64,000 nt of DNA from Gilvimarinus algae (GTDB taxonomy: Bacteria; Pseudomonadota; Gammaproteobacteria; Pseudomonadales; Cellvibrionaceae), in the NCBI RefSeq assembly GCF_030518215.1, contig NZ_JAULRT010000032.1, positions 372,001 to 436,000 of the forward strand. The letters are read 5' to 3'. This document shows, piece by piece, positions 1-64,000 of this stretch. Numbering within the stretch: the stretch's first letter is position 1; every line of letters begins with the position of its first letter. Position numbers and translations under genes: made by a program. The notes beneath the pieces were generated by a model. That model did no database searches, was not told the DNA's origin, and saw only the letters and a list, made by a program, of their open reading frames with translations.

Positions 1-641
1 TCCAGCTTTTGTCTTGTGTTGGAGTCAGATCGCGCACCCGGCTGGCCATGCCGTCTTCGCCCAGAGCGAAAGAAATCCCCACTACTAGCAGGCTGTTGAA
101 AACCCCTTGCATGCTCAGCACGACCTGAAGCGCGCAGATGTTGTGACTTGCCTTGACGGACAGGGTGGCTCCCTTTCCTAGAGGCAAGGCGCAGCAGATG
201 TGCGCTTCAGGCCACGCCCTTCGGGGCTTTCGGGCTGGCCCGTACTCGTCGTTGCCGCTTCTCGATGGGTGGTCACACACCTTCAAAACGGCGCCTAGAT
301 TACGAACCAGCCCGAAAGCCTGAGTACGCAAGGGGTTTTCAACAGCCTGCTAGCGCTTGCTCAAGCTTTCCCATGTTCATCGGCAGGTGAGTGACGCCCG
401 AAGCGACCTGAAACGTGTAGGGGCCGTCGTTTAAATAGATTACCGGGTAATACTTTTGACGATTCTCCTCGTTGTGGTAACGGGCAGGGACTTTGACATA
501 AATATCATAGCTTCGGCCCAAGTCGCTGGAGGTCAGGGTGTGCACGAATGAGTGGGGAATTTCGAACGCCGGTGCTTCGGCTTTGGCGGTGAAGGTCGCG
601 ATAATCAACACCGTGGCGAGTAATCGTGAGAAGACGGTCAA
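1..641 (-). pseudogene. alpha/beta hydrolase (esterase D/IroE-like), split by an inverted-repeat element; continues past the window edge
   Basis: The N-terminal part (641 down to 350) has a signal peptide and the start of an esterase domain (DIYVKVPARY, YPVIYLNDG). The reading frame then runs into the element at 89-349 and stops. Beyond the element, 85 down to 1 resumes with VVGISFALGEDGMASRVRDL, a stretch typical of IroE-like secreted serine esterases. Removing the element and one CTAG copy joins the halves in frame as EQAL-VVGI, so the insertion alone explains the break. The nucleophile and the rest of the catalytic triad would lie beyond base 1. The start ATG at 641 is followed by a plausible signal peptide. 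The break is seen directly; the substrate is unknown. Confidence 0.8.
89..349. mobile_element. MITE-like 261-bp element with 22-bp terminal inverted repeats and CTAG target duplication
   Basis: Bases 89-110 (beginning CAGGCTGTTGAAAACC) are the exact reverse complement of 328-349, and the similarity continues imperfectly inward for several bases. CTAG is present immediately outside both ends (85-88 and 350-353), as expected of a 4-bp target-site duplication. The interior has no convincing transposase reading frame, so it would need a transposase supplied in trans. The palindromic CTAG target and the CAGGCTGTTGAAAA-type tip recall ends of some IS families (IS1182-like or IS5-like), but the family assignment is a guess. 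It interrupts an esterase gene. Confidence 0.85.
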
Positions 642-772
642 TGGGGTGTCCTCAGTGTTTGGGCATCGGTAGCTAATGTGAATGGTGCCAGAGATTTCCT
701 ACCGGCAACACGATTTCGGTCTCCGGTCGCTGCGTGGCCTGATGAAAATCCGCGTCACCAACTTAGGTGTTT

Positions 773-1681
773 TCAAGCAATCTCGTCCCAGTAGGGCGAA
801 TCGCCGTAGTAGCCGTCGATAAAATCCAAAAAGCAGCGCACCTTGCTCGCCAGCAGTTTGCGGTGGGCATAGACGGCGTAGAGCCCCAGTGGCTCGGGCG
901 CCAGCTCCGGCAAGAGAATCTGCAGCTTGCCCTCGGCGATGGCGCGGCCGGCGATAAACGTCGGTTGCAGCACAATGCCCATGCCCAGGGTGGCCATGCG
1001 CATCAGCACCTGGCCGTTGTTGCAAACCATACTAGAACCGGCCACAGGCTGGGCGCGGCTGAGTGTTTGTTGCAGGCTGCCTGGGTTGTCGCTGTCCATC
1101 AGGCTGTAACGCAGGTAGCGGTGCTGGGCCAACTCATCGAGGTTAGCGGGTGCGCCACAGCGGGCGATGTAATCCGGTGAGGCGCAGAGCACCAGGCGCA
1201 CCGGGGCAATACGTTTGGCAATCAGCGATGAGCTCTTCAGCCGGCCGATGCGCAGGGCAATATCAAAACCCTCTTCGACAATATCGACCTTGCGGTCATC
1301 CAGCATCAGATCAATGCCCACACCTGGGTGTGCCCTTTGGAAATCACTGAGCAGGCCCGGCAGGTGCTCGCTGGCAAAGGACACGGGCGCACTGATGCGC
1401 AGCAGCCCCTGGGCGCTGCCACCGAGATCACCCACCTGGCTGTCTAAATCATCCAGCTCTTCCAGCAACTGCTGGGCGCGTTCGTGATAGCGAAGACCGG
1501 CCTCCGTCAGGTGCAGTTTGCGTGTGGTCCGATTGAGCAAGCGCTGGCCCAGGCGCTCCTCGAGATGCGAGACATACTTGCTCACCAGCTGCGGTGAGAG
1601 CGCCAGGCGGTCGGCGGCCCGGGTAAAGCTGCCCTCGCTCACCACAGTGACAAAGGCCCGCATGGTCTCGACCTTATCCAT
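773..1681 (-). CDS. LysR-family transcriptional regulator
   Basis: 302 residues, the usual LysR length. The N-terminal winged HTH (about residues 1-60, with FTRAADRLALSPQLVSKYVS) is followed by a substrate-binding domain (about 90-295) of the CrgA/aminoethylphosphonate type common in gammaproteobacteria. It is transcribed away from the DoxX gene at 1816, and the shared 134-bp region contains a 17-bp perfect palindrome (1699-1715) suited to autoregulation and control of DoxX and its neighbours. LysR regulators paired with DoxX, hydroquinone reductase and DODA-type dioxygenase genes are often involved in responses to quinones or electrophiles; that role is inferred here from the neighbours. Confidence 0.9.
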   Translation of the reverse strand: MDKVETMRAFVTVVSEGSFTRAADRLALSPQLVSKYVSHLEERLGQRLLNRTTRKLHLTEAGLRYHERAQQLLEELDDLDSQVGDLGGSAQGLLRISAPVSFASEHLPGLLSDFQRAHPGVGIDLMLDDRKVDIVEEGFDIALRIGRLKSSSLIAKRIAPVRLVLCASPDYIARCGAPANLDELAQHRYLRYSLMDSDNPGSLQQTLSRAQPVAGSSMVCNNGQVLMRMATLGMGIVLQPTFIAGRAIAEGKLQILLPELAPEPLGLYAVYAHRKLLASKVRCFLDFIDGYYGDSPYWDEIA

Positions 1682-1698
1682 GGTTATCCACCCCTTTT

Positions 1699-1715
1699 AT
1701 CAACATTTTGTTGAT
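1699..1715. promoter_or_regulatory. palindromic operator between lysR and doxX
   Basis: ATCAACATTTTGTTGAT is a perfect 17-bp palindrome with 6-bp arms around ATTTT. It lies 18 bp upstream of the LysR start and about 100 bp upstream of doxX. Its position in a divergent LysR promoter region suggests it is the regulator's own binding site; no experiment is implied. Confidence 0.6.
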
Positions 1716-1815
1716 TATATGGCAATAAGTGATCAGTTACTCTTTTTATTTGTTGTCAGTAGACTGAGTTCAAGCCTCGGGAGAGTGCCCGGGACTCAAT
1801 CAACAGGAGACGATC

Positions 1816-2292
1816 ATGAGCACAAAACTGACAAAAGCATTACTCAATACCCACGGCGGCTACGGGGCACTGGCATTGCGACTGCCTATTGGGGGGATAC
1901 TACTGGCGCACGGGGCGCAGAAACTGTTTGGCTGGTTTGGTGGCTACGGCCTTACCGGTACCGGACAGTGGATGGCGAGCATTGGTTTGGAACCCGGCTA
2001 CCTGATGGCTTTGCTGGCGGGTAGCGCAGAGTTCTTTGGCGGGCTTGCGCTGCTGCTGGGTTTTCTGACACGTCCCGCCGCGGTGGCGTCGGCGTTTACC
2101 ATGCTGGTAGCGATTTTTGCCGTGCACATTGGCAACGGTCTGTTTATGAGCAACAACGGTTATGAGTTCGCCCTGTCTCTGCTGGCCGCCACCGTGGCCC
2201 TGGTTTTTCTCGGCGGCGGCCGGGTGTCGGTGGATGCCTGGCTGAGTCGTGCGCTTGAGCGCGACGCCCTGCCGACCGCGAAGCTCGCCTAA
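1816..2292 (+). CDS. DoxX family membrane protein
   Basis: 158 residues with about four membrane segments. The opening segment has the typical DoxX pattern: LRLPIGGILLAHGAQKLFGW, then a glycine-rich stretch and a second segment containing GSAEFFGGLALLLGF. DoxX-family proteins are small inner-membrane proteins linked to redox homeostasis and thiol stress; their biochemical activity is poorly defined. An AGGAGA ribosome-binding site precedes the ATG. It is the first gene of a probable run doxX - hydroquinone reductase - extradiol dioxygenase (now broken), and lies opposite the LysR gene that probably controls it. Confidence 0.9.
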   Translation: MSTKLTKALLNTHGGYGALALRLPIGGILLAHGAQKLFGWFGGYGLTGTGQWMASIGLEPGYLMALLAGSAEFFGGLALLLGFLTRPAAVASAFTMLVAIFAVHIGNGLFMSNNGYEFALSLLAATVALVFLGGGRVSVDAWLSRALERDALPTAKLA

Positions 2293-2361
2293 ATCACTTT
2301 ACCGAGCCTTCAAACATATTTGGTGGGCCTTGCCCGCCCGTTCGAGAAAAGGAGTAAGCCG

Positions 2362-3309
2362 GTGTTGGTGAATGGTGTTTGGCAGGAAAAATGGCAGCCC
2401 GTGCAGGGCGCCGATGAGCAGGGCCGCTTTGTTCGTCAGGGTTCGAGCTTCCGTCACTGGGTAACCCCCGACGGTTCTGCCGGGCCGACGGGGCAAGCGG
2501 GCTTTAAGGCGCAGGCGGGGCGCTATCACTTGTACGTCGCCTACATTTGCCCCTGGGCATCGCGCACCTTGATTGCGCGACAACTCAAGGGCCTGGCCGA
2601 GCTGGTCAGCGTGTCAGTGGTAAACCCGCAGCTGACCGATCAGGGGTGGCAGTTTGGTGGGTTTCCCGGCGCCGATGAGGATGTTATTCGCGGTGCCCGT
2701 TATCTTCACGAGCTGTACACCTTTGCCGACCCATCGGTAACCGGACGGGCGACTGTGCCGGTGTTGTGGGATAAATATTCGCAGACCATCGTCAACAATG
2801 AGTCGGCGGACATTGTGCGCATGCTCAACAGTGCATTTCGCGAGCTGGTGGATACCGGGCCAGACTTGTACCCAAGGACCCTGGCGCATGAGATCGATGC
2901 GCTCAATGATGAGGTGTATCACGGGCTCAATAACGGCGTCTACAAGGCGGGCTTTGCTACAACGCAGTTTGCCTATGAGGAGGCCTGCGAGGGCGTTTTT
3001 GCCACCTTGGACAGATTGGAAAGCCGCCTTGCCGATGGCCGCCGCTATTTGTTCGGTGACCAGCTGACCGAAACGGATATCCGCGTTTTCGTGTCGCTGG
3101 TGCGGTTTGATGCTGCCTATCATGGGCTGTTTAAGTGCAATCGCAACACCCTGCGCGACATGCCTGGTTTACACGCCTACACCCGGCGGCTTCTCGCCCT
3201 GGAAAGCGTGGCGTCTTCGGTGAACATAGATCACATAAAAGCGGGTTACTATTCCATCAAAGCCTTGAACCCAAGCGGCATAGTGCCTCTGGGGCCTGAG
3301 CAGATTTAG
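2362..3309 (+). CDS. yqjG: glutathionyl-hydroquinone reductase (YqjG/ECM4 type, glutathione S-transferase superfamily)
   Basis: Reduces glutathionyl-hydroquinones, releasing glutathione and hydroquinone. The thioredoxin-like domain carries the family CPWA motif (YICPWASRTLI, about residue 60), the catalytic Cys of Xi-class GSTs. It is followed by PVLWDKYSQTIVNNESADI, which binds glutathione, and an all-alpha C-terminal domain. I choose GTG at 2362 because AAAAGGAG lies 7 bases upstream and the protein then begins MLVNGVWQ like its homologues. The longer frame from a TTG at 2320 would add 14 residues unlike the family. The length of 315 residues is normal. It is probably co-transcribed with doxX. 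Confidence 0.9.
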   Translation: MLVNGVWQEKWQPVQGADEQGRFVRQGSSFRHWVTPDGSAGPTGQAGFKAQAGRYHLYVAYICPWASRTLIARQLKGLAELVSVSVVNPQLTDQGWQFGGFPGADEDVIRGARYLHELYTFADPSVTGRATVPVLWDKYSQTIVNNESADIVRMLNSAFRELVDTGPDLYPRTLAHEIDALNDEVYHGLNNGVYKAGFATTQFAYEEACEGVFATLDRLESRLADGRRYLFGDQLTETDIRVFVSLVRFDAAYHGLFKCNRNTLRDMPGLHAYTRRLLALESVASSVNIDHIKAGYYSIKALNPSGIVPLGPEQI

Positions 3310-3318
3310 GGGGCAGGT

Positions 3319-4355
3319 ATGGCGGCCAAGCGGCAAATTGTTTTTCTTTCGCACGGCGGTGGTCCCATGCCGCTGCTCGATGATCCGGGTCACGAGCCCA
3401 TGGTCAAGGCCCTGCGCAGCCTGGCGGGCCGCCTGCAAAAGCCCAGCGCGATACTGGTGATCAGCGCGCACTGGGAGGCGCCGGTGCCAACGCTTACCAG
3501 TGCGGCCAGCCCGGCTCTGGTGTACGACTACTACGGCTTTGCGCCGGAGGCTTACACCATCACCTACCCCTGCCCGGGCGAGCCGAGTTTGTCCCGCACT
3601 GTGAGTGATCTGTTGCGCCAAAGCGGTATCGAAACGCGGCAAGATCCCGGACGCGGCCTGGACCACGGCGTATTTGTGCCGCTGCGTTTAATGTACCCAG
3701 ATGCCGAGATACCCTGCGTGCAGTTATCCTTGGTTCGCGGCCTTAGGGCCTGTTAACACTAATTGAGTACGCCTGCTGGAAGGCAGTTTTGTCTCCCGCT
3801 AGGCGCCGTGAGCGAAGTTTGGTTACTCCAAATAAGCGATCGGCAACAACGCTGGAGGAAAAACTGACTCCAGCCCTACGGGTTACACCTAAAAATCCGC
3901 CACTCTGCGTTGCTTGTCGTTCATTTGGAGCTACCAAACTTCTCTCCTCGCGCCTTAATTGGCGAAATTTTTAGGTGTAACAGGCTGTACTCAATTAGTG
4001 TTAACAGGCCCTGGCGCTCGCCTTGCAAAAGCTCGACTATGACAACTTGCTGGTGATTGGCTCGGGGTTTAGTTTTCACAACCTCAACGCGTTTTTTTCA
4101 GCCGGTGGTGAGGCTGATGCCCAGGCCTTCGCCCACTGGCTCATCGATACCTGTACCAACGGCGAATTGTCTCAGGCCCAACGACTCGACCGGCTGGCGC
4201 ACTGGGACAGAGCGCCGGGTGCCCGTTTTAGTCACCCCCGCGAAGAACACCTGTTGCCCTTGCACGTCTGTGCGGCCTTGGCCGGTGCGAGCTGCGATGA
4301 GCACCATCTGCTCAATATTGTAGGCAAGCCAGCGGCTATGTTTTACTGGTATTAA
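3319..4355 (+). pseudogene. 4,5-DOPA dioxygenase extradiol-like (LigB family), interrupted by an inverted-repeat element
   Basis: The first part (3319-3744) encodes the N-terminal two thirds of a class III extradiol ring-cleavage dioxygenase: the metal-binding LSHGGGPMPLLDDP region, SAHWEAP, YYGFAPEAYTITYP and DHGVFVPLRLMYPDAEIPC. It stops shortly inside the element at 3745-4012. From 4011 the frame resumes with LALALQKLDYDNLLVIGSGF and runs to a normal C-terminus at 4355. Compared with intact relatives, a few residues after VRGL seem to be missing (usually a DPA/DAA-x-H stretch), so the insertion may have come with a small deletion. Enzymes of this family are often encoded next to DoxX and pirin or hydroquinone reductase genes. 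Confidence 0.85.
3745..4012. mobile_element. MITE-like 268-bp element with 26-bp terminal inverted repeats
   Basis: Bases 3745-3770 (beginning AGGGCCTGTTAACACTA) are the exact reverse complement of 3987-4012. The interior contains further inverted repeats, for example GTTACACCTAAAAAT near 3889 against ATTTTTAGGTGTAAC at 3966-3980, so the transcript could fold strongly. No transposase is encoded. I cannot find a clear target duplication: the flanks read GGCCTT on the left and GGCGCT on the right. The tip resembles ends of some IS5-family elements, which is suggestive only. It interrupts the dioxygenase gene. Confidence 0.8.
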
Positions 4356-4374
4356 TGGTTAATGATGGCGTGTT

Positions 4375-5358
4375 TTAACGTGCATACTTTTGTCGGTAGG
4401 CCTGAGGTGTCAGGCCGGTTAGCCGTTTAAAGACTTGACGGAATGTTTTGCTGTCGTTGTAACCTACCTCTAAGGTCAAAGACTGAATGCTAAGGTGGCC
4501 GGCTTCCAGCGCTTTTTTGGCGGCTTCTATTTTGATCCGCTGGAGGTATTCCAAAGGCGGCATATCCACCGCCTGCTTGAAGCGGCGAATAAAATTGCGC
4601 TTGCTCATGTGTACTTTTTGGGCCACTGTCTCAAGATTAAGCGCTTGGTGGTAATGGGCCTCCATGTAAGCCTGAGCCTCGCGAATCAGAGGGTCGCGGT
4701 GGTGGGTCATGCCGGTAAAAATGGAAAAGTGCGCTTGGCTGGCGTGGTCCCGCTGAATAGAAAAATTCTTGGCGACCTGTACACCCAGCTCATGGCCGCA
4801 AAATTTCTCAATCAGATAAAGCAATAGGTTTAAGGATGAGAACGCGCCTCCACCTGTGTATGTGCCGGACTCGTCTGTGACAACGGCATCGGGTTTGAGT
4901 TGTATCTCTGGAAAACGCTGGCGCATGTCATCGGTTACGGCCCAGTGAGAAGTGCAGGGTTTACCTTTGAGCACGCCGGCCTCGGCGAGAAAGTAGCTGC
5001 CTTTGCACAGGCTGGCGACCTCTGTGCCCGCTTGATAATGCTGCTGTAGCCAGAGCAGCACATCGGCGTAGGCGTGTTTCAATTGATCCCAGGAGCCCTG
5101 AAAAGCTGGTATAAGAATCAGCGCCTGTGGGTGACCAAAGGACTGAGCGGGTCGATCTTCAATCGTGCAGTCGCCGCGCCAATAGGAGATACCGTCGACC
5201 GTTAGCGGGCCGGCTTGCGGGGTGATGCGGGTAATGGCAAAAGCCGGCGCTTGGTCTTGGCTCAGGAGAATTTCGTTGGTGCGGGTCAGAATATCGAGCG
5301 GTGCCGCCAGAGATGATAGTACAACGTCCTCATAGGTCAACAGATAAATGGTTTTCAT
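4375..5358 (-). CDS. GlxA-type AraC-family transcriptional regulator (DJ-1/PfpI domain plus AraC HTH)
   Basis: 327 residues from the ATG at 5358 (MKTIYLLTYEDVVLSSLAAP). A longer in-frame extension upstream lacks family similarity. Residues about 1-180 form a DJ-1/PfpI-like domain, with the elbow region around EVASLCKGSYFLAEAG holding a Cys where PfpI proteins have their nucleophile. Residues about 225-325 carry two AraC helix-turn-helix motifs (LETVAQKVHMSKRNFIRRFK; LTLEVGYNDSKTFRQVFKRL). Members of this group respond to small amines, amides or oxidative signals; the ligand cannot be read from sequence. It converges with the broken dioxygenase gene and is divergent from the DUF899 gene at 5506, a possible target. 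Confidence 0.9.
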   Translation of the reverse strand: MKTIYLLTYEDVVLSSLAAPLDILTRTNEILLSQDQAPAFAITRITPQAGPLTVDGISYWRGDCTIEDRPAQSFGHPQALILIPAFQGSWDQLKHAYADVLLWLQQHYQAGTEVASLCKGSYFLAEAGVLKGKPCTSHWAVTDDMRQRFPEIQLKPDAVVTDESGTYTGGGAFSSLNLLLYLIEKFCGHELGVQVAKNFSIQRDHASQAHFSIFTGMTHHRDPLIREAQAYMEAHYHQALNLETVAQKVHMSKRNFIRRFKQAVDMPPLEYLQRIKIEAAKKALEAGHLSIQSLTLEVGYNDSKTFRQVFKRLTGLTPQAYRQKYAR

Positions 5359-5505
5359 TGCTCGGGTTCCGCTCAAAACTGCGCTCAGTATAGAAACGAA
5401 ATTGGCACAAAACCACCTTAGAATTGGCATTTGCACGAAGGCACACAACGGCGTCATCGGTGCAGACTGAGCATTATCATTCAGCGGTAAAGCTCAGGAG
5501 GTCCT

Positions 5506-6162
5506 ATGAAAAACAGTGTCAGCGAAAAAGAGTGGCAGGCGGCGATGGAGGCTTTTCGGGAAAAGGAAAAGGCCTTTACGCGCCAGCGCGATGCGCTCAA
5601 TGCCGAGCGCCGCCGCTTGCCGGTAACGCCTATCACCAAAGACTATCGCTTTTCCGGGCCGCAAGGGGAGGTGGGGCTGGTCGATCTGTTTGCCGATAAA
5701 AAGCAGTTGATTGTTTACCACTTTATGTTCGCCCGTTCACCGTGTAACGGCTGCGCGATGATGGTAGACAATATGGGGCACCCGGCGCACATTCGCGCGC
5801 GTGATACGTCTCTGGTGCTGATATCCCTTGCGCCACTGGAAAAGCTCGAGGCTTTTAAACAGCGCATGGGTTGGACCCTGCCTTGGTACAGCTCGGCGGA
5901 CAGTGACTTTAACCGGGATTTTGGCGCGACCCGAGATAACGGTGAAATGTTTGGTCTCAGTGTGTTTATCCGCGAGGGCGAGGACATTTATCGAAGTTAT
6001 TTTACCAGCTTGCGCGGCGTGGAGTATTTGGGCAGCAACTTTTCCTTTTTAGATCTCACGCCCATGGGGCGCCAAGAGCTGTGGGAGGATAGCCCCGACA
6101 CGGTGCCGCAAACGCCACCTTACCAATGGTGGCGCTTCCACGATGAATACGAGGAGCAATAG
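5506..6162 (+). CDS. DUF899 family thioredoxin-fold protein
   Basis: 218 residues. It matches the DUF899 family (thioredoxin-like, predicted oxidoreductase): a basic N-terminal helix with EKAFTRQRDALNAERRRLP, then YRFSGPQGEVGLVDLF, a CNGCAMMVDNMGH motif with two cysteines near residue 82, and the closing WEDSPDTVPQTPPYQWWRFHDEY typical of the family. A strong AGGAGG site precedes the ATG. No reaction has been firmly assigned to the family. The adjacent divergent GlxA-type regulator is a candidate regulator. Confidence 0.85.
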   Translation: MKNSVSEKEWQAAMEAFREKEKAFTRQRDALNAERRRLPVTPITKDYRFSGPQGEVGLVDLFADKKQLIVYHFMFARSPCNGCAMMVDNMGHPAHIRARDTSLVLISLAPLEKLEAFKQRMGWTLPWYSSADSDFNRDFGATRDNGEMFGLSVFIREGEDIYRSYFTSLRGVEYLGSNFSFLDLTPMGRQELWEDSPDTVPQTPPYQWWRFHDEYEEQ

Positions 6163-6164
6163 CC

Positions 6165-6350
6165 GTGTGCCCTGTCTGCGCAGCCGGCGCTCTCGGCTGG
6201 GCCTTGGCGGCCGGTGTCGGTGGGAGCGGTGTGACTTTGGCGGTGCTCCGGCGGCGCCGAAAAAAATGCGCACCTACCACTCAAACCGCAGACCGATCAG
6301 AGGTAGCAGGCTGCCCTCCTCGGCGAGCACCTCGCCGGTGCGCTCGTTGA
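6165..6350 (+). CDS. possible small Cys-motif membrane peptide downstream of DUF899
   Basis: A GTG two bases after the DUF899 stop opens a 61-codon frame beginning MCPVCAAGALGWALAAGV, followed by a short hydrophobic stretch and RRRRKK. From memory, small proteins beginning MCP-x-C with one membrane helix are common in proteobacteria, sometimes next to DUF899 genes. The hydrophobic half looks real. The C-terminal half overlaps the last 77 bases of the convergent TonB receptor gene and has skewed composition, so the original end may have been lost or frameshifted. Function unknown. Confidence 0.35.
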   Translation: MCPVCAAGALGWALAAGVGGSGVTLAVLRRRRKKCAPTTQTADRSEVAGCPPRRAPRRCAR

Positions 6351-8673
6351 AGTCCACATCGGAGGGGTTTTTCGAGCCCAGCAGGTTAATGATGTCGACA
6401 AAGGCAATCACCTGGGTGCGGCCCAGCGCGCGGCGGTAGTCCACGCGCAGGTTGAGCGAGCTAAAGCTGCCGTAGCGCTCGGTGTTGTTACTGATCGTCT
6501 CACGGCTGTAGCGCAGTGGCTGGTCCTCACCGAGCACATTTTCGTGAATGATGTAGGCCCCATAGGGACGGCCGGAGGCCCACTTCCAGCGTCCGGAAAT
6601 TTTCCAGCGTTGGTTGATTTCCCACACCCCACCCAGGCTGAACGAGTGGGGCCTGCCGTAGTCTGCGTCGTATTCTTCACAAGAGCCGCAGTCGCGGCGC
6701 ACGGATTGGTTGTAGGAGTAGGTGGCGCTGGCGGACCAGCCGTGGTCAAACTGTCGGGTAATGGCGGTGTCCACGCCGTAGGAGCTGCCTTCGCCGCGGT
6801 TATTGTAGCGCTGGGTCACTTCGTCGGTGAGCACGACCAGGTCGCTCAGTTGTTGGTAGTAGGGCTCGATAAACAGATCCCAGCGATTGGTCAACTGATG
6901 GTTGAGGCCGAGGCTAAACTGATCGATGGTTTCATATTCCAGGGTGGTACCACTGGTGTTGCTGGCCAGATCCTGAATCTGTGGTCGCTGCAGGTAGCGG
7001 CCGACAGTGGCACTGAGGCTGAGATTGTCGGTCATTGCCCAGGAGGTGGCGAGGCGCGGCGATACGCCGTCGGCGCCGGTCAGCTCATCGCCTTCATAAC
7101 GCAGGCCGGCGCGCCAGTCGAGCGGCCCGAAAGACACTTGCTGTTCCAGATAGGCGGCGTAGACCAGGCCGTCTTCGGTGTAGCGGGTATTGACGCCGTC
7201 ACCGGTTAGGACAATGTAGTTTTGGTCCGGTTGAGGCCGGTAGGCGCTCTGGTCGTATTCGTAGCGAATCCACTGGCCATCGATGTTTCTGCGCAAATCG
7301 AGTTCCAGCTGACTCAGCCTCAGGCCTGTGTTCAGGCGGCCCAGTGTGTTATCGGCGGCGAAGTCGAGGCGCCAGCCCATTTCACTGTCGTCCTGGCGGG
7401 CGGTGATGATCGGAATTCGTCTGGGGATGTCTCCCGCCTGAGCTCCCTCCGGGGCCTGTTCGGGATAGGCCTCGCCCACTTCGCTTTGTTCTGAGTAATT
7501 GCGGTAGTAGAGCCGGTTGGTCAGTTCGGCGCTCTCGCCCAGCAGCCGGCGGTAGGTGAGCGCCAGCAGGGTGTTGTCGGAAGATTGATTGACCAGCTCG
7601 ACGTCCTCGTAATTGCCGGGGTCGTCTTCATCGGAGGCGAGTACATGGTCGATATCGCGCTGAAATTCTTCCGGGGCGTGAATCAGCAAGACCTCAAGCT
7701 CATCACCATTGCCCAGGTCTGTATAGGTTTTCAGGATGATGTCGGTGACCTCCGGCTCGCCGACATCATCCAACCCGACGGTTTCAAACAGGCGGCCAAA
7801 ATTGAGCTGACGGGCCGAGAAGAGCACGCTGGTATTGTCGAGCAGGTAGCTCGGGCCGTCGTAGCCAATTTCCAACCCGGCGATGTCCACTCGCGCGGTA
7901 TAAGAGGGGGTGTCGGGGTTGCCGCGGGCGACTTCCAACTCGAGCAGCGATCCCGCGCGGCCGCCGTAAGCGGACGACCAGCCGCCGGGCTGAAAGCTGG
8001 CGCGGCCGATGACGTTGGGGGCGAAGATGCTGTAGCGGCCGCCGTCCTGGGCGTCGGCCAGTTCGCCGAAGCTGTCGCTGAAATGCACCACCGAATCAAA
8101 GGGGACGCCATCGACCAGTATCTGGTTGTCGCGGGGGCCGCTGCCGCGCACCGTGAAGCTGGAAAACTCGCCATCGGAAAACAGGCCCGGGATGCCGTCC
8201 AGCGCGCGTAGCACGTCGCTGCCGCTGCCGGCTGAGCTGCGCAGTGCCTCGCGGTCCTTTTCGGTGGCGCCTACCGAACTGAGCCAGTTGCCGCCGATGT
8301 TGTTGCCGAGCACCAGAACCTCCTCCACCGAACGGCTGGCGGGGCTCAAGCTGACCTCCAGTGGCGTGGTTTTATCGTCGATCAGGCGCACGCTCGGCAG
8401 GCGCACGCGGGCGTAGCCCGGAAAGGCCACTTCAATGGTGTAGAGCCCCGCATCCAGCCCCGGCACCCGGGCTTTGCCCTCGGTGTTTGTCTGCGCGCGC
8501 CAGTCACGGGCGTCGCGGCTGATGATCACGACCTCGGCCCGATCCAGCGCACGGCCGGTGGTTTTGTCGACGACTTCCAACAGTAGTTCGGCGGCCGATA
8601 GGGGGGTGGCGATACTCGCGAGACTCAGTAGGGCAGCGTAGCCCAAGGGTTTTGCGTTGAACGGGGCAATCAT
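6274..8673 (-). CDS. TonB-dependent receptor with N-terminal carboxypeptidase-regulatory-like domain
   Basis: 799 residues from the ATG at 8673 (MIAPFNAKPLGYAALL, a signal peptide cut near SAA). Upstream in-frame codons belong to the promoter region. After the signal peptide comes a CarboxypepD_reg-like beta-sandwich (about 28-105: LLLEVVDKTTGRALDRAEVV), then a plug domain (RALDGIPGLFSDGEFSSFTV, RGSGPRDNQILVDGVPFDS) and a beta-barrel ending in an aromatic residue (IGLRFEW). It sits in the outer membrane and imports an unknown ligand using TonB. It is divergent from a membrane LytTR regulator (8942), and matching LytTR-type half-sites lie in the shared promoter region. Confidence 0.9.
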   Translation of the reverse strand: MIAPFNAKPLGYAALLSLASIATPLSAAELLLEVVDKTTGRALDRAEVVIISRDARDWRAQTNTEGKARVPGLDAGLYTIEVAFPGYARVRLPSVRLIDDKTTPLEVSLSPASRSVEEVLVLGNNIGGNWLSSVGATEKDREALRSSAGSGSDVLRALDGIPGLFSDGEFSSFTVRGSGPRDNQILVDGVPFDSVVHFSDSFGELADAQDGGRYSIFAPNVIGRASFQPGGWSSAYGGRAGSLLELEVARGNPDTPSYTARVDIAGLEIGYDGPSYLLDNTSVLFSARQLNFGRLFETVGLDDVGEPEVTDIILKTYTDLGNGDELEVLLIHAPEEFQRDIDHVLASDEDDPGNYEDVELVNQSSDNTLLALTYRRLLGESAELTNRLYYRNYSEQSEVGEAYPEQAPEGAQAGDIPRRIPIITARQDDSEMGWRLDFAADNTLGRLNTGLRLSQLELDLRRNIDGQWIRYEYDQSAYRPQPDQNYIVLTGDGVNTRYTEDGLVYAAYLEQQVSFGPLDWRAGLRYEGDELTGADGVSPRLATSWAMTDNLSLSATVGRYLQRPQIQDLASNTSGTTLEYETIDQFSLGLNHQLTNRWDLFIEPYYQQLSDLVVLTDEVTQRYNNRGEGSSYGVDTAITRQFDHGWSASATYSYNQSVRRDCGSCEEYDADYGRPHSFSLGGVWEINQRWKISGRWKWASGRPYGAYIIHENVLGEDQPLRYSRETISNNTERYGSFSSLNLRVDYRRALGRTQVIAFVDIINLLGSKNPSDVDFNERTGEVLAEEGSLLPLIGLRFEW

Positions 8674-8710
8674 AGTGCGTCCTGAGGATATCCGGTGGCC
8701 TTGTGGGTGA

Positions 8711-8720
8711 ATGAACGGTC
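8711..8720 (-). promoter_or_regulatory. candidate LytTR half-site near the TonB receptor gene
   Basis: ATGAACGGTC here is the exact inverse of GACCGTTCAT at 8844-8853. Read on the minus strand it contains ACCGTTCAT, which fits the published LytTR half-site consensus [TA][AC][CA]GTTN[AG][TG]. It lies 38 bp upstream of the receptor ATG. LytTR sites are normally paired direct repeats; I see no strong second copy at the usual spacing. Confidence 0.45.
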
Positions 8721-8843
8721 GCTCTTGCAGCGGTTGCTGGACTATACGCTGGCGCCGCCAGCTGGATCGCAAAGAATGTATAAAAAGCGCTTCTTCTGAA
8801 TCAATGGCGCCCGGCGTTGCCACCCATAATGTCGAGTGGCGGT

Positions 8844-8853
8844 GACCGTTCAT
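8844..8853 (+). promoter_or_regulatory. candidate LytTR half-site near the LytTR regulator gene
   Basis: GACCGTTCAT contains ACCGTTCAT, a full match to the LytTR half-site consensus, and pairs with the inverted copy at 8711-8720. A weaker similar sequence (GTCGTTTAA, 8864-8872) follows at 10-bp spacing, close to LytTR direct-repeat geometry. It lies about 90 bp upstream of the LytTR gene, which suggests autoregulation. Confidence 0.45.
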
Positions 8854-8941
8854 GCAAGTCGTTGTCGTTTAATGGTCTATTGCGGCAGACACAAGGGAAC
8901 TCAGGCATTATGGCCGCTGATGGTTACAGAGTAAGCCCCGC

Positions 8942-9826
8942 ATGATTCAACGTACCATATTCGGCGTTGCCCCGATTCGAACCAGTGTGCTGGGAGTGGG
9001 CGCTGCGCTGACCCTGTTGTTTACGGCGGTGGAGCCGGCCTCTTCGGCGGGCCTCGGTTTCCTCCCGCGGCTGCTGTTCTGGGCCCTGCATGTGGGTCTG
9101 GGTCTCGGCTGCCTGTTGCTCGTCAGTGTTGTCATTCGCCATTTCGGGGCGGCGGGCTGGGCGCTCTGGGCGCTGATCATTTTGTCTGGGCTGCTGGGAG
9201 CTGTGTTGGCCACCGGCCCCTATTGGGCACTGGAGCGTTTGTTTGCCGCGCAGCTCGGGCCCGAGATCGTGGATGACTTTTGGGATCGTTTCGGTCAGCG
9301 GGGTATCTGGCAGGCAATCGTGGCCGAGTTTTTTGGTATTTTGCCGGTGTTTATGAGCAGCTGGATTGCCCTCAACCTGCCACTGCTTTTTCATCGACCC
9401 ACTGTCTATGATCCACCCGACCCTCCTAAGGAGACAGTCTCAGCGGATTGGGCCCGCGAGCAGAAGGCGCGTCGGCAGGCGTTGCTGGAGAGTCTGCCGG
9501 AGGTGGTGGGGCAGGAGCTGGTGGCCATGTCGTCGGATTTGCACTATCTGAACGTCTACACCCGGCTCGGGCAGGCGCTGGTGCTGGGCAGTCTGAAAAA
9601 AATGGCGGAGGCCTTCGGCGAGGAAGGGCTGCAAGTGCATCGCTCGCACTGGGTAATGAAGCGCGAAGTGGTGCGCGTTTTTATTGGCCGGGATGACGCT
9701 TACTGTGTGATGACTACCGGGCTGCGGGTACCCATCAGTCGCAGCAACCGTAAGCTGGTCAAAGCCTGCTTCGGTCAGCTGCGCCGCCAATCGCCCATAA
9801 CCGAGGTTCATCAGGCAAAGGCTTGA
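8942..9826 (+). CDS. membrane-anchored LytTR-family transcriptional regulator
   Basis: 294 residues. Four hydrophobic segments (about 12-31, 43-66, 72-95 and 122-150) place the N-terminal half in the inner membrane. Residues about 185-280 are a LytTR DNA-binding domain (VVGQELVAMSSDLHYLNVYT, VHRSHWVMKREVVRVF, ISRSNRKLVKACF). Membrane-LytTR proteins without a receiver domain are thought to sense a signal in or across the membrane directly. It is divergent from the TonB receptor at 6274, with candidate half-sites between them. The next gene (9908) is a secreted carbohydrate-domain-like protein, so a nutrient-sensing role is plausible but inferred. Confidence 0.88.
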   Translation: MIQRTIFGVAPIRTSVLGVGAALTLLFTAVEPASSAGLGFLPRLLFWALHVGLGLGCLLLVSVVIRHFGAAGWALWALIILSGLLGAVLATGPYWALERLFAAQLGPEIVDDFWDRFGQRGIWQAIVAEFFGILPVFMSSWIALNLPLLFHRPTVYDPPDPPKETVSADWAREQKARRQALLESLPEVVGQELVAMSSDLHYLNVYTRLGQALVLGSLKKMAEAFGEEGLQVHRSHWVMKREVVRVFIGRDDAYCVMTTGLRVPISRSNRKLVKACFGQLRRQSPITEVHQAKA

Positions 9827-9907
9827 CCGCACATGGCGACGAGGCTATAAAAAGTAAAATTTTTCGGCCTTTGAATAGCCATCATAATAACGATAAGGAC
9901 TTGCGCG

Positions 9908-10531
9908 ATGAAATCCATCCTGCCACTTGTCTGTTTGTTGCTCGCCTGCGTTAGCGCCCGGGCCAATGACGTCATTAATCCTGATTTTGTCTACTTTACC
10001 CAAGGGCAAACTCCCGGTACTTGGCAGTGGGTGTTGGCTGACCCCGGGAACTGGTGGCAGCCCATACCCGACTCCGGTGGCGCAAGCGCCAAAGGCAAGG
10101 TGCGCCTTGAGAACGCCGGCGACGAAAGTTTCCCCGGTGCCATCAAGCTGAAGTGGTCCAAATCCAGCGATTGGGGTAGCGTCAGTCTGAGTGGTGCTCC
10201 CGTGAACCTGGCCAAATACGAGCAAGCCGCTGAGCTGGTGCTGGCGGTTAAGGTGATGTCCAAGGTGCCCGACACCGTTGACCTGGTGATGCATTGCGGA
10301 GAGGGCTGCGAGGCGAAGGTCAATATTGCCGCCAACCTCAAGCAGGGGCCACGCAAACAGTGGTTCGCCCTGCCTCTGGCGTTGGATTGCTTTACCGCTA
10401 ACGGCTTGGATCTTACCAAGCTCAGTGGACCCTTCAGCCTGGGTACCGGGGGTAAGTTTGAATTGCATATTGCCGAAATCAGTTTGGCCACACTGGCCGA
10501 GGGTGATCAGGGTTGTGTGCCTAACCCCTAA
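9908..10531 (+). CDS. secreted protein resembling the C-terminal galactose-binding-like domain of ExoP GH3 enzymes
   Basis: 207 residues. A signal peptide (MKSILPLVCLLLACVSARA) is followed by about 185 residues that look like the ExoP C-terminal domain (Exop_C) found after the catalytic part of GH3 exo-beta-glucanases. The resemblance rests on the pattern VDLVMHCGEGCEAKVNIAA, KQWFALPLALDCF and GPFSLGTGGKFELHIAEISL. Here the domain stands alone, with no catalytic domain, so it may be a periplasmic or secreted sugar-binding module. Four cysteines (CGEGC, C in LDCF, C near the end) could form disulfides. It follows the LytTR gene by 81 bases and may share its promoter. Identification is by remembered pattern. 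Confidence 0.65.
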   Translation: MKSILPLVCLLLACVSARANDVINPDFVYFTQGQTPGTWQWVLADPGNWWQPIPDSGGASAKGKVRLENAGDESFPGAIKLKWSKSSDWGSVSLSGAPVNLAKYEQAAELVLAVKVMSKVPDTVDLVMHCGEGCEAKVNIAANLKQGPRKQWFALPLALDCFTANGLDLTKLSGPFSLGTGGKFELHIAEISLATLAEGDQGCVPNP

Positions 10532-10546
10532 CGTTGTTGTGGTTCT

Positions 10547-10568
10547 ACCGGCGGCTCGTTCCGCCGGT
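10547..10568 (+). terminator. hairpin after the ExoP-like gene (weak terminator candidate)
   Basis: ACCGGCGG and CCGCCGGT form an 8-bp stem with a CTCGTT loop 16 bases after the stop codon at 10531. There is no T-run after it, so it may be a transcript 3' end stabiliser or a Rho-assisted end rather than an intrinsic terminator. Confidence 0.4.
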
Positions 10569-10699
10569 TGGCGCAGTCTTGATTGCCTGTGAATGCCCAT
10601 TTTCCGCCGGCTGACTAGCCAAGCCTGTCTCGCGTTTGTCGTCAAAATATACTACCTTTAAAAAGCTCCCTATAAACTGTCTACACAGCGAGATAAACC

Positions 10700-12343
10700 G
10701 TGCACGCTATTCATAACCTATCGATCAGGCTGCGCCTGCTGATGAGCTACGCCTTACCGGTCGCCGCACTGCTGTTGATTGCCATCTTGGCCATTCAGGG
10801 GCTCAGTTCGACACAAAAAGGCGTAGAGAGTATTTACAAGGATAGGGTGATTCCTCTCGAGCAATTGAAAGTCATCTCCGATAACTACGCCGTACGGATA
10901 GTGGACGCGGTGAACAAGGCCAATGCGGGGATAGTAACGGGCGATCAGGTGCTGAGCGATATTGGCAAGGCGCGCCAGGAAATCGAGCGCCAGTGGCAGG
11001 CGTTTTTAAGCACCCACCATACCCCCGAGGAGGCGCGCTTGGCCGAGGAGGCCAAGGCACTGTTTGGCAATGCCAATCAAGCTCTTGATGCACTGGAGTC
11101 GTACCTGGCGCCGACATCAATGCGCGGCAATGTGCAGGGGTTACTCTACGAATTTGACGGTCCCTTATACGAGAGTATTGATCCGATCAGTGACAAAATA
11201 GCGGAGCTGAGTCAATTACAGTTGAGTGTGGCAGAGCACGAGTACGAACGGATTACGAACCTCTACGAACTCGACCTCAAGGTGTTTTTGACGGTTTGCA
11301 CCTTGGCGGTGTTGGGTACTCTGGTGCTCGGCAGTGTGATTTATAAAAGTATTAAGAGCCCACTTGATCGCATGGGCGCGACCATGAAAAAAGTCGCCAC
11401 AGAATCGGATTTATCTGTGTTCTGTGAGTTGCCTGGCAAGAACGAGCTGGTGGACATGGCCTACAGCTTCAACAACATGCTCTCGCAAATGAGAGCCCTG
11501 GTCGTCCAGATAAACGATGCCACCACTCAGCTGGCCGCCGCCTCTGAAGAGCTGAGTGCGGTGAGCGCCGAATCCAACGGCACTATTCAACGCCAGACCG
11601 AAGAGATTGAAATGGTGGTCACGGCTATGAACGAAATGCTTGCGACTGCACAGGAAATTGCCAGCAACGCCGGCACCGCCGATACCGAGGCGCGCAACGC
11701 CGAGGCCCGCGCCCGTGCCGGCAACCAGGTAGTCTCCAACGCAGTGAATGCGACCTTTAGCCTGATTGAAAGCCTCAACCAGGTGGCCGAACGAATCCGC
11801 ACCCTGGAGGCGGACAGCACCAACATTGGTTCAGTACTCGGGGTGATTACCGGCATAGCGGAGCAGACCAACTTGCTGGCTCTCAATGCGGCCATTGAAG
11901 CGGCCCGCGCGGGCGAGCAGGGCCGGGGCTTTGCCGTGGTGGCCGACGAGGTGCGCACTCTGGCCCAGCGCACCCAGACCTCGACCGCGGAAATTGAAGA
12001 GGCTATCAGACGCTTGCAAAGCGGTACTCACAATGCGGTGGCGGCTATGGAAACCAGCCGTGAGCAGGCCGAGAAAACCGGTGAGCACGCCACCGAGGCG
12101 GGTAAGACCTTGCAGCAAATCACCGAGGCTGTCAGTCTGATTACCGATATGAACACCCAGATTGCCAGCGCCTCTGAGGAGCAGACGCAAGTCAGTGAAG
12201 ACATTAATCGGTCGCTGGTACTGATCAATGACGCCGCGCGCGAATCCTCAACCGGTGCGCGCCAGGTGACTCAGGCCAGTACCGAGTTGTCCGATCTGGC
12301 TCAGCAGTTACACTCTCTGGTGGCTACCTTTAAAACTGCTTAA
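10700..12343 (+). CDS. methyl-accepting chemotaxis protein with 4-helix-bundle sensor
   Basis: 547 residues from a GTG start. TM1 (about 12-34), a periplasmic four-helix-bundle sensor (about 35-190; [20 protein letters not shown] is typical of the 4HB_MCP family), TM2 (about 191-213), a HAMP linker, then the cytoplasmic signalling domain with the conserved hairpin tip ([38 protein letters not shown]). It feeds CheA/CheW. No C-terminal CheR-binding pentapeptide is visible. The next gene, 12 bases downstream, encodes a SpoIIAA-like protein. The ligand is unknown. Confidence 0.93.
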
Positions 12344-12355
12344 CGGAGAGCCACT

Positions 12356-12724
12356 ATGTTGCACGTTGAGGTGAATGAGCAGGCAAGCTTGGCGATACTG
12401 ACGCCGCAAGGCACGCTCAGTGAGGCCGATTTTGCCGCGGCCAGGCGTATCATTGACCCGCTGATTGCCCAGACGGGCGGGTTAAGGGGTATTATCATTC
12501 ACGCCGAGCGATTTCCGGGCTGGGATTCGCTGTCGGCGATGATGTCTCACCTGCAGTTTGTACACGATCACCATCGCAAGCTGGACAAAGTGGCGATCGC
12601 TACGGACTCGCCCATCGGCTCGGCCCTTCAGGGCCTGGCACAACACTTTATCGCGGCGCAGGTCCGCTCCTTCGCCTACGATGAGATAGCACAGGCAAAG
12701 GCCTGGATTAGCGGACCGGCCTAG
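12356..12724 (+). CDS. SpoIIAA-like (STAS-fold) protein
   Basis: 122 residues matching the SpoIIAA-like family: LAILTPQGTLSEADFAAARR, GLRGIIIHAERFPGWDS, HRKLDKVAIATDSPIGSALQ and a C-terminal FAYDEIAQAKAWI. The fold is related to STAS anti-sigma antagonists, but these stand-alone members usually lack the phosphorylatable Ser of SpoIIAA and their role is not settled. It is 12 bases after the chemoreceptor and preceded by GGAGAG, so the two are probably one transcript. Confidence 0.8.
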   Translation: MLHVEVNEQASLAILTPQGTLSEADFAAARRIIDPLIAQTGGLRGIIIHAERFPGWDSLSAMMSHLQFVHDHHRKLDKVAIATDSPIGSALQGLAQHFIAAQVRSFAYDEIAQAKAWISGPA

Positions 12725-12748
12725 CACCCGATTTTACCGAGGACTATT

Positions 12749-13003
12749 TTGGATAAACACACACAAATTGAGATTGAAGCGGCCGCGTTTCGCCGCTTAC
12801 TGGCGCACCTGGACGAGCGCAAAGACGTGCAGAATATTGATTTAATGGAGCTGGCGGGCTTTTGCCGCAATTGTCTTGGCAAATGGTACCAGCAGGCCGC
12901 CAGTGAGCGCGGCCTTGAGCTGGACAAGGAGCAGGCGCGGGAAGTGATCTATAAAATGCCCTACAGCGAGTGGAAGGAAAAATACCAAACGCCGCGAGGA
13001 TGA
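12749..13003 (+). CDS. DUF1244 family protein
   Basis: 84 residues starting at a TTG with CGAGGA upstream. The sequence (AAAFRRLLAHLDERKDVQNI, DLMELAGFCRNCLGKWYQ, DKEQAREVIYKMPYSEWKEK) is a full-length match to the short DUF1244 family, conserved in proteobacteria, with a central FCRNCL motif. The function of the family is unknown. It follows the SpoIIAA-like gene by 24 bases. Confidence 0.85.
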   Translation: MDKHTQIEIEAAAFRRLLAHLDERKDVQNIDLMELAGFCRNCLGKWYQQAASERGLELDKEQAREVIYKMPYSEWKEKYQTPRG

Positions 13004-13032
13004 CAGCCCGGCTTGGGTAACAGAGATGGAGT

Positions 13033-13446
13033 ATGACGGACATCGGAGGTCGGCTTTGGGTGGCCATTGCGGTTTTTGCGATCAGCCACTTTCTCTACCA
13101 GTGGGTGTCTATCTTTAGCGCTATCGCCTATGGCGGCTGTCAGCAGTGGGTAGTTTTCTGGCAAGCGCACGAGCCCCTGTTGGTCAGTCCTTTTTGGGCG
13201 TTTGCGGCTGTATACGGTCTGCTGTTAGCGTGGGCGAGTGTGGAGGTCTGTATTGGCGGCGATGGCTAGGCTCTCGGCGAGCGCGCTATCTGGGCTGCAA
13301 TGGTGGCCGCTCTTTTGCTCTGCGGGCCGATTTGGCTGACTCATTGGCAGGCGCTGCAAGCGATTGCTTCCGGTAATCGCGGCGCCGACTTTACCTTCCC
13401 CTTGTTCGATATTCCCGTTGCTACATCTGCCCGTTGCTACATCTGA
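13033..13446 (+). pseudogene. small membrane protein gene with in-frame amber codon and 3' tandem duplication
   Basis: ATG at 13033 opens a frame with two hydrophobic segments (LWVAIAVFAISHFLYQWVSI; FWAFAAVYGLLLAWASVEV) that meets TAG at 13267. The same frame continues after the stop with another clear membrane segment (IWAAMVAALLLCGPIWLTHW) and ends at 13446. This looks like one three-helix protein interrupted by a nonsense codon. Near the end a 16-bp tandem duplication (13414-13445) shifts the frame; without it the tail would read PVATSESSAEA and stop. Two separate small genes, or a sequencing error at the TAG, are alternatives. I do not recognise the family. Confidence 0.5.
13414..13445. 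repeat. perfect 16-bp tandem duplication
   Basis: CCCGTTGCTACATCTG occurs twice back to back (13414-13429, 13430-13445). Sixteen is not a multiple of three, so it alters the C-terminal reading frame of the small membrane-protein gene. It looks like a recent slippage event. Confidence 0.9.
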
Positions 13447-13649
13447 AAGCAGCGCGGAGGCGTAAGAACTAGCTCACCTCGCCTGCAAAGTCTACAAACC
13501 TGTGCAAATATACCAAGCTCCAAGTCGGATTTGACGCCGTAGAAGGCTGTTATTCGCGAATTAGTCCGGACTGATATTTGCAGACTCTAGGTGACCCATG
13601 TGTCGCGAGCGCCCGAGCAGCGACCGGTTAACGCAAGAGGAGGCATTCA

Positions 13650-14381
13650 ATGGCAAAGTCCGCGCAGTTGTATCGTATGGCCACCCCCGAGCACATCTGT
13701 CCCTTTGGTCTTAAATCCCGAGCACTGTTGAAGCGCAAAGGGTACCAGCTTGAGGATCACACGCTGGACTCTCGCGAGCAAACCGATGCCTTCAAACAGA
13801 AGCACGACGTGGACACTACGCCCCAGGTATTTATCGAAGGTGAGCGGATTGGGGGTTACGATGATTTACGGGCCCATCTTGGTCTGCCCAGTGAGTCCAG
13901 CGAGGGCACAAGCTACACGCCGGTGATGGCCATTTTTAGCTGTTGCTTATTAGCTGCGCTCGCGTTGGTGTATGCCGGCCCGGCGTCGCTCGTATCCATG
14001 CAAACCCTTGAGGTGTTTGTGGCCTTGAGTATGTTGGTGCTGGCTATACAAAAGTTGCAGGATTTGACGGCGTTCTCCAACCGGTTTATTACCTACGATT
14101 TGCTGGGGATGCGCTATGTGCGTTACGCCTATGTCTACCCTTTTGCCGAAGCCTATGCGGGTATTGGTATGTTGGCAGGGCTCAGCGCCTGGCTGGTGGC
14201 ACCGGTGGCTTTTGTGATCGGGAGCATTGGTGCCATTTCGGTTTTTAAGGCGGTGTATCTCGATAAGCGTGAGCTCAAATGCGCCTGTGTTGGCGGTGAC
14301 AGCGATGTGCCGCTTGGCGCCATCTCTCTGACCGAAAATCTGTTTATGATTGCCGCCGCCGTGTGGATGTGGGTTTCTTAG
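13650..14381 (+). CDS. glutaredoxin-MauE/DoxX-like membrane fusion protein
   Basis: 243 residues. Residues 1-85 are a glutaredoxin domain: CPFG active site with a single Cys (residue 17), the cis-proline segment TTPQVFIEGERIGGYDDL. Residues about 92-243 are four membrane helices of the MauE/DoxX redox-associated type, with a Cys pair (LKCACVGG, about 210) followed by DVPLGAISLTENLFM. The fusion suggests that electrons or disulfides pass between the glutaredoxin and the membrane cysteines; that is inference. GAGGAGGC precedes the ATG. No mau gene cluster is nearby. Confidence 0.88.
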   Translation: MAKSAQLYRMATPEHICPFGLKSRALLKRKGYQLEDHTLDSREQTDAFKQKHDVDTTPQVFIEGERIGGYDDLRAHLGLPSESSEGTSYTPVMAIFSCCLLAALALVYAGPASLVSMQTLEVFVALSMLVLAIQKLQDLTAFSNRFITYDLLGMRYVRYAYVYPFAEAYAGIGMLAGLSAWLVAPVAFVIGSIGAISVFKAVYLDKRELKCACVGGDSDVPLGAISLTENLFMIAAAVWMWVS

Positions 14382-14396
14382 CCGTTGGCGGCGGTC

Positions 14397-14422
14397 AGCC
14401 CTGCCTGAAACGGCAGGGCTGG
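14397..14422. terminator. 10-bp hairpin between convergent genes
   Basis: CAGCCCTGCC and GGCAGGGCTG form a perfect 10-bp stem with a TGAAAC loop between the fusion gene (stop at 14381) and potD (stop at 14440). There is no T-run on either strand, so it could end transcripts in both directions with help, or protect 3' ends. Confidence 0.5.
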
Positions 14423-14439
14423 GTAGGGCGATCGGTCGC

Positions 14440-15522
14440 TTAGCGGCCGGCTTTTAACATTTCCCAATACTTTTCGTACAGCAGCACACTCTCCCCGAGA
14501 TCCTGGTGAATGGTGCCGCGCGCAATGTCCTCGGCGTCAGGGAAGATGATTTTATTGTTTTTCAACTCATCGTCCAGTAGGTCTTTGGCGGCCGTGTTCG
14601 GTGCGGCATAACCCAGCTCTTCAATGGCGGCTTTGGCGCTTTCAGCGCGCAACATAAAGTCAATAAAGCGGTGGGCGTTGTCGACATTGCTGGCACCCTT
14701 GGGAATCACAAAGCTGTCTACCCAAAGTATGGCGCCATCGCTTGGGTAGATAAACGCAATGCTGCCCATTTCTTGCTGAGCCATATACGCCTCGCCGTTC
14801 CACATCACGCCGACACTGGCATTGCCCTGAATCAGCGGGGTTTTGGGCGAATCGGAGTTGATAACCTTGATGGAAGGCCACAGCTCTTTGAGGGCTTCGT
14901 AGCCGGCCTGAACTTCCTCTTCACTGGTGGTGTTGTCTTTGTAGCCAGCTACCGTCAGGCCTACCGCCATAATATCGCGCACATCATCCATGATCATCAG
15001 CTTACCCGATAGCTCGGGCTTCCACAGATCTGACCACTGGGTAATGGTGTTGGGGTCGATATCCTGAGTGTTGACCGCAATGGCGGTGCTACCCCACAGA
15101 TAGGGAACACTGTAATCGTTGTTCGGATCATAGCTTTTGTTCAGCATGGTGCTGTCCAGGTTGCCATAGTTCTGCAGCTTGTCCTTTTGAATCGGTTGCA
15201 GCAAACCCTCGTTCCGCATCTTTTCCAGGTAGTAGGTCGAAGGCACAACAATGTCGTAGCCCGAGCCATTGAGCAGCTTGAGCTTGGCGTACATGGCTTC
15301 GTTACTTTCGTAAGTGGCGTACTCGACTTCAATGCCCGTCTCTTCGGTAAACTGCTCAAGGACCGCCGCTGGAATGTACTCGGTCCAGTTGTAAATCACG
15401 ACTTTTTCAGTGGTCTTTGCCGCAGTAGTCGCACCCTGGTCAGACGATTCTTCTTTCGCACAGCCCACCGCCAGTAAGCTGGCGAGAAGTGCGCAACAAC
15501 GAAGGGCAGAATGTATGGACAT
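14440..15522 (-). CDS. potD: polyamine ABC transporter periplasmic-binding lipoprotein (PotD/PotF family)
   Basis: 360 residues from the ATG at 15522 (AAGGATC upstream). The signal sequence ends in a lipobox (LLAVGC), so it is probably a membrane-anchored lipoprotein. The mature part begins KVVIYNWTEYIPAAVLEQFT, then EVEYATYESNEAMYAKL, the polyamine-binding protein pattern. SVPYLWGSTAIAVN and GVMWNGEAYMAQQE line the usual ligand site, including the acidic and aromatic residues expected for spermidine or putrescine. It is the last gene of potABCD, one base after potC. Which polyamine it binds is not decidable here. Confidence 0.9.
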   Translation of the reverse strand: MSIHSALRCCALLASLLAVGCAKEESSDQGATTAAKTTEKVVIYNWTEYIPAAVLEQFTEETGIEVEYATYESNEAMYAKLKLLNGSGYDIVVPSTYYLEKMRNEGLLQPIQKDKLQNYGNLDSTMLNKSYDPNNDYSVPYLWGSTAIAVNTQDIDPNTITQWSDLWKPELSGKLMIMDDVRDIMAVGLTVAGYKDNTTSEEEVQAGYEALKELWPSIKVINSDSPKTPLIQGNASVGVMWNGEAYMAQQEMGSIAFIYPSDGAILWVDSFVIPKGASNVDNAHRFIDFMLRAESAKAAIEELGYAAPNTAAKDLLDDELKNNKIIFPDAEDIARGTIHQDLGESVLLYEKYWEMLKAGR

Positions 15523-15523
15523 G

Positions 15524-16291
15524 CTAGTGATCCTTTTTAATAAGGAGTTGAGAAACCACCACCAGAACCAAAGAGATTCCGAGCAGCAGCGTTGATATGG
15601 CATTGACTTCGGGAGAGACCCCAACCTTTACCATGGAGTACACTTTTAGAGGCAGTATTTCGTAGCTCGGCCCGGTGACAAAGGCGCTGACGATAACGTC
15701 GTCTAAAGAGAGTGTAAAACTTAATAGCCAGCCGGACAGTACCGCAGGCAATATGAGCGGAAGAATCACTTCCCAGAAAGTACGCAACTCATTGGCGCCC
15801 AGGTCCTTGGCGGCGCTGAGCATGCGCATGTCAAAGTCCTTGATGCGCGAGTACACGGCGATGATGACAAAGGGCAAACAAAAAGTGATGTGCGCAATCA
15901 CCAAAGACACAAATCCAAGGCTGATACCCAGAGTAATAAAAACAATGAGTAATGCAATGGCCATGACGATCTCCGGGGTGAGCATGGCGACGAACACCAT
16001 CGAAGACAGTAACCCTTTGCCTTTAAAATCATACCTGTGCAAGGCCACAGCGGCGAGGGTGCCAATAACGGTGGCCACGCTGGCGGCGACAATCGACACA
16101 GTGAGTGAGTTTAATGCCGCCTCAATCAGTGCGTCATTGTTAAAAAGCTTTTGATACCACTGCAGGCTAAACCCGCCCCACTTATTGCCGTATTTGGCCG
16201 CGTTGAACGAATTGACGATCAGTACCGCGATGGGCAGATAGATAAGCGCCAGTATCAGACTCAGGTAGCCCCACTTAAAAATTCGAATCAT
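15524..16291 (-). CDS. potC: polyamine ABC transporter permease PotC
   Basis: 255 residues, about six membrane helices. The binding-protein-dependent permease motif (EAA loop) is present as AAKDLGANELRTFWEVILPL (about 165). I choose the ATG at 16291 (AAGGTGG 6 bases upstream); an in-frame GTG three codons earlier is possible. Its start overlaps the end of potB by 17 bases, indicating translational coupling. It pairs with PotB to form the membrane channel. Confidence 0.9.
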   Translation of the reverse strand: MIRIFKWGYLSLILALIYLPIAVLIVNSFNAAKYGNKWGGFSLQWYQKLFNNDALIEAALNSLTVSIVAASVATVIGTLAAVALHRYDFKGKGLLSSMVFVAMLTPEIVMAIALLIVFITLGISLGFVSLVIAHITFCLPFVIIAVYSRIKDFDMRMLSAAKDLGANELRTFWEVILPLILPAVLSGWLLSFTLSLDDVIVSAFVTGPSYEILPLKVYSMVKVGVSPEVNAISTLLLGISLVLVVVSQLLIKKDH

Positions 16292-17147
16292 GGATGCCAC
16301 CTTGTTTGTTGGTAAAGCGTGAGGCGCGGTAGTACAGCCACAGCATAACGCCCAGCAGCATCATAAGCATCACGCTGAAGGCGGAGCCGAAGGGCCAGTC
16401 TCGGGTGTTTAAAAACTGGGTTTTAATCACATTGCCAAGCAGCAGATTCTTGGCGCCGCCGAGCAAGTCGGAAATGTAAAACATCCCCATGGCCGGCAGC
16501 AGCACCATTAAACAGCCGGCGACAATACCCGGCGAGGTTAAGGGCAAGGTGATCTTGATAAACCGGTGAAAAGCGCTGGCGCCGAGATCCCGCGCGGCAA
16601 AGTGCAGCCGTGGGTCCAGCTTTTCCAGGGCCGAGTAGAGCGGCAATACCATAAAGGGGATGAGGATATAGCAAAGCCCCAGAATGACGGCAAACGGGGT
16701 GTACAGCAGCTGCAATGGCGTATCAATCAGGCCGAGTGCCAGCAGGCTTTTATTGATAATACCCTGATTGCCAAGAATAAATTGAATGGCGTAAGTGCGG
16801 ACCAAAGAGTTGGTCCAGAAAGGCACAATCATAAAAAACAGGGCGATGGTCTGCCAGCGCTTCGGCAGACTGACAATGGCCATCGCAAAGGGAAAACCGA
16901 TCAACAAGCAGCTGATGGTGGCAAGCGCGGCCATTTTTATGGAGTTCCAGAGCACGTCAAGGTAGAGCACGTCCAGAGTGCGCCAATAGCTGTTGAGATT
17001 AAACGGCAAGCTAACTGTGGCTGATGGGTCGCGGGTCAGCAAGCTGGTAATCACCACCAAAAGATTCGGAAAAAACACGAACAACGCCAGCCAGACACTG
17101 GCTAGCCCGATGGCGAAAAAGCGAAAATAACCGCTGTTCACTTTCAT
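16275..17147 (-). CDS. potB: polyamine ABC transporter permease PotB
   Basis: 290 residues, about six membrane helices, starting [20 protein letters not shown]. It carries [20 protein letters not shown], highly characteristic of PotB/PotH, and the EAA loop [20 protein letters not shown]. The start overlaps the end of potA by 4 bases. Forms the inner-membrane channel with PotC. Confidence 0.92.
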
Positions 17148-18256
17148 TGATCGTCTTCCTGCAGCACTGGCAGTACCACTTCCCAGCCGGGCACCCAGTT
17201 GACGGCCACCTTTTGATTGGGGCGGTAGTCAAAGGAAGGATCGTCCTCGTTGAAAAACTCGCTGGTGGTCAGCTCAATACCGGACTCCAGCCGGATCAGA
17301 GAATCCAAGGTGCTGCCTTTATAGGAGCGCTCGACCACTGTTCCTGTCAGGAACTGGTCTTTATGGTCCTCGTCAATATAGGTGATTCGCAAGTCTTCGG
17401 GGCGTAGCAGGACGTGTACCTTGGTGCCGGGCGTAAAATTGTGATTGGCCTGAAGCTGCCATTGCAGGCCCTCCACTTTGACCTCGTAGGTATGGTCGCT
17501 CTCTACACTGACCACTTCGCCGCGCAGTTGGTTGATCTCACCAATAAAGCGTGCAACGAATAAGTTAGCGGGGTTTTCGTAAATTTCTCTTGGGCTGCCC
17601 AGCTGCTGCACACGGCCGTTGTTCATCACCACAACCCGGTCGCTCATGGACAGAGCCTCTTCCTGATCGTGAGTCACATAGATAAAGGTAATGCCCAGCT
17701 GGCGCTGCAGGCGCTTCAGCTCGATTTGCATTTGTTGGCGCAGCTTGTAGTCAAGCGCCGAGAGGGACTCATCCAGCAGTAATAACTTGGGCCGGTTGAC
17801 CACTGCTCTGGCAATAGCAACACGCTGTTGCTGGCCGCCCGAGAGTTGGGCCGGTTTGCGGTCAGCCAGGTGGTTGAGTTTGACCATCTCCAAGGCTTCA
17901 CGCACGCGCGCCGGTATCTCGGCTTTCGCTACCTTGGCCATGCGCAAACCAAACGCAACATTGTCGAACACCGTCATGTGCGGAAACAGTGCGTAGCTTT
18001 GAAATACCGTGTTCACCGGCCGCTGCTCGGCGGGAATGCCGGTAATGTCCTGACCATCGAGCAAGATGCTGCCGGTGTCGGAGGTTTCCAGTCCGGCAAT
18101 CATGTTCAGGATGGTGGTTTTGCCGCAGCCCGATGGGCCAAGCAGGGTAAAAAATTCCCCATCGTAAATGGTCATGTCGAATTGGTTGAGCACTCTGCTT
18201 GAGCCAAAGGTCTTCGACAGACCTTGCAGGGAGAGTAAAGGACGCGGTGAAGTCAC
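17144..18256 (-). CDS. potA: polyamine ABC transporter ATPase PotA
   Basis: 370 residues from a GTG at 18256 with AAGAGGT upstream. Walker A (GPSGCGKTT, about 38), Q-loop ([15 protein letters not shown]), signature [14 protein letters not shown] (about 138), Walker [13 protein letters not shown] and the H-loop THDQEEAL are all intact. The C-terminal third is a TOBE-type regulatory domain. First gene of potABCD; powers polyamine uptake. The 538-bp region upstream should hold the operon promoter. Confidence 0.93.
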
Positions 18257-18733
18257 GCAAAAACCTCTTAAGTTCAGTGAGTCGTCTTCAATGTAAAGTA
18301 GCGCAGGCGCTGAGCATCGGCTACTCCCGGTGCACCCCAGCCGCAGCTTTGAGAGCGACGGCTCCAGTAACTGACGGCCATGCCACCTGCCAGACAGTGG
18401 TTGGGTGAGAGCCTCGTGGGCACGATACTGAGAGTGAAAGCGGGTGCAAAAACTGGCCGCCTGCGCACGGACGCAAGCAATCAGTGTGAGACTGCCGGGC
18501 GGGTAAAAGAGCCCGGCTGGCAGTCAAGTGAACAATCAAGCAAGCGTATCATTCACGCTAAACCCTCATGAAAAGCGGTGGGGGAGGGGGAAGGGCCTGG
18601 CATGGGCAGAGCCCCGGGCGCTTCAACCGTTTAAAAACTGAGCTATTATTCACATTTGGCGTGAATCTACAACGGAAATTTTTGCGGGGCAATTTGACGG
18701 GGCAAAGCCGAGAATCAACCTATTGATTTAGCT
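18257..18733. other. non-coding region upstream of potA
   Basis: I find no convincing gene. The stretch holds short inverted sequences: ATTCAC (18648-18653) with GTGAAT (18661-18666), and ATTCACGC near 18549 inverted against GCGTGAAT near 18659. These could be operator half-sites for the pot operon, but the repeats are short and I would not name a regulator. A purine-rich tract (GGTGGGGGAGGGGGAAGGG) lies near 18575. Confidence 0.4.
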
Positions 18734-18757
18734 AAAAAAAGGGGAGCTAGGCCCCCC
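18734..18757 (-). terminator. intrinsic terminator of the endo-arabinanase gene
   Basis: On the minus strand a G-rich stem (GGGG paired with CCCC around GCCTAGCT) is followed by seven T (18740 to 18734), about 38 bases beyond the stop codon of the gene at 18795-19841. Confidence 0.65.
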
Positions 18758-18794
18758 AAATGACAACATCGTAGGTTGCGTAAATCGGCCGGTG

Positions 18795-19841
18795 TTACTC
18801 GATGCTTTCGACGAGCTCGCTGCGGTAGGTGGCAAGGCCAGCAGCGTCTACCTGAGGCCAGCCCTCCTGCCAGGTGATGGGTAGTATTTTGAGCTTCTGT
18901 AAGCCGTTGTCCGCCGCTTCATAAGCGTGGAAGACCAGATAGTCTTTGCCATCAAACGTGTAGGCACTGTTGTGTCCCAGCCCTGGCCAGTCAGGGTTAC
19001 CTTTTAAGATAACGGTGGCGCCGCCCTGGGCCAGATCACGGCCCTCTTTGTCCAGATAAGGGCCGGTCACCGATTCGCTGCGGCCCACCGCGAGGTGGTA
19101 GGTGCTGTCTGCGCCGCGGCAACACTTGCCAAGAGAAATAAATTGATAGTAGTAATCGCCGTGCTTGAAAATAAACGGCGCTTCCAACTCTACAGGGCCC
19201 GCTTCGGCCGCGGGCACATCGTCAGGGCGTATGCCGGCGGCGATGCTGTGCCACTGCTGGGGCTGCGCCGGGGCCGACCAGTCGTCATTGAGCTTAAACA
19301 TTTTGTGACCGCTCCAGAAGGAGCCAAACGCCATCCAACCATCGCCGTTTTCATCTTCAATGACTGCCGGGTCAATGGCGTTCCAGTTGTCGCGATTTGG
19401 GACGGACTGGACAACGATACCCTGGTCTTTCCAGCCGTAGTCGGGGGAGTTGGGGTCGAGAGTGTCGGTAACCGTAAGGCCGATGGCCGAGGTGTTTTTA
19501 CCAAAAGCCGATACCGAGTAGTAGAGATGGAACTTGCCGTCTTTTTCCACTACATCCGGGGCCCACAAGTGACCATTAAATCCGGGGGCGACGCTCTTGG
19601 CCCAGGTGGGCTCGGTGTCGAAGGCGCGGCCCTGATACGCCCAGTGAATACGGTCTTTAGAGCGGTAAATGGTGATGCCGGGGCCAGTGCTAAACAGGTA
19701 GAAGTAGCCGTTTTCCTCCGCCATCACCGGGTCATGAATGCTGACTTGCTGGCCGATACGGTCAATCTCGGGTTTAGCGCTCACCGGAGCAGTGATGAGG
19801 GCGCAAAGAATGGCAGTGGTGGAGAGGGTCGTTTTTATCAT
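18795..19841 (-). CDS. GH43 endo-1,5-alpha-L-arabinanase (secreted)
   Basis: 348 residues with a signal peptide cut after PVSA (about 22). A five-bladed propeller of GH43 endo-arabinanase type, resembling Cellvibrio Arb43A. Catalytic residues by position and motif are the base Asp37 (SIHDPVM), the pKa modulator Asp157 (NAIDPAV) and the acid Glu220 (ELEAPFIF), almost the same numbering as the characterised enzyme. GLGHNSAYTFDGKDYLVFHA supplies the metal-site His. It cuts inside the alpha-1,5-arabinan backbone. It is divergent from the exo-acting GH43 gene at 20007, with a palindromic candidate operator between them. Confidence 0.93.
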   Translation of the reverse strand: MIKTTLSTTAILCALITAPVSAKPEIDRIGQQVSIHDPVMAEENGYFYLFSTGPGITIYRSKDRIHWAYQGRAFDTEPTWAKSVAPGFNGHLWAPDVVEKDGKFHLYYSVSAFGKNTSAIGLTVTDTLDPNSPDYGWKDQGIVVQSVPNRDNWNAIDPAVIEDENGDGWMAFGSFWSGHKMFKLNDDWSAPAQPQQWHSIAAGIRPDDVPAAEAGPVELEAPFIFKHGDYYYQFISLGKCCRGADSTYHLAVGRSESVTGPYLDKEGRDLAQGGATVILKGNPDWPGLGHNSAYTFDGKDYLVFHAYEAADNGLQKLKILPITWQEGWPQVDAAGLATYRSELVESIE

Positions 19842-19926
19842 CTAAAACTCTCGGGTCTTTTTAACGTTTCTTGATGATTCGCCCGCAGGGCTGTGGGTAA
19901 ATGACAGACTGCGTGCTTGTGCCTAT

Positions 19927-19941
19927 TATTGTATTATAATA
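19927..19941. promoter_or_regulatory. candidate arabinan-regulon operator in the divergent GH43 promoter region
   Basis: TATTGTATTATAATA is a near-perfect palindrome (6 of 7 arm bases match) between two divergent arabinanase genes. It matches TATTATACTATAATA at 44084-44098 and, in its core, TTGTAATACAA at 44339-44349. It contains TATAAT, which could serve as a plus-strand -10 box, so a bound repressor would block transcription. Confidence 0.6.
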
Positions 19942-20006
19942 ATATTCAATTGCAAGCGGCTTTGCCGTCTCCCGAATAATAGTGGCCAACAGGGGTAGGG
20001 ATTCAC

Positions 20007-21011
20007 ATGGCTTTGAAAGTATCAATGGCGCTCTTGCTGTGCCTGGCGAGCTTACAGGCTCTGCTGTGCAGCGCTGAGCCTGCCTATGAAAATCCTATTG
20101 TCGAGCAGCGCGCCGACCCCTGGATCCATCGCCACAGTGATGGTTACTACTATTTTATCGGCTCGGTGCCCGAGTTTAACCGGTTGGTGCTGCGCCGCGC
20201 CAAGACTCTCAATGAGCTATCTGCAGCGCAGGAAGTCACCCTCTGGCAGCCCGACCGGGACAGCATCATTGGGGCCAACATCTGGGCGCCGGAGCTTCAC
20301 TACCTAGACGGGCAATGGGTGATTTATTTTGCCGGTGGCCCTGTCGATACCCCGTTTAAGATTCGCATGTATGCGCTTACCGCCCGCGGCGATAACCCGC
20401 TGAGTGCCAAGTGGAGCGAGCCGGTACGCATGCACACCCCGTGGGACGACTTTTCTCTGGACGCCACCAGCTTTGAGCACAAGGGCAAGCGTTACCTGGT
20501 GTGGGCGCAAAAAGATCGTGAGAAGAAATACAACTCCGCGCTATACAAGGCCGAGCTGGATACACCGGTGAGCATAAAAGAGCCGGTGATGAAGCTGACT
20601 GAGCCAAGCCTGGACTGGGAGGTGATCGGTTACAAGGTCAACGAGGGTGCGGCCGTGATCAAAAAGCACGGCCGTATCTTTATGACCTATTCAGCCAGCG
20701 CCACGGATCATAACTACGCCATGGGGTTGCTGTGGGCGGACGCCGAGTCGGATTTGATGGACCCGGCCAGCTGGCACAAATCACCCGAGCCCGTGTTCTA
20801 CACCAATGCTGAGCATCAGCGATTCGGCCCGGGTCACAACAGTTTTACGGTCGCTGAGGATGGCAAGACGGATGTGCTGATCTACCACGCCAGAGACTAC
20901 CAGCAGCTGCAAGGCTCGCCGCTTACCGATCCCAATCGCCATGCCAGGGCCCGCGCCTTGCAGTGGGACGAGCGGGGCTTTCCGGTGTTTGGACAAGAGC
21001 GCGGCGACTGA
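20007..21011 (+). CDS. GH43 exo-acting alpha-L-arabinofuranosidase (subfamily 26-like)
   Basis: 334 residues with a signal peptide cut near CSA (about 23). GH43 catalytic triad: Asp37 (QRADPWI), Asp152 (SLDATSF) and Glu213 (KVNEGAAV). The WAPELHYLDGQWVIYFAGG and FGPGHNSFT motifs and overall length match the GH43 subfamily 26 group of exo-1,5-alpha-arabinofuranosidases, which release arabinose from arabino-oligosaccharides. First gene of a forward run: GH43, epimerase, GH97, GH43-lectin, then GH51. The subfamily call is by motif resemblance. Confidence 0.88.
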   Translation: MALKVSMALLLCLASLQALLCSAEPAYENPIVEQRADPWIHRHSDGYYYFIGSVPEFNRLVLRRAKTLNELSAAQEVTLWQPDRDSIIGANIWAPELHYLDGQWVIYFAGGPVDTPFKIRMYALTARGDNPLSAKWSEPVRMHTPWDDFSLDATSFEHKGKRYLVWAQKDREKKYNSALYKAELDTPVSIKEPVMKLTEPSLDWEVIGYKVNEGAAVIKKHGRIFMTYSASATDHNYAMGLLWADAESDLMDPASWHKSPEPVFYTNAEHQRFGPGHNSFTVAEDGKTDVLIYHARDYQQLQGSPLTDPNRHARARALQWDERGFPVFGQERGD

Positions 21012-21065
21012 CGTCAATAGAGCCGGGGCTCTGTTCGGCTCCGGCGCACACTAGCGGAACACATC

Positions 21066-22118
21066 ATGTTTACAGTTGAAGAAACCGAGTTTGGCACTTT
21101 GGCCGATGGGCGCAAGGCGAGGCTTTTTACTCTGCAAAACCCGTCGGGCATGCGCGCCTGTATTACCAATTACGGCGGTATCATCACCCAGTTGTGGGTG
21201 CCCGACAGAAACGGTGAGTTGGCCGATGTAGTCCTGGGTTTTGATCAATTAAGCGATTATGTCGAGCACTCTCCGTATTTTGGCGCCTTGATTGGCCGGG
21301 TGGGAAATCGACTGCAAAAAGGCCAGTTCACCCTGGATGGCCACACCTATCAACTTGCCAAAAACGAAAACGACACCAGCCATTTGCACGGTGGCCTGAA
21401 GGGCTTTGATAAGGTGTTGTGGGAGGCGAGTGCGCGCACCACCGCCGAGACCGCAGAACTGCACCTGCGCTACATCAGTGCCGATGGCGAAGAGGGCTAT
21501 CCGGGCGAGTTGACCGTGGATGTCATCTACACCCTCACTCTGGATAACCAGCTGTCTACGCGCTATCGCGCCACTACCACTCGCGCCACTCCGGTCAACC
21601 TCACCCAGCACAGCTATTTTAATCTGGCCGGCAGTGGGGATGTGGACGCCCACATCGTACAGATTCACGCTGAGCATTTTACGCCGGTCGATCAGGCGTT
21701 GATTCCCACCGGCGAGTTGGCGCCTGTGTCCGGCACAGCGTTTGATTTTACCCAGGCCAAAACCATCGGCCGCGATGTGAATGCGGCTGATCCACAGTTG
21801 AGTTTGGCCGGTGGCTACGACCACAACTATGTACTGCACAAGAACGCCGGTGGCGATTATGCGCTGGCGGCCGAGGTTTCGGAGCCGGTTTCCGGCCGCT
21901 GCCTCAAGGTCTACACCACCGAGCCCGGTGTTCAGTTCTATTCAGGCAATTTTCTCGATGGTTCGCTCGCAGGTAAAGGCCGGGTCTACGGCAAGCGCGC
22001 GGGTTTTTGCCTGGAGCCTCAGCATTTTCCCGATGCCCCCAATCAGCCCAACTTTGGCGGTATCACTCTGCAGCCTGGGCAGACATACACCAGCCAGATG
22101 AGTTATGCGTTTTCGTAA
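21066..22118 (+). CDS. galM: aldose 1-epimerase (galactose mutarotase type)
   Basis: 350 residues without signal peptide, so cytoplasmic. GalM motifs: NYGGIITQLWVPDR near the start, PYFGALIGRVGNRLQKGQFT, HLHGGLKGFDKVLWEA with the conserved His, NLTQHSYFNLAG with the catalytic His and the C-terminal GFCLEPQHFPDAPNQPNF containing the catalytic Glu. It interconverts alpha and beta anomers of aldoses; in this cluster L-arabinose released by the arabinanases is a likely substrate. The gene lies 54 bases after the GH43 gene. Confidence 0.92.
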   Translation: MFTVEETEFGTLADGRKARLFTLQNPSGMRACITNYGGIITQLWVPDRNGELADVVLGFDQLSDYVEHSPYFGALIGRVGNRLQKGQFTLDGHTYQLAKNENDTSHLHGGLKGFDKVLWEASARTTAETAELHLRYISADGEEGYPGELTVDVIYTLTLDNQLSTRYRATTTRATPVNLTQHSYFNLAGSGDVDAHIVQIHAEHFTPVDQALIPTGELAPVSGTAFDFTQAKTIGRDVNAADPQLSLAGGYDHNYVLHKNAGGDYALAAEVSEPVSGRCLKVYTTEPGVQFYSGNFLDGSLAGKGRVYGKRAGFCLEPQHFPDAPNQPNFGGITLQPGQTYTSQMSYAFS

Positions 22119-22175
22119 AAGACGTCATTTGAGGAATAAAGAAGACCTAACAAATAAAATAATGAAGGAGAGTCC

Positions 22176-24092
22176 ATGAAATTTCCAAGCCTAGTCTTGT
22201 TGTCCCTGTTGCTGTGCGCTTGCAGTGAGCCTGAGCACCGAAGGCTTATCAGTCCAAACGGCGATTTGGTGCTTACACTCTCGCTGGGAGATAACAGCAG
22301 TATTGAGTACTCATTATCGCATCAGGGGCGCGTAGTGCTCGAAGCTTCTCCACTAGGGTTGGTGTTAGATGATGCCCACTTCGATCGCGAGCTTACGTTG
22401 GTTGATGCCAGCGATACCCGGCCGGTAAGCGACCGCTACACCATGGCCCATGGCAAGCAGCGGGAGATAGAATATATCGCTAATGAGCGAGTCTATACCG
22501 TAAAAAATGCCCAGGGTGATCAGCTTGCCATTGCGTTCCGCGTCTCCGATGACGGGCTCGCGTTTCAGTACCGCATACCCAACAACACTGGCCAAAGCCG
22601 CCGTTTGATAACTGAACTGACCGGCTTTGACTTTGAGGCCCAAGCCCAAGCCTGGCTCCAGCCCGTTGCTGTGGCGCAAACCGGATTTGCCAATACCAAT
22701 CCGTCTTATGAAGAGCATTACCAGATGGCAATACCTGTGGGCACGGCGAGTCCAACGGAGGCCGGTTGGGTTTTTCCATCGCTGTTTTATACCGGCAAAG
22801 ATTGGGTGCTGATTAGCGAGGCGGGGATGGACGGCCGCTTCAATGCCTCGCGCCTGGCGCAGGAATCAAACGCGGGAGAATACCGTATTGGCCAGCCGAT
22901 GGATGCCGAGGTCGTTACCGGCGGCGCGCTTATGGCCAACTCTAGCGATGCCTTTGCCTCGCCCTGGCGCATTGTGGCCGTGGGGGATCTGGCGAGCATT
23001 ACCGAGTCGACTCTGGGGACAGACCTGGCCGCACCTGCCCAAGCGCAAATGGACTGGGTCAAACCCGGGCTGTCGGCCTGGAGCTGGGCTCTGCTGAAAG
23101 ATGATTCGGTCAATGTCGAGACCACGCGCGAGTTTATTGACTATGCCGCCAGTATGCACTGGCCCTACGTGCTCATTGACGTCAACTGGGATCAAAATTT
23201 CGGCTGGGAAAAGCTCGCCGAGCTGGTGCGTTATGCCGCACCGAAAAATGTGGGCCTGATGGTGTGGTACAACTCATCTGGCGACTGGAACGAAACCGAA
23301 TACACGCCCAAAAGCCAGTTGTTTGACCGACAGTTGCGTCTGGAGCACTTTGCTCGCCTGCAGGACATTGGCGTGAAAGGGGTAAAGATTGACTTCTTCC
23401 CCGGCGATGGTCAATCAGTGATGCAGTACTACCTTGATCTGGTCAGTGATGCCGCCGCACATCAATTGATGGTGAATTATCACGGTTCCTCGCTGCCGCG
23501 CGGTTTGCACCGCACCTATCCAAATATGATGACCATGGAGGCGGTCAATGGGTTTGAAATGATTACTTTTACCCAGCAAACCGCGGACAGGGCCCCTAGC
23601 CATATGGCGATCTTGCCCTTTACCCGCAATGTGTTTGACCCCATGGACTTTACCCCCACGACCTTTGACGACATCCCCAATATCGAACGCCGCACCAGCA
23701 ATGGTTTTGAGTTGGCTCTGCCTGTGTTGTTTACCAGCGGTATTCAGCATATCGCGGAAACTGCTGAGGGCATGGCAAAGGTTCCCGAGTTTGTCAAAGC
23801 CTACCTGCGCGATATTCCAACGCTCTGGGATGAGACTCGATTACTTGCTGGCATGCCTGGCGAGTACGCCGTAATGGCACGCCGGCGCGGCGATGATTGG
23901 TTTATCGCCGGTATTAATGGGACTGATCAACCGCTTTCGCTGAGTTTGGACCTGTCATTTATTCAATCGGCCAAGGGCCAGCTGATCACCGATGGTGACA
24001 GCGAGCGCTCATTCAGTCAGCGGGATGTGGTTGCAGATTCATCACTGGAGCTGTCCGTGCGGGCTCGCGGCGGCTTTGTCATTAATTTCTAA
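22176..24092 (+). CDS. GH97 glycoside hydrolase, retaining type (alpha-galactosidase or beta-L-arabinopyranosidase)
   Basis: 638 residues. A hydrophobic leader with a possible lipobox (LLLCAC, Cys16) suggests a lipoprotein. The N-terminal beta-sandwich (about 20-285) leads into a TIM barrel (SAWSWALLKDDSVNVETTRE, PYVLIDVNWDQNFGWEKL). The nucleophile position is an Asp (GVKIDFF, Asp406), as in the retaining branch of GH97, and Glu455 (MTMEAVNG) fits the acid/base; inverting SusB-type members use Glu instead. Retaining GH97 enzymes are alpha-galactosidases or beta-L-arabinopyranosidases. The arabinan context favours the second or mixed arabinogalactan side chains. AAGGAGAG precedes the ATG. Confidence 0.88.
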   Translation: MKFPSLVLLSLLLCACSEPEHRRLISPNGDLVLTLSLGDNSSIEYSLSHQGRVVLEASPLGLVLDDAHFDRELTLVDASDTRPVSDRYTMAHGKQREIEYIANERVYTVKNAQGDQLAIAFRVSDDGLAFQYRIPNNTGQSRRLITELTGFDFEAQAQAWLQPVAVAQTGFANTNPSYEEHYQMAIPVGTASPTEAGWVFPSLFYTGKDWVLISEAGMDGRFNASRLAQESNAGEYRIGQPMDAEVVTGGALMANSSDAFASPWRIVAVGDLASITESTLGTDLAAPAQAQMDWVKPGLSAWSWALLKDDSVNVETTREFIDYAASMHWPYVLIDVNWDQNFGWEKLAELVRYAAPKNVGLMVWYNSSGDWNETEYTPKSQLFDRQLRLEHFARLQDIGVKGVKIDFFPGDGQSVMQYYLDLVSDAAAHQLMVNYHGSSLPRGLHRTYPNMMTMEAVNGFEMITFTQQTADRAPSHMAILPFTRNVFDPMDFTPTTFDDIPNIERRTSNGFELALPVLFTSGIQHIAETAEGMAKVPEFVKAYLRDIPTLWDETRLLAGMPGEYAVMARRRGDDWFIAGINGTDQPLSLSLDLSFIQSAKGQLITDGDSERSFSQRDVVADSSLELSVRARGGFVINF

Positions 24093-24104
24093 ACCGAGGA
24101 CGTT

Positions 24105-25898
24105 ATGAAAAACTGGAAACAGCTCACAGGCGCTGGCGCACTGGCATTGTCTATGGTGGCCTGCGCGCAACACCCTACAGCAGAGGGTGGTAAACAGTCG
24201 CCGACTCTACCCGATGGTTATTTCGCCAACCCACTGTTTGCCAATGGTGCTGACCCCTGGCTGGAGTACTGGGATGGCAACTATTACCTTACCACAACCA
24301 CTTGGACGTCTCAGTTGGTGATGCGCAAGTCGCCGACTCTGGCGGGGCTGTCTGAGGCAGCGCCGATCAACGTTTGGTCGGATACTGATCCGGCGCGCAG
24401 CTGGAATTTCTGGGCGTTTGAATTTCACCGCCTTAATGGGCCCAACGGCTGGCGCTGGTATTTGATGTATACCTCGGGCGTTCACGGCACATTAGATCAT
24501 CAGCATTTATCGGTACTGGAAAGCGCCGGCGATGATCCCATGGGGCCCTACGAATACAAGGGCCACTTTATGCCGGATGAGTGGAACATCGATGGCACCT
24601 ATCTTGAGCACAATGGCAAACTCTACTTGCTGTATTCCCAGTGGCAGGGCGATGAGCAGCTTAACTTGATCACTGAAATGGACAACCCCTGGACCCTCAA
24701 AGAAGGCTCTCCCAAAGTTGTACTGACCCGCCCGACGCTCGACTGGGAAATCAGCGGTCGTAAAGTGACTGAAGGGGCCGAGATACTCAAGCATCAGGGG
24801 CGCACCTTTCTGATTTATTCGGCCAGTTACTGCGATACACCCGACTACAAATTGGGAATGAAAGAGCTCATCGGCGACGACCCGCTCAACCCCGATCATT
24901 GGCAGCAGTACAACGAGCCGGTGTTCCAAAGGGGTAACGGCGTTTACGGGCCGGGGCACAACGGCTTTTTTACCTCACCGGATGGCACAGAAGACTGGAT
25001 TGTCTATCACGGCAACTCAAAAGAGACCTATGGCTGTGGCTCCACGCGTTCCGTGCGAGCACAAAAATTTACCTGGACGGCGGAGGGCCTGCCTGATTTC
25101 GGGGAGCCGATTCCGGAAGGCGAAGCGGTAAAAATGCCCTCGGGCGAGAACGGCCCCATTAAAGTATCTGTGCAGGGTGTGCCACAGCAACTGGTCAACC
25201 CTGCGGGTCAGTGCCTGGAGGCCCGCAAAGGCAAAGTGCGAGTGGCTGCCTGCGAGTCCGATCAGGCGAGCTGGGTGCTCGATGCAACGGCCGATGGTGC
25301 TTATCGGCTGGCCCATGTGGCAACCGGTACTTTTCTCAATGACAAAGGCATGGCCGCTCCCTGGATCAATACCGATACCCAGCGCTGGGACGTGAGTACT
25401 GGCGACAGTGGTTGGCTGAGCTTTACCAATCGCCATACTGGTCGCCCATTAAGTGTGGCACAGAGCAATCAATGGCGGCTGGCGCCCCAGGGCAAGGTCG
25501 CCGTCATGAGTGTGCAAAGTGGTAAGGCGCTCGCGATACAGGATGAGAATCTGGTCCAGCGTGCCTGGCGAGGTGAGGCCGATCAACAGTGGCAATTTAC
25601 CCACGCAGAAGAGGGCTTTTACCGCCTGCAGCTCGCGCAGAGTGAGAATGCTCAGTGTCTTACCCTAGACGGCAATCCCATAATTCCCGGTGCTAATGCC
25701 GAATTAGGCGCTTGCGAAAGCCCCTGGGCACAGTGGCTGGTGCGGCCTTTGGGTGATGGCTCGGTGGAACTGCGCAATAGGCACAGTGGCCTGTCGCTCA
25801 ATGTCGACAGTTGTGCCTTGGCCGATGGCGCCAATGTCTCCCAGGCCCCCTGGTTTGACAATGACTGCCAGAAATTCCAGCTGCGTGAAACCCATTAA
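24105..25898 (+). CDS. GH43 arabinofuranosidase with C-terminal ricin-type beta-trefoil (CBM13-like) domain
   Basis: 597 residues. The leader ends in SMVAC (Cys20), so probably a lipoprotein. The GH43 propeller (about 38-350) has Asp50 (GADPWL), Asp163 (NIDGTYL) and Glu223 (VTEGAEIL), with YGPGHNGFF for the metal site. A region of about 240 residues follows, with repeated Q-x-W-like and C-L patterns (GQCLEARKGKVRVAACE, AQCLTLDGN, QKFQL) typical of ricin-type lectin domains; it probably anchors the enzyme on arabinan. It starts 12 bases after the GH97 stop and ends in a strong terminator, so it closes the forward transcript. Confidence 0.88.
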   Translation: MKNWKQLTGAGALALSMVACAQHPTAEGGKQSPTLPDGYFANPLFANGADPWLEYWDGNYYLTTTTWTSQLVMRKSPTLAGLSEAAPINVWSDTDPARSWNFWAFEFHRLNGPNGWRWYLMYTSGVHGTLDHQHLSVLESAGDDPMGPYEYKGHFMPDEWNIDGTYLEHNGKLYLLYSQWQGDEQLNLITEMDNPWTLKEGSPKVVLTRPTLDWEISGRKVTEGAEILKHQGRTFLIYSASYCDTPDYKLGMKELIGDDPLNPDHWQQYNEPVFQRGNGVYGPGHNGFFTSPDGTEDWIVYHGNSKETYGCGSTRSVRAQKFTWTAEGLPDFGEPIPEGEAVKMPSGENGPIKVSVQGVPQQLVNPAGQCLEARKGKVRVAACESDQASWVLDATADGAYRLAHVATGTFLNDKGMAAPWINTDTQRWDVSTGDSGWLSFTNRHTGRPLSVAQSNQWRLAPQGKVAVMSVQSGKALAIQDENLVQRAWRGEADQQWQFTHAEEGFYRLQLAQSENAQCLTLDGNPIIPGANAELGACESPWAQWLVRPLGDGSVELRNRHSGLSLNVDSCALADGANVSQAPWFDNDCQKFQLRETH

Positions 25899-25905
25899 GT
25901 AGTGT

Positions 25906-25934
25906 AAAAGCCCGCCCCCGCCGGCGGGCTTTTT
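25906..25934 (+). terminator. intrinsic terminator after GH43-lectin gene
   Basis: AAAAGCCCGCC, a CCCGCC loop, then GGCGGGCTTTTT form a strong stem with a T-run, eight bases after the stop at 25898. It separates the upstream transcript from the GH51 gene. Confidence 0.92.
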
Positions 25935-25969
25935 GTATGATGTAATGATAATAACTGAAGGAGACCACC

Positions 25970-27502
25970 ATGAAGATAAAACACCTGATTGCAGCCGGTA
26001 TGCTACTGGCGGCTGCCCCTGTTCTCGCGAAAGATCACAAGGTAGATCTGACGTTTGATGCTGGCAACACCGGCCCCGTTATCGACAAAGACATCTACGG
26101 TCAGTTTGCCGAGCATCTCGGCCGGGGTATCTATGAGGGCGTATGGGTTGGCGAGGATTCTGACATTCCCAACACCCGCGGCTTTCGCAACGACGTGCTC
26201 AATGCCCTGCGAGATATTGAGGTTCCGCTGGTGCGCTGGCCCGGCGGTTGTTTTGCTGACGAGTATCATTGGCGCGAGGGCATAGGTCCGCGCGACGAGC
26301 GGCCGGTGAAGGTCAATACCCACTGGGGCGGTGTGGAAGAGCCTAATACCTTTGGCACCCACGAGTTCTTTGAGTTTGTCGAGCTACTGGGCGCCGACGC
26401 TTATGTCAATGGCAACCTGGGCAGCGGCAGTGTGCAGGAAATGGCCGAATGGCTGGAGTACATGACTGGCGAAAAAGGTTCTACGCTGGCGCAGGAGCGT
26501 CGCAAGAACGGCCGCGAAGAGCCTTTTGAGATTGCCTATTTCGGCATTGGCAATGAGGCCTGGGGGTGTGGCGGCAATATGCGGCCTGAGTACTACTCGG
26601 ATCTGTACCGCCAGTACGCTACTTTCTTAAAGGCGCCTGAGGGCAATATGCCCAAGCTGGTCGCCAGTGGTGGCCACAGTGAAGACACCACCTGGACCGA
26701 TGTCTTGAGTAAAAACATTGAGCAGAAAATTGATGGCATCAGCTATCACTACTACACCCTGCCCAACAGCGATTGGGACAATAAAGGCCGCGCCATCAAT
26801 TTCAGCGAAACGGACTGGTTTAATACCATGGACCGGACGTACAAGATTGATGACTATATCGAGGCCAACCTGAAGGTACTGGAAAAAAATGATCCGGAAG
26901 GGGACATTAAGTTCTATGTGGATGAGTGGGGCACTTGGTACGACCCGGAGCCCGAGCGTGATCCGGGCTTTTTGTACCAGCAAAATACCCTGCGCGATGC
27001 GGTTGTGGCGGCAGTGAACTTCAATATCTTTCACAAATACGCTGAACGGGTCACCATGACCAATATCGCGCAAATGGTGAATGTATTGCAGGCCATGATT
27101 CTCACCGACAAAGAGAAAATGGTGCTGACGCCCACCTATCACACCTATGGCATGTACAAGGTGTTCCAGGACGCGACCTCCATTCCGTTCAAGCTGAAAA
27201 CACCGGATTACAAAAACGGTGACAAGCGCGTGCCGGCGGTGACTGCCTCTGTTGCCCGAGGAACCGATGGCAAACTGTATCTGGCGTTGGTAAACATGGA
27301 CCCGAAAAATGGCGCCGATATTGATCTGGATATCGATGGGGTGAAGGCCAAGCGTGCGGAAGGTCAGATTCTCACCGCGGAGGCCATGGATGCTCGCAAT
27401 ACTTTTGACGCTCCCGCTACTCTGGAGCCGAAAGCCTTTTCAGCCGATCTGGATGAGCTGCGTATTCCCGCCAAATCGGTGGTGGTGGTTGAGCTGAAGT
27501 AG
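25970..27502 (+). CDS. GH51 alpha-L-arabinofuranosidase (exported)
   Basis: 510 residues with a signal peptide (MLLAAAPVLA, cut near 20), so periplasmic, although many GH51 enzymes are cytoplasmic. TIM barrel with RWPGGCFADEYHWREGIGPR, acid/base Glu196 (GIGNEAWGCGG) and nucleophile Glu319 (FYVDEWGTW), followed by the C-terminal beta-sandwich. It releases terminal arabinofuranose from oligosaccharides. AAGGAG precedes the ATG. It lies between two terminators and is probably transcribed alone; I see no copy of the palindromic operator directly upstream. Confidence 0.94.
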   Translation: MKIKHLIAAGMLLAAAPVLAKDHKVDLTFDAGNTGPVIDKDIYGQFAEHLGRGIYEGVWVGEDSDIPNTRGFRNDVLNALRDIEVPLVRWPGGCFADEYHWREGIGPRDERPVKVNTHWGGVEEPNTFGTHEFFEFVELLGADAYVNGNLGSGSVQEMAEWLEYMTGEKGSTLAQERRKNGREEPFEIAYFGIGNEAWGCGGNMRPEYYSDLYRQYATFLKAPEGNMPKLVASGGHSEDTTWTDVLSKNIEQKIDGISYHYYTLPNSDWDNKGRAINFSETDWFNTMDRTYKIDDYIEANLKVLEKNDPEGDIKFYVDEWGTWYDPEPERDPGFLYQQNTLRDAVVAAVNFNIFHKYAERVTMTNIAQMVNVLQAMILTDKEKMVLTPTYHTYGMYKVFQDATSIPFKLKTPDYKNGDKRVPAVTASVARGTDGKLYLALVNMDPKNGADIDLDIDGVKAKRAEGQILTAEAMDARNTFDAPATLEPKAFSADLDELRIPAKSVVVVELK

Positions 27503-27522
27503 CGCGGCGACACTATGAGCCG

Positions 27523-27565
27523 AGCCCGCCTCTAGGCCTGCATAGGTCTGCAGGTGGGCTTTTTT
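27523..27565 (+). terminator. intrinsic terminator after GH51 gene
   Basis: AGCCCGCC (27523-27530) pairs with GGTGGGCT (27553-27560), with a smaller CCTGC/GCAGG hairpin overlapping the inner side, followed by TTTTTT. It lies about 20 bases after the GH51 stop. Confidence 0.8.
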
Positions 27566-27612
27566 GTGCTCTTCGCTGCAGGCCGCGCAAATTTTGTGCG
27601 TATCTTCGGGGC

Positions 27613-28127
27613 GGCCGATGGAGGTGGCGGGTGAACCTGTTGGTGCGCTCCATGGGATGTCGAGTGCTCAAAAATGCATTGAGGGGTTGGTCGTAAAAGC
27701 GCGCTGCCGGCAATAGCCGCCGTTGTTCCGCAATGTATTTCTGGTGGCGGCCGATCTGGAGAACGAAATCCTCGAGCAGGGAAAAGGCGGCCGCAACACC
27801 GTTGACTCGGCGAGAAATACCCTGATGTACTTTGCCAATGATGACTTTGCCATGCCGGCCTCAACGGCGGCCAATGTCAGCAACAAAACCCGGTCGCGTC
27901 GCCTCGGCATGACCGGCCCAGAGAACATCAACCGCCTGCCGGGCAGTGTCTATGAGGTGGATTGCGATGATTTTAATAGCCGTTTTGATCGCAAGGGCCA
28001 CAGCTATTTTCTCCGCGATAGTGCCTTGGCCACCAGTCCGTTGTATTTGCACATGGCCGATGCCATTGCTGGCGAACGGGTGACACCTGGAGCGAGATGC
28101 CAACGGCTGGTTTGCCCGCCCCTTTGA
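27613..28127 (+). pseudogene. decayed DUF900-type alpha/beta hydrolase (C-terminal remnant)
   Basis: From 27631 one frame reads VNLLVRSMGCRVLKNALRGW and then stops; this looks like a nucleophile elbow (S-M-G) of a DUF900-type hydrolase. From 27723 another frame reads RNVFLVAADLENEILEQGKG and continues to 28127 through FANDDFAMPASTAANV, RSRRLGMTGPENINRLPGSV and YEVDCDDFN...KGHSYFL, where the catalytic His of the family sits. The N-terminal half and an intact frame are missing. So this is a 5'-truncated, frameshifted relic rather than a working gene, lying between GH51 and the ADP-ribosylglycohydrolase gene. Confidence 0.7.
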
Positions 28128-28159
28128 CGCTACACTGGCGAAAAACAAAGAGGTTCCCC

Positions 28160-29551
28160 ATGAAAAGTGTCTTTGCAATGGCGCTGAGTTTGATGCTCGG
28201 CGCAGCGTCTGTGGCGGGTGCAACACCAGCGTCTTTTTCGGTTTCCAAAGCAGAGTATCAAGATCGCCTCTATGGGTTTTGGCTCGGTCAGTGTATCGCC
28301 AACTGGAGCGGACTGGTCACCGAAATGGATAAAATTGGCAATATTGGCGAAATACAAACCGGCGACTTTTACACGCGCGAGAGTTGGGAGCAGGCCGATC
28401 AGCCCAGCATCTGGGGGCAAGGCGTACCCAGTGATTTGTCGGGCACCATTGATTTTGTCTTCGAGGAGCCCGGTGGGGTTTGGGGCGCTGATGATGACAC
28501 CGATATTGAGTACCTCTACCAGTACCTGCTCGCTAAACATCAAAGCAGCCTTCTGAGTGCCGAACAGATTCGCGATGGCTGGCTTACCCATATTTATCCG
28601 GCCGACGAGCCCACACCTTTTGGCAAGGACCCGGACGGCAACTATGAAAATTTTCTCTGGGTCTCTAACCAGCGAGCTTACGAATTGATGCGTGGCGGTC
28701 TCTTGCCGCCGGCAACCGGTCAGCGCGGCAACAACAGCCATTACGATATGATTGACGCTCAGTTGACCACCGAGATATTTGGCCTTTACGCTCCGGCTCG
28801 GCCGGATATAGCCAGGCAGCTGGCGGATTTGCCCGTTCGTACGACGGCCGACGCTGAAGCCGTCGACATTGCGCTTTTTTACGTCACGCTCTATTCGCTG
28901 GCCGGGTCGGTGGCACCCGGCGAGGTCGATGCGCCTGTTATTGAGTGGATGGCGGGAAAAGCCCGCGAGCTTTTGCCGGACGGGCAGTATCCGGCGGCCA
29001 TGTATGACTTTGTGTACCGCCAATACCGCCAGGGCATTCCCTGGGAGCAGACGCGCGATGCGGTTTATCTACGCTACCAGGTCGAGCAGGCCGACGGCTA
29101 CGATGTGACCACGCGTAACCTCTATTGCAATGGTTGTTTTGCCGCGGGTATTAACTTTGCCGCGAGTCTGATCAGCTTGTTTTACGGGGAGGGCGATATT
29201 AAAGAAACCATTAAAATCGCCATGCTGGTGGGATGGGATGCCGACAACCCGGCGGCCACCTGGGGCGGTTTGTTGGGGTTTATGTTGGGTCGCGAAGGCG
29301 TGGAGGCCGCCTTTGACCGCCGCTTTGCCGAACAGTTTTTTATTCATCGCACCCGACGACACTTTCCCAACAATGGCCTGGATAACTTTCCGGCCATGGC
29401 GGCGGTGGGAGCTGAGATTACAGAGCGTGTCATCAAAGAACAAATGCGCGGTGAGGTTCAAGGTGATCGCTGGGCGGTTCCCGAGGCTGTGCGAATTCCC
29501 GCATCGGCGAGAGCCGCTGACGGAGATCCATCGTTGGGCACTGGCAGATAG
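28160..29551 (+). CDS. exported ADP-ribosylglycohydrolase family protein
   Basis: 463 residues from the ATG at 28160 (MKSVFAMALSLMLGAASVAG, signal peptide); longer in-frame extensions run into the relic upstream. The fold signature of the family is present: YGFWLGQCIANW near the start, VWGADDDTDIEYLYQYLL (metal-binding Asp111-115) and, toward the C-terminus, LVGWDADNPAATWGGLLGF (Asp360, Asp362), the second metal-binding motif. Classical members remove ADP-ribose from proteins in the cytoplasm; this one is exported and sits beside arabinan enzymes. A role as a glycosidase acting on a ribofuranosyl- or arabinofuranosyl-like linkage is conceivable but unproven. Confidence 0.82.
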   Translation: MKSVFAMALSLMLGAASVAGATPASFSVSKAEYQDRLYGFWLGQCIANWSGLVTEMDKIGNIGEIQTGDFYTRESWEQADQPSIWGQGVPSDLSGTIDFVFEEPGGVWGADDDTDIEYLYQYLLAKHQSSLLSAEQIRDGWLTHIYPADEPTPFGKDPDGNYENFLWVSNQRAYELMRGGLLPPATGQRGNNSHYDMIDAQLTTEIFGLYAPARPDIARQLADLPVRTTADAEAVDIALFYVTLYSLAGSVAPGEVDAPVIEWMAGKARELLPDGQYPAAMYDFVYRQYRQGIPWEQTRDAVYLRYQVEQADGYDVTTRNLYCNGCFAAGINFAASLISLFYGEGDIKETIKIAMLVGWDADNPAATWGGLLGFMLGREGVEAAFDRRFAEQFFIHRTRRHFPNNGLDNFPAMAAVGAEITERVIKEQMRGEVQGDRWAVPEAVRIPASARAADGDPSLGTGR

Positions 29552-29562
29552 TCTGTGCAGAG

Positions 29563-29588
29563 AAAAAGGGGGCCGAACTTCGGCCCCT
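29563..29588 (-). terminator. intrinsic terminator of the receptor-phosphatase operon
   Basis: On the minus strand GGGGCCG, a five-base loop and CGGCCCC are followed by CTTTTT, five bases beyond the stop of the phosphatase gene at 29593. It lies between convergent genes. Confidence 0.8.
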
Positions 29589-29592
29589 CCCG

Positions 29593-30723
29593 TCAAGATT
29601 GGTTCGTAAGATAGAGAGCTCTGATACGGGCAAGATCGTCTTGGGAGACACCCAGTTCCTTCTGGATATAGGCCATGGTTGATCCGTGATTTTTTTCCAG
29701 TTCGGAGAACATTGCCTGGATAAATATGGGGTCGGAGCCCATAAACACAGCGCGAATCTCAGCGGGCATTTGCGTAAACCCACTGTGCGGCGCATTCTGA
29801 TCTTCCTCTTGGGTCGGACGCTCGTCGTGGTGCGCGACCTTTTCGGTCAGGGCGTAGTCTGCGACAACCGTATCGCGCGGCACACCCAGGGCGGTTAGAA
29901 CCAATGCCGCGGCCATGCCGGTTCGATCTTTACCCGCCGAGCAGTTAAAAGCCAGAGGTGCGTTCCCGGCGGCCAGCTCCTGGAACATTTTGCGGTATTG
30001 CTCTTTAAACACATAGGGGCCGGTTCGGTAAAAGCCGGCGAAGACTTCTTTGGCATCATCCGCGCTGCGAATGGAGGCAAAGTTGAGTGCGTCATCGCCG
30101 GACATCATTTCGCGCATGGAATAGTCACCGGTCAGGTACTGGGCGTCGCCGGCAAAGGATGACCAGTCGGTGGGCTCGTGGGCCAGCTCCTCGCGAGAGC
30201 GAAAATCACAGATTACGCGAATATCCAGCGCACCCAGGTACTCGTAATCTTGCTCTGTGAGCCCGACCATGGTGCCGCTGCGATAGAGTCTGCCCCATTT
30301 CACACTGCGGCCGTTTTCGGTTTTATAACCACCGAGATCGCGAAAGTTGTGGCCGCCCTCCAGTGGCAACAGACGCTCGGCGACCCATTGTCCCTCGCTG
30401 CCCTCGGGCTGAACGTAGTAGTACTGACGCGTGTCGTTGACATCCGTGAGTCGGTAGCTGTTGCCTGTGACATCATCGGCAATTTTGGTCATGGAGGCTG
30501 TGCTGGGCGATGCGGCGCGGTAGATGTCCACCGGCGTATGGGCACTGCTGAGCTCCCAGTAGATCAGTTGCGATTCGGGCAAGAAGACGCTGTCCTCGTT
30601 GACCAGCGTCAGGCTGGCAAACGATGTCTGAGTCTGTGTTTGAGTAGCCTGGTGACTGCAGGCTGACAGCAGAGCCGCCGACAGGCTCAGTACCAAAGCG
30701 GATTGAGTAATACGTTTGTTCAT
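29593..30723 (-). CDS. tyrosine-phosphatase-family lipoprotein
   Basis: 376 residues from the ATG at 30723 (AAGGAGAATTTT upstream). The leader ends in LLSAC (Cys22), so a lipoprotein. Residues about 36-118 look like an Fn3-like beta-sandwich. Then comes a Y_phosphatase2/3-type catalytic domain: GGHNFRDLGGYKTENGRSV, RLYRSGTMVGLTEQD, ICDFRSREEL and the P-loop NCSAGKDRTG (nucleophile Cys261, Arg267), where the usual His before Cys is Asn. It lies 10 bases after the TonB receptor gene and so belongs to the same operon. The substrate is unknown; phospholipid, phosphosugar or inositol phosphate are possibilities. Confidence 0.85.
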   Translation of the reverse strand: MNKRITQSALVLSLSAALLSACSHQATQTQTQTSFASLTLVNEDSVFLPESQLIYWELSSAHTPVDIYRAASPSTASMTKIADDVTGNSYRLTDVNDTRQYYYVQPEGSEGQWVAERLLPLEGGHNFRDLGGYKTENGRSVKWGRLYRSGTMVGLTEQDYEYLGALDIRVICDFRSREELAHEPTDWSSFAGDAQYLTGDYSMREMMSGDDALNFASIRSADDAKEVFAGFYRTGPYVFKEQYRKMFQELAAGNAPLAFNCSAGKDRTGMAAALVLTALGVPRDTVVADYALTEKVAHHDERPTQEEDQNAPHSGFTQMPAEIRAVFMGSDPIFIQAMFSELEKNHGSTMAYIQKELGVSQDDLARIRALYLTNQS

Positions 30724-30733
30724 AAAATTCTCC

Positions 30734-33331
30734 TTAGAAGCTGGCGCGTACGCCAAACAGGTAGCGTTTGCCGAAGCCTTCAATCTCTACCGGGCGGTTT
30801 TCATTGCCCTGGTAGCGAATGCCAAGCTCATCGGTGAGGTTGTTGATGTCCATGTACAGCCCAATGGCTTCGGTGATTTGGTAGCGCACCGACAGGTCCA
30901 AGCGCTCAGTGTCCTGCCAGTAATAGTCGCCGTCGGCGTCGGGTGAAATGTCGTCAAGCCAGGCGTCTCGCCATTGCCAGTTAAGACGAATGGACCAGCC
31001 AAAGTTCTCGTAGAACACCGACGTATTGATCACTTTGTCAGAGGTGCCGGGGAAAGCGGTGGTGCGTCCGTCGGGTGTGGTGAACTCGCCATCAAGAAAA
31101 GCGATATTGGCCTGCATCCCAAAGCCGTACCAGGGCTCTGGCAAAAAGTCCCACTGGTGCTGGTAGGAAAACTCAACGCCAGCCAGCTTGCCGTCGTCGC
31201 CGTTGCGTGTGGTCTCGTACTCGTACGCAGAGCGGTCAATGCCGTCGCTGTTGTAGCGGTCATCACCGATGGTGGCGACCGAGTCAAACAAAACGTTGTC
31301 GACGTCGCGATAAAACGCATTGACCGAGGCGACAGCCGCATCGGTGAAATACCATTCAAGCGCCGTGTCCAGCCCCTTGGCAAACTCGGTTTCCACATCG
31401 GGATTGCCGCCGGACACGCTTTGCCCTGCATCACTGATGCTGGCGCCGGCGCGCATTTGGCTGAAGGTGGGTCGGCTGCTGCCGGTCACCAGAGCGAGGC
31501 GGTATTTCAATGTTTCGCTGATATCAAAATTCCAGTGGACGCTCGGATAGAAGCGCGTGTCATCGCTGCGGCGGGTGACCGGGTAGCTGCCTTCGCCATC
31601 GTTGAGATAACCGCTGCTGACAATGTCCACTTGTTCGATCCGGCCACCGATAAGAATTTGATGCGCACCCCAGTTCCAGGTGTTCATGGCGTAGAGGCTG
31701 GTTACCTCTTCGGTGACGGTGTACTGAGTTTCCGGGCTGATAAACTCATCGGGATTGATAAGACCTGCATCGGTGAGTGCGGCAAGGGTGGTGTCCAGGT
31801 GATCGCGCAGCCCTTCGTTGTCCACGTAGGTGGCGGTAAAGCCACGATCAAAGTCGGTGTCCCACGGATCGTCGGTCACATATTGGTTCGGGTTCCATTC
31901 CAGGCCGATCGCCTGTGCCAGGGGGCTGACGGTGACAAACGCCGAGCTGCTGCCCGGTGAGCCGGCTTCGCGATCATCATACTGAACGCCAAATTTGAGC
32001 TGGGCATCGACACTGCCCATTTGCCAGTCGCGGGCAAAATCCAGCTTGTAGGTCATGGATTCGGTTTGCGAGTCGCCCAGGTAGTTCACCAGGCCGTCGA
32101 AACCGTAACCGGTCTGATTCAGTGCCTCGGTTGCCTCGCCCATTATGGGGACGCCCTGCGCATTAAAGGTGGTCCCGTAGAGCTCCACCTGCGGCAGGCC
32201 GCGGTTTGAATGTTCGTAGCGCAGGGAGACAAACTCCGTGGGATCTACCTGATTGCGCAGAATAATCGGCAGCTTAAAAGAAGATTCGGTTTCGGTGTAG
32301 TTGACGCGCCAGCCGATCTCCCATTCCCCGGCCCAGTGATCGCCGCCGAGGGTATTGGTAAAGGTGGAGTTTTCGTAGTCGCCGTCCTGCAGCCAACCCT
32401 GAACGGGAACGCCAATCAGCTCACCGCTGTTCGGCTCTGCCGAGCCTGCAATCGCATCGGCCAGCGACAGCTGGTACATGTTGCGCAGCTCGTGATCGAG
32501 AAACTCGGTGTACAGCGAGGACAGCACAAAGCGGTGGCTGGCGCTCGGGGCAAACTCCAGCTTGCCCATGGCCGAGTTGGTTTCGCGCTCCAGCTGATAA
32601 CTTCTGAAATCAAACAGCGACGGCGTGTCACCTTCGCCGTAGGCAATCTCATTGTTGTCGGTGACCTGCTCCATGGAGTAAGTGGACAAAGCCACGACTG
32701 CGCCAAAGGTGTCATTACCCCAGGCAAGACGACCCGAGTAGCGCTCCTGGTTGCCGTCGCCCAGTTCCATGGGGCCGTAGCCCACATCCAGATCGGCGCT
32801 GAAGCCCTCACTGTTCAGTGGCGAGTACGTCTGGATATTGACCTGCCCGGCAAGTGCCTCAGCGGACATCTCGGGCGTAAGCGTTTTACTGATGGCGACC
32901 GAGTCCATCACCGCAGCGGGCACCGAGTCAAACCGGAAAATTCGCTCCTCTGCACCCAGCACATTGATGCCGTCAAAGGAGACCGTTGTCCAGCGCGCAG
33001 GAGCGCCGCGCACTTGAATGTAGCGTGGCTGGCCCTGATCGCGCTGCACAGCCACCGCCGGCAGCCTGGCCAAAGCCGCCGCCGCCGTGTGATCGGGAAA
33101 GCGCCCGATATCGTCAGCGGCGATGGCGCTGATGACATTTACGGCATCGCGCTGCAGGGCGATGGACTGAGCCTGAGAGTCCGCTATGGGGCGCGCTGTG
33201 ACCAACAGCTCTTCCATAACAGGTGCAACAATGTGTTCTGAATTTTGCTGGGCGAGGGCGCCGCCGCTGCACAGGCTGGCACACACCAAGGCCAGTGCAC
33301 GCTGCTTAAAATGTCGTTGGGTTGAGAGCAT
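30734..33331 (-). CDS. TonB-dependent receptor
   Basis: 865 residues with a signal peptide (cut near GALAQ, about 28). A plug domain follows (VNVISAIAADDIGRFPDHTA, ALARLPAVAVQRDQGQ, RYIQVRGAPARWTTVSFDGI) and a long beta-barrel ending KRYLFGVRASF with the terminal Phe needed for outer-membrane insertion. The plug type (DDIGRFPD) belongs to the large receptor group that often imports carbohydrates. In one operon with the lipoprotein phosphatase and divergent from the BlaI gene. The ligand may be phosphorylated, but this is inferred only from the partner. Confidence 0.9.
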   Translation of the reverse strand: MLSTQRHFKQRALALVCASLCSGGALAQQNSEHIVAPVMEELLVTARPIADSQAQSIALQRDAVNVISAIAADDIGRFPDHTAAAALARLPAVAVQRDQGQPRYIQVRGAPARWTTVSFDGINVLGAEERIFRFDSVPAAVMDSVAISKTLTPEMSAEALAGQVNIQTYSPLNSEGFSADLDVGYGPMELGDGNQERYSGRLAWGNDTFGAVVALSTYSMEQVTDNNEIAYGEGDTPSLFDFRSYQLERETNSAMGKLEFAPSASHRFVLSSLYTEFLDHELRNMYQLSLADAIAGSAEPNSGELIGVPVQGWLQDGDYENSTFTNTLGGDHWAGEWEIGWRVNYTETESSFKLPIILRNQVDPTEFVSLRYEHSNRGLPQVELYGTTFNAQGVPIMGEATEALNQTGYGFDGLVNYLGDSQTESMTYKLDFARDWQMGSVDAQLKFGVQYDDREAGSPGSSSAFVTVSPLAQAIGLEWNPNQYVTDDPWDTDFDRGFTATYVDNEGLRDHLDTTLAALTDAGLINPDEFISPETQYTVTEEVTSLYAMNTWNWGAHQILIGGRIEQVDIVSSGYLNDGEGSYPVTRRSDDTRFYPSVHWNFDISETLKYRLALVTGSSRPTFSQMRAGASISDAGQSVSGGNPDVETEFAKGLDTALEWYFTDAAVASVNAFYRDVDNVLFDSVATIGDDRYNSDGIDRSAYEYETTRNGDDGKLAGVEFSYQHQWDFLPEPWYGFGMQANIAFLDGEFTTPDGRTTAFPGTSDKVINTSVFYENFGWSIRLNWQWRDAWLDDISPDADGDYYWQDTERLDLSVRYQITEAIGLYMDINNLTDELGIRYQGNENRPVEIEGFGKRYLFGVRASF

Positions 33332-33398
33332 TACACATTCCTCAAAGTTAGCGTCGTTATCGGGCGCATAACCTAGAGCAGCATTGTGACAAGTGTAT

Positions 33399-33413
33399 TA
33401 CTACAATGTAGTA
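33399..33413. promoter_or_regulatory. BlaI-type operator, dyad 1
   Basis: TACTACAATGTAGTA is a perfect 15-bp palindrome with the TACA/TGTA core of BlaI/MecI operators. It lies 68 bp upstream of the divergent TonB receptor start and 112 bp upstream of blaI. Confidence 0.7.
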
Positions 33414-33452
33414 GATCTGTTATTGCGTGATATTTTTGCTATTTTGAAGGGG

Positions 33453-33470
33453 TGTGACGACACTGTCACA
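33453..33470. promoter_or_regulatory. second dyad upstream of blaI
   Basis: TGTGACGACACTGTCACA contains TGTGAC and GTCACA arms and an inner GACA-C-TGTC dyad (33459-33467) that resembles the BlaI core with altered outer bases. It is centred 57 bp from dyad 1. Together they may let BlaI repress the blaI-M56 operon cooperatively. Confidence 0.45.
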
Positions 33471-33524
33471 AAATTGTTATATCCCGCCGATACCATTCGT
33501 CGGCTAACCTGTGCCGGAGGAATC

Positions 33525-33908
33525 GTGAAGCAGAAGAGCTTGCCAGAATTGTCGAAAACGGAATTCAGTTTATTAAATGTATTGTGGAAAAAAAGCCCTT
33601 TGTCTGTGCGAGAAATTCACGATCGGCTGGATAACGGTTGGGCCTATACCACGACCAAGACCACCCTGGACAGAATGGTGGCTAAGGGCATTCTCGGGCG
33701 CGAATCGGCGCACGGTGTTTATATCTATTCGCCGTGTATTGGCCGGGCGGCGGGCCTGGTTCAGTGGGTGCGTTTTATCGCCGACAATGTGTTTGATCTT
33801 GAGCCCCTTGAGGTGGTGAATCTTTTTGCTAAACGCAAAACTTACTCCGACGAAGAGTTGCGTGAGCTGCGTGAACTCTTATCCAGAGATGATGATTCAT
33901 CTCGTTGA
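33525..33908 (+). CDS. blaI: BlaI/MecI-family transcriptional repressor
   Basis: 127 residues from the GTG at 33525, which has CGGAGGA upstream; the longer frame from 33393 covers the operator region and is not plausible. The winged helix (LSKTEFSLLNVLWKKSPL, SVREIHDRLDNGWAYTTTKT, TLDRMVAKGILGRESAHGV) is typical, and the C-terminal dimerisation part contains VVNLFAKRKTYSDEELRELR. The NLF segment is close to the Asn-Phe bond cut in staphylococcal BlaI. It is 17 bases from the M56 gene, the usual sensor-protease partner. Confidence 0.9.
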   Translation: MKQKSLPELSKTEFSLLNVLWKKSPLSVREIHDRLDNGWAYTTTKTTLDRMVAKGILGRESAHGVYIYSPCIGRAAGLVQWVRFIADNVFDLEPLEVVNLFAKRKTYSDEELRELRELLSRDDDSSR

Positions 33909-33925
33909 TGCACTGAGGTTTTACC

Positions 33926-35374
33926 GTGTCAGAACAACTGGTTTATCTGATTGGTAATTCAAGCTTCCTGCTCATGGGGCTGGCTCAGCGCTTTCTGCTC
34001 TTTTCCATTATTGGCCTGATACTGGTGATTTTGATGGTGCGGCTTTTTAAGCCGCGCTGTGCCGGCCCGGTGTGGGGCATCTATTTGCTCTGGCTGGTGC
34101 CGGCATCCGCGCCCATGGCGCCCTCGCTGTCGCCCGGATGGTGGTCTCATCTCGGTTTTTCCCACATCGACTGGCTGGACCCCTGCGCGCTGCTGCCGGT
34201 AGAGCGAGTCAGTGCCGTGCCGTTTTCTTCTATGCCCTTTATCAGCCGGGAAGCGGTTTTGATTGGGGCCTGGCTGCTGGTTTCGCTGTTGTTGTTGGCG
34301 CGAATCGTCTATCGGCGGCTCAGCTTTTTGCGCATTGCCCGCGAGGCCCACGTTGTCAGCGACCCTCACTGGCAAACGCTGGTGCAACGATTGCGCAAGG
34401 ATTACCGAATCAACCGGCCGGTGCGCCTGTGCAGTTCAAGCGCCTGCGCTACGCCTTTTACCATCGGCCTGCTCAGGCCGGAGGTGTTTATTCCTGAGTC
34501 CATGCTCAGTGAGCTCGACCGTGAAACCCTGGAAGTGGTGGTGGCGCACGAGCTGGCGCACATTGCTCGCGGTGATGATTTGAGCGTTACTTTTCAACAT
34601 GTGTTTCGCGCACTGTTTTTCTTTAATCCGCTGGTCAATTACGCGCACCGCAAACTGGGCGAGGCGCGGGAGGTGGGCTGCGATACCTTGGCGGTTGTGC
34701 GCTGCCGGATCGCGCCGCGCGACTACGGTATTGCCATGGTGCGAGTGCTCGAGCACTTTAAGGGCAACTTGGGGTCGTCGCAGCCGGTGGCGGGTTTTCT
34801 CAATCAGGATGTCCGCCAGAGAATTCAGACTCTGCTGCACTCGGAAAATCAGGGTCGCGACTGGCTGTTGCCCAGCGCTTTGACGGTGGTGCTCTTGCTG
34901 GGCGTGAGTCTTGCCCTCTCCGGGGCGCATCAGCCCTCAATCATGCCTGAGGATGAAGCTCGCGCGTTACTGGCCCCTTTGCAGGCCCAGCCGCCCATAG
35001 AGCGGGCGCGAGTCACGGGCGAGCTCTACCTGAATGCGCCGCTCGGCTGCGCTATCCCCCACAAGGATCACTACCACTCAGGGATGGACTTTACGCCCGC
35101 ATCGACCACGGCCGCCGTCAGTGCGATTGCGGCGGGGGTGGTGGTGGAGGTAATGACACCGGCTGGCAATGTGGGAAAGTTGGTCAAGATTCGCCACGAC
35201 AACGACATCTACTCGACCTACGTGCGCCTCGACCAGGTTGAGGTCCACGCCGGTCAACCAGTGGGCAATGGTCAGCGGCTTGGCAGTCTGGGCGCGACCG
35301 AGCGCACGGATCACCTGCATTTTGAATTGCATCACGGGCAGCAGGTGATCGACCCGGGTTTACTGATTTATTGA
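33926..35374 (+). CDS. BlaR1-like M56 metallopeptidase fused to a C-terminal M23 (LytM-like) domain
   Basis: 482 residues. N-terminal membrane segments (about 12-40, 46-66, 110-128), then the cytoplasmic M56 protease with HELAH (208-212) and the downstream REVGCD acidic motif (248-253), a last membrane segment (about 316-334) and an extracytoplasmic M23 domain (about 360-482). BlaR1 carries a penicillin-binding sensor at that place; here it is replaced by the LytM fold. Zn ligands are present (His384 and Asp388 in HSGMD; HLH 463-465), but the catalytic His of the usual Y-x-H-L motif is Arg434 (YVRL). The domain may therefore bind peptidoglycan without cutting it. The likely function is cell-wall sensing and BlaI cleavage. 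Confidence 0.88.
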
Positions 35375-36669
35375 TTCTCCAGCGATAGCTCAGCCACCGT
35401 GTGTGATACCTTGACCGCGCCGGCGTTGATTTTTTCGATGACCTCGGCGACCTGACCGTTCAGCAGGCTGCCGCTGTCGACCGATTGGGACACCGACTCG
35501 ACCTGCCCGGTAATGGCCTGGGTCAGTTCCTGATTGTGTTTTACCACCTGCTCGATCTGGCTGGTTGACTGTGTGGTGCGTGCGGCCAGCTGCCGCACTT
35601 CATCGGCTACCACAGCAAAGCCCCGGCCCAGGTCACCGGCGCGCGCCGCCTCAATGGCCGCGTTTAACGCCAGCAGGTTGGTTTGATCGGCGATGGCGCT
35701 GATGGTCGACACTATGGCTTTGATCTGTGACGACTGCTCGTTCAGTTGCTGTATCAGCTGCACGGTTTCGTTGACCTGCTCGTCAATGGCTTCAAAATTC
35801 TTTAGCGCCGTTTTGAGCATCTGCGAACCCTCTACCGCTGTGGCAGAGGTTTGCTGCGCGCTTTGCTGCGCGACGCGGGCGGCCTCGGCCACGCGCTCGC
35901 CGTGCTGCACGCGAGCGGTAATGTCCGAGGCGAATTTGACCACCTTTTCGACTTTGCCGGCTTCGTTGTAAATGGGGTTATAGGTGGCCTCCAGCCAGAT
36001 GACTTTACCGGTTGAGCTTCGCCTTTCAAAGCGGCCGGATTTAAAGGAACCCGCAGCCAGCTCTCGCCAGAAGTCAGGGTGTTGCCGATAAAATTCGGGT
36101 GTGCAGAACATTTCGTGGTGTTTGCCTTCAATGTCGGCGGCGCGGTAGTTCACCACTTGAAGGAAGTTGTCGTTGGCTTTGAGGATAACGCCCTTGGGCG
36201 TGAATTCGATTACTGCCATGGAGCGCTCGAGCGCATCGATCACCCCGGCCCGCTGGACGTTTTGCTCATGGGCTTGGGTGACGTCTGTGCAAAGTTGCAC
36301 CACCTTGATCACTTTTGAGCCCTCGCGGATCGGCACAAACTGGGCGTCCAGCCATACGGTGGATTCCCCGCTCTGGTGCGCCAGACACAGCTGCTGAGCT
36401 TTACCTTGGGTCAGGCTGTGCCACAGCGAGCGGCTGTCCAGGCGGGCGATCTGCTCTGGCGTGCACAGCTGGCGGTGGTAGCGGCCAATCAGCTGGTTGG
36501 GTTGACCGCCCAAGCGAGTCGCCAGCGGGCCGCTGATCTCCAGCAGCTTGCCCTCGGGGCTGTATTCGGCGTAAAGCAGATGGTGCTTGAGGCTCGTCAG
36601 CAGCAGTTCGTCTGCTCGGGCACGTTGGCTTAGGTCGGTCAGTTGGGCTTTCAAGGCGCGGTTGAACAT
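35368..36669 (-). CDS. soluble PAS-PAS methyl-accepting chemotaxis protein (BdlA-like)
   Basis: 433 residues, no membrane segment. Two PAS domains (about 25-135 and 140-250; both with the [13 protein letters not shown] and VVKFASDIT patterns) precede a chemoreceptor signalling domain with the conserved tip ([40 protein letters not shown]). This layout is that of BdlA of Pseudomonas and Aer-like energy sensors; the role could be redox or biofilm-dispersal signalling. No haem- or FAD-binding residue can be assigned with certainty. The stop overlaps the convergent M56-M23 gene by 7 bases. Confidence 0.9.
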
Positions 36670-36895
36670 AGTGGTCTCTCTTGGTCACAGACCGTTAAGG
36701 GAGTCGTCCTTTGAGGTGATTCCATTCGTTGATATACGCGCCATTTGTGGCAATAGATCATTGGCTGTAACCGGCCCGCCGTATTTTTTGCGGTACTTGG
36801 GTGCTGGCGAGTCGCGGAGGCTGTCGGGGGCTTATCCCGATTCGTCTTGCCTGCTACATTAGTGCCTATACAAGCTAAACCGGCGGGGAGAGCGG

Positions 36896-37522
36896 ATGTA
36901 CGACGGCGAGAGAATCAACAGTATTACCCATTTGGTTGGGGCCGTGCTGGCACTGGTGGGCTTTGGTGCGCTGCTGACCATCAGTATTCAGCAATGGGAT
37001 GCGGCCCTGATTGTCAGCTTTATCGTGTTCGGGGTCACGCTGATCCTGCTCTATACCATGTCCACCCTCTACCACAGCTTTCGCTCCCCCAAGGTCAAGG
37101 CGGTGTTTCGCCAGCTGGATCATGTGTGCATCTACCTGCTGATTGCAGGAACCTATACGCCGTTTATGCTGGTGACCGTCGGCGGCATGACCGGTCTGGT
37201 GATGCTGGTGATTATCTGGTCCCTGGCCGTGGTGGGGCTGCTGCTGGATATCCTGCCGAAAAAGCGCATCAAGTGGCTACAGATCCTGATCTATCTGGTT
37301 ATGGGCTGGGTGTGCGTGGTGGTCTATCAGGACCTGGCGGCGGGCTTCCCCCTGGCCGGGCTACTGTGGTTGTGGGTGGGCGGTATTGCCTACACCGTGG
37401 GAGTGATTTTTTATGTGCTGGATGGGTTAAAGAAGCTGCGCCACGCTCACGGTATCTGGCACATGTTCGTACTCGCGGGCTCTTTTTGCCATTTTGTTGC
37501 GGTGGTTGCCTACGTCCGGTAG
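36896..37522 (+). CDS. hemolysin III family (PAQR-type) membrane protein
   Basis: 208 residues with seven membrane segments. Family motifs: ERINSITHLVGAVLALVGFG, STLYHSFRSPKVKAVFRQLD, DHVCIYLLIAGTYTPFMLV and AHGIWHMFVLAGSFCHFVAV, including the Ser/His/Asp/His residues thought to bind zinc in the PAQR/CREST superfamily. The molecular activity of bacterial members is uncertain despite the name. A GGGGAGAG site precedes the ATG. Confidence 0.92.
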   Translation: MYDGERINSITHLVGAVLALVGFGALLTISIQQWDAALIVSFIVFGVTLILLYTMSTLYHSFRSPKVKAVFRQLDHVCIYLLIAGTYTPFMLVTVGGMTGLVMLVIIWSLAVVGLLLDILPKKRIKWLQILIYLVMGWVCVVVYQDLAAGFPLAGLLWLWVGGIAYTVGVIFYVLDGLKKLRHAHGIWHMFVLAGSFCHFVAVVAYVR

Positions 37523-37550
37523 GTGACCTCCCATTTACTTAAATAATAAT

Positions 37551-37569
37551 AAGTGTGATAATCGTTCTC
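37551..37569. promoter_or_regulatory. candidate Fur box upstream of TonB receptor
   Basis: AAGTGTGATAATCGTTCTC agrees with the 19-bp Fur consensus at 13 positions, with the central GATAATC intact, and sits in an AT-rich stretch 35 bp before the receptor ATG. It suggests iron-dependent repression. Confidence 0.55.
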
Positions 37570-37603
37570 TTTTAGGAATTTGTAACTACGAGGACGATCC
37601 GTC

Positions 37604-39580
37604 ATGCAATGCCCCGTTAGCCCTGCCACCCACGTCAGCCTATTCGCCCTGGCGCTCGCGTTAAGCTCAACCCACGCCCTGGCGCAAAGCGGCGCAGAAG
37701 CGAGTAAGCAGAAGGAAAAACAAGCACAAATTGAAGAGCTGGTGGTGATTGGCGAGCCGGTGGACAGCCTACTCACCTCGGCCGACCTGGAGCGCAAGCA
37801 AGCCAATGACCTGGACGATATTTTCTCCGGGGTGCCGACGGTGCTGGTGGGCGGCTCGGTGGGTGCCGCGCAAAAGATTTACGTCCGCAATCTGGGTGAG
37901 GATACCCTCAATATCAGTGTCGATGGTGCGACTCAGTCGGGCGTGACCTACCACCACACCGGGCGCATTTCCATTGAGCCCGAGCTGCTCAAACAGGTTC
38001 ATGTACAGGTCGGCGCGGGCGATGCGACCAGCGGCTCGGGTGCACTGGGCGGTGCGATCAAGTTTGAAACCAAAAACCCCGAAGACATGCTAGGCAACAA
38101 AGACTTTGGGGCGATTGTTAAAGCCGGCTATTTCTCCAACACCGAGGGCTACAAGGGCAGCGCTACGGTATTTGGCCGTTTGGGCGGGGGCTTTAGTGCC
38201 ATGGCCAGCTATGTCACGTCTGACCAGGATGATATGGAAGACCCCAGCGGCAATCAGCTGCCGGGTACCAACTCCGATCAGGACTTAGGCTTTTTTAAAC
38301 TGGTGGGGGATTTTGGCGGTGGTCACAAGGCCAGTATCAGTTACGAAAACTTGACCGAAGAGGGCGAAAAACTGACTCGCCCGGAGTGGGGCGAAGGTCC
38401 GCGCAACCCTCTGCGCGATCTGGAGTTTGACCGCACTACCACGACCTTGAAGTATTCCTGGGACAAGCCCGACAGCGATTGGCTGCTGCTGGACGTGAGC
38501 CTGTACAACACCGACTTTGAAATCTACCGCCCCTGGGACGATTACACCAGCGCGGTGGACACGCAGGGCTTTTTACTGAGCAACACCAGCCAGTGGGGTG
38601 AGCACAAAATTGTCTACGGCTCCGACTATCGCGACGATGAAGTCACGGCTGGCGAGCGGGCTCTGGGTGGTAATGTCTTCACCGAAACCAGCGATGTGTT
38701 GGGTTTTTTCGTGCAAGATTACTTTCAGGCCAGCGATACTTTGCTACTGACTTTTGGCACACGCTGGGATGACTTTAACGCGGTGGATAAAGAAAACAAC
38801 GAGTTTTCCTCCGACGGGTTTAGCCCGAATGTGGGTTTCTCCTATGACCTTACGCGCGCTTTGACCGTCAGCGGTGGCTACGCCGAATCTCTGCGTGGGG
38901 TGGAAACCAACGATGGCTTTAAACTCTTCGGCACCACCAATGATCCTGACTTGAAAGCCGAGCGTGCGAAAAATTTTGAATTGGGGCTGGACTACACTCT
39001 GGGCGATTTTTTACTGAGCGCAGGTTACCACGATACCACCATCGAAGATGCGATCGGTAACGCCCTGCCTTGGTCGCGTCACTACGAGAATTTGGGTGAG
39101 CTGGAAACCAACGGCTATTCTCTGGGCGCGACCTACAATGGCGAGCGCCTGTTCTCCAAGTGGACCTACGTGGATACGGACGTAGAGCTCGATGGTGAAT
39201 CACTGACTCGTTACGCCTACGGCTATCTCGGCACATCGACCGGTAATACTCTGACCATGGATACGTCATATCAAGTCAGCTCCAGCGTGGACATTGGTTG
39301 GATTATGACCTTGGTGCAAGACCTGGATGACATCTACGTGGAGTCGGCGCAGGCGAGCATCGATAAACCGGGCTATAACGTGCACGATGTCTATGCTCAC
39401 TGGGAGCCATTGGCGCTGAATGGGTTTAGCGTCACGCTAACGGTGAAAAACGTCTTTGATGAAGAGTATCTCGATCACGGCAGTGTGGAAGACTTTACCC
39501 ACTTGCCCGACTACGAGGGGGTGAAGAGCTATTCAGCGCCCGGCCGGGACATTCGCTTAAGCTTTGCGATGCGTTTTTAA
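37604..39580 (+). CDS. TonB-dependent receptor, probable iron/heme type
   Basis: 658 residues, the shorter size typical of heme or siderophore receptors. Signal peptide cut near HALAQ (about 28), a TonB box-like EELVVIGEP, plug domain (DDIFSGVPTVLVGGSVGAAQ, KIYVRNLGEDTLNISVDGAT, SGSGALGGAIKFETK) and a barrel ending in RLSFAMRF with terminal Phe. The candidate Fur box upstream supports an iron-related ligand. It stands alone as a transcript with a terminator immediately after. The exact substrate is not evident. Confidence 0.88.
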   Translation: MQCPVSPATHVSLFALALALSSTHALAQSGAEASKQKEKQAQIEELVVIGEPVDSLLTSADLERKQANDLDDIFSGVPTVLVGGSVGAAQKIYVRNLGEDTLNISVDGATQSGVTYHHTGRISIEPELLKQVHVQVGAGDATSGSGALGGAIKFETKNPEDMLGNKDFGAIVKAGYFSNTEGYKGSATVFGRLGGGFSAMASYVTSDQDDMEDPSGNQLPGTNSDQDLGFFKLVGDFGGGHKASISYENLTEEGEKLTRPEWGEGPRNPLRDLEFDRTTTTLKYSWDKPDSDWLLLDVSLYNTDFEIYRPWDDYTSAVDTQGFLLSNTSQWGEHKIVYGSDYRDDEVTAGERALGGNVFTETSDVLGFFVQDYFQASDTLLLTFGTRWDDFNAVDKENNEFSSDGFSPNVGFSYDLTRALTVSGGYAESLRGVETNDGFKLFGTTNDPDLKAERAKNFELGLDYTLGDFLLSAGYHDTTIEDAIGNALPWSRHYENLGELETNGYSLGATYNGERLFSKWTYVDTDVELDGESLTRYAYGYLGTSTGNTLTMDTSYQVSSSVDIGWIMTLVQDLDDIYVESAQASIDKPGYNVHDVYAHWEPLALNGFSVTLTVKNVFDEEYLDHGSVEDFTHLPDYEGVKSYSAPGRDIRLSFAMRF

Positions 39581-39602
39581 GCCTTCGCCGAGGTTCAAGT
39601 CG

Positions 39603-39634
39603 AAAAGCGCAGAGGGGAGCCCCTGCGCTTTTTT
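39603..39634. terminator. bidirectional terminator between TonB receptor and glpK
   Basis: AAAAGCGCAG-A-GGGG, loop AG, CCCC-TGCGCTTTTTT forms a strong stem with T-runs on both strands, 22 bases after the receptor stop and 43 bases beyond the glpK stop. Confidence 0.88.
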
Positions 39635-39677
39635 ATCCGCCGACGTTCGCCGGGTCAGGGGCGGTGTCTGGCGCTTT

Positions 39678-41180
39678 TTAGGTATCGGAGCGTTCAGCGT
39701 CGAGCAGGCTGCGCTCCACCGCCCGCTGCCAGCCCTTAATCATGTCGGCCTTGAGCTCAGGCTCTATGGCGGGCTCGGCCTTAGCCTCCAGTGTCCAGTT
39801 TTGGGCAATGTCCTCCAGGCTTGAAAACAAGCCCAGCTGCAGGCCGGCGAGGCGGGCGGCGCCAAGGGCTGTTGTCTCTGTGATAGCCGGTCGCTCGGCC
39901 GTCATACCTGTGATGTCGGCGAGCGTCTGTAGCAGCCAATTGTTGGCGATCATGCCGCCGTCTACCCGCAAGCTGGTGAGTGTTTGCTGAGTATCTTTGG
40001 CCATCGCCTCCAGCAGGTCATGGGTTTGATAGCACACCGCCTCAAGCGCGGCGCGGGCAATTTCGGCGCGGCCACTGTCGCGAGTCAGGCCACAGATAAC
40101 GGCCCTGGCGTCGGGCCGCCAATGGGGCGCACCCAGTCCGGTAAAGGCCGGTACCAGATAAACGCCGCGGTTGGAGTCCAGGCTGGCGGCCAGCGCTTCG
40201 GTCTCGCTGGCCTGCTGAATGATACCGAGTTTGTCCCGCAGCCACTGCACGGCCGCCCCGGCGATAAAAATGGAGCCTTCAAGCGCATAGTGCACCTCGC
40301 CGTTTAAACGGTATGCCAGTGTGGTGAGTAAGCGGTTGTCGGACATTTGCGCCTTTTGTCCGGTGTGGAGCAGGGCAAAGCAGCCGGTGCCGTAGGTGCT
40401 TTTGATCATGCCGGGCTCAAAACAGGCCTGGCCGATCATGGCGGCGTGCTGGTCGCCGGCAACACCCGCAATGGGTAAAGTGCGACCGTCGAGCCCTTCC
40501 TGCGCTTCGCCGAAATCGGCGGCGCAATCGTAGACGTCGGGCAAGATCCCTTCGGGAATATCAAACAGCTTGAGCAAATCTTCATCCCAGCGCTGCGTAT
40601 GAATATTAAACAGCAGGGTTCGCGCCGCATTGGTGGCGTCGGTTGCGTGGACTTTGCCGCCGGTAAATTTCCAGATCAACCAGGTATCGATAGTGCCAAA
40701 GGCCAGCTCGCCACGACTTGCCCGATCTCGCGCGCCTTCCACTTTATCGAGAATCCAGGCGAGCTTGGTGGCGGAAAAGTAGGGGTCCAACAACAGGCCA
40801 GTGCGATCGCGCACAAGAGCCTCGTGTCCTTGCTGGGCGAGCTTTCGGCACTGCTGGGCGGTGCGCCTGTCCTGCCAGACAATAGCGGGATAAATGGGCT
40901 CGCCGCTGGACTTGTCCCAAACCAGCGTGGTTTCTCTTTGGTTGGTAATCCCGATGCCGGCGACCTGCTGCCCCTTGGGCAACTGAGCGAGGCAGTCGCG
41001 GCACACCGCACTGGTGACTTCCCATATTTGCTGCGGGTCGTGCTCCACCCAGCCGTCGGCCGGGAAGTGCTGGTCAAACTCGCGCTGGGCGCTGGCTTTT
41101 ATCTCGCCGTCCCGAGAGAAAATAATCGCGCGGCTACTGGTTGTTCCCTGGTCAATCGCCAGAATAAACTCGCTCACCAT
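39678..41180 (-). CDS. glpK: glycerol kinase
   Basis: 500 residues, full length. FGGY-kinase signatures: the N-terminal phosphate loop [47 protein letters not shown] and the C-terminal [20 protein letters not shown] and [15 protein letters not shown]. It phosphorylates glycerol to glycerol-3-phosphate using ATP. No glpF, glpD or glpR gene is adjacent, so here it stands alone. AGGAGAG precedes the ATG. Confidence 0.95.
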
Positions 41181-41279
41181 TGTCTCTCCTGTTCTACACG
41201 CTCGTGGACTTTTCCTATTATGATGTAGCTGCAGTGTAGCGCAAATAAACGGTTAAATATTATAAATAAAGGATACGCC

Positions 41280-41843
41280 ATGATGACCCGAACTCTTGAA
41301 GAACAACGTGAAGAATACAAGCGGCGGCGGTTTATTGCCATGCCGATCGCCGGCATGGTGATGTGGGCACTGATCGGTATTGCCGGCGCTGTGTTGCCAG
41401 AGCAAGTGGCCGCTTTGTGCTTATTTATCGGCACCGGATCTATCCTGTACCTTGGGCTCTTCGTGTCAAAGTTTACCGGTGAAAACTATCTGGACCGGTC
41501 GCGCCCCAAAAATGCGTTTGACAGTTTGTTTTTGCAAACCGTTGCCATGGCTTTGTTGGTGTTTTCAATTGCCATTCCATTTTACATGCTGGTACCCAGC
41601 TCCCTGCCTTTAAGCGTTGGTATTCTCACCGGGCTGATGTGGTTGCCGCTCAGCTGGGCAATTGGCCATTGGGTGGGGATTTTTCACAGTGTCAGCCGGA
41701 CATTACTCATTGTGCTTTTCTGGTACTTACTGCCGGAGTACCGCTTTGTGACGATTCCCGCGGTGATCGTGGTGATTTATGCGCTGACGTTGATGGTTTT
41801 GGAAAAACGCTATCGCCGGGTAAACCATCTTGACGGAGAATAA
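41280..41843 (+). CDS. multi-pass membrane protein (DUF7010-like)
   Basis: 187 residues. A charged N-terminus (TRTLEEQREEYKRRRFIAMP) is followed by about five membrane segments (24-42, 46-62, 83-105, 111-130, 140-175) and a charged tail. From memory it resembles small membrane proteins now grouped as DUF7010, whose function is not known. It is divergent from glpK; the following DUF1993 gene starts 33 bases later and may be co-transcribed. Confidence 0.7.
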   Translation: MMTRTLEEQREEYKRRRFIAMPIAGMVMWALIGIAGAVLPEQVAALCLFIGTGSILYLGLFVSKFTGENYLDRSRPKNAFDSLFLQTVAMALLVFSIAIPFYMLVPSSLPLSVGILTGLMWLPLSWAIGHWVGIFHSVSRTLLIVLFWYLLPEYRFVTIPAVIVVIYALTLMVLEKRYRRVNHLDGE

Positions 41844-41876
41844 TATGATTTTCGACACTCTTTCGGGGGATGGCGG

Positions 41877-42383
41877 ATGATGGCGGAATCGGCTGTACGG
41901 ATGTTTGACCACTCGCTGACTTGCCTTTCGCGTTTGGTAAAAAAGCTGGAGGATGTTGACCCTCAGGGCGAACTGCTGGAGGCGAGGCTGGCTCCGGATA
42001 TGTTGCCTTTGGTGAATCAGATTAAAACGGCGGCCAATTTTCCCCTGCGTGCCTGCTGTCCGCTGGTGGGGCGCGAGAGAGTCAGCTTTGAGAGTACTGG
42101 CAATGACTACACTTCGTTGCTCAGACACATAGAGCGCACCATGGCATATATGCAGAGTTTACCGGCCCTCGAGCTGGATACGCCCTATACAGTGTCCGAT
42201 ACAGCGGGTTTTCGTCAGTTGAGCTTGCCGCCGCAGGAATACCTTTATCGGTACGCGCTGCCCAACTTTTACTTTCATCTGGCAATGGTCTATGCCATTG
42301 CCCGGGCCCAAGGGGTGGCGCTCAGTAAAGGGGATTTTGACGGGTACCATCAGTACCCGCCAGGGTTTTCGTTTGAGCGTTGA
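41877..42383 (+). CDS. DUF1993 family protein
   Basis: 168 residues resembling DUF1993: MFDHSLTCLSRLVKKLEDVD near the start, RLAPDMLPLVNQIKTAANFP, then the family pattern LPPQEYLYRYALPNFYFHLA toward the C-terminus. The fold is a DinB-like four-helix bundle in relatives; no activity is known. The first two codons are both ATG, so it may begin at 41880. It converges with the symporter gene, 6 bases away. Confidence 0.78.
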   Translation: MMAESAVRMFDHSLTCLSRLVKKLEDVDPQGELLEARLAPDMLPLVNQIKTAANFPLRACCPLVGRERVSFESTGNDYTSLLRHIERTMAYMQSLPALELDTPYTVSDTAGFRQLSLPPQEYLYRYALPNFYFHLAMVYAIARAQGVALSKGDFDGYHQYPPGFSFER

Positions 42384-42389
42384 AGGCCT

Positions 42390-44021
42390 TTACCAGAAAC
42401 GAATGTAGATGCCGGCGATAATACCGACAATAACTACCGAGTGAATGACATCCCACTTGCTGATGCCGGCGCGGATTTCGGCTCTGTGCTCGGCGCTAAT
42501 GGAGCCGTAGGTAATGCCTGCCAGTTGTTGCTCGCTAGCGGGCTTGGTGAAAAGACTCACCGCAAGCACGATGATGCAGACAACCACAAAAAGGCCGATG
42601 CAGTAGTAGAGCCAGTTTACCGCCAGAAGCGAGTGGAAGACGCCGCCTGTAGGCAGCGAGTCGGAAAAAATTTGCAGCACCAGACGCATCATCCCCAGCA
42701 CAAAGCCGGCCACAAGCCCAACGAACCCGGCTGTGGGGGTGATACGTTTCGAGAAAACCCCGAGCAGGAACACCACGGCAACGGCCGGGGCAATGAGAGA
42801 CTGCACCAGCTGCAGGTACTCGTAGAGCACATCGGCTACCAGCTGCATCACCGGTATCCAGACAACGCCCAGAGCCACCACCACCAGTGTTGCCAGCCGG
42901 CCGACTTTGACCAGGTGTTGCTCGGATGAGTCGGGCTTAAAGCGCTTATAAAAATCAATGGTAAACAGCGTTGCCGAAGAGTTAAACAGCGATGCCAGGG
43001 AGCTCATCAAGGCGGCAATAAGGCCGCCGATGACAATCCCCTTAACGCCCGCTGGCAGAAGGGTTGAGACCAGGGTAGCAAATGCCTCATCGGGGCTGTC
43101 CATCTGAATAATGCCTTTGGCGTTTAGCGCGTAGGCGATCATCCCCGGAAACAAAAAGATAAACACCGGCAGCAGTTTGAGATAGCCGGCCAAAATAGTT
43201 CCACGGCGGGCAGCGGCTATGCCTTTGGCGGACAAGACCCGCTGCACAATGTATTGATCGGTGCACCAGTACCAAAAGCCGATAATCAGCGAGCCAAAAA
43301 TGACGCCGGGCCAGGGGAAGTCCGGGTCAGAAGCTGGGCGGAACAGGCTCATTTTTTCGCCGTTAATGCGCTCCAGCTCCGCAAAGCCGCCAACGGCTTC
43401 GAGCCCGGTCACCAGAATCACCACAGAACCTATGATCAGTACAGGCGTTTGTATTACCGAGGTCCAGAGCACCGCTCTCATTCCGCCGAGGACGGTATAA
43501 AGGCCGGTAATCACCACCAGGCCAATGGCAGCAACCCAGAAGAAATCAAACCCCCACAAGGTATCTATCCCGAGAACGGTTTGCAGAACCACACCGCCAG
43601 CGTAAACCGTTACTGAGACCTTGGTGAGTACATAGCTTACGAGAGAAATCACTGAAAGGAAGGTGCGCGAGGCGGTGCCGTAACGCTTCTCCAGAAACTC
43701 CGGCATGGTGTAGATCTTACTGGACCAATAAAAGGGCACAAACAGCCAGCCCAGCAGAATGATGATAAAAGACTGTAGTTCCCAGTGCGCCATGGCCATG
43801 CCGGTTTGAGCGCCAGCGCCCGACAAGCCCACCAAGTGCTCAGAACCGATATTGGAGGCGAAGATAGACGAGCCAATCACCAGCCAGCCAGCGTTGCGCC
43901 CGGCGAGAAAGTAATCGGCAGTGTCCCGCTCTTTTTGCCACATGGCAACGCCGACAGTGGCCGCCAGTAACAGAAAAAACAGCGCGAGCACCCAGTAGTC
44001 CAGGGAAGAGAATTCAATCAT
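42390..44021 (-). CDS. sodium/solute symporter (SSS family, sugar type)
   Basis: 543 residues with about 14 membrane segments. SSS features: YFLAGRNAGWLVIGSSIFAS, SNIGSEHLVGLSGAGAQTGM, YWCTDQYIVQRVLSAKGIAA and AALMSSLASLFNSSATLFTI, which lines the Na+ site (adjacent Ser residues). The pattern is closest to sodium/sugar transporters of the SglT/galactose type. It shares a 456-bp promoter region with the large TonB receptor at 44478, and both flank palindromic candidate operators also found in the arabinanase region. L-arabinose is therefore the inferred cargo. Confidence 0.88.
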   Translation of the reverse strand: MIEFSSLDYWVLALFFLLLAATVGVAMWQKERDTADYFLAGRNAGWLVIGSSIFASNIGSEHLVGLSGAGAQTGMAMAHWELQSFIIILLGWLFVPFYWSSKIYTMPEFLEKRYGTASRTFLSVISLVSYVLTKVSVTVYAGGVVLQTVLGIDTLWGFDFFWVAAIGLVVITGLYTVLGGMRAVLWTSVIQTPVLIIGSVVILVTGLEAVGGFAELERINGEKMSLFRPASDPDFPWPGVIFGSLIIGFWYWCTDQYIVQRVLSAKGIAAARRGTILAGYLKLLPVFIFLFPGMIAYALNAKGIIQMDSPDEAFATLVSTLLPAGVKGIVIGGLIAALMSSLASLFNSSATLFTIDFYKRFKPDSSEQHLVKVGRLATLVVVALGVVWIPVMQLVADVLYEYLQLVQSLIAPAVAVVFLLGVFSKRITPTAGFVGLVAGFVLGMMRLVLQIFSDSLPTGGVFHSLLAVNWLYYCIGLFVVVCIIVLAVSLFTKPASEQQLAGITYGSISAEHRAEIRAGISKWDVIHSVVIVGIIAGIYIRFW

Positions 44022-44083
44022 CGTGAGCTTACCTTTCCAGATTGTCGGTGTATTTCCGATTATTATTTGATCAATCTTTAAAT

Positions 44084-44098
44084 TATTATACTATAATA
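44084..44098. promoter_or_regulatory. candidate arabinan-regulon operator near the symporter gene
   Basis: TATTATACTATAATA is a perfect 15-bp palindrome centred on C44091, 63 bp upstream of the symporter start. It differs from 19927-19941 at two positions. Read toward the symporter it contains TATAAT, a possible -10 element. The rest of the 456-bp region (44022-44477) holds a second such site and a promoter, and no gene I can support. Confidence 0.6.
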
Positions 44099-44304
44099 GT
44101 TCTTATGACTATAAGTCTGACCGGGCGCGGTAGGATTGCGCTTGGCAATGACCGATTATACGGCTGTATTACTGATTTTTCCCCCATTTTCTGCCAGATG
44201 TGGCCAATTTTTCTGGGTTTTCCCTGATAAACTCGCTATTAAACATAAAAAAAGTGCGGCTTATTCTCTTCTTTTAAGTAAGATAAATACTTTTATCGGA
44301 GTGG

Positions 44305-44349
44305 TTGACAGATCATTTAGACGGTATTAGCATTCAAATTGTAATACAA
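44305..44349 (+). promoter_or_regulatory. promoter of the 44478 TonB receptor with overlapping operator
   Basis: TTGACA (44305-44310) is a perfect -35 box; 17 bases later TAGCAT (44328-44333) is a fair -10. The palindrome TTGTAATACAA (44339-44349) lies about where transcription would begin, an ideal place for a repressor. It shares the TTRTANTAYAA core with the sites at 19929-19939 and 44086-44096. Confidence 0.6.
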
Positions 44350-44477
44350 ATAGCGAGCTCCCAAAGCAGGAGTGATGACCCGTTTGCCCGGAGCCCGCCG
44401 GGATTTGTTTTGCCTTTATCAATAATAAATCTGGCGTTGTGCTCAATCGGCCGCGCCACCATAAATGGAGAAAAGCT

Positions 44478-47294
44478 ATGTTCAAGCGACGTTTGCTCAG
44501 CTCGTCAATCGCTATGGTTGCTGCGTTGGGTTCTCTTCAGGTAGCCGCACAAACCCCCAGTGACAATGAAGAACTCGGGATGCTCGAAGAGGTTGTTGTA
44601 ACCGGTATTCGAGCAACCGTGACCAAATCGATCGATATCAAGCGCAATTCCATGCAGGTGATGGATTCCATCGTCGCAGAGGATATCGGTAAGCTCCCCG
44701 ATAATAACGTTGTTGAGTCTCTGCAGCGCGTGCCCGGCGTGCAGGTAACTGACCGTGCTGGTGGCGAGGTAAACGTTGTGACCATTCGGGGCCTTACGGA
44801 CGTGAGTACTACCATTAACGGCCGCACCATTTTTACCGCCTCTGGCCGTGAGGTGCAGCTTGCTGACATTCCATCGACCTTGGTAAACCGAATCGATGTT
44901 ATTAAAAACCGTTCTGCGAACCAGTTTGAAAACGGAATCGCCGGTCAAATTGATGTGCAAACTTTCCGTCCGCTGGATTTCGATGGCTCTAAAGTATCTT
45001 TAGCCGCTCGCGGTATTTACCTGGAAGAGGCTGACGAGATCGATCCAATTGTCAGCGGTCTGTTCAGTAATGTCTGGGAGGCCGGTGCCGGTGAGTTTGG
45101 CGCGCTCCTGAACGTTTCTTACGCTGAAACCACATATCGCGATCAATCAGTTACTCCGGGTGCTCAGGTCGCCTTTATGACTGAAAACCCAACTGATCCT
45201 TGGATTCCGCTAGAGCGTATTTTCCCCAATGATGGTCGCGCCGCTGAGCAGCCCATCTGGACCCCGGGTCTCGACAACGGTTTGCCAAGCACACCGGGTT
45301 CAACGTTGAGTGTGAATGGCACTGATACAGAGTACTACTTGTCTCGCGATGCCATGTTTATGGCTGACTACAATGGTAAGCGTGAGCGCCAGGCAGCGAA
45401 CATATCTTTGCAGTGGGCGCCCAACGAAGCTTCTACCTACACCTTTGAAGCTTTCTACAATGGTTTCCGCAACGAAGGCTTCAACTCACTGAACTTCGCG
45501 TTTGTTGACTGGTGGGGCTCCCTGGGTGAGCTGGGCAATATCGAAGATACCTTCGAGCTGTACGAAGGCACTAATATTATTAAAGAGCGTACAGTTCGCA
45601 ACCCGTGGACCTTCACGAGTGGTGATCAATCAACGGGTGAAACCGACTCATTCTTGTACGCGTTGGGCGGCGAGTGGGACTTTACCGATAACCTGCGCTT
45701 GAAATCTGAACTGGTTTATCAGGACAGTACTTATGAGTCCAGCTTTATCGCGATGCGATCTGAAGGCGCTCGTCATCAAGTAACCGCCAACTTCAGTAAT
45801 GACCCTAGTATGGTGTGGCGTGATAATCCAGACACTCCAGACGTTGATGAGAGTGATCTGACCGATTTGACGGTCTTCCCTATGGCGCAAATGTACGACA
45901 GCGGAGAGAAAAATGAGGGTGAGGCTCTCACCTTTACCGCTGACGGCGAATACGATTTGGACGGCTTCTTCCGCAAGTTTACTTTCGGTTTGCGTTACGA
46001 TGATCGCGACTCAATGGAATACTCCCGCAACCAAGATGCTGGAGTTTGTGCAGGCGCTAACACCTCAGGTGACCCTGCGAATTGTGATTTTTCCACCTAC
46101 GGTGAAGATATCGTCTATGTGAACGACAGCTTTATGGAGGGCGAGTTCAATGTGCCTCGTTCTTGGGCTGTGGCCAATGGACCTTACATTGCGGCGAATC
46201 GTGCGCAGTTCTTGAACCTGTATGGTCTGGATCCAAACGATCCGCTGGTTGCAGAGTTTGCGGTTAACGAAGTTAACACGGCGCTCTACGCCACGGCGCA
46301 ATTTGAAGCAGATTTGGGCGGCATGATGCTCGATGGTGAGGTAGGTGCTCGTTACGTTGATGTGACCACTGATACCGTCTTCACTGACAGCGTTACTTTG
46401 GAAACCACCGACGGATCTACGGAAACCTCTGAGTTCTTGCCAAGTTTGGCATTGCGTCTGCACTTGACCGATGAGCTGATGCTGCGCTTTGGCTATGGTG
46501 AAACCCTGCGTATGCCTTGGTTCGGTGATCTGAACCCAACCATTACCTACAATGACGATATTACCGGCATCGGTTACGGCACGGCGAATGGCGGTAATGC
46601 TAACCTGCAGCCAACAACGTCGCAAAACTTGGACTTGTCTCTGGAGTGGTACTTCGGTGACGCCAGCAATGCCTATGTGACTTTGTTCCAGCGCGATATC
46701 GAAGGTCTGGTTATTGGGTTCCGCAATCAGGTGACTCGCGACATCGAAGGTTACGAAACCAACACCTTTATTCTGTCGCAGCCAGATAACGCTTCTGATG
46801 GTGAGCTGTCGGGTGTTGAACTGGGTATGAACTACTTCCCAGAGCTGGATGGCGCTTTGGATGGCCTTGGCTTTCAGGCGGCATTTACCTTCCTGGATTC
46901 AGAGCAGACCATTCCTGAGCTGAATGATCGCGGTGAGCAAATTGGCACCGAGACAGCAGACATCTTTGGTGTGTCCGATAAGTCTTACTCGCTGGCAGCG
47001 ATCTACGAGCGTGAGAAGTTTGATATGCGCTTGGCTTACGTATGGCGTTCAGACTTCCTTAACAACAACGAGGCGGCGCTGTTTGCTAACCCGCTGAGCG
47101 TATATCGCGACGAACAGAGTTCACTGGATGCTCAAATCAGCTACAACATTACCGATGAGTTTGTTGTGACCTTTGATGCAGTGAACCTGACTGGAGAGGT
47201 CAATAAGAGCCGTTACGGCAATAGCCCGTATCACACCTTCGGTAACTGGAAAATCAGCCGCTCATTCGCCTTGGGCGCACGCTACTCATTCTAA
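44478..47294 (+). CDS. large TonB-dependent receptor, probable oligosaccharide importer
   Basis: 938 residues from the ATG at 44478 (TGGAGA upstream). Signal peptide cut near VAAQ (about 25), TonB box-like EEVVVTGIRA, plug (MDSIVAEDIGKLPDNNVVES, LQRVPGVQVTDRAGGEVNVV, TIRGLTDVSTTINGRTIF) and a barrel ending RSFALGARYSF. The AEDIGKLPD plug belongs to the large receptor group tied to plant and algal glycan uptake. The codon pattern (many GTT, ACT, CGT, AAC codons) differs from neighbouring genes and suggests high expression. It lies between the symporter and the GntR regulator; arabino-oligosaccharide is the inferred ligand. Confidence 0.9.
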   Translation: MFKRRLLSSSIAMVAALGSLQVAAQTPSDNEELGMLEEVVVTGIRATVTKSIDIKRNSMQVMDSIVAEDIGKLPDNNVVESLQRVPGVQVTDRAGGEVNVVTIRGLTDVSTTINGRTIFTASGREVQLADIPSTLVNRIDVIKNRSANQFENGIAGQIDVQTFRPLDFDGSKVSLAARGIYLEEADEIDPIVSGLFSNVWEAGAGEFGALLNVSYAETTYRDQSVTPGAQVAFMTENPTDPWIPLERIFPNDGRAAEQPIWTPGLDNGLPSTPGSTLSVNGTDTEYYLSRDAMFMADYNGKRERQAANISLQWAPNEASTYTFEAFYNGFRNEGFNSLNFAFVDWWGSLGELGNIEDTFELYEGTNIIKERTVRNPWTFTSGDQSTGETDSFLYALGGEWDFTDNLRLKSELVYQDSTYESSFIAMRSEGARHQVTANFSNDPSMVWRDNPDTPDVDESDLTDLTVFPMAQMYDSGEKNEGEALTFTADGEYDLDGFFRKFTFGLRYDDRDSMEYSRNQDAGVCAGANTSGDPANCDFSTYGEDIVYVNDSFMEGEFNVPRSWAVANGPYIAANRAQFLNLYGLDPNDPLVAEFAVNEVNTALYATAQFEADLGGMMLDGEVGARYVDVTTDTVFTDSVTLETTDGSTETSEFLPSLALRLHLTDELMLRFGYGETLRMPWFGDLNPTITYNDDITGIGYGTANGGNANLQPTTSQNLDLSLEWYFGDASNAYVTLFQRDIEGLVIGFRNQVTRDIEGYETNTFILSQPDNASDGELSGVELGMNYFPELDGALDGLGFQAAFTFLDSEQTIPELNDRGEQIGTETADIFGVSDKSYSLAAIYEREKFDMRLAYVWRSDFLNNNEAALFANPLSVYRDEQSSLDAQISYNITDEFVVTFDAVNLTGEVNKSRYGNSPYHTFGNWKISRSFALGARYSF

Positions 47295-47364
47295 GGCTGG
47301 GCCTTTTCGGCCAGTGTTGGAAGAGGGGCTCCGCTCGAGGGGCTCATGCCTGGTAGCACAGGCA

Positions 47365-47405
47365 GCCGCCGGCCCCGCTGGCGGCACCGGCAGGCTCTGC
47401 CTGCC
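47365..47405. repeat. pair of GC-rich hairpins downstream of the TonB receptor
   Basis: GCCGCC (47365-47370) pairs with GGCGGC (47380-47385), followed at once by GGCAGGC-TCT-GCCTGCC (47389-47405). The paired layout resembles REP-type sequences or an mRNA 3' stabiliser. The 316-bp region 47295-47610 holds this, the terminator at 47473 and presumably the GntR promoter; I see no gene in it. Confidence 0.45.
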
Positions 47406-47472
47406 AGTGTGTTTCTGTGCGGTGGGCCTTGGCCTGCCGCCAGTAATGCATGGTCTCTTCTTTATTATGCTT

Positions 47473-47496
47473 GCCCCCGCTTGCGGGGGCTTTTTT
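47473..47496 (+). terminator. intrinsic terminator after the receptor gene
   Basis: GCCCCCGC-TT-GCGGGGGC followed by TTTTTT is a strong terminator about 180 bases after the receptor stop and 115 bases before the GntR gene. Confidence 0.88.
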
Positions 47497-47610
47497 GTTT
47501 CTGCGGTGCAGGTGTGGAGCGAGCGCTTATCGGTGGTATGATAGGACAAATGCGTGCCTGCGGGCCCGCGCGACAAGCCTGATCAACCAATGGGAGCGAG
47601 TAGACGGCGA

Positions 47611-48330
47611 ATGGCGGTGCTTGAAAGAAACAATAATCTATCTCAGCGTATGACCCAGCAGTTGGGCCGCGCCATTGTCTGTGGTGAATACAACCAGGGC
47701 GAAAGCCTGCCTACAGAGGCCGACCTGTGTGACGAGTTTGGCGTGAGTCGTACGGCCGTGCGCGAGGCGGTAAAGATGCTCTCGGCCAAAGGGTTGATCT
47801 CAAGCCGGCCACGCCAGGGTATCCGTATCATGCCCGAGGAAGAGTGGAACATCTTCGACTCCGACTTGCTGCGCTGGTCACTGGAGGGCAATCCCTCCAT
47901 GAAGGTCCTCAAAGAATTTCTGCAAATGCGCATTGCGATAGAGCCGGAGGCAGCGGCGCTGGCAGCGCGTTACGCCCGCCCGGAACGCATCCGGGCCATT
48001 GGCGATGCGCTGGAGCGGATGCGAGTCGCTTCTGACAACTCGGAAAACGAGCTGGAAGCGGACATTGATTTTCATATCAGTATTCTCTATGCCAGTGAAA
48101 ATCGCTTTTATATCCGTATGCGCGATTTTACCCGCACGGCACTGAACGTCAGTATTCGCCATACCAATGTCATTAAGGCGAACCCCGACGGGGTGATTGA
48201 AGATCACGCCAAGGTCTATCACGCCATTTCCAGCGGCAATGCTGAGCGCGCCAAGAACGCCATGTTCCTGCTGATTGACGAGGCGCTCGGGTTTATCGAG
48301 CACGAGCTGGAAAAAGCGGCCGAAGATTGA
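47611..48330 (+). CDS. GntR-family regulator, FadR (FCD) subfamily
   Basis: 239 residues from the ATG at 47611 (MAVLERNNNLSQRMTQQLGR); an ATG at 47590 would add seven residues. Winged HTH: GEYNQGESLPTEADLCDEFG, VSRTAVREAVKMLSAKGLIS. The C-terminal FCD ligand domain (about 85-235) has the metal-binding Asp/His pattern (EADIDFHISILYASENRF, HAKVYHAISSGNAERAKNAM). The regulator follows the TonB receptor and is the best candidate to bind the TTRTANTAYAA palindromes of the arabinan genes, since GntR proteins favour short palindromes of this shape. That link is inference. Confidence 0.9.
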   Translation: MAVLERNNNLSQRMTQQLGRAIVCGEYNQGESLPTEADLCDEFGVSRTAVREAVKMLSAKGLISSRPRQGIRIMPEEEWNIFDSDLLRWSLEGNPSMKVLKEFLQMRIAIEPEAAALAARYARPERIRAIGDALERMRVASDNSENELEADIDFHISILYASENRFYIRMRDFTRTALNVSIRHTNVIKANPDGVIEDHAKVYHAISSGNAERAKNAMFLLIDEALGFIEHELEKAAED

Positions 48331-48447
48331 TGCTTCGCCGGCAGGTTCCGGTTATTTGCCGCACCTGCCAATCAGTTTAGGGTTTAGCGCCCCCAATGCC
48401 CTATAATGTCGGGACTTTTCATTCTCCGACATTATGGAGCATACCTT

Positions 48448-51006
48448 TTGAGTAAACGCCAAGGTCCCCCTTCCGACCCTTTCGCTGAGCGCGAGGCGCA
48501 AAAATACGACAATCCCATCCCCAGCCGCGAGGTGATTCTGGAGCTTCTGGATCGCCAGCCCGGGCCCTGTACCCACCCCGAGATTGCCGAGTTGCTGCAG
48601 CTGGTTGACGAGGATGACGTCGAGGCGCTGCGCCGCCGGCTGATCGCCATGGCGCGCGACGGCCAGTTAATCAGCAATCGCCGCGGTGCCTACGCGCGGG
48701 TGGATTTAATGGATGTCGTCCGCGCCCGGGTCCAGGGCCATCGCGACGGCTATGGTTTTGCTATCCCGGCCGATGGCGGCGAGGACATTTATCTGCATAA
48801 CCGCCAAATGCGCAAAGTCTTTGATGGCGACGAGGTGCTGGTGCGTCTGCAGGGCGAAAGCTATCGCGGCCGAGAAGAGGGCGCTATCGTCGAGGTGCTC
48901 ACGCGCAATACCAACACCTTGGCGGGCAGGCTGATTCGCGAGGGCGGCGTGCAGTTTCTCAGCGCTGAAAACCCGCGCGTCACCCACGATGTCATGATCG
49001 CCCAGGGCGACGAAATGGGCGCCCGCTCGGGGCAGATTGTCGTGGTTGAAATTACCCGTCAGCCCGAAAAGCAGCGCCCACCGCAGGGCAAGGTCATACA
49101 GGTTCTGGGGGATCATATGGCCCCCGGCATGGAGATTGAGCTCGCCATTGAGTCTCACAGTATCCCCAACCAGTGGAGCTACGAGGCGCTTGAGGAGGCT
49201 GAGGCGCTCTCCGATACCGTCGATGAGGCGGACAAAGCCGGCCGGGTGGACTTGCGTGAACTGCCGTTTGTCACCATCGATGGCGAAGATGCCCGCGATT
49301 TTGACGACGCGGTACTCTGTCAGCGCAACAAAGGCGGTGGCTGGCGCCTGTTTGTCGCCATTGCCGATGTCTCGCACTATGTGCGCCCCGGCAGCGGGCT
49401 GGATGTGGATGCGAGGCGCCGGGCGACCAGCGTGTATTTCCCGGACCACGTCGTACCCATGCTGCCCGAGAAAATCTCCAACGGCCTGTGCTCGCTCAAC
49501 CCGGCGGTCGATCGTCTGGTCATGGTGTGCGAAATGACTCTGAATACCCGTGGCCAACTGACCGGCTACACCTTCTATGAAGGGGTAATTCACTCCCATG
49601 CGCGGCTAACCTACAACCAGGTGGGCGCCGTGATCGAAGGCGATGAAGCAGCCCGGGCGCAACATGCCGAACGGCTCGGTGAGATCGAGATTTTGCACGA
49701 GCTTTACCGGACGCTGCGCGAGGCGCGCACTGAGCGCGGTGCTATCGACTTTGAAACCGTCGAGACCCGTATTGTCTTTAACGACGAGCGTAAAATTGAT
49801 GAAATCGTGCCTGTACGGCGCAACGACGCACACAAGTTGATTGAAGAGTGCATGCTCTGCGCCAACGTGTGCGCCGCCAGCTTTCTGGATAAGCACAAGC
49901 TCACTTCGCTGTACCGGGTGCACGAAGGGCCAACGGCGGAGAAACTGGAAAACCTGCGGGAGTTTCTCGGTGAGCTGGGCCTCGGGCTCGGTGGCGGTGA
50001 TGAGCCGAGCTCGGCCGATTACCAGAGCCTGATGGAAGTTATCCGCGACCGGCCCGATGCCAATATGATCCAGACCGTCATGCTGCGCAGTCTGCGCCAG
50101 GCGGTCTATCAGGTGGAAAACGAGGGCCATTTTGGCCTGGGTTACGATGCTTACGCCCACTTTACCTCGCCCATCCGCCGCTACCCGGATCTGCTGGTAC
50201 ACCGGGCCATCCGCTCGGTAATCCGCTCCTCTGCCCCATCCAGCCATGTGGTTCGCCTTGAGGGGGTGAAGGACATTCCCAGCGCGAAGATTTACCCCTA
50301 CGAGGTGCCCGACATGATCGCCCTGGGCGAGCACTGCTCGCTGGCGGAGCGCCGGGCCGACGAGGCGACACGCGATGTGGTCAGCTGGCTCAAATGCGAG
50401 TATCTGCAGGACAAGGTGGGCGATGTCTTTAACGGCGTGATCAGCTCGGTGACCGGCTTCGGCGTGTTTGTCGAGCTGGTGGATATCTACGTCGAGGGTT
50501 TGATTCACATTACTGCCCTGCCGCAGGATTACTACCGTTTTGATCCGGCCAAGCACCGCTTGGTGGGCGAGCGCACTCGACAAGTCTTTGGTCTTGGTGA
50601 TGAGCTGACAGTGCGCGTTGTGCGCGTCAGTTTGGATGAGCGCAAAATCGACTTTGAGCTCGAGTCGGTCAAGCATGTGCGCCGCGCCCGCGCCGCCGCG
50701 CCCGGAAAAGACAGCCCGCGCAAGGGCCGCGGTGGCAAGTCGGGCAAAGCATCGCGCGGCCCGAAGGCCAAAGGCGCCAGCGGATCACGCGCGCCCAAGC
50801 CGCAGTCCAATACGCCCAAACCCCGTAAAAGGAAACGACCCAATGGCAATGAAACCGGCGCGCAAGCAAGTCGCTCGTCGCAAAAATCGCCAGTTCGATC
50901 GGCGCAAGCTGAGCCAGCGCAAAAGAGCCGATCTTTACTTGCGCAGGCAACAGCTGGTGTTAAGAAGGCGTTGGCGCGATTTAAAAAGAAGCCTAAGAAG
51001 GACTAA
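48448..51006 (+). CDS. rnr: ribonuclease R
   Basis: 852 residues. I choose the TTG at 48448 (MSKRQGPPSDPFAEREAQKY), with GGAG 8-11 bases upstream. N-terminal helix-turn-helix, cold-shock domains (GHRDGYGFAIPADGGEDIYL), the RNB catalytic domain with FVTIDGEDARDFDDAV (Mg-binding Asp cluster) and an S1 domain (VGDVFNGVISSVTGFGVFVE). A long Lys/Arg/Ser-rich tail (about 765-852) follows, as in other RNase R proteins that unwind structured RNA. It is a processive 3'-5' exoribonuclease acting on rRNA, mRNA and tmRNA-tagged transcripts. rlmB follows, the same order as in many gammaproteobacteria. Confidence 0.95.
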   Translation: MSKRQGPPSDPFAEREAQKYDNPIPSREVILELLDRQPGPCTHPEIAELLQLVDEDDVEALRRRLIAMARDGQLISNRRGAYARVDLMDVVRARVQGHRDGYGFAIPADGGEDIYLHNRQMRKVFDGDEVLVRLQGESYRGREEGAIVEVLTRNTNTLAGRLIREGGVQFLSAENPRVTHDVMIAQGDEMGARSGQIVVVEITRQPEKQRPPQGKVIQVLGDHMAPGMEIELAIESHSIPNQWSYEALEEAEALSDTVDEADKAGRVDLRELPFVTIDGEDARDFDDAVLCQRNKGGGWRLFVAIADVSHYVRPGSGLDVDARRRATSVYFPDHVVPMLPEKISNGLCSLNPAVDRLVMVCEMTLNTRGQLTGYTFYEGVIHSHARLTYNQVGAVIEGDEAARAQHAERLGEIEILHELYRTLREARTERGAIDFETVETRIVFNDERKIDEIVPVRRNDAHKLIEECMLCANVCAASFLDKHKLTSLYRVHEGPTAEKLENLREFLGELGLGLGGGDEPSSADYQSLMEVIRDRPDANMIQTVMLRSLRQAVYQVENEGHFGLGYDAYAHFTSPIRRYPDLLVHRAIRSVIRSSAPSSHVVRLEGVKDIPSAKIYPYEVPDMIALGEHCSLAERRADEATRDVVSWLKCEYLQDKVGDVFNGVISSVTGFGVFVELVDIYVEGLIHITALPQDYYRFDPAKHRLVGERTRQVFGLGDELTVRVVRVSLDERKIDFELESVKHVRRARAAAPGKDSPRKGRGGKSGKASRGPKAKGASGSRAPKPQSNTPKPRKRKRPNGNETGAQASRSSQKSPVRSAQAEPAQKSRSLLAQATAGVKKALARFKKKPKKD

Positions 51007-51069
51007 CGCCATGTTGTTCTGGTGTGACAAGTACGGCGGCGTGGCGCCGGAGGCGGAGAGAGACAGCGA

Positions 51070-51819
51070 GTGAGCAAAACAGAAACTCTCTATGGCCTGC
51101 ACGCGGTGCAGGCCATTTTACAAAGTGCTCCCCATCGGGTGCTGAGCCTGCTGGTGCTGCAGGGGCGGGCGGATCAACGGCTGCAGGCCGTTCGTCAGCT
51201 CGCTGAGGCCAACGGCATTGCCGTGCAGGAAGCGGCGCGCAAGAAAATGGATGCCCTGGCCGGCGATGCCAACCATCAGGGGGTGATCGCCCAGGCGCGT
51301 CCAGGCCAGAGTCATACCGAGGCCTACCTGTACGAGCTGCTGGATGCGCTTGAGGAGCCGCCCTTTTTGCTAGTGCTCGATGGCGTTACCGACCCCCATA
51401 ATCTCGGTGCCTGCATGCGCTCGGCCGATGCCGCTGGTGTTCATGCGGTCATTGCTCCCAAGGATAATGCCGCAGGGCTCAACCCCACCGCGCGCAAAGT
51501 GGCTTGCGGTGCAGCCGAAGTGGTGCCGTTTATTCCGGTGACCAATCTCGCCCGTACCCTGGAAAAGTTGAAAGAGCGCGGTATCTGGTTAAAAGGGGCC
51601 GCCGGCGAGGCAAGTGACACCATTTATTCGGCTGACCTGTGTGGGCCTCTGGCTCTGGTCATGGGCGCCGAGGGCGCCGGGTTGCGGCGGTTGACCCGCG
51701 AGACCTGCGACTCGCTGGTTAAAATCCCCATGGCTGGAACTGTCAGCAGCCTCAATGTCTCGGTGGCGACGGGTATTTGCCTGTTCGAGGCCGTTCGCCA
51801 GCGCAGTCAGGGCCGCTGA
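51070..51819 (+). CDS. rlmB: 23S rRNA (guanosine-2'-O-)-methyltransferase RlmB
   Basis: 249 residues from a GTG start. SPOUT methyltransferase with an N-terminal L30e-like substrate-binding part ([20 protein letters not shown]). The knot motifs are present: [36 protein letters not shown] and [20 protein letters not shown]. It methylates the 2'-O of G2251 in 23S rRNA. It lies 63 bases after rnr and is probably co-transcribed. Confidence 0.95.
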
Positions 51820-51887
51820 TTCGGGCACCAGAATGCTGCACTTTTATGCTAATATGCGCGCAAATTGCGCCAAGTGAGGCAAATTTC

Positions 51888-52364
51888 ATGCATTGTCCCT
51901 TTTGCAGTGCCGAGGAGACCAAGGTGATCGACTCGCGGCTGGTGGCCGAGGGCGATCAGGTGCGCCGCCGCCGGGAGTGTCTGTCTTGCCACGAGCGCTT
52001 CACAACCTATGAAATTGCCGAACTGGTGATGCCGCGTATCATCAAGCAAGATGGCACCCGCGAGCCGTTTGATGAGGCCAAACTGCGCGCCGGTTTGCAG
52101 CGTGCATTGGAAAAACGGCCGGTTTCGGTCGAATCCATAGAGAGCGCCATCAATAACATCAAGCACTTTTTGCAGGCCACCGGCGAGCGCGAGGTGCGCT
52201 CCCGCCGCCTGGGTGAAAAAGTGATGGATGAGCTGCGCGGGTTGGATGAGGTGGCCTATGTGCGCTTCGCTTCGGTCTACCGCAGCTTCAAGGATTTGCA
52301 CGAGTTTCGTCAGGAAATCGACCGGCTGGAAGGGCAGGACCGGGACCCGGCGAACACACCCTGA
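51888..52364 (+). CDS. nrdR: transcriptional repressor NrdR
   Basis: 158 residues. N-terminal zinc ribbon ([17 protein letters not shown] and [12 protein letters not shown], four Cys), then the ATP-cone domain ([37 protein letters not shown]). Regulates ribonucleotide reductase genes in response to (d)ATP. The ATG at 51888 starts the conserved MHCPFC; a longer frame upstream is not homologous. It is the usual neighbour of ribD, which starts 11 bases after its stop. Confidence 0.95.
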
Positions 52365-52375
52365 ACGAATTCAAC

Positions 52376-53530
52376 ATGAAGAGCCAAGTAAACGACAGCG
52401 TCTACATGGCCGAGGCGCTCGCTCTCGCTCGCCGCGGCATTTATACCACCACGCCCAATCCGGCGGTCGGCTGCCTGTTGGTGCGAGACGGGCAAGTGAT
52501 TGGCCGCGGCTGGCACAGGCGTGCCGGTGATCATCACGCCGAAATCAACGCCCTGCGCAACGCCGCCGAGCTTGCCGGGGGGGATCCGGCCGATCGCAGC
52601 ATGTGGGCTGAGGTCTGTCGCGGTGCCACCTGCTACGTCACTTTGGAGCCTTGCAGTCATACTGGGCGCACCGGGCCCTGCGCCGAGGCGCTGGTCGAGG
52701 CTCAGGTGGCGCGGGTCGTTTACGCCATGGAGGACCCCAACCCACAGGTGGCCGGCGACGGCTTTGCGCGGCTCCGCGCTGCCGGTATTCAGGTGGAGGG
52801 ACCGCTGCTCGAAGAGGAGGCGCTGGCGCTCAATCGCGGCTTTGTCAAGCGCATGACCCACGGTCTGCCCTGGGTGAGCTGCAAGCTCGCCATGAGCCTC
52901 GATGGCCGCACGGCCATGGCCAGCGGAGAGAGCCGCTGGGTCACCGGCCGGCGCGCGCGCGAGGATGTTCAGCGTCTGCGCGCGAGCAGTTGTGCCATAG
53001 TTACTGGGGTGGATACTGTGCTTATGGATCAGGCCTCGCTAACCGTTCGGGGTGGCGACTGGCCGGAAGCGCCCGCCGATGGCGATATCCGCCAGCCGCT
53101 TAGAGTGGTGCTTGATTCCGGTGGGCGACTGACGCCCGACTGCCTGTTGGTGCAGCAGCCCTCCGCCGTGCTGCTGGTGCACACCCGCGAGGTGGATGCC
53201 AGCGGCTGGCCTGAGCATGTCGAGCATCTGGTGTTGGCCGAGCGCGAGGGCGGTGTGAGTTTGCAACTCTTGCTGCGCGAGCTGGCCAAGCGCGGTTGCA
53301 ATCAGGTGCTGGTAGAGGCGGGCGCTAAGGTAGCAGGCAGCTTTTTGCGTCTGGGGTTTCTGGATGAAATCATCCTTTATATGGCGCCCAAGCTCCTGGG
53401 TAACCGTGCCCGGGGCTTGTTTGAGTTGCCAATCGACGCCATGTCGGCACAACTGCCGCTGGATATAAAAGACATTCGCGCTGTGGGCCAGGATTGGCGC
53501 ATTACCGCAGTGCCGGACTTTGACTCCTGA
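52376..53530 (+). CDS. ribD: bifunctional riboflavin deaminase/reductase RibD
   Basis: 384 residues. N-terminal deaminase with zinc motifs HHAEINAL and EPCSHTGRTGPCAEALVEAQ; C-terminal reductase domain (PWVSCKLAMSLDGRTAMASG, VTGVDTVLMDQ, VLVEAGAKVAGSFL). Carries out steps two and three of riboflavin synthesis from the GTP cyclohydrolase II product. First gene of the ribD-ribE-ribBA-ribH-nusB-thiL-pgpA run. Confidence 0.95.
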   Translation: MKSQVNDSVYMAEALALARRGIYTTTPNPAVGCLLVRDGQVIGRGWHRRAGDHHAEINALRNAAELAGGDPADRSMWAEVCRGATCYVTLEPCSHTGRTGPCAEALVEAQVARVVYAMEDPNPQVAGDGFARLRAAGIQVEGPLLEEEALALNRGFVKRMTHGLPWVSCKLAMSLDGRTAMASGESRWVTGRRAREDVQRLRASSCAIVTGVDTVLMDQASLTVRGGDWPEAPADGDIRQPLRVVLDSGGRLTPDCLLVQQPSAVLLVHTREVDASGWPEHVEHLVLAEREGGVSLQLLLRELAKRGCNQVLVEAGAKVAGSFLRLGFLDEIILYMAPKLLGNRARGLFELPIDAMSAQLPLDIKDIRAVGQDWRITAVPDFDS

Positions 53531-53550
53531 GTGAGAGGAGAAACTAGACT

Positions 53551-54204
53551 GTGTTTACCGGCATTATTGAAGCTGTGGGCGAAGTGGCCGCCGTAACTCC
53601 GGCCAGTGGCGATGTGAGCCTGTACCTTCGCACTGGCAAGCTCGATCTGGCGGACGTGTCGCTCGGTGGCTCTGTTGCCACCAACGGTGTTTGTCTGACG
53701 GTGGTCGATTTACCCGGCGATGGCTTTCGCGCCGACGTTTCGCGCGAAAGTCTGTCCCTAACCACTATTGAACACTGGCAGACGGGGCAGCCCGTTAACT
53801 TGGAAAAGGCGCTCTTGCCCACCACGCGCCTCGGTGGCCATATTGTTAGCGGCCATGTGGATGGCGTGGGCGAGGTGATTGGTCGCCACAGCGATGGGCG
53901 CTCCGAGCGTTTTCGCCTGCGCGCCCCCGAGGCGCTGGCGCGTTACATTGCGCACAAGGGCTCAATCACGGTGGATGGCATCAGTCTGACAGTCAACAAG
54001 GTTGAAGGCGCCGAGTTCGAGCTCAATATTGTGCCTCATACCCTGGCCGAGACCATTATGGGCAGTTACCGGCCGGGGACTTTGGTCAATCTTGAAGTGG
54101 ACGTACTGGCGCGCTACCTGGAGCGCTTGCTGGCGGGCGAGTCCAAGAGTGGCAAAACCGGGATGACCATGGAATTTCTGACGGAAAATGGTTTTAACAA
54201 ATGA
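53551..54204 (+). CDS. ribE: riboflavin synthase alpha chain
   Basis: 217 residues from a GTG (MFTGIIEAVGEVAAV). Two lumazine-binding repeats: the first with VATNGVCLTVVDLPG, the second with GSITVDGISLTVNKVEG; HIVSGHVDGVGEVI lies between. Converts two 6,7-dimethyl-8-ribityllumazine molecules into riboflavin and the pyrimidine precursor. The stop overlaps the start of ribBA by 4 bases. Confidence 0.95.
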   Translation: MFTGIIEAVGEVAAVTPASGDVSLYLRTGKLDLADVSLGGSVATNGVCLTVVDLPGDGFRADVSRESLSLTTIEHWQTGQPVNLEKALLPTTRLGGHIVSGHVDGVGEVIGRHSDGRSERFRLRAPEALARYIAHKGSITVDGISLTVNKVEGAEFELNIVPHTLAETIMGSYRPGTLVNLEVDVLARYLERLLAGESKSGKTGMTMEFLTENGFNK

Positions 54205-55319
54205 ATTTGAACACCGTTGAAGAGCTGATTGACGACCTGCGCCACGGCAAAATGATCATCCTGATGGACGATGAAAACCGTGAAAACGAGGGCGACCTGA
54301 TCATGGTGGCCGAGCAGGTGCGCGCCGAGGACATCAACTTTATGGCCAGCCATGCGCGCGGCCTGATCTGCCTGACGCTGACGCCGGAGCGTTGTCAGCA
54401 GCTCGGCCTGCCTCTGATGGTGCAGGATAACAAGGCCAAGCACTCCACCAACTTTACCGCCTCGATCGAGGCTGCTGAAGGGGTGAGCACGGGCATTTCC
54501 GCGGCTGACCGGGCGCGCACAGTGCGTGTGGCGGTGGCGGCCGGAGCCAAACCCACCGATGTCGTCCAGCCAGGCCATATCTTTCCGATCATGGCGCAGC
54601 CTGGCGGGGTAATGAGCAGGGCCGGCCATACCGAGGCAGGCTGTGACCTCGCCCGCATGGCGGGATTTGAGCCAGCGGCCGTGATTGTAGAGGTCATGAA
54701 TCCCGACGGCTCTATGGCCAGAAGGCCCGAGCTGGAGCAGTTTGCTCAAACCCATGGCTTGAAGATTGGCACCATCGCCGATTTGATCCACTATCGGGCC
54801 ACGAAAGAACAGACGGTGGAGTGTATCAATCAGCGCCGGGTGGAAACCGAGTATGGCGAGTTTGCTCTGCACACCTACCGCGATACCGCGCGTGGCGATT
54901 TGCACTTTGCTCTGGTCAAAGGCGATATCCAACCGGAAGATGAAACCCTAGTGCGGGTGCATGTTATGGATACCGCGCGGGATTTGCTGGCGATCAAGCG
55001 CCCGGCGGTCGACGGCGTTTGCTCCTGGACCTACGGCGAGGCGCTGGCGCGTATTGAGCGCGAGGGCCATGGGGTACTGGTGCTGATTTGCCACGATGAG
55101 TCCACTGCCGATGTGGAGGAGTCTATCGACTGGCTTTTGTCCGGCCGCCAGCAGCGGCGCAGCGCCGATGTGGTCTACAAGCAGGTCGGCACGGGGTCTC
55201 AGGTTCTGCGGGATCTGGGCGTGAGAAAAATGCGGGTAATGTCGGCCCCCATGCGCTTTTCTGCGCTGTCGGGCTTTGATCTTGAGGTGGTGGATTACGT
55301 CAGCCCGGACAGTGAGTGA
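54201..55319 (+). CDS. ribBA: DHBP synthase with degenerate GTP cyclohydrolase II-like domain (RibBA/RibBX)
   Basis: 372 residues. Residues 1-200 are a complete 3,4-dihydroxy-2-butanone-4-phosphate synthase ([51 protein letters not shown]). The C-terminal half has the GTP cyclohydrolase II fold ([20 protein letters not shown]) but lacks the zinc Cys cluster (C..C-x-C) and the R-QEGRGIGL loop seen in the separate RibA at 58525. It therefore probably supplies only the butanone phosphate; the GTP step is done by RibA. Hybrid RibBX proteins of this kind are known in gammaproteobacteria. Confidence 0.93.
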
Positions 55320-55342
55320 TACGACTAACGAGTGAGAATCTT

Positions 55343-55810
55343 ATGAGCAAGCAGATTATTGAGGGTGATTTTTCCGCATCCAGTGGCAAGTACGCCCTGA
55401 TTGTCAGCCGCTGGAACAGCTTTGTCGTCGAGAGCCTGAAAGACGGTGCTCTGGATACGCTGCGCCGCCACGGCATCAGTGACGACAATATCGTCATCTA
55501 CTACGCGCCGGGCGCCTTTGAGTTCCCGCTGGTGGCGCAGAAAGTTGCCGCCAAGGGTGAGTACGACGCGATTATTGCCCTGGGCGCGGTCATTCGCGGT
55601 GGTACACCGCATTTTGATTATGTGGCGGGCGAGTGCACTAAGGGCTTGGCCCAGGTGTCGCTGAATGCGGGCGTCCCCATCACTTTTGGCGTGCTGACGG
55701 TGGATAGCATAGAGCAGGCCATTGAGCGCTCCGGCACCAAGGCAGGCAATAAGGGCGTGGAAGCGGCCTCTACCGCTTTGGAAATGGTTTCACTGCTGGG
55801 AAAAATCTAG
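55343..55810 (+). CDS. ribH: 6,7-dimethyl-8-ribityllumazine synthase
   Basis: 155 residues from the ATG at 55343 ([20 protein letters not shown]); an in-frame upstream extension to 55316 is not needed. Motifs: [77 protein letters not shown], with the catalytic His in PHFDY. Condenses the RibD product with the butanone phosphate. nusB begins at the next base after its stop. Confidence 0.96.
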
Positions 55811-56272
55811 ATGAGCGACAGCAACGCAATATCGCCCTCGGCTCGGCGCAAGGCACGTCATTACGCCATGCAGGGGCTCTATGAATGGAAGATGTCGGGT
55901 AATAGCGTCAATGTGATTGAAGCGGCGTTTCGCACCGACTACGACATGAAAAACGTCGACGTCGCCTACTTTCATGAGTTGCTCCACCAAGTGCCGGCAA
56001 GGCTCGATGAGGTTCAGGCGGTGTTTACGCCGCATCTGCAAGAGCGCAGCGACGAAGAGCTGGACCCGATTACCGAAGCCCTGCTGCGCCTGGCCAGTTA
56101 CGAGCTCAAGTGTCGCATTGATGTGCCCTACAAAGTGGTTATCAACGAGGCGGTGGCGCTGGCGAAAAAATTTGGCGCCACTGACAGCCACAAGTTTGTC
56201 AACGGTGTACTCGACCGAGCGGCGGCAGATGTGCGCGCTTTGGAAGTCAAGGCCAGTAAAGGTCAGAGGTAG
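55811..56272 (+). CDS. nusB: transcription antitermination factor NusB
   Basis: 153 residues: SARRKARHYAMQGLYEWKMS at the N-terminus, LDPITEALLRLASYELKCRI, DVPYKVVINEAVALAKKFGA, and DSHKFVNGVLDRAA. With NusE (S10) it binds boxA RNA and supports rRNA antitermination. It abuts ribH directly, the standard arrangement in gammaproteobacteria, suggesting translational coupling. Confidence 0.96.
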   Translation: MSDSNAISPSARRKARHYAMQGLYEWKMSGNSVNVIEAAFRTDYDMKNVDVAYFHELLHQVPARLDEVQAVFTPHLQERSDEELDPITEALLRLASYELKCRIDVPYKVVINEAVALAKKFGATDSHKFVNGVLDRAAADVRALEVKASKGQR

Positions 56273-56274
56273 CT

Positions 56275-57258
56275 GTGGCGGCGGGCGAGTTTGAGCTGAT
56301 CGACCACTATTTCAAACCAGCTCCGGATGAGCTGGCACCGGATTCCGTGGTGCTCGGTATTGGTGACGATGGCGCGATCGTTCAGCCTGACCCGGCGCAG
56401 CAGTTGGTGGTGGCCGCCGACACTTTGGTGGCGGATGTTCACTTTCCGGCGGACGCCGATCCAGAGTTGGTGGGTGAGCGCTCACTGCGTGTCAATCTCA
56501 GCGATCTCGCCGCCATGGGTGCAACACCCGCCTGGTTTACTCTATCGCTGACGCTCCCGCCGCAGTGGCCTGAGGAGGCTCGCCGCCGCTGGGTGGCGGG
56601 TTTTAGCCGGGGCCTTAAGGCATGTGCCCGGGCCTACGATTGTTCGCTGATCGGTGGGGATACGACTTCCGGCCCGCTGACGGTGGCCATCCAAATGCTC
56701 GGGCAGGTGCCACCAGGTAAAGCATTGCGACGCGATGGCGCGGCGGTCGATGACTTTGTTCTCGTCACACATCGGCTGGGCGACGGTGCCGCTGCTCTGG
56801 CCGCGCTCAAGGGCGAGGTGTCTTTCGCCCCCGAACATGCCTCCTACTTGCAACAGCGTTTTTATCGCCCGGAGCCTCGGCTTTTGGAGGGCATTGTGCT
56901 CAGAGAGATCGCCAGCAGCGCTCAGGATATCTCCGATGGACTGCTTGCCGATCTCGGCCACCTGTGCGCCGCCAGTGATCTTGCCGCTGAAATTGATGTG
57001 GCGCAGTTGCCGCTGAGTCGGGCGCTGGAGGCGCTGCCGTGTGAACAGGCGTATCACTGGGCCCTCACCGGTGGCGATGACTACGAGCTGGTGTTTACCG
57101 TGGCGCCTGACAAGATGCCGCTACTGGCCATGGCCCAGGCCAGCGGTGAGATTGACGCCAGCGTGATTGGTCGGATTGTCACCGGCGCTGGTGTACACTG
57201 CGAGCTCGACGGCAAGCCCTACCGGTTGGCGCGCGCCGGGTATCGCCATTTTGAGTAA
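56275..57258 (+). CDS. thiL: thiamine-monophosphate kinase
   Basis: 327 residues from a GTG (MAAGEFELIDHYFKPA). GIGDDGAIVQP (metal/ATP), HFPADADPELVGERSLRVNL, SDLAAMGATPAWF, CSLIGGDTTSGPLTV, QDISDGLLADLGHLC and LTGGDDYELVFTV are all intact. Phosphorylates thiamine monophosphate to the pyrophosphate. Follows nusB by two bases. Confidence 0.96.
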   Translation: MAAGEFELIDHYFKPAPDELAPDSVVLGIGDDGAIVQPDPAQQLVVAADTLVADVHFPADADPELVGERSLRVNLSDLAAMGATPAWFTLSLTLPPQWPEEARRRWVAGFSRGLKACARAYDCSLIGGDTTSGPLTVAIQMLGQVPPGKALRRDGAAVDDFVLVTHRLGDGAAALAALKGEVSFAPEHASYLQQRFYRPEPRLLEGIVLREIASSAQDISDGLLADLGHLCAASDLAAEIDVAQLPLSRALEALPCEQAYHWALTGGDDYELVFTVAPDKMPLLAMAQASGEIDASVIGRIVTGAGVHCELDGKPYRLARAGYRHFE

Positions 57259-57312
57259 TCGGGCGCGGGCTGCGCCGATGAGGCTGAATCAAACGGTGCC
57301 GAGGAGCCCGCA

Positions 57313-57813
57313 ATGAGTCAACGCAGACAACTTCCAATGCCCCGCCCACGGGAACTGCTGACCAACTCCAGCCACTTTTTTGCTTTTGGTTTCGGCTCGG
57401 GGTTTGCGCCCAAGGCCCCGGGCACCGTGGGTACCCTGGTGGCCATTCCGGTCTACTGGCTGATTGCCGACTGGAGCCTGCCGCTCTATGCGCTGTGGTT
57501 GGTGGTGACCTTTGCCCTCGGGGTCTACTGGTGCGAACGCAGCTCCAAAGCTCTGGGCTTGCATGATCATCCGGGGATTGTCTGGGATGAAATGGTGGGC
57601 TACTGGCTGACTATGTTGCTGGCCCCGCCCGGTTGGCAGTGGATGCTGGCGGGCTTTGTCCTGTTTCGCTTGTTCGATATTGCCAAGCCCTGGCCGGTTT
57701 CCCTTGCGGATCGAAAAATACACGGCGGGCTGGGCATTATGATCGATGACATTTTGGCGGCGGTCTATGCTTGGCTGGCGATGCAACTGTTGGCTTACTT
57801 TTTTGTTGGCTGA
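57313..57813 (+). CDS. pgpA: phosphatidylglycerophosphatase A
   Basis: 166 residues. GFGSGFAPKAPGTVGTLVAI near the N-terminus, HDHPGIVWDEMVGYWLTMLL with the catalytic acidic residues, FRLFDIAKPWPVSLADRKI and GGLGIMIDDILAAVYAW. A four-helix inner-membrane enzyme that dephosphorylates phosphatidylglycerophosphate to phosphatidylglycerol. Standard neighbour of thiL. Confidence 0.95.
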   Translation: MSQRRQLPMPRPRELLTNSSHFFAFGFGSGFAPKAPGTVGTLVAIPVYWLIADWSLPLYALWLVVTFALGVYWCERSSKALGLHDHPGIVWDEMVGYWLTMLLAPPGWQWMLAGFVLFRLFDIAKPWPVSLADRKIHGGLGIMIDDILAAVYAWLAMQLLAYFFVG

Positions 57814-57862
57814 TGTTCGCTGTGAAGGATCTTAAAAGGACTGGTTGCAAGAGGGATGAGAC

Positions 57863-58501
57863 ATGATGCGATTGATCGGAATCGGTTTAGCGCTTTGGTT
57901 GCTGTGCAGTGCCGGCTGGGCGGCTAACTTATCGGTAAAAATGCTCGCCAAGGACTCAGCGCTTATTGAGATAAACGGCAAGCAGCGTATGATGCGCGCT
58001 GGCCAGACCAGCCCTGAGGGGGTGACTTTACTCAGCGCCTCACGCGCGGGCGCTGAGCTTGAATATGAAGGCCAGCGCTATAGCCTGGGGCTCGAAAAGC
58101 ACATTGCCACTGCCTTCGAGCAGGCGGATCTGCCCGAGGTAAGGATTGCCAGCGGCCGAGGCGGCCACTATGAGGCATCCGGGCGAATCAACGGCATACC
58201 GGTGAAATTTATGGTGGATACCGGCGCGACCTCGGTGGCCATGAGCAGTCACGCTGCGGAGCAGTTGGGTATCAACTATCGTGCCGGCCAAGAAATACAG
58301 GTCAGTACGGCAAATGGCATCGCCGCCGCCTACAACATTTGGCTTGACAGTGTGTCGGTGGGCTCTGTTGAGGTAAAACATGTGGAGGCTGCCGTGATCA
58401 TTGGCAGCTCACCACGCACCATACTGCTGGGTAACAGCTATTTGAGTTTGGTGGACATGAGCACGGAGCAGGGGGTGCTGGTTCTCAAGGCGCGCCACTG
58501 A
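57863..58501 (+). CDS. retropepsin-like aspartic protease (clan AA, TIGR02281 type), exported
   Basis: 212 residues with a signal peptide (cut near GWAANL). A short N-terminal domain is followed by a retroviral-type aspartic protease fold (about 95-212): INGIPVKFMVDTGATSVAMS holds the catalytic Asp-Thr-Gly, followed by GINYRAGQEIQVSTANGIAA and ILLGNSYLSLVDMSTEQGVL. Single-domain proteases of this sort act as dimers. It lies in the periplasm or on its membrane; substrates are unknown. It sits between pgpA and ribA. Confidence 0.85.
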   Translation: MMRLIGIGLALWLLCSAGWAANLSVKMLAKDSALIEINGKQRMMRAGQTSPEGVTLLSASRAGAELEYEGQRYSLGLEKHIATAFEQADLPEVRIASGRGGHYEASGRINGIPVKFMVDTGATSVAMSSHAAEQLGINYRAGQEIQVSTANGIAAAYNIWLDSVSVGSVEVKHVEAAVIIGSSPRTILLGNSYLSLVDMSTEQGVLVLKARH

Positions 58502-58524
58502 CCGAGTAATGAAGAGACATCTAG

Positions 58525-59127
58525 GTGACCATACGATTTGTAGAATCCTCTAAGCTGCCCACGCCCTGGGGCATGTTTGTTATGCACGGTTTTTCGGATG
58601 ACAAACTGGATAAGGAGCACTTGGTGTTGACCATGGGTGATTTGTCGGGCAATCAGCCGGTGCTGGCTCGAGTGCACTCTGAGTGTCTGACGGGGGATGC
58701 GCTGTTTAGCATGCGCTGTGATTGCGGCCCTCAGCTGCAGGCCGCTATGCACAAAGTCTCTATCGCCGGTCGCGGAGCGATTTTCTACCTGCGTCAGGAA
58801 GGTCGCGGCATTGGCCTGTTGAACAAAATCAAAGCCTATCACCTGCAAGATTGCGGCGCGGATACCGTGGAAGCCAATGAGCAGCTTGGTTTTGGCGCCG
58901 ACATGCGTGACTACAGCATCCTAAAGCCGATGATGGATCATCTGAATGTTCACGCGCTCAAGCTAATGACCAATAATCCACGCAAGGTTAAAGCGCTTGA
59001 GGATATGGGCATCACCATCGCCGAGCGCATTCCTCACCAAACCGGTCGCAACCCCCATAACGCCAAGTACCTGGCCACCAAAAAAGGTAAGCTTGGCCAC
59101 CTTTTTGAAGATGAAAGCGACGCATAA
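58525..59127 (+). CDS. ribA: GTP cyclohydrolase II
   Basis: 200 residues from a GTG. Zinc motif intact: [20 protein letters not shown] (Cys, then Cys-x-Cys) and the catalytic loop [33 protein letters not shown] and [17 protein letters not shown] complete the family pattern. Opens the imidazole ring of GTP in the first step of riboflavin synthesis. This is the active copy, since the GTP cyclohydrolase-like half of RibBA lacks these motifs. Confidence 0.96.
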
Positions 59128-59946
<819 letters not shown>

Positions 59947-59980
59947 AGCAATACAGCGTTCTTCACTTCTAAGGGACTCT

Positions 59981-61885
59981 ATGCCAACTCAATCTGCTGC
60001 TGTTGCTGCGGGAAAGCAGCCCTATTTTCCCCACATTGATGGACTGCGCGCGATCGCTGTCATCAGTGTGCTGCTTTTCCACCTTGAGTTTGTTCTGTTT
60101 TCCGGTGGCTTTATCGGCGTTGATGTCTTCTTTGTGATATCGGGTTATCTGATTACTGCGCATCTCCGCTCAGCCGTAACCGAAGGTCGGTTTAGTTTTG
60201 GCTGGTTCTACGCAAAGCGAGCACGTCGTCTGCTGCCTGCCCTTTTTGCGACGTTTATTGCAACGTTTATTGCATCCTGGTTCATCTTGCCGGCGCCGAA
60301 TCTTGAGCGTCTTGGCCAGGAAACGCTGTTTGCACTTTTCTCGGTATCCAACGTCTTGTTCTGGAACGAGTCGGGCTACTTTGATACCGCCTCAACCCTA
60401 AAGCCCCTGCTGCATACCTGGAGCCTGTCCGTTGAAGAGCAGTTTTATCTGTTTTGGCCCCTGTTGTTGTGTTTTGTTCGGCGGGAAAAAGCGGTATTTA
60501 TTCTACTGCTGAGTCTGGGGCTGGTCAGTCTGATTGCAGCCGAACTGTTTGTCCGTCAGCAGCGTGAGTTGGTTTTCTACATGATGCCCTTCCGAATTGT
60601 AGAGTTTTGTTTGGGGGGGATTTTAGTCTGGCTGGAACGTCGCGAGCCACTGCCGGGCTGGCTGCAGGAGTGTTTGGTGGCTTTGGGTCTTTTGGCCATA
60701 GTCATTCCTGTTTTCGCCTACACAGAAAAGACCGTCTTTCCTGGGCTGACCGCTGTCATCCCCTGTGTTGGTACCGCGGTGGTTATTGCCTGGGGAGCAA
60801 AGGCGCGGGTATCCGTGTTGTTGCGCTGGCGGCCCGTGGTTGCTATCGGGCTAGTGTCCTATTCACTGTACCTTAATCACTGGCCGCTGATTGTGCTGTA
60901 CAAATATGTGAATCACGAATTCTCCGCAGTGGACAAGTGCCTATTGTTGGTGGTGTCTTTGGTTCTTGCGGCGCTTATGTACCAATTTATCGAGACGCCG
61001 TTTCGCTCGAAACGAGTTGCTTTTTCTCGAAAGCCAGGTGCCTTTACTTCAATCATGGGTGGTGCGGCTGCTACCGTGATCGGAGTTTCTGTGTTGAGCC
61101 TGGTTTTTGACGGCTTTGCTTCACGCTTCGAGCGTCAGCAACTACTGGAGTCTGATATAGAGGCGGGCAAAAAAGCGCGATTCGAGCTGATCTCGGCAGA
61201 TTGCCGGGAGCGGGGTTGGGATGTGTGTAATAGCCCGTCATTAAGCCGGGAGAAAAACGTTCTTGTTATCGGCGACAGTCATACGGTGGATGCCTATAAC
61301 ATTCTACGTTTCGCTTATCCAGAGAAGTACTATGTCAATGTTTCACTTGGTGGATGCCCGCCAACGGTCAATAATACACTCTATGAGATTTGGGAGGGAT
61401 GGTCCGAGCTGGAAAAGTGCGACCAGCTCAACAAGAAGCGACTTGACCCGGACTTTCTCAAGGCTTTCGACACTATTGTTATAGCCGTGTATTGGGGGCG
61501 ATATAAGCCTGAGCACTTGTTGGAGACATATAATTACATCTCAAACGCTGTCGATGCTGAGATAGTTGTTTTTGGAAATTACCTAACGTTGAAAAAGTCC
61601 ATGGCCGACCTCCACAATCAAGGCGTTGATCCAAGGGTGACGCCTGAGGTGGTAAATAATTTTGCGTTATTTGAAGAGGAACTTGCTCAGATGGCGGTCG
61701 ATCGATACCGGTTCGTCAGTAAAAAGAGTCTTCTCTGTGGCGACGAATTGTCGAGCTGTGAGCTTTATTATGACGGTAAGCCTTTTAGTTATGATGAACA
61801 TCATATGAGCCTCGAGGCAGCTGAGGCTGCCTCGCTGCGTCTGGAGGGGCTCTACTCTACATGGGACTCATTTATAATGCGGTGA
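59981..61885 (+). CDS. OafA/YrhL-type acyltransferase with C-terminal SGNH domain
   Basis: 634 residues from the ATG at 59981. The N-terminal 380 residues are an acyltransferase-3 membrane domain (about ten helices; FPHIDGLRAIAVISVLLFHL, GGFIGVDVFFVISGYLIT, HTWSLSVEEQFYLFWPLLL). The periplasmic C-terminal part is an SGNH domain with VLVIGDSHTVDAYNI (catalytic Ser) and DEHHMSLEAAEAA (Asp-x-x-His). Proteins of this build move acyl groups, often acetyl, onto O-antigen or other cell-surface sugars. The late part has lower GC and rarer codons than the housekeeping genes, consistent with a variable surface locus. Confidence 0.9.
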   Translation: MPTQSAAVAAGKQPYFPHIDGLRAIAVISVLLFHLEFVLFSGGFIGVDVFFVISGYLITAHLRSAVTEGRFSFGWFYAKRARRLLPALFATFIATFIASWFILPAPNLERLGQETLFALFSVSNVLFWNESGYFDTASTLKPLLHTWSLSVEEQFYLFWPLLLCFVRREKAVFILLLSLGLVSLIAAELFVRQQRELVFYMMPFRIVEFCLGGILVWLERREPLPGWLQECLVALGLLAIVIPVFAYTEKTVFPGLTAVIPCVGTAVVIAWGAKARVSVLLRWRPVVAIGLVSYSLYLNHWPLIVLYKYVNHEFSAVDKCLLLVVSLVLAALMYQFIETPFRSKRVAFSRKPGAFTSIMGGAAATVIGVSVLSLVFDGFASRFERQQLLESDIEAGKKARFELISADCRERGWDVCNSPSLSREKNVLVIGDSHTVDAYNILRFAYPEKYYVNVSLGGCPPTVNNTLYEIWEGWSELEKCDQLNKKRLDPDFLKAFDTIVIAVYWGRYKPEHLLETYNYISNAVDAEIVVFGNYLTLKKSMADLHNQGVDPRVTPEVVNNFALFEEELAQMAVDRYRFVSKKSLLCGDELSSCELYYDGKPFSYDEHHMSLEAAEAASLRLEGLYSTWDSFIMR

Positions 61886-61909
61886 CTTGGCAGTGTGTTG
61901 GGTTTCACA

Positions 61910-63580
61910 TTACTGCTGTGCTGCAGAAAATAATCGTTGCAGTTGTAAATTACGCACTACCTCTTCAATCGAACCTTTGCTTTTTTCGTTCTCCGATAAC
62001 GCATGAGACAAGAGTTGGTAGTCTGTGGACTTTGATAGTCCAGCTAGTTCCAGAGTCCATACGCCCAGTTCGTGACTGGCTTTAGGTAGCCAGTTACTGG
62101 CGATGGGATAGTTGGCAAATGCCAGTGCAGGTGTGTTTTGTTGCCAAGCCTTTCGCCCGTTCTCAAAGCTCACTTGTGCAAATACACGTTTTAGGTTGGG
62201 CAGATGGTCTCCAAAAAAAACAACCAGTGTGGGGCGTTCGCGTTGCGCGATGTACTTTTTTAAGTGGATCATTGTGGCGGAAGCATTTTGTGCGTGGTAG
62301 ATAAACTCTCTCCACTCGGCGCTCGCCTTTTTATCAAGGGCGGAAGGGGCTTGAATGTTGTCTCGGCGCACAGAATCGATCACGGGCTGAGTATCAAAGG
62401 GGCCGTGACCCTCCATTGAAATGGCAAAAATAAATTGGGGCTCTTTCTCGCCTTCAAGTTGGCTTTTTATCGTTTCGGCTAAGGCCAGGTCTGACACCCA
62501 AATCCCGTCTCGTCGTTTTCGGTCAAAATGTTCTATGTCAAAGAATTGATCAAAGCCCAGTAACGGAAGCGCTCTGTCGCGCTGCCACATGCTTTGGTTG
62601 TTTGGGTGCATGGCTGTGGTTTGATAGCCGAGTTGCGAAAGAGACCAGACGATAGATGACTGTTTCGCGTGAACAATGGAAATGTAGGGGTAGTCTTTCG
62701 TACCTAGAGCGTGAAACGGAATCGCAGTCAGAACTTCGAACTCCGTACGGGTGGTGTTTCCTCCAAATGTCGGGACGTCAATAATACTCTTAAGCGCCGT
62801 ATTGGACAGTGCGCAGAATTGCGGAATAAGCGCGCAACTATCCACCCCCTGAATGATGCCTGGATTGAAGAAGCTTTCGGCAAGCCAAAGCACAATGTCG
62901 GGTCGAACATCTGTTTGAGTGAAGTCGGGCTCTATGGGGTTGTCGCGCAAGAACTGGTCAACGAGCGCATGGTTGACCTCAGGCAAGCTTAATTGTGCAG
63001 AGCGTGCTCCTGTCACCAATGATGCTAACAGCCCTTGCTTAGCTGGTGCCTGGCTCGTTGCCCAAGGTTCAGCGCCGTGGGCCTTGGGGCTGTACATCAA
63101 CTCTGGGCTGACTGCTTTATCACTAATGAGGGCGAAGCCAACCAAGCTCACGAGAAGTGTTGGGGGTGCCCAGCGCCACTTTATCGCAGGCTCCTTTATA
63201 AAAAGGTAAATGGTGAGGGCGACTCCAGCGGCCAGTATAAGGCTGATGCCCTTGGGGGCATACAGCGAAAGCAGGTTCCAGTTGGCAATGGTTTGGCCTG
63301 CCAAAAACGCATCGGCAAATGTTAATGGTTGGTTGAGGTGTTCAAGCTTCAGCTTGTGAGCGCTAAACACCGCAAGGCCCGCGCAGGCTGTGAACAGCAG
63401 CGAGCACCAGGCTCTTCGGGTGACGCCGAAGAACAGCAAATAAGCCAGCAGCAGAGGCAATATATTGGCCGCCAGCTTTACCGGTGACGAACCTACGGAA
63501 AGATGATCGTCGAGGGCCAGTGGCAGAATGAGCAGAGCGGCAATAATAAGCAGTGGCTTGTTTGTGCGCGGATGAAGCAA
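61910..63580 (-). CDS. LTA synthase/OpgB-like sulfatase-family phosphotransferase
   Basis: 556 residues. I choose the TTG at 63580 because AAGGAG lies 6 bases upstream and the protein then begins with its first membrane helix; earlier in-frame codons to 63715 have no membrane-protein character. About four or five helices (to about 190) precede an alkaline-phosphatase-fold domain: PDIVLWLAESFFNP (metal-binding Glu), FGGNTTRTEFEVLTAIPFHA (nucleophile Thr), FAISMEGHGPFD and VVFFGDHLPN (Asp/His metal ligands). Such enzymes transfer glycerophosphate or phosphoethanolamine to surface glycans. It converges with the acyltransferase gene. Confidence 0.88.
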   Translation of the reverse strand: MLHPRTNKPLLIIAALLILPLALDDHLSVGSSPVKLAANILPLLLAYLLFFGVTRRAWCSLLFTACAGLAVFSAHKLKLEHLNQPLTFADAFLAGQTIANWNLLSLYAPKGISLILAAGVALTIYLFIKEPAIKWRWAPPTLLVSLVGFALISDKAVSPELMYSPKAHGAEPWATSQAPAKQGLLASLVTGARSAQLSLPEVNHALVDQFLRDNPIEPDFTQTDVRPDIVLWLAESFFNPGIIQGVDSCALIPQFCALSNTALKSIIDVPTFGGNTTRTEFEVLTAIPFHALGTKDYPYISIVHAKQSSIVWSLSQLGYQTTAMHPNNQSMWQRDRALPLLGFDQFFDIEHFDRKRRDGIWVSDLALAETIKSQLEGEKEPQFIFAISMEGHGPFDTQPVIDSVRRDNIQAPSALDKKASAEWREFIYHAQNASATMIHLKKYIAQRERPTLVVFFGDHLPNLKRVFAQVSFENGRKAWQQNTPALAFANYPIASNWLPKASHELGVWTLELAGLSKSTDYQLLSHALSENEKSKGSIEEVVRNLQLQRLFSAAQQ

Positions 63581-63662
63581 GGGGCTCTCCTTGAGGGTAA
63601 AACGGGTTCCGTTGGGGGGCGCAATCGGGGACGCATTGTAATAAAAATCGTCTATTTCTAAT

Positions 63663-63851
63663 ATGTTACTGCAAAATGACACTCGATTTTGTGAAAATCT
63701 GTTTCTAGCCCCCACTCTCGAGTGGTCATTGAGCTGCCTTTTTCAGGGCGGAAACGGGGTATTCGGGTTGGACAATGAGGGGCTACTCACCTACAATACG
63801 CGGTTAGTTGCATTAACCCAAGCCGCGCCAATGGTCGCCTTAGCACAGTGA
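63663..63851 (+). CDS. possible small open reading frame before a terminator
   Basis: 62 codons from an ATG at 63663 with no clear ribosome-binding site, ending GLLTYNTRLVALTQAAPMVA seven bases before a strong terminator. No family is recognised. The position fits the 3' end of a short transcript, which could be a coding RNA, a small RNA or the tail of a decayed gene. Divergent from the LTA-synthase-like gene. Confidence 0.25.
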   Translation: MLLQNDTRFCENLFLAPTLEWSLSCLFQGGNGVFGLDNEGLLTYNTRLVALTQAAPMVALAQ

Positions 63852-63857
63852 ATAAAT

Positions 63858-63894
63858 AAGCGAGATGAAGCCGACTGGTTCATCTCGCTTTTTT
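63858..63894. terminator. strong intrinsic terminator
   Basis: AAGCGAGATGAA, a nine-base loop and TTCATCTCGCTT form a 12-bp perfect stem followed by TTTTTT on the plus strand; the minus-strand side is also T-rich, so it may work both ways. It must end a short plus-strand transcript starting after 63580, or a minus-strand gene beyond the window. Confidence 0.88.
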
Positions 63895-64000
63895 GCAACT
63901 TGCGACCGGGCTTTACTTATTCCGACGAGATGTATCCGCGCTCTCGCGCCTGCTCTGGCGCGGTCGCTTCGCTCGGCATAAAAAAAGTGAAATCTTGAGG
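63895..64000. other. window end, no gene assigned
   Basis: The last 106 bases are too short to assign. They could be the 3' end of a gene outside the window or an intergenic region. Confidence 0.3.

Follow-up and report, generated by a model that had tools for sequence, protein, structure and literature searches.

Organization of the locus

The window (the whole stretch of 64,000 nucleotides of Gilvimarinus algae DNA that was analysed) carries on the + strand, at 33525..33908, a gene encoding a BlaI-type repressor of 127 aa (Pfam Penicillinase_R, E 3.7e-23). It is followed on the same strand, after a gap of 17 bases, by a gene at 33926..35374 which encodes an M56 membrane metalloprotease of 482 aa with a C-terminal M23 domain. 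Pfam placed Peptidase_M56 at residues 30-302 (E 8e-33) and Peptidase_M23 at residues 383-477 (E 1.1e-20), which is congruent with the preliminary description of a BlaI repressor paired with an M56 protease ending in M23.

Three features go beyond that description: a divergent operon, a candidate operator and a cysteine pair between loop EL1 and the M23 domain. The divergent partner of blaI, on the - strand at 30734..33331, was identified by domain searches as a TonB-dependent receptor of the TIGR01782 type. The next gene on that strand, at 29593..30783, encodes a PTP-like phosphatase (PF13350) with a lipoprotein-like signal sequence and an intact C-x5-R loop; an internal ATG near 30723 may be its true start. 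The stretch 33332..33524 separates the TonB receptor gene (-) from blaI (+), and inside it lies the perfect 15-bp palindrome TACTACA-A-TGTAGTA at 33399..33413, the candidate BlaI operator.

An ADP-ribosylglycohydrolase-family gene at 28097-29551 is convergent with the phosphatase gene. Genes for GH97, GH43 with a ricin-type lectin and alpha-L-arabinofuranosidase stand in a run at 22176-27502, which is probably a plant-polysaccharide locus. Rfam gave no match at gathering thresholds on the whole 64,000-nt window.

Distribution and phylogeny of M56-M23 proteins

The survey covered 144 genomes of the host family, with samples of 390 from the order and 369 from the class. Proteins joining M56 to M23 were many inside the host family and few outside it (G172, G429, G311; G769, G526, G864), and some of the latter matched in part only. 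At most four candidates per genome were scored in the order and class samples, so the survey may have overlooked fusions beyond the family. The relatives across the host family rule out a fusion peculiar to this genome. A BlaI neighbour was recognised at 43 of 45 M56-M23 loci; the two misses were L158, for which a genome search showed one, and L145, which had none.

A genome-contig scan with the full protein gave one locus, in Streptococcus, with 30% identity over query 316-420, and was not useful. Among 20 plasmid records none covers 80% of the query, and the 15 matches listed cover the M56 part only.

Altogether 46 proteins were aligned. Neither the tree nor the counts based on 43 include L164 and L165 (no M23) or L062 (in-frame stop). 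The M56-M23 gene of L062 is interrupted by an in-frame TAG, and its blaI and a downstream M23 gene are present.

Both catalytic His are kept in 28 of the 43 proteins (L146 was scored intact although Y432 and H424 differ), and the other 15 are degenerate. The residue at the place of the catalytic His (His216 of Campylobacter jejuni Pgp3) is Arg in six degenerate proteins (the window protein and its five orthologues); four others have Gln, two have Pro and one has Tyr. The remaining two are L143, with Arg and no HxH found, and L057, which reads YLHL but has YxH for HxH.

The midpoint-rooted tree, in which L057 and L141-L143 are among the long branches flagged, separated, both at 100/100, a group of 26 intact rows and one of 17 rows, the latter comprising the 15 degenerate proteins and two intact ones, one of which is the host's own second copy. 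Support was 98/96 for the Arg clade and 100/99 for the Arg clade with L057. A branch holding degenerate proteins only, excluding the two nearest intact relatives, was weak (80/61), so a single loss is possible, not proven. The preliminary description had set homologues with an intact His and measured hydrolase activity against its sensor reading. Homologues with the intact His exist and are the majority here (28 of 43), the 26 as a separate group and the two as nearest outgroup, and activity data for them were not found.

The host's second BlaI/M56-M23 pair (L071, G000:C16:174760-176118) has intact catalytic residues, and its neighbours are esterase, polysaccharide deacetylase and GlcNAcase-like genes. 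At seven further intact loci (L064, L065, L150, L153, L154, L162, L163) genes for a MepM/ShyC-like M23 endopeptidase and esterase-like proteins come directly after the pair, with domains checked in L064. The Gln-type pairs (L058, L061, L147, L148) are near EAL, HD-GYP and penicillin amidase genes. The position of several intact relatives beside MepM-like endopeptidase, deacetylase, esterase or pump genes suggests an envelope origin.

M56 protease and BlaI

All 46 proteins have H208, E209 and H212 (HELAH, 34547..34561, + strand), E249 and D253, and 45 of the 46 have R299; L164, L165 and L062 are included in these counts. These residues match the BlaR1 protease-site residues named in PMC9834060. 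The HELAH motif was aligned by phmmer with HEYAH of BlaR1, and the family profile covers BlaR1 7-345 with E 2.7e-29. Thus the protein has the M56 gluzincin site of BlaR1/MecR1 (HExxH, E, D, R), and a repressor of the BlaI/MecI type adjoins it.

In the alignment with 1sd4, 41 of 44 BlaI proteins have Phe where BlaI is expected to be cleaved, and the predicted cut in the window's repressor is before F101 (VVNLF). Of this site it is the Phe alone that is conserved. BlaR1 cleaves itself at S283-F284 (PMC9834060). The presumed counterpart in the autocleavage loop, the candidate position F291 (PVAGF; codon at 34796..34798, + strand), is Phe in 32 of 46 proteins. Because the site residues are conserved and match BlaR1, and Phe is found at the cleavage places, the M56 protease is probably working and BlaI is probably its substrate.

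Degenerate M23 domain

No penicillin-binding sensor domain was found in the M56-M23 protein by Pfam at E 0.01 or better, and M23 stands in its place; against the NCBIfam model blaR1_generic the protein scored 81.6 bits, the cut-off being 400. The zinc ligands of an M23 peptidase, HxxxD and the second H of HxH, are present as H384 and D388 in HSGMD (35075..35089, + strand) and H465 in HLHFE. The HLH motif (35312..35320, + strand) also holds H463, the second catalytic His. The catalytic His of Y-x-H-L is missing, and Arg434 (codon at 35225..35227, + strand) occupies its place in Y432-V-R434-L; ligands and Arg are where they had been described.

The best PDB match of the domain by phmmer was C. 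jejuni Pgp3 (6jmx, E 6.1e-10). In this alignment R434 falls on the Pgp3 His which is Ala in 6jn7/6jn8, and in the depositors' account His216 is a non-ligand residue of the catalytic core (PMC6978369). An alignment of the M23 domain across homologues had been proposed as a check, and it gave Arg in the window protein and in all five close orthologues, from two genera, so Arg434 is not peculiar to a single sequence. The T-G which comes ahead of HLH in intact proteins is absent from the Arg clade. The complete set of three zinc ligands is kept in 14 of the 15 degenerate M23 proteins.

The dN/dS of the M23 domain was 0.058 and that of the M56 part 0.012 for L052 against L053, the only usable pair (low dS), as most other dS values were saturated or not computable. 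Invariant columns in the Arg clade made up 28% of M23 and 32% of M56. A decaying M23 domain was considered and is ruled out by the dN/dS together with the conserved ligands. We infer that the M23 fold has lost catalysis and kept its zinc site.

EL1 loop and cysteine pair

The predicted extracytoplasmic loop EL1 holds exactly one Cys (C87 in the window protein, codon at 34184..34186, + strand), and so does the M23 portion (C375, codon at 35048..35050, + strand), where it lies on the rim of the domain, nine residues ahead of the zinc ligand H384. This holds for 7/7 proteins of the Arg clade plus L057, the M23 Cys of L057 being off the C375 alignment column and paired by its P-x-x-C context. The other 39 proteins showed no Cys in EL1 (the EL1 of L157 is outside its ORF). 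Among these 39, a Cys in the M23 portion occurs in L058 and L158 only, in a count which includes L062, L164 and L165, which lack the M23 part. Within EL1, all seven proteins agree only at P66, C87 and R94. Since the pair is of single origin on the tree, 7/7 represents one event retained.

Hydropathy showed helices at 23-41, 110-128 and 314-332 and a weak stretch within M23. TM2 was below threshold, so the extracytoplasmic placing of both cysteines leans on homology with BlaR1. A model of BlaR1 places EL1 residues 87-94 within the groove of the sensor, from which the drug is proposed to displace them (PMC9834060). The simplest reading of the cysteine pair, judged from residues and their conservation, suggests a C87-C375 disulfide.

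Candidate operator

The palindrome at 33399-33413 is the only place in the host genome at two or fewer mismatches from the pattern. Its exact core, CTACANTGTAG, occurs once in that genome, at the palindrome; at one mismatch the core was found at 45 places, compared with 32 for the control. A site with 0-2 mismatches lies upstream of blaI in six related genomes, those of the five orthologous loci and of L057. Allowing two mismatches, seven genomes together gave 31 places and the reversed control gave 47; the pattern outnumbered the control in G046 and G048 and fell short of it in the remaining five genomes. Operator-like sites elsewhere are therefore near background. Exact CTACANTGTAG was also present outside the locus at five places in G114, six in G117 and two in G118, and larger regulons are therefore possible there.

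Operator-like sites were also seen at two more distant degenerate loci. At L142 one lies before blaI and a second in the gap that separates the M56-M23 gene from the TonB gene; each has three mismatches. For three or fewer mismatches, single-base shuffles of one stretch of the window put the chance expectation at 0.34 sites per 17 kb. Three of the eight CTACANNGTAG places in the genome with L142 (G429) fall in this locus. At L060 a site with three mismatches falls within the longest blaI ORF, at the 5' end of that frame, and a second with two mismatches is before the TonB gene. The genome concerned (G084) has no CTACANNGTAG place in the L060 locus, and TATTACAATGTAATA is matched there with at most one mismatch at a single place, ahead of the TonB gene. 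The intact loci had no site within three mismatches of the window operator near blaI; L149 has one about 520 bases off. Two operator-like sites in tandem were observed before blaI at L061, L147 and L148; L058 has an exact site and a weaker one.

TonB receptor and phosphatase genes

Both genes of the divergent operon, for the TIGR01782 TonB receptor and the PF13350 phosphatase, accompany blaI in the window and at 5/5 orthologous loci. Phosphatases of at least 55% identity occur in exactly the six of the 144 family genomes which have the Arg-type protein. A phosphatase homologue was found in 27 other family genomes, and ten loci from ten of these were sampled: a TonB gene adjoined the phosphatase gene in 9/10, and the TonB-phosphatase pair had no recognised BlaI beside it in 9/10. 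The pairs without BlaI suggest that the BlaI switch may have joined a pre-existing TonB-phosphatase uptake cassette.

Several of the pairs without recognised BlaI (L166-L170, L172-L175) are beside genes of about 290 and 400 aa. Six flanking genes compared with Pfam, and four of these with NCBIfam, gave no family; at a lax Pfam threshold two of the flanking genes yielded one weak match (E 0.18). Matches of one flanking gene to antibody light chains in PDB were weak and read as chance.

Other degenerate types have comparable neighbours. L057 has SurE and TonB genes, divergent, and at L060 the downstream genes include those for a TonB receptor and an alkaline phosphatase; three degenerate types go with three unrelated phosphatases, PF13350 (window), SurE (L057) and alkaline phosphatase (L060). 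L142 has a TonB gene downstream, and no phosphatase was recognised nearby. A TonB gene lies within two genes at 9/15 degenerate loci (8 of 14 loci tested, plus the window) vs 4/28 intact loci. No TonB neighbour was seen at L141, at L143 or at any of the four Gln loci. At L141, a Pro-type locus, a HAD-family hydrolase gene (L141:8670-9386) is divergent from blaI.

TonB genes are common, with 52 Plug matches in the host genome (G000). Since the rows are related and TonB genes common, the operator sites weigh more than TonB adjacency. Judged from neighbours and operator-like sites, control of a beta-lactamase or PBP2a gene, as in BlaR1/MecR1 systems, was not found.

Proposed mechanism and candidate signals

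We consider it fairly probable that the locus works by BlaR1-style proteolytic derepression, in which a non-catalytic M23 receptor governs the control of uptake genes. At rest, BlaI would sit on the palindrome at 33399-33413 and keep two operons repressed, its own and the divergent one for the TonB receptor and phosphatase. A periplasmic signal would bind the M23 groove, formed by zinc, H463 and R434, and would shift how EL1 lies against M23, as a beta-lactam displaces EL1 in BlaR1; in the Arg lineage EL1 is probably tied to the M23 rim by the C87-C375 disulfide. The M56 site would then be activated and cut BlaI ahead of F101, allowing both the TonB receptor and the phosphatase to be made. Peptidoglycan fragments, an anionic nutrient, a protein partner and redox state are the candidate signals.

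The M23 domain had been put forward as a sensor which reads the state of the wall. The sensor part of that proposal has held: the protease is of the BlaR1 type, an M23 without its catalytic His stands in the sensor place, the Arg is fixed in the close orthologues and the domain is under purifying selection. The peptidoglycan part stays a conjecture. The candidate operator adjoins genes for a TonB receptor and a phosphatase and not wall or beta-lactam genes.

It is less probable that the degenerate M23 binds stem peptides or muropeptides uncut and reports wall state, the uptake genes answering to wall turnover products. The M23 fold and groove residues are conserved, Pgp3 H247A crystals still bind pentapeptide and tetra-tri peptide (PMC6978369), and MepM-like endopeptidase, deacetylase or esterase genes are near some intact relatives. 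Also, a cytoplasmic peptidoglycan dipeptide destabilises BlaI/MecI-DNA complexes in another system (PMC3305447). However, the conserved partners of the Arg lineage are the TonB receptor and phosphatase, and the T-G ahead of HLH is missing.

An anionic ligand is a tentative and less probable idea still. Zinc, Arg434 and H463 of the M23 domain might make an anion pocket for a phosphorylated or carboxylated compound tied to the TonB receptor and phosphatase. The active site of Pgp3 binds tartrate and citrate, with tartrate contacting His216 and His247 (PMC6978369), and PF13350, SurE and alkaline phosphatase each occur beside a degenerate M56-M23 protein and a TonB gene. On the other side, L060 has Pro and L057 His at the Arg434 place, so the phosphatase link does not depend on Arg, and L142 has its TonB gene with no phosphatase recognised nearby. 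The fullest version, equally speculative, would have the His-to-Arg change make M23 non-catalytic and the disulfide tether it to EL1, giving an anion receptor which lifts BlaI off the TonB receptor-phosphatase operon for nutrient acquisition.

Degenerate M23 proteins act mostly in protein-protein interactions (PMC9662197), and M23 could be a protein-binding hub in the manner of EnvC/NlpD, sensing a partner in the periplasm or outer membrane, for instance the TonB receptor. We think this unlikely, as the zinc ligands are retained in 14/15 degenerate proteins. More doubtful again is a redox switch at C87-C375, with periplasmic oxidation or reduction as the signal: exactly one Cys on each side in 7/7 would suit it, but a structural disulfide accounts for the same pattern and the TonB and phosphatase genes have no clear redox link. 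That M23 is still a hydrolase with altered specificity is very improbable, since, in spite of the retained zinc ligands and H463, the catalytic-core His is missing in the window protein and 5/5 orthologues and Q, P or Y takes its place in other degenerate proteins.

Comparison with known systems

A review lists M56 among the domains found with M23 (PMC9662197). In the literature covered (titles and abstract openings, with few subscription journals) no M56-M23 sensor was described, nor a degenerate M23 sensor on an M56 protease, a TonB/phosphatase target or an EL1 cysteine. The BlaR1/BlaI design itself is already known.

Among the closest known systems are the intact M56-M23 fusions (28/43, including the host paralogue), which share the architecture and, at most loci, the BlaI neighbour. 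They differ in that their catalytic His is intact, no EL1 Cys was seen in them, and several have endopeptidase, deacetylase, esterase or pump genes as neighbours. The 28 intact and 15 degenerate relatives offer a natural series on the change from enzyme to sensor. If the proposed mechanism is true, a peptidoglycan hydrolase fold has been turned into a receptor. Like the degenerate LytM proteins EnvC and NlpD (PMC9662197), the window protein has an M23 fold without the full catalytic set; unlike them, it keeps the zinc ligands and is fused to a signalling protease. Pgp3 (6jmx) is an active peptidase with His216, whereas the window protein has Arg434.

BlaR1-type signalling is known for beta-lactams. 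With the BlaR1/MecR1-BlaI/MecI systems of S. aureus and B. licheniformis the locus shares the M56 residues, the membrane and protease part, a C-terminal extracytoplasmic sensor, a partner repressor and a palindrome in the divergent promoter. It is unlike them in having M23 as sensor and not a penicillin-binding domain, in the cysteine pair between EL1 and the sensor, and in a partner operon of TonB receptor and phosphatase. The predicted EL1-M23 disulfide would bear on the proposal for BlaR1 that the signal is carried by displacement of EL1. If the mechanism is true, the same membrane-protease chassis can take a quite different receptor domain and serve outer-membrane uptake in a Gram-negative bacterium.
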